Below, piece after piece: positions 1 through 10,826 of a DNA stretch of 10,826 nucleotides. The notes beneath the pieces were generated by a model that did not search any database, was not told the DNA's origin, and saw only the letters and a program-made list of their open reading frames with translations. Origin of the DNA: Pneumocystis sp. 'macacae' (taxonomy: Eukaryota > Ascomycota > Pneumocystomycetes > Pneumocystales > Pneumocystaceae). The stretch is from NCBI GenBank assembly GCA_018127085.1, contig JABMLO010000019.1:1-10826 (forward strand), written 5' to 3'. The stretch's first letter is position 1. Each line of letters opens with the position of its first letter. Position numbers and translations under genes: made by a program.

Positions 1-314
1 TTTTTGATCAACAGGATTTTGATTATAAGTTAAGTGTACTTAAGGATGGCATTCCAGTTTTTGGTGTTGAAGTTTATTCTACGTTGGGATGGAAAAAATA
101 TTCTCATGAGCAATTTGGCCTTGATACTTTTGGTGCTAGTGCTCCATACAAAGATATATACAAAGAAGTGTGTTTCAAAATGGTTTATATATAGTTATTA
201 ATATATTGTTAGTATGGTTTTACTGCGGAGAAAGTCGCATTAAAAGCTAAAAAAACGGTTGATTTTTGGAAAGATATTAAGCCTATACTGTCTCCTATAC
301 GACGAGCATTTTAA
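1..314 (+). CDS. TKL1: Transketolase, C-terminal end (5' part lies outside the window)
   Basis: Transketolase moves two-carbon units between sugar phosphates in the non-oxidative pentose phosphate pathway and uses thiamine diphosphate in the cytosol. Only the last ~89 codons are here, in two exons: 3-167 (the gene enters from the left) and 213-314, ending in TAA at 312-314. The reading is continuous across a 45-nt intron. Family hallmarks visible are YKLSVLKDGIPVFGVEVYST, then KYSHEQFGLDTFGASAP, then YGFTAEKVA, and a terminal SPIRRAF, which matches the usual end of fungal transketolases. These belong to the C-terminal domain, away from the cofactor site, so catalytic residues cannot be checked. 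The gene runs in the same direction as the next one and is separated from it by about 1 kb of AT-rich DNA. The symbol follows yeast usage. Identification is firm; intactness upstream is unknown. Confidence 0.93.
168..212 (+). other. Intron in transketolase gene (45 nt)
   Basis: It begins GTGTGT and ends TTAG, sits between codons (phase 0), and contains a TTATTAAT-like branch region. Removing it joins DIYKE to YGFTAEKVA, which restores the family sequence. Reading through it gives a stop (tag) within a few codons. Confidence 0.88.
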
Positions 315-1315
315 TTCAGTTTTTAAAATTTTATGATTACATATAAACACAAGTTACTATTTCTATTTTGGTAGGATTAGATTATTTATTATATACGTGT
401 ATGTTATAGAATGATATATATTTACAAATTTGTATAGTATGTTGTTTTTTATTGTGTAAAGATATATCTATAGACGTGTTCTTGTACTTTGAAATATTTT
501 TTTGAAAAGACGTTTTTTATTTAAAACAATCAAGTATGAATGGTTGCTAGTATATATATATTGAAAAATATAAAAAGTTGGTATATTTTTATAATGTAAC
601 ACAAATTTACAAAACCAATTTTTTGTAACAACATATATATTCATAAGAAAATATTTTAAACTGTACTTTAACACGTATTTCACGTATTTATATATTCAAA
701 AATATTAACACTTAATGAATTACGTTACAACTACAAAGTACTTGGCGTATTTTTATTAGTTCGTTTAAAGTTAAATAAATAATGAAAAAAATATGAATAC
801 ATATGTATTTTTATCTAGATTTAGTTTTGATATGTATAAACAATAGTTACAACATGAAATATATAATTTGTTTAAAATTTTTTAATATTTAAAAGCGTCT
901 AAAAGCCTCTTAAATATGTGTTTTTAATACTACTCCAAATTCACGCATATTTTAAATATTGCATATTTTATAAGCAAGGAAAAGAGACTTTTTTCTTTTA
1001 AACATTATTGCAATTATTTTGTCAATACATTACTCGATGATACTTAGTATTAACCAAGCATTGGACATAAAATAATGAACGCAGCAGTGTGTATGCAGTA
1101 TATATTTTAAATATTTTATCAATTACAAACGTTGTATTTAAGATTGCGTGATGTATAAATGTGCATATAATACACAGATAATGATTAAAAATTACATATA
1201 CATTTATTAATGCTTGTTTGTAAAATATTTAGCTTTGATAATAATTTTTTGCTATGTGTCAAACGTTTTTATTTAGACGCATAAATGTATTTGCTCGATA
1301 AATGCTTATTTTTAA
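315..1315. other. AT-rich intergenic spacer, no gene supported
   Basis: About 1 kb of very AT-rich DNA between transketolase and the transporter gene. It must hold the transketolase 3' end and the transporter promoter, but I see no single convincing TATA box or poly(A) signal among the many AT-rich words. No tRNA-like cloverleaf or conserved coding frame was recognised. The only longer open frame (468-683, minus) encodes Phe/Tyr/Ile/Lys-rich residues, as expected by chance in such DNA. Confidence 0.7.
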
Positions 1316-2720
1316 ATGAATAGTCAAGAACGGCATCGTCCAGAAAAAAAAAAGAGTTTGGATGCAAAAGACAAAGTAGACGAGCCAACAGAAGCTAAAT
1401 CAACTCTTCCAGATGGAGGTCTCGAATCATGGCTACAAGTACTGAAAGCACACTTACTAATTACTATTGCATGGTAGGTTGTGAGTAAAATATCTAATGC
1501 TAACCAGTCAATCAGGGGCATTGTTAATTCATACGGTGTGTTCCAAACGTACTACAAGTCAACATTGTTGAAGGATTCGTCTGCATCAAGTATCTCGTGG
1601 ATTGGAACAGTACAGGGTTTCGGGATTATTCTTATAAGTCTTTTTATTAGCCCAGCATATGATCGGGGATATGGACGATCATTAACCATAGTGGGCTCGA
1701 TCTTGATTATATTTGGCTTGTTAATGACAAGTACAGCGAATAAATACTATCAAGTTTTTATTTACCAGAGTGTTTGCATTGGAATTGGGTCCGGGTGTGT
1801 CTTTATTCCGGCTTTAGGAGTGATAGCCAAGTATTTTGACAAACGGATATCACTGGCAATGGGAATTGCAGCGTCAGGCGCAGGAATCGGTGTGTGGGCA
1901 TGGGTGCAGTGCATTGGGCTGACTAGGTCTAGGGGGGCTGGTTTTTCCTCTTCTTTTCCAAAACCTGATCAACCGAATTGGCTTTGCTTGGACAATGCGA
2001 GTGTTTGCTCTGATTTCACTTGTACTGATTCTAATTTCTATTGTTATCGCAGAGATATACAAAATTCCGCATCAGCAGTCCCCTCCATTTAACTTTTCTT
2101 CACTGGGTGAATACACGTTTGTGGTCTTCAATATATCGGTGTTTTTTATTTTCATTGGCATTTATTTTCCCTATTTCTACATCCCCGTTTATGGGAAGTC
2201 AATTGGCTCATCTAGTTTTTCGGCATATTTTATTTCTATTTTAAATTCAGCGTCTGTTTTTGGTAGAATTATTCCTAGTTTTATTGCAGATCAGAAAGGG
2301 CCACTCAACATGTTTATCGTGTCCTCAGTAAGCCTGGTTGCTTTGACGTATCTGTGGATCGGTATCCGCACTATGGTTGGTCTTGTCATTTTTTCCGTTC
2401 TCTATGGGTTTTTCGCAGGGGCTGTCATGTCTCTTCCTACAGCTGTGATTGCAAAGCTGTCGTCAAATTTGAGCTATCTCGGCACCCAGATGGCTGTCTC
2501 GTATGGGTTTTCTGGTATTGGGTTTCTGATCGGGACACCCATAGCGGGCGCCATCCTGACTCACTCCAACAACGTGTTTTTCTGGGCACAGATTTTTTCG
2601 GCAACTGTGATGTTGGTTGGTGTCCTGGGGCTCTTTCTGATCAAGCTGAGCAAGTGCTCCCGCAGCTCTTCCCTCAAGATCCCGGTTCCTTTGAATTTGC
2701 GTTTTTACCATCAGCTCTGA
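1316..2720 (+). CDS. MCT-like major facilitator transporter (monocarboxylate porter family), three exons
   Basis: Predicted 439-aa membrane transporter, spliced from 1316-1473, 1516-1889 and 1933-2720, stop TGA at 2718-2720. The family (fungal MCH-type proteins, animal SLC16) moves monocarboxylates or other small solutes such as riboflavin across membranes; the substrate here cannot be told. Residues 1-30 are a charged cytosolic tail, followed by PDGG (32-35), the family's signature before helix 1. WGIVNSYGVFQTYY follows across the first splice, and the helix-5 sequence GIAASGAGIGG across the second. Twelve hydrophobic segments can be counted, ending with FFWAQIFSATVMLVGVLGLF. After the last helix there is only a short tail. 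The start at 1316 is the first ATG giving the conserved N-terminus. GC content rises toward the 3' end, as the gene abuts the GC-rich subtelomeric block. It is the last ordinary gene before the surface-antigen locus. Family call strong; function within the family open. Confidence 0.9.
1474..1515 (+). other. Intron 1 of the MCT-like transporter gene (42 nt)
   Basis: Starts GTAGGT, has a GCTAACC branch-like site, ends CAATCAG. It splits a Trp codon (tg|g) and restores the AWGIVNSYGVF sequence typical of MCT helix 1. Unspliced, the frame hits TAG immediately. Confidence 0.9.
1890..1932 (+). other. Intron 2 of the MCT-like transporter gene (43 nt)
   Basis: Starts GTGTGTGG, has a GCTGACT branch-like site, ends GTCTAG. 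Removal (phase 1) joins GIAASGAGIG to GLVFPLLFQNLINRIGFAW, which matches the family around helices 5-6. Without splicing the frame leaves the MCT pattern and ends at 2092. Confidence 0.88.
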
Positions 2721-3429
2721 CTTGCCGGGTGCTTTCTCGACAACTCGCTGTGAATGCTTGGTTTATGCTGGACAGCCGGCACATGCATCTGCTTATCTCG
2801 CTGGGGTATCTTTAGTTTTTAGTTTATGTATCTATCTAAGAATATTGGGAGGCCTGGCTGGGTCTGCAAAATATAGTAAAATGCCGGACCCGGGTGTCCA
2901 GAGCGCGCCCAGTGTCTCCGCAGAACACAACACGGGTGCCCGCAGCGTGTGTCCGAATCTGCCCGAGAATGATCTGTGCCCCGTGTGTGTCCGGGAACCC
3001 TGTGTGCCGGAGCAGGTGTCCGGATGCACGTGAGGGTGTACTCGAGATAATGGGTCTCCGCTTGGCACACGGACACGGGAGCGGTGTCTGGAGATGTCGG
3101 GCAGCGCACGGCGGGCTGGCGCGCAGAATAGGCGGTTTGATGCAGACTGGGGCAGCACACGCATTCCCAGGCACGCGTCCGGCAGCATGCGTCCTGGCCT
3201 CTGCAAGCGGGAGTCTGCTCGAGGCACAGACCCAGACGGGCCCAGGCGGAGTCCGGCGTGGCGCAGCGGGGGCTCCTGGAGTCTGCTGCCTGGGCGCCAC
3301 GGGGCCATGGCAGTGCATGCTGCGTCGGCGGACAGCCCGGCCGGGCAGCCGTGTTTTGCTTGCAGCACTGCCGCGCCTCTCCCGGGTGCTGCTGGGCATT
3401 TGCTGGGCCTGGGTGTCCGCCTGCTGGGT

Positions 3430-3605
3430 CCTGGCATGCACGTCGGGCACACATCGGGCGTACGTGTTGGATATACATATTGGGTATGCACATCGGGCTG
3501 CACGCTGCGCGTACACATTAAACACACCAAGTATACACGTATACACGTCGAGCATACGTTGGGCATACACGCAAACATACGCATCGGGTCTGCTGCCCGT
3601 GTGCG
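3430..3605. repeat. Degenerate short-period repeat of alternating purine-pyrimidine steps
   Basis: The tract repeats variants of CATCGGGC, CGTACAC and TATACACG, for example the alternating run gtatacacgtatacacg (3531-3547). Spacing is irregular, so this is a degenerate minisatellite rather than a clean array. Alternating purine-pyrimidine DNA rich in CA/TG and CG steps is the kind that can adopt left-handed Z-DNA; that property is inferred. Confidence 0.5.
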
Positions 3606-3659
3606 TGGTATGCATGCTGCTGTCTTCTGGAGCCGCCCATTGCTCCTGTCGCCCGCTGC

Positions 3660-4485
3660 ATGTGCTCTGTTGCACTGGGGCGCCTGCCGTGTATTTTCCA
3701 GTCTATCCTGCCCTTCCCGCCTCTTCCGGCTCTTCTCTTCTGTGTTTTCTGTCCTTCTCTGCAGGCCTGTGTAAACGCGTCGTTCCTCCCGGGTAGGTGG
3801 GTGCTCCTCTCTGGTAAGCGGGTTCCCGCTAGCCTTCTGTGGCTGGCTCCGCCCATAGTCTCTCTCTTTTTGCTCTGTCTCGCCTGTTTCTGCCTGGCGT
3901 CTCTGTTCCTGCTGCTCTTTTTGTTTCTAGTGCCTGGCCTCCTGCCCAGCCTGGCCGTTGCTGTCTTTATCTTTCTCTGCCCTGCTTGCTCTCTCTTTGC
4001 TTCTTTTGCTGCTCCTGCTGCCAGGCACCCGGCTGCGCCGCCGGCTGCCTGCGTGCGCGTCCAGCGCGCCCCAGCGCTGTCTGCTGCCTGCTTGCTGCGT
4101 CCGCTGCCTCCCTTTTATACTTTCTGGCGCTGCGTTCTTGCTCTGCCTTGCCAGGGGATCCCCGCAGTGCCGGGTGTCCGCCCCTTTTCAGGGGGTGTCC
4201 CGGGGCTTTTCAAATTGTTTTTCTCGGCATGAACCCTGTGCTTGCCCGTTTTCGGCATGGTCTTGCACGTGTCTTGCCTGTTTCGGCTGCCCTGTTTCCC
4301 CTTTGGCTAGTGCTCTGCGCCACCCGTGCATTTCCGTTGGCATTTGCTGTCTACAGCTGTCTGCATTCGTTTACTTTTTCTGTAAGCGGCCAATATTTTT
4401 CCCCTTGCCCGTCTTCCGTTTTAGCGTCTCAAGGAATATATTTTTCTTCTTCACCCATCTTCTCTATTATTACATTTGTGCAATC
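3660..4485 (+). promoter_or_regulatory. Pyrimidine-rich putative promoter and 5' leader of the MSG expression site
   Basis: From about 3660 to the MSG start codon the + strand is strongly C/T-rich, with runs such as TCTCTCTCTTTTTGCTCTGTC. CT-rich tracts near transcription starts are common in fungal genes, and this stretch directly precedes the only leader exon. Possible TATA-like words are ttttata (about 4112-4119) and aatata (about 4435-4440). Neither can be proven, and the transcription start cannot be placed from sequence. Confidence 0.4.
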
Positions 4486-5004
4486 ATGAGAGTTGCACTT
4501 CTTGCACTTTCTGCGCAGGTTGGCTGCGCCTTGGCGTCCATTATGTATGATGGATACAAGCCAGATTTCGACGAGCAGAGAGGTATGTTTTCCCGTGTGT
4601 TTTTGCTGCTTTCTGGTGCCTCTGCGCGCCCGTGCGGCTTTTTCTGTATAGCTGTCTGGGCGGCTGTATGCGCGCAGCGCATTGCAGCCCGTTTTTGGCC
4701 GGGAATGCGCGTTTTGCGCATTCGTTGCCGGGAAACGCCTTGTGCAGCGGCGGCAGCAGGAATGCGCGTTTTTGCCTGGCTAATGCGGTAGACCATGACC
4801 CTTATTCGGCATCGGTCAGGAATGGAAAGCAGCTCGGAGGCGGCCAGAAAAGTGAGTCAAGGCGCCTGTGGCGGCGCTCAGAGGAGGACTTTGCAGGGAT
4901 AGACCTTGGAGACGACCTGGATCTTGGAGTGCGTCTTGAGAAGGAGCTTGAGAAGAACTTTATGTATGGCGCTGTCCCCGTGGAGAAGGAGTCGGATCAG
5001 AATT
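4486..5004 (+). other. Upstream conserved sequence (UCS), the expression-site leader
   Basis: This is the GC-rich 5' part of the gene, encoding a signal peptide and an acidic/basic segment (LDLGVRLEKELEKNFMYG). Composition changes sharply to A-rich coding sequence right after the junction element. That is expected if the leader is fixed at the chromosome and the downstream gene is exchangeable. In Pneumocystis the UCS is present once per genome and transcription of MSG family I genes depends on it; this single-copy status cannot be checked here. Confidence 0.82.
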
Positions 5005-8003
5005 TGGCGCGGGCGGTGGCGCGGGCGGTTAAGAGGCGGGCGCAAGCAGTGCAAGGAGTTAATGTATATGAAGAGGAAGAATATCTTTTGGCGTTGATTG
5101 TGAAAAAAGATTATAATGATGACAATGAATGCAAAACTGGCCTAGAACTGTACTGTAAAAATTTAAAAGATTCAAATTTAGATCCAAAAGAAATACATCT
5201 AAAACTGGAAAATTTATGCAAAGTTGGAAAGGAAAAAGACAAATGCACAGAATTAAAAACGAAAATCACTCCAAAATGTACTGAATTCAAAGGAAAGCTT
5301 GGAACAGCAGCAAATAAAAATCCTACGGAGTTAACAGATACTGATTGCAAAGAGAATGAGCAACAATGTCTGTTTTTGGAAGCAGCATGTCCTGATGAAC
5401 TTAAAGATAAATGTATTGAGTTAAGAAATAAGTGTTACCAGAAGAAGCGTGATGAGGTGGCAGATGAAGCTCTTTTAAGGGCGCTTAACGGGCATCTTAA
5501 AACTGATGGTGAATGTAAAACGAAGATTAAGGATGTTTGTTTTGCGTTGGGGCAAGAAAGCGATGAATTATTGAAAAAATGCACAGATACGGACAATACA
5601 TGTACACCTTTAGTAAAAACAGGGCAGAATAAGTGTAAATCTCTGAAGGCAAAAATAGAAGAAGCAATAAAAACTGATGAAAAATTGAAAAGAAAAGGAC
5701 AATCCTTACTTATGGAATGCTACTTTTACGGAGAAAATTGCGAAAACGAAGAGTCAAAATGCAATGAATTGAAAGACAAATGCAAAGAAAAAGAGATCGT
5801 TTATTTGCCACCAGGTTCACATTTTGATCCTACGCAGCCGGAGCCTACAGTGATGGAAAAAGTGGGGTTGGAGGAGCTTTACAGGGAGGCAGCGGCACAG
5901 GGTGTTGTAATTTCAAAGCCGTTAGAAGCAGATATTCTTGATTTGTTAGTGTTGTTGTCAAAAAATCAGAACTTTGATGAAACTAAATGCAAGAATGTTC
6001 TCACTGATAGCTGTAACTCTATTAAGCATCTTTCAAATGATTTAGGAAAACTATGTGAAAATAAAAATGGATATGAAGATCAATGTAAAGAATTTAAAAA
6101 GGAATTTGATAGAAAAAAGACAGCTCTAACTGTAAGATTTAACGCCAAGCAATTCCAAAATGGAATTATGGCGTGGAGCGAATTACCGAAATATGTTGGT
6201 GAATATGATTGCACAATATCACAATCCGACTGTCTTTATTTTGAAGGTCAATCTTTTGGGACACAGTGTAAGAATGTTAGAGCAATGTGTTATAAAAGAG
6301 GACTTGATAGATTAGCAAATGAAGTATTGCAAAAAAAGTTGCGAGGGAAGTTTGATGATGAAGCTGGGAAATTACCTGAAAAGCTTTATAAGGAATTGGT
6401 AAAAATATGTAAAGACCTGAAAAATGAAAGCAAGGAGCTATTTGCATTATGCATGCAGCCAGAAGATGCAATCTTTGCAGTGTCGGCGGATTTGCATATG
6501 AAGACAAATCTATTGCAAGAACATCTAGATGCAAAGCGGGATCTTCCGACGAGACAGCATTGCACGGAGCTGGAGAAGAAGTGCGAGGATTTGAGGCATG
6601 ATTCGAGGGAAGTCGAGTGGCCCTGCCGGACGCTGAGGCACCACTGTGCGCGCCTGGGTGTTGCAGAGCAATTAGAAGAAAGATTGTTGAAAGAGAAGGT
6701 GGAAAACTTGGACGTGTTTGATTCATGTGTGAGGATTCTGAACGATAAATGCCGAGGATGGAATAGAAGGGGAAGGCAGAAATTTGCTCTTGGCTGTGTC
6801 GCACCGAATGTCACTTGCACGTATCTCACGGAGAGTGTGGGATCTAAGTGTATTGTACTGGGTGAGCGCATGAAAAAGAGTAACGTTGTAGAAGAGGCGA
6901 AGAAAGAGGGCAAAGAAGAAGAAACATGTAGGCGTTGGGTGCCATTTTGCAGCAAATTTATGCATAGTTGTAAAAATTTAACAGTTTCTGAGGATAAAGA
7001 TTGTAAAGGACTTGAAAAACAATGTAAAGTAGTCATTAAAAAGCTGGAATTTGAAGAAAAAGTACTCTACGAATTGAAGGGTAGCTTGAAAACAAAGAAT
7101 GAATGCAAAACAAAACTGGACAGATACTGCACTGAATGGGAAAAGGCAAAGAATGGACTTGAAACTTTATGCACAGACGAAAAAAAAGGAAAAAATAGGG
7201 ATGATGATGTTAGGAATGAACTCTGTGAAAGACTTGTGGAACAATTGAAGAAGTGGTGCCCTGAACTGAAGGAAAAACTCACAAAGACTAGTGATGAGTT
7301 GAAAGAGAAAGAAGAGGAATATACGAAAATTAAAAAGAAAGCAGAGGAAGCAATGGGAGCAGCAAATCTTATTTTATCTAGAACAAAAGCATCAGACGAT
7401 AAGGCAGAAAATAAAGCAACAGCGGGTGCAGCAAAAAATGCAAGACAATTTAAGCTTATTAGAAGAGACGCAAAAACACATGTGACAGAAAAGGAGTTGG
7501 CCGCGTTTGATCTGGTATCACAGGCATTTAATTTGTATGTAGAGTTGAAGGAGGAGTGCGAAGATTCAGTGAAGAAGTGTGGGTTCAAAGGGGAGTGCCC
7601 ACAATCTCAAGATGCATGCAAAACGATAGAAGAAAAATGTAACGGATTGAAAGCATTAGAAATAACAGAACATAAAGCACAGGCGGAGACGAAGACGGAG
7701 ACAAAGACAGAAACGAAGACAGTCGAATCAGGGGCAGGAGAAAAGACACTGGGGGAGCAATGCAAGTCAGTCCAGACGACAGACGTCTGGGTCACACACA
7801 CATCGACACACACGAGCACGTCCACGTCGACGTCGACGACCACATCGACGGTGACACTGACGTCGACACGGCGGTGCAAGCCGACGAGGTGCACGACCGG
7901 AGACGAGGCGGGGGAGGTGGCGCCGAGTGGGGGGCTGAGGATGCGCGGGTGGGGTGCAGTGAGGGGCGTGTTGCTGGGGATGATGATTTCGGTTATGATT
8001 TGA
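4486..8003 (+). CDS. MSG: Major surface glycoprotein (MSG) joined to the expression-site leader (UCS)
   Basis: Spliced from 4486-4582 and 4792-8003, giving 1102 aa. MSGs are abundant GPI-linked, mannosylated surface proteins of Pneumocystis that bind host matrix and vary antigenically. Residues 1-18 (start MRVALLALSAQVGCALAS) form a secretion signal. Up to about residue 103 is GC-rich leader, then the junction element with a dibasic KRR site at 113-115, a likely kexin cleavage point. From about 131 on come roughly six related modules, each a leucine-rich helix followed by spaced cysteines (for example ECKTKIKDVC), starting near 131, 256, 400, 536, 659 and 783. N-glycosylation sequons occur at N577, N705 and N761. 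A charged coiled-coil-like segment lies near 860-900. An ETKT repeat (998-1009), a Thr/Ser-rich stalk (1028-1058) and a hydrophobic tail ending VLLGMMISVMI fit GPI addition. The frame is intact, and fusion to the leader implies that this is the expressed copy. The ATG at 4632 lies inside the intron and is not the start. Confidence 0.92.
4583..4791 (+). other. Intron in the MSG leader (209 nt)
   Basis: Starts GTATGT, has a branch-like GGCTAATG near 4779 and ends GCGGTAG. Phase 1 splicing (g|ac) joins the signal-peptide exon to the long frame in register (DEQR then DHDPYSAS). It is much longer and GC-richer than the 42-45 nt introns of the neighbours. It contains a perfect hairpin at 4703-4723 and two copies of a GGAATGCGCGTTTT element (4702 and 4759). 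An intron with variable tandem repeats is known in the expression-site leader of human Pneumocystis; I do not see a clean tandem array here. Confidence 0.88.
5005..5045 (+). other. Conserved recombination junction element (CRJE) with a 12-bp tandem duplication
   Basis: Encodes LARAVARAVKRRAQA (residues 104-118), matching the ARAVKR core of Pneumocystis junction elements, which carry a Lys-Arg site for a kexin-type protease. Two adjacent perfect copies of GGCGCGGGCGGT lie at 5006-5017 and 5018-5029, followed by TAAGAGGCGG. The junction marks where silent MSG genes are recombined into the expression site. Exact limits depend on comparison with silent copies. Confidence 0.8.
7686..7868 (+). repeat. 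Coding repeats in the MSG stalk: ETKT x3 and Thr/Ser codon repeats
   Basis: Three 12-nt units encode ETKT (7686-7721). Further on, ACG/TCG/ACA codons encode a Thr/Ser run (7776-7868) with internal ACGTCGACG repeats. In the family such Thr/Ser-rich stalks precede the GPI signal and are likely O-glycosylated. Repeats of this kind commonly change length by slippage. Confidence 0.75.
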
Positions 8004-8130
8004 AGCATGGGCATGGTCTGGGAAGCATGTATACTAGGAACAATGGCATGGGTGCATCTACCGGGGCCGCCCGCCGTGCACTGTGCGAGCGTTGCATGTG
8101 TGCGCATGCCTTGGCGCGCGTGCTGCCACG

Positions 8131-8218
8131 AATTTGACGCGAATTTGCCATGAATTTGCCATGAATTTGCCGCGAATTTGCCGCGAATTTGCCGCGAATT
8201 TACCCCGCATTTACCCCG
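8131..8218. repeat. Eight tandem 11-bp repeats downstream of the MSG gene
   Basis: Consecutive units have consensus AATTTGCCGCG: AATTTGACGCG, two AATTTGCCATG, three AATTTGCCGCG, AATTTACCCCG and CATTTACCCCG. The order suggests stepwise duplication of variant units. They start 127 bp after the stop codon, so they probably lie in the 3' untranslated region or just beyond. No mobile element is associated. Confidence 0.92.
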
Positions 8219-8229
8219 CAAAAAAACAG

Positions 8230-8235
8230 AATAAA
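8230..8235 (+). terminator. Possible poly(A) signal of the MSG transcript (AATAAA)
   Basis: AATAAA sits about 227 nt after the MSG stop, directly behind the 11-bp repeat array. Fungal polyadenylation signals are loose and A-rich motifs are common here, so this is only a candidate. Confidence 0.3.
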
Positions 8236-8245
8236 AAACAGAATT

Positions 8246-8350
8246 TGTGTGGGGTAAGGCCGAAAACGGAAGCGCCCCGCCGAAAACGCGAAATCTGTGT
8301 GGGGTAAGGCCGAAAACGCGAGATTTGTGTGGGGTAAATGTGGGGTAAAG
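8246..8350. repeat. Direct repeats with core TGTGTGGGGTAAGGCCGAAAACG
   Basis: The core TGTGTGGGGTAA starts at 8246, 8296 and 8326, with a shortened copy (TGTGGGGTAA) near 8340. The GGCCGAAAACG part follows the first two, and GCCGAAAACGCGA also recurs at about 8278 and 8308. Spacing is irregular (50 and 30 bp). It is not the TTAGGG telomere repeat. Confidence 0.8.
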
Positions 8351-8577
8351 CCTGAGGGGGATGCAGAGGTAGACTCAAGAAAGTGTGCAGTAGAGGTGTG
8401 CGTGGGATTCGCGCAGATTCAGGCAGATTTAGAGGGGGAAGAGCAGAATAGAACGCTTTTTCTGTGTGCCGGGAGCAGAAGCAGGTGTCAAAGAGGGTGT
8501 GCACGAGTAGCGGGGTGAGTGCACGCAGAGGGTGGGGTGGAGGCGAGGTGGGGAGAAGAATAGGAGTAACAGGGCAG
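8351..8577. other. Purine-rich spacer leading into the large repeat array
   Basis: G/A-rich on the + strand (words such as gaggggg, gagggtgtgcacgag). It holds sequence like the GTGCACGAGG and GGTGGGGTGGAGGCGAGG segments inside the large repeat, so it may be a decayed partial copy. No gene seen. Confidence 0.5.
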
Positions 8578-9310
8578 AAGTAGAAGTAGATTGAATGTAG
8601 CGTTAAACGTAGATTAAAAATGCAGCGAATTTTTTGTAAACCAAAAATCAAGACGGCGAGTTTAGAGGCAGTGGCTGAAAAAGAAAAGTGCAAGAGAAGG
8701 GAAGTGAAAGGAAATGTTAGACTTAGTTTAGAGGTGGATTTAGATTAGATTTGGCTTGTGTTTAAGAAATAAAGAGTAAGAGTTTTTTGCAAGTCAACAG
8801 CAGGAAAATGAACAAGATAGAGTAAATAGCAAGTGAAGGGCAAAAGTACAGGAAATAAAAAATAAAAGTGAATATTAGACTCGGATTGAGTGTAGAAGTA
8901 GATTAGATTTAGAAGGGGAAAGAGTAGGGTAAAGGTTTTTTTCTTGTAAATAAAAGGTGAACTGGAGATGAGGTGGGGAGAGGCATAAGGAGTGCAGCGA
9001 GAGGGAAGGTGTGCACCAAGCAACGAGATGAGTGTGTGCACCAAGTGGAGAGGTAGGGTGAGGTAGGGAGGTGGAGGATGTGCACGGTAGAAATAGGGTG
9101 GGAAAGAGGGTGCACCAGGAGTGAGGTGGAGGAGATGGCTAAGGGGAGGCAGGGGAGGAGGTGAGGGAGGGGTATAAGGGCGTGTGCGCGCAGTACTAAG
9201 AGTAGAAGAAGATGGTGTGCGGTGTACAGATAAGGCAGGGTGAGGGAGAGGTGAGGGTGAGGTGGAGGTGGAAGTGATAGCTGGTGGGATAAAAAAGAAG
9301 AGTGCAAAAG
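8578..9310. repeat. Large repeat, copy A
   Basis: First and most divergent copy. Its first ~150 bp match the other copies weakly (ttttttgtaaaccaaaaatcaag). From ttggcttgtg (8751) it resembles copy C closely, and from about 8840 it is a more diverged relative of B and C. Confidence 0.8.
9171..9190 (+). promoter_or_regulatory. Conserved TATA-like motif in repeat copy A
   Basis: GGTATAAGGGCGTGTGCGCG, a TATAA word followed by a CpG/alternating GC stretch. It is perfectly conserved in all three repeat copies while flanks vary. It could be a promoter core or a protein-binding site; no gene follows it. Confidence 0.35.
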
Positions 9311-10045
9311 AAATAGAAGTAGAAGTTAGATTTAGCTTTAGATTAGGATTAAAAGTAGATTAAGAATAAAAGAATTTTTTGTAAATCAAAGGTAGAAAGT
9401 TGGTGGGAGATAAAGATAAGGTGGTGGTAAGTGAAGGTAGAAACACAAAAAGATAAAAACTAGAACTGGGTATTAGATTGGAAGTGGAATTAGATTAGAT
9501 TTGGCTTGTATTTAAGGAATAAAAAGTAAAAGCTTTTTCTTGAAGATCAAAAATTGGACAAGAATTGCAGAGATGGGGTAAATAGCAAGTGAAGGGCAAA
9601 AGTACAGGAAACAAAAAGTAGGAGTGGATGTTAGACTCAAATTGAGTGTAGAAGTAGATTAGATTTAGAAGAAAAAAAACAAAATATTTTTTGCAAATTA
9701 AAGATGAACAGGAACAAGGTAAGAGAGAGGGTGTACACGAGGTAGCGAGTTAGGCTGTGTGCACCAGGCAACAAAGCATGAGGTGTGCAGGAGGTAAGCA
9801 CGAGCTAAGCACAAGCTGAGGTAGGGAGGTGGGGGAGGTGCACGGAGATGGGGTGGGAAAGAGGGTGTACGAAGGAGTGAGTAGTAGGGGGAGGAGGGGA
9901 GGTGAAGGGGTGGTGAAGTAGGGGTATAAGGGCGTGTGCGCGCAGTACTAAGAGTAGAAGGTAGGGTGTGCGGTGTGCAGATAAGGTGAGGGTGAGGTGA
10001 GGGAGGTGAGAGTAGAGGTGAGGTGGGGAAGAATAGAGTAAAAAA
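9311..10045. repeat. Large repeat, copy B
   Basis: Its segment from about 9595 to 9870 is almost identical to copy C (about 10335-10610). Its segment 9501-9585 differs from both A and C. Confidence 0.85.
9923..9942 (+). promoter_or_regulatory. Conserved TATA-like motif in repeat copy B
   Basis: Same 20-mer as in copy A, followed by the same CAGTACTAAGAGTAGAAG in both copies. Confidence 0.35.
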
Positions 10046-10629
10046 CAGAAGTAGAAGTAGAAGTAGATGTTAGATTTAGCTTTAGATTAGAATTAAAAGT
10101 AGATTAAGAATAAAAATGTTTTTTTTGTAAATTAAAAATAGAATTGGTGGGAGATAAAGATAAGGTGGTGGTGAGTGGAAGGTAAAAATAGAAGAGAAAG
10201 GAAATGAGAGTGAATGAATATCAAACTAGACTTTGATTTAGATTAGATTTGGCTTGTGTTTAAGAAATAAAGAGTAAGAAGTTTTTTGCAGGTCAACAGC
10301 AGGAAAATGAACAAGATAGAGTAAATAGCAAGGGCAAAAGTACAGGAAACAAAAAGTAGGAGTGGATGTTAGACTCAAATTGAGTGTAGAAGTAGATTAG
10401 ATTTAGAAGAAAAAAAACAAAATATTTTTTGCAAATTAAAGATGAACAGGAACAAGGTGAGTAAGAGAGAGGGTGTACACGAGGCAGCGAGTTAGGCTGT
10501 GTGCACCAGGCAACAAAGCATGAGGTGTGCAGGAGGTAAGCACGAGCTAAGCACAAGCTGAAGTAGGGAGGTGGGGGAGGTGCACGGAGATGGGGTGGGA
10601 AAGAGGGTGTGCACCAGGAGTGAGTAGTA

Positions 10630-10652
10630 GGGGGAGGAGGGGAGGGGAGGGG
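10630..10652 (+). other. Potential G-quadruplex tract
   Basis: Four runs of at least four G (10630-10634, 10639-10642, 10644-10647, 10649-10652) separated by AGGA, A and A. The related copy B has fewer runs (gggggaggaggggaggtgaagggg), so the GGGGA unit has expanded in copy C. Pure purine DNA of this kind can also form triplexes. Confidence 0.6.
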
Positions 10653-10685
10653 AGGTAGGAGAGGGGTGAGGGGTGGTGAAGTAGG

Positions 10686-10705
10686 GGTATAAGGGCGTGT
10701 GCGCG
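10686..10705 (+). promoter_or_regulatory. Conserved TATA-like motif in repeat copy C
   Basis: Same 20-mer; here the following bases differ (gtgcactatgactagaag), so conservation is confined to the motif itself and the poly-purine context before it. Confidence 0.35.
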
Positions 10706-10826
10706 GTGCACTATGACTAGAAGAAGATGGTGTGCACGGTGTGTAGATGAGAGGGGGTGAGGGAGGTGAGAGTAGAGGTGAGGTGGGGAAGAATAGAGTA
10801 AAAAACAGAAGTAGAAGTAGAAGTTA

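Follow-up and report, generated by a model that had tools for sequence, protein, structure and literature searches.

Organization of the expression site

The window, 10,826 nucleotides in length, is the entire contig C19 of the Pneumocystis sp. 'macacae' assembly. It starts inside a transketolase gene and continues, all on the plus strand, with a transporter gene, the leader (UCS) and an MSG gene, followed by a subtelomeric 3' flank. Judged from its sequence, C19 is an MSG expression site of the UCS type, with its MSG fused in frame; for the variable surface coat of a macaque lung fungus it is a complete "on" site. It is one of two diverged expression-site copies within the same assembly; the other lies on contig C3, at its left end (C3-left). 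An Rfam scan at gathering thresholds gave no match, and a sigma-70 style promoter scan was set aside as unsuited to a fungus.

The 3' end of the transketolase gene occupies positions 1..314 (codons at 3-167, an intron at 168-212 and a last exon with the stop codon at 213-314) and shows the PF22613 Transketolase_C_1 domain at 3-167 (E 1e-13). The next gene (1316..2720), a conserved upstream neighbour of the leader, has several exons and encodes a monocarboxylate-transporter-like MFS protein, with PF07690 matches at 1478-2089 (E 1.1e-12) and 1923-2717 (E 3.2e-13). Its start codon at 1316 was read from the sequence with the related P. jirovecii protein, 83% identical in amino acids, as a guide. 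A GC-rich stretch (2721..4320), which is pyrimidine-rich from about 3500 (purine fraction of 0.34 in 3501-4500), separates the transporter from the promoter region. In 60-base steps, identity to C3 in this stretch ranges between 43 and 77% at 2881-3720 and between 59 and 93% at 3721-4320; it is 77-85% at 4141-4320 and rises to 93-98% at 4321-4500. According to this sliding identity, the conserved block at 4321..4485, on the plus strand, is the probable promoter and 5' untranslated leader.

The UCS shows a start codon, a predicted signal-peptide leader and an intron split. Exon 1 (4486..4582, 97 nt) starts with the ATG at 4486 and encodes a hydrophobic N-terminus (Kyte-Doolittle mean of 1.67 over 20 residues), this hydropathy being the sole basis for the signal peptide. 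It is followed by a predicted intron (4583..4791, 209 nt, GTATGT...CTAATGCGGTAG). The frame requires removal of this intron: the unspliced ATG frame ends after 101 codons, while exon 2 continues from 4792 through the MSG to the stop codon at 8001-8003. The longest frame across 200 mononucleotide shuffles of 4792-8003 was of 128 amino acids. In C3-left, exon 1 and the intron have the same lengths (97 and 209 nt) and the intron also shows the same GT/AG and CTAAT signals; on the basis of the open frame and these equal lengths, the leader intron is predicted to be spliced out. The signal-peptide exon, intron, junction and MSG body located by the initial annotation do form one spliced frame, of 1102 residues with one terminal stop.

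Exon 2 up to the junction (4792..5004) encodes the constant leader peptide, which has two copies in the genome with 77% amino acid identity. It is followed by a CRJE-type junction element, ARAVARAVKR, with a kexin-like KR site (about 5005..5037, plus strand), containing a tandem repeat at 5005-5029 and the exact 18-mer at 5019-5036; the element matches the CRJE as described in the available portion of PMC10622565. With 0-2 mismatches this 18-mer was found at 72 places in the genome, C19 and C3-left among them, and three mismatches added two matches, both internal to contigs; the reversed-pattern control gave three matches. The leader was found at just two of these 72 junction places, and the UCS-type anatomy with an MSG in frame, as initially annotated, is borne out.

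The MSG body (5037..8003, plus strand, stop at 8001-8003) is of family I (Msg-A1 type). Pfam analysis of the open frame 4551-8000 showed five stretches of PF02349 MSG (E 1.2e-50) and a PF12373 Msg2_C domain (E 3.6e-12). A Thr/Ser-rich stalk was identified by eye, and the C-terminal tail is hydrophobic (Kyte-Doolittle mean of 1.31 over 20 residues), hydropathy alone being the basis of the putative GPI signal. These domains, the stalk, the putative GPI-type tail and the lack of an own leader beyond the CRJE are the features of family I / A1 in the Msg superfamily. The full MSG body with stalk and GPI-type tail proposed earlier is thus recovered, its domains by Pfam, its tail by hydropathy and its stalk by eye.

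A second leader at the left end of C3

DNA search and exon 2 protein search both found two copies of the leader in the genome. The second one lies at C3:331-849 on the minus strand, at the left end of a chromosome-size contig (571,200 bases), has an open reading frame and is 84% identical in DNA to the C19 leader. The order of genes is the same as in C19: transketolase (identified by Pfam in the upstream frame), MFS transporter, leader and MSG. The C3-left leader is joined in frame to an MSG start, and the contig end cuts this MSG after about 300 bases; the 3' flank of C3-left is absent from the assembly. The initial annotation had taken C19 for the single active locus, a claim to be abandoned if several genomic copies of the leader existed; for this assembly it fails, with a second open leader on C3.

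Bases 1-334 of C19 are 93.8% identical to C3:5471-5809. Over 88 codons, the two transketolases show two amino acid differences, with dN of 0.010 and dS of 0.21. For two exons of the MFS gene, with intron codons trimmed, dN ranges between 0.007 and 0.026 and dS between 0.29 and 0.34, and the UCS coding sequence (exons 1 and 2) shows dN of 0.11 and dS of 0.44. Silent sites therefore diverge far more than amino acid sites in all coding parts (dS of 0.21-0.44, dN of 0.007-0.11), which points to evolution and not to read error. Furthermore, the leader peptide appears to change faster than the proteins of the neighbouring genes, as these values suggest. The mean divergence between P. macacae assemblies is given as 0.8% in the part of PMC7940399 available.

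A poorly polished duplicate of C3-left, with differences produced by sequencing errors, is exceedingly improbable as an explanation of C19. Nanopore reads were used for the P. macacae assembly (PMC7940399, in part) and the open frames of contig C18 are short, as would fit poor polishing; however, in the MFS gene (15/3/43 and 3/1/22 at first, second and third positions of the two exons) and in the transketolase (4/1/7) the differences concentrate in third codon positions, less so in the leader (11/11/32), the MFS differences are mostly transitions (55 to 6 and 23 to 3), and the frames are intact. On this codon-position bias we reject sequencing error as the origin of the C3-C19 differences.

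The C19 transketolase tail looks constrained, so that a full gene should extend leftward of the contig; yet a 1512-base transketolase frame matched only one copy in the assembly, located on C3. For the MFS protein, over 236 columns, identities were 94.1% between C19 and C3, 88.6% between C3 and P. jirovecii, and 86.4% between C19 and P. jirovecii, which places C19 nearer to P. macacae yet well apart from it. The MFS tree is indecisive, since a sister lineage and a paralog yield the same tree. Neither the window nor C3:1-10000 contains a site for the P. jirovecii UCS primer GK135 at up to three mismatches; together with the MFS identity of 86%, this rules out P. jirovecii contamination as the source of C19.

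3' flank and chromosome ends

The MSG reads toward a putative telomere. The flank (8004..10826) consists of a spacer unlike the resident ones, followed by purine-rich imperfect repeats of about 0.75 kb, of subtelomeric type, and the contig ends before any TTAGGG. Self-comparison of the flank gave 80.5% identity over 1406 columns. Matches of at least 1 kb to the rest of its own genome were of 65-69%, among the matches listed (best 38 of 51 candidates). For the first 337 flank bases (8004-8340), only pieces of up to 96 bases were matched in the genome, none of them within the first 162 bases (32 of 32 candidates scored). The flank that follows the terminal MSG of C4-right, in contrast, aligns from its very first base with at least 24 further contig ends, at 75-94% identity (best 25 of 64 candidates). 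In the first 100 flank bases, pairwise identity among C4-right, C13-right and C14-right is 95-98%, and that of C19 to these three is 62-64%; over 349 bases these values are 90-93% and 56-60%, respectively.

By hand count, the 16 large contigs have 32 ends, of which at least 30 show subtelomeric repeats; among the matches listed, C3-left and C12-left lack them. If the unplaced contigs C17 and C18 supply these two ends, C19 would be a 33rd chromosome end.

Relatives of the C19 MSG in the resident repertoire

The C3-left MSG start (298 bases) has a 98% match on C15 and a 92% match on C9 over 264 of its bases, among the best 40 of 69 candidates scored. With this relative on C15, the C3 site looks resident. 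It is very improbable that C19 is the only active site of the genome and C3-left a dead or mis-assembled remnant: that C3-left stops at the contig end, with about 300 bases of its MSG, would agree with a remnant, but C3 is chromosome-size, both the leader and the MSG start on it have open frames, and the latter has its 98% resident relative.

The same stretch of the C19 MSG has a best full-length match of 78%, with shorter pieces reaching up to 89% over 62 bases (32 of 32 scored). Comparisons were extended to 44 distinct 5' segments, a set that left out resident genes with some junction variants. Over 1.5 kb, the nearest neighbour of the C19 MSG in this set is 75.3% identical, and three resident genes (L009, L030 and L051) are equally isolated, at 74.2-75.3%. 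Isolation of the MSG body alone is therefore weak evidence of foreign origin, and we dropped it as a stand-alone proof. The longest exact block past the junction that C19 shares with another gene is of 44 bases, the lowest value among the 44 segments; the next-lowest are 45 (C3, a 300-base piece) and 46. The initial annotation described a "currently installed variant": an MSG is indeed joined in frame, but that it is a variant of this genome is doubtful, with no close relative of the C19 MSG or 3' flank among the scored resident candidates.

In a tree with few P. macacae representatives, the C19 MSG protein nests within a P. macacae MSG clade, as expected both if C19 comes from a second lineage and if one genome has two sites.

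Origin of C19

C19 probably comes from a second lineage of macaque Pneumocystis, separated from P. macacae at about species level and co-assembled with it; it would be that lineage's family I MSG expression site and the ortholog of the C3-left site. This reading draws on the C19/C3-left synteny of transketolase, MFS gene, leader and MSG start, combined with silent-site divergence in every coding part against the published 0.8%, and on the lone transketolase copy of the assembly, on C3. It is also favoured by the contrast between the two MSG starts (a 98% relative for C3-left, no full-length match above 78% for C19), by a C19 flank unlike three resident flanks and unmatched in its first 162 bases, by the 33rd chromosome end that C19 would make in the hand count, by an MFS protein close to but apart from that of C3, and by the 44-base shared block, the smallest in the set. 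Furthermore, two possible macaque Pneumocystis species are recorded in the accessible part of PMC7482955.

Several observations count against a second lineage. No other contig of such a lineage was noticed, and survival of one end alone would be odd; the later parts of the C19 flank have long stretches in common with resident ends, at 65-69%; and the reported divergence of six P. macacae isolates outside msg genes is about 0.1%, the available sections of PMC7940399 making no mention of a second lineage. Among top-ranked titles and abstracts, none was recognised as reporting a second lineage in this assembly or a UCS in two copies.

The main rival places both sites in one P. macacae genome, through an old duplication that copied the transketolase-MFS-leader end to a different chromosome end; two UCS promoters per haploid genome could then express two MSGs or choose between them. 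We consider this unlikely. The two open-frame leaders in one assembly, each with an MSG joined in frame, the low dN relative to dS between the flanking MFS genes and the grouping of the C19 MSG among those of P. macacae agree with it, but the C19 flank is not of the type common to at least 24 other ends, its MSG start has no close relative, no second transketolase gene was found in the assembly, and C19 would be the 33rd end by hand count. In addition, the UCS is described as single-copy in the haploid genomes of both P. carinii and P. jirovecii (PMC2743713 and PMC5676039, in part). It is decidedly unlikely that one haploid P. macacae genome has two long-diverged, both maintained MSG expression sites and that the rule of a single UCS and a single expressed family-I MSG per cell fails in this species.

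Two ancient haplotypes of the expression-site end within one P. macacae population, with two strains in the animal giving one each, would account for the allelic-looking synteny and for a divergence far above the 0.1-0.8% published within the species (PMC7940399, in part). This is quite improbable; the divergence extends into the transketolase gene, and a resident-type 3' flank would be expected if C19 swapped telomeres within that population.

We infer from sequence and from analogy the second lineage, the activity of the site, the exchange and the processing of the protein. In the second lineage, by analogy with related species, one promoter in the conserved block 4321-4485 would produce a spliced transcript, and the UCS would provide the start codon and the signal peptide. 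A kexin-type protease would cleave after KR, removing the constant leader, and the variable MSG would be GPI-anchored. The MSG would be switched through CRJE recombination, with silent genes on other chromosome ends of its own genome as partners.

For want of nuclear genes, PMC7482955 did not settle the species limits of macaque Pneumocystis. If C19 belongs to a second lineage, nuclear sequence of another macaque Pneumocystis is now at hand, and the P. macacae reference contains foreign sequence at its antigenic-variation locus. Comparison of the two orthologous sites also footprints the probable promoter (4321-4485). Should one genome contain both sites, the single-expression-site model would need revision.

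Comparison with known expression sites

The P. macacae C3-left site (protein PMAC_001885, partial) agrees with C19 in gene order, in exon and intron lengths, in the junction element and in the MSG class. The two differ in the leader (84% identity in DNA, 77% in exon 2 amino acids) and in the MSG; the MSG start of C3-left has a 98% relative elsewhere, that of C19 does not. The P. jirovecii UCS/msg-I site is alike in its UCS with promoter, start and leader, its CRJE with tandem ARAV before a KR kexin site and its single-exon msg-I downstream (PMC5676039 and PMC10622565, in part); it differs in its neighbouring MFS protein, 86% identical in amino acids to that of C19. The UCS-MSG site of P. carinii, a unique telomeric site with about 80-90 donor genes, is also alike in its UCS and in the CRJE at the UCS-MSG junction; however, its CRJE is of 24 bp (both from the available part of PMC2743713), and the P. 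carinii MFS protein is distant from that of C19, with 59% amino acid identity.

Organization of the C19 expression site

The window spans the whole of contig C19 (10,826 bases), which opens inside the constrained 3' tail of a transketolase gene. Next come an MFS transporter gene (1316..2720) and a 1.6 kb GC-rich, partly pyrimidine-rich stretch, which leads to roughly 165 conserved bases (4321-4485) directly before the ATG at 4486. The leader (UCS, 4486-5004) comprises exon 1 (4486-4582), a predicted intron of 209 bases (4583-4791) and exon 2 (from 4792), and an ARAV-ARAV-KR junction (around 5005-5037) connects it to the MSG body (5037-8003), which shows five MSG-domain stretches and Msg2_C. 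The 2.8 kb 3' flank (from 8004) soon becomes purine-rich subtelomeric repeats. The coordinates of the initial annotation were correct: ATG, leader exons, junction and MSG form one frame of 1102 amino acids after splicing of the predicted intron. Purine content of the + strand is only 34% upstream of the probable promoter (3501-4500) and 71-77% in the imperfect downstream repeats (8501-10826; unit of approximately 0.75 kb), a strong strand asymmetry.

A second leader copy at the left end of C3

The same annotation had proposed a single active MSG expression site at 4486..8003; the leader, however, occurs twice. A nucleotide search with 4486-5004 against the P. macacae assembly (19 contigs, 8.27 Mb) recovered the query itself and C3:331-849 (minus strand), with 84% identity over the full length, and a protein search with leader exon 2 (E up to 1) found the same two copies and no third. 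The 571-kb contig C3 breaks off on its left about 300 bases inside an MSG; inward from the MSG start it shows the leader, a GC-rich stretch, the same MFS gene as C19 and a transketolase gene. Since leader and neighbours are shared in order, these are homologous expression sites and not a leader plus a stray fragment. PMAC_001885, a partial public protein of 1243 aa with an MFS domain (locus L003, C3:1-10000), shows an additional match to leader exon 2 and the MSG start (75%, entire query stretch); its annotation therefore appears to run the MFS gene together with the leader and the beginning of the MSG.

Divergence between C19 and C3

The sequence differences between both sites are evolutionary in origin. 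With intron codons trimmed, one exon of the MFS gene shows 61 differences in 261 codons (codon positions 15/3/43; dN 0.026, dS 0.29) and another 26 in 122 (3/1/22; dN 0.007, dS 0.34), while the transketolase tail shows 12 in 88 (4/1/7; dN 0.010, dS 0.21). The UCS shows 54 differences in 115 codons (11/11/32; dS 0.44) and 22 amino acid changes, so that change in the leader peptide outpaces the neighbouring genes (dN 0.11 vs. 0.007-0.026); this constant peptide is presumably removed at maturation (PMC10622565). Divergence far exceeds the 0.1-0.8% given within P. macacae by PMC7940399, which puts the distance from P. macacae to P. jirovecii at 14-16% of all aligned bases. Across 236 shared columns of the MFS protein, identity was 94.1% between C3 and C19, 88.6% between C3 and P. 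jirovecii, and 86.4% between C19 and P. jirovecii, and C3 and C19 form one group in the protein tree (support 1.000).

Along the leader region, C19-C3 identity is 93-98% in the steps from the probable promoter through most of exon 1 (4321-4560), 75% in the step with the exon 1 end and intron start, 91-93% in the intron 3' half (4681-4800) and 72-83% in exon 2 before the junction (4801-4980). The intron 3' half is thus better conserved than exon 2. A 14-base motif occurs in it twice without mismatch (4702-4715 and 4759-4772), the first copy followed by its complement in a palindrome recognized by eye, GAATGCGC...GCGCATTC.

MSG relatives and 3' flanks

The stretch of 298 bases that opens the C3-left MSG matches a C15 MSG at 98% over the full length and a C9 MSG at 92% across 264 bases (scored: 40 of 69 candidates). 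The corresponding initial stretch of the C19 MSG reaches at most 78% when taken whole and up to 89%, across 62 bases, in shorter pieces (32 of 32 candidates scored), and the whole body has a top match of 76% in the assembly (scored: 40 of 95 candidates). These values should not be over-read, as three MSGs of the resident P. macacae genome are equally isolated across 1.5 kb and a tree of 41 MSG proteins places the C19 MSG within a P. macacae clade. Two pairs of resident MSGs on separate chromosome ends, L039/L040 (C6:530176 and C14:6754) and L043/L044 (C1:8026 and C12:454853), are identical from the junction through base 1518, which points to sequence having recently been exchanged or duplicated between ends.

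Any site trading its MSG or telomere end with silent genes of the resident genome would be expected to show the flank of that genome. Starting at its first base, the flank past the terminal MSG of C4-right matches at least 24 further contig ends with 75-94% identity (25 of 64 candidates scored), although the C10-left match spans 475 bases only. In direct, equal-length comparison of four flanks, three resident ones share 95-98% (first 100 bases) and 90-93% (349 bases), whereas C19 shows 62-64% and 56-60% with them. The first 162 bases of the C19 flank had no match among the matches listed; from there to base 337, only pieces of at most 96 bases match (32 of 32 candidates scored for both). Further out, long stretches show 65-69% to resident ends among the matches listed (38 of 51 scored). 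The flank type of C3-left is not comparable because the contig ends within the MSG.

Origin of the C19 site

The published genome has 16 scaffolds and 8.2 Mb, from sample P2C (PMC7940399); C17, C18 and C19 are small contigs beyond the 16 large ones. Although C19 begins in the transketolase tail, a 1512-base transketolase frame was matched on C3 only. By hand count among the matches listed, at least 30 of 32 large-contig ends carry subtelomeric repeats, the exceptions in this count being C3-left and C12-left. The unplaced contigs C17 and C18 may supply these two ends, in which case C19 would be one end more than the resident genome has room for. In C18, the MSG open frames among those listed have only 108-473 aa, where most other places have roughly 1000 aa, possibly reflecting unpolished sequence; one segment shares 99.7% identity with resident genes.

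We consider it quite probable that the sequenced sample contained a second lineage of macaque Pneumocystis and that C19 is that lineage's ortholog of C3-left. Mitochondrial data presented in PMC7482955 indicate possibly two species in macaques, and nuclear genes are called for there. The main rival, that the P. macacae genome itself has a second expression site, appears unlikely. Transcription, switching and processing at the C19 site would be expected to follow the known expression-site model. A single UCS is the rule stated for P. carinii (PMC2743713) and P. jirovecii (PMC5676039), and two sites in one genome, if true, would break it.
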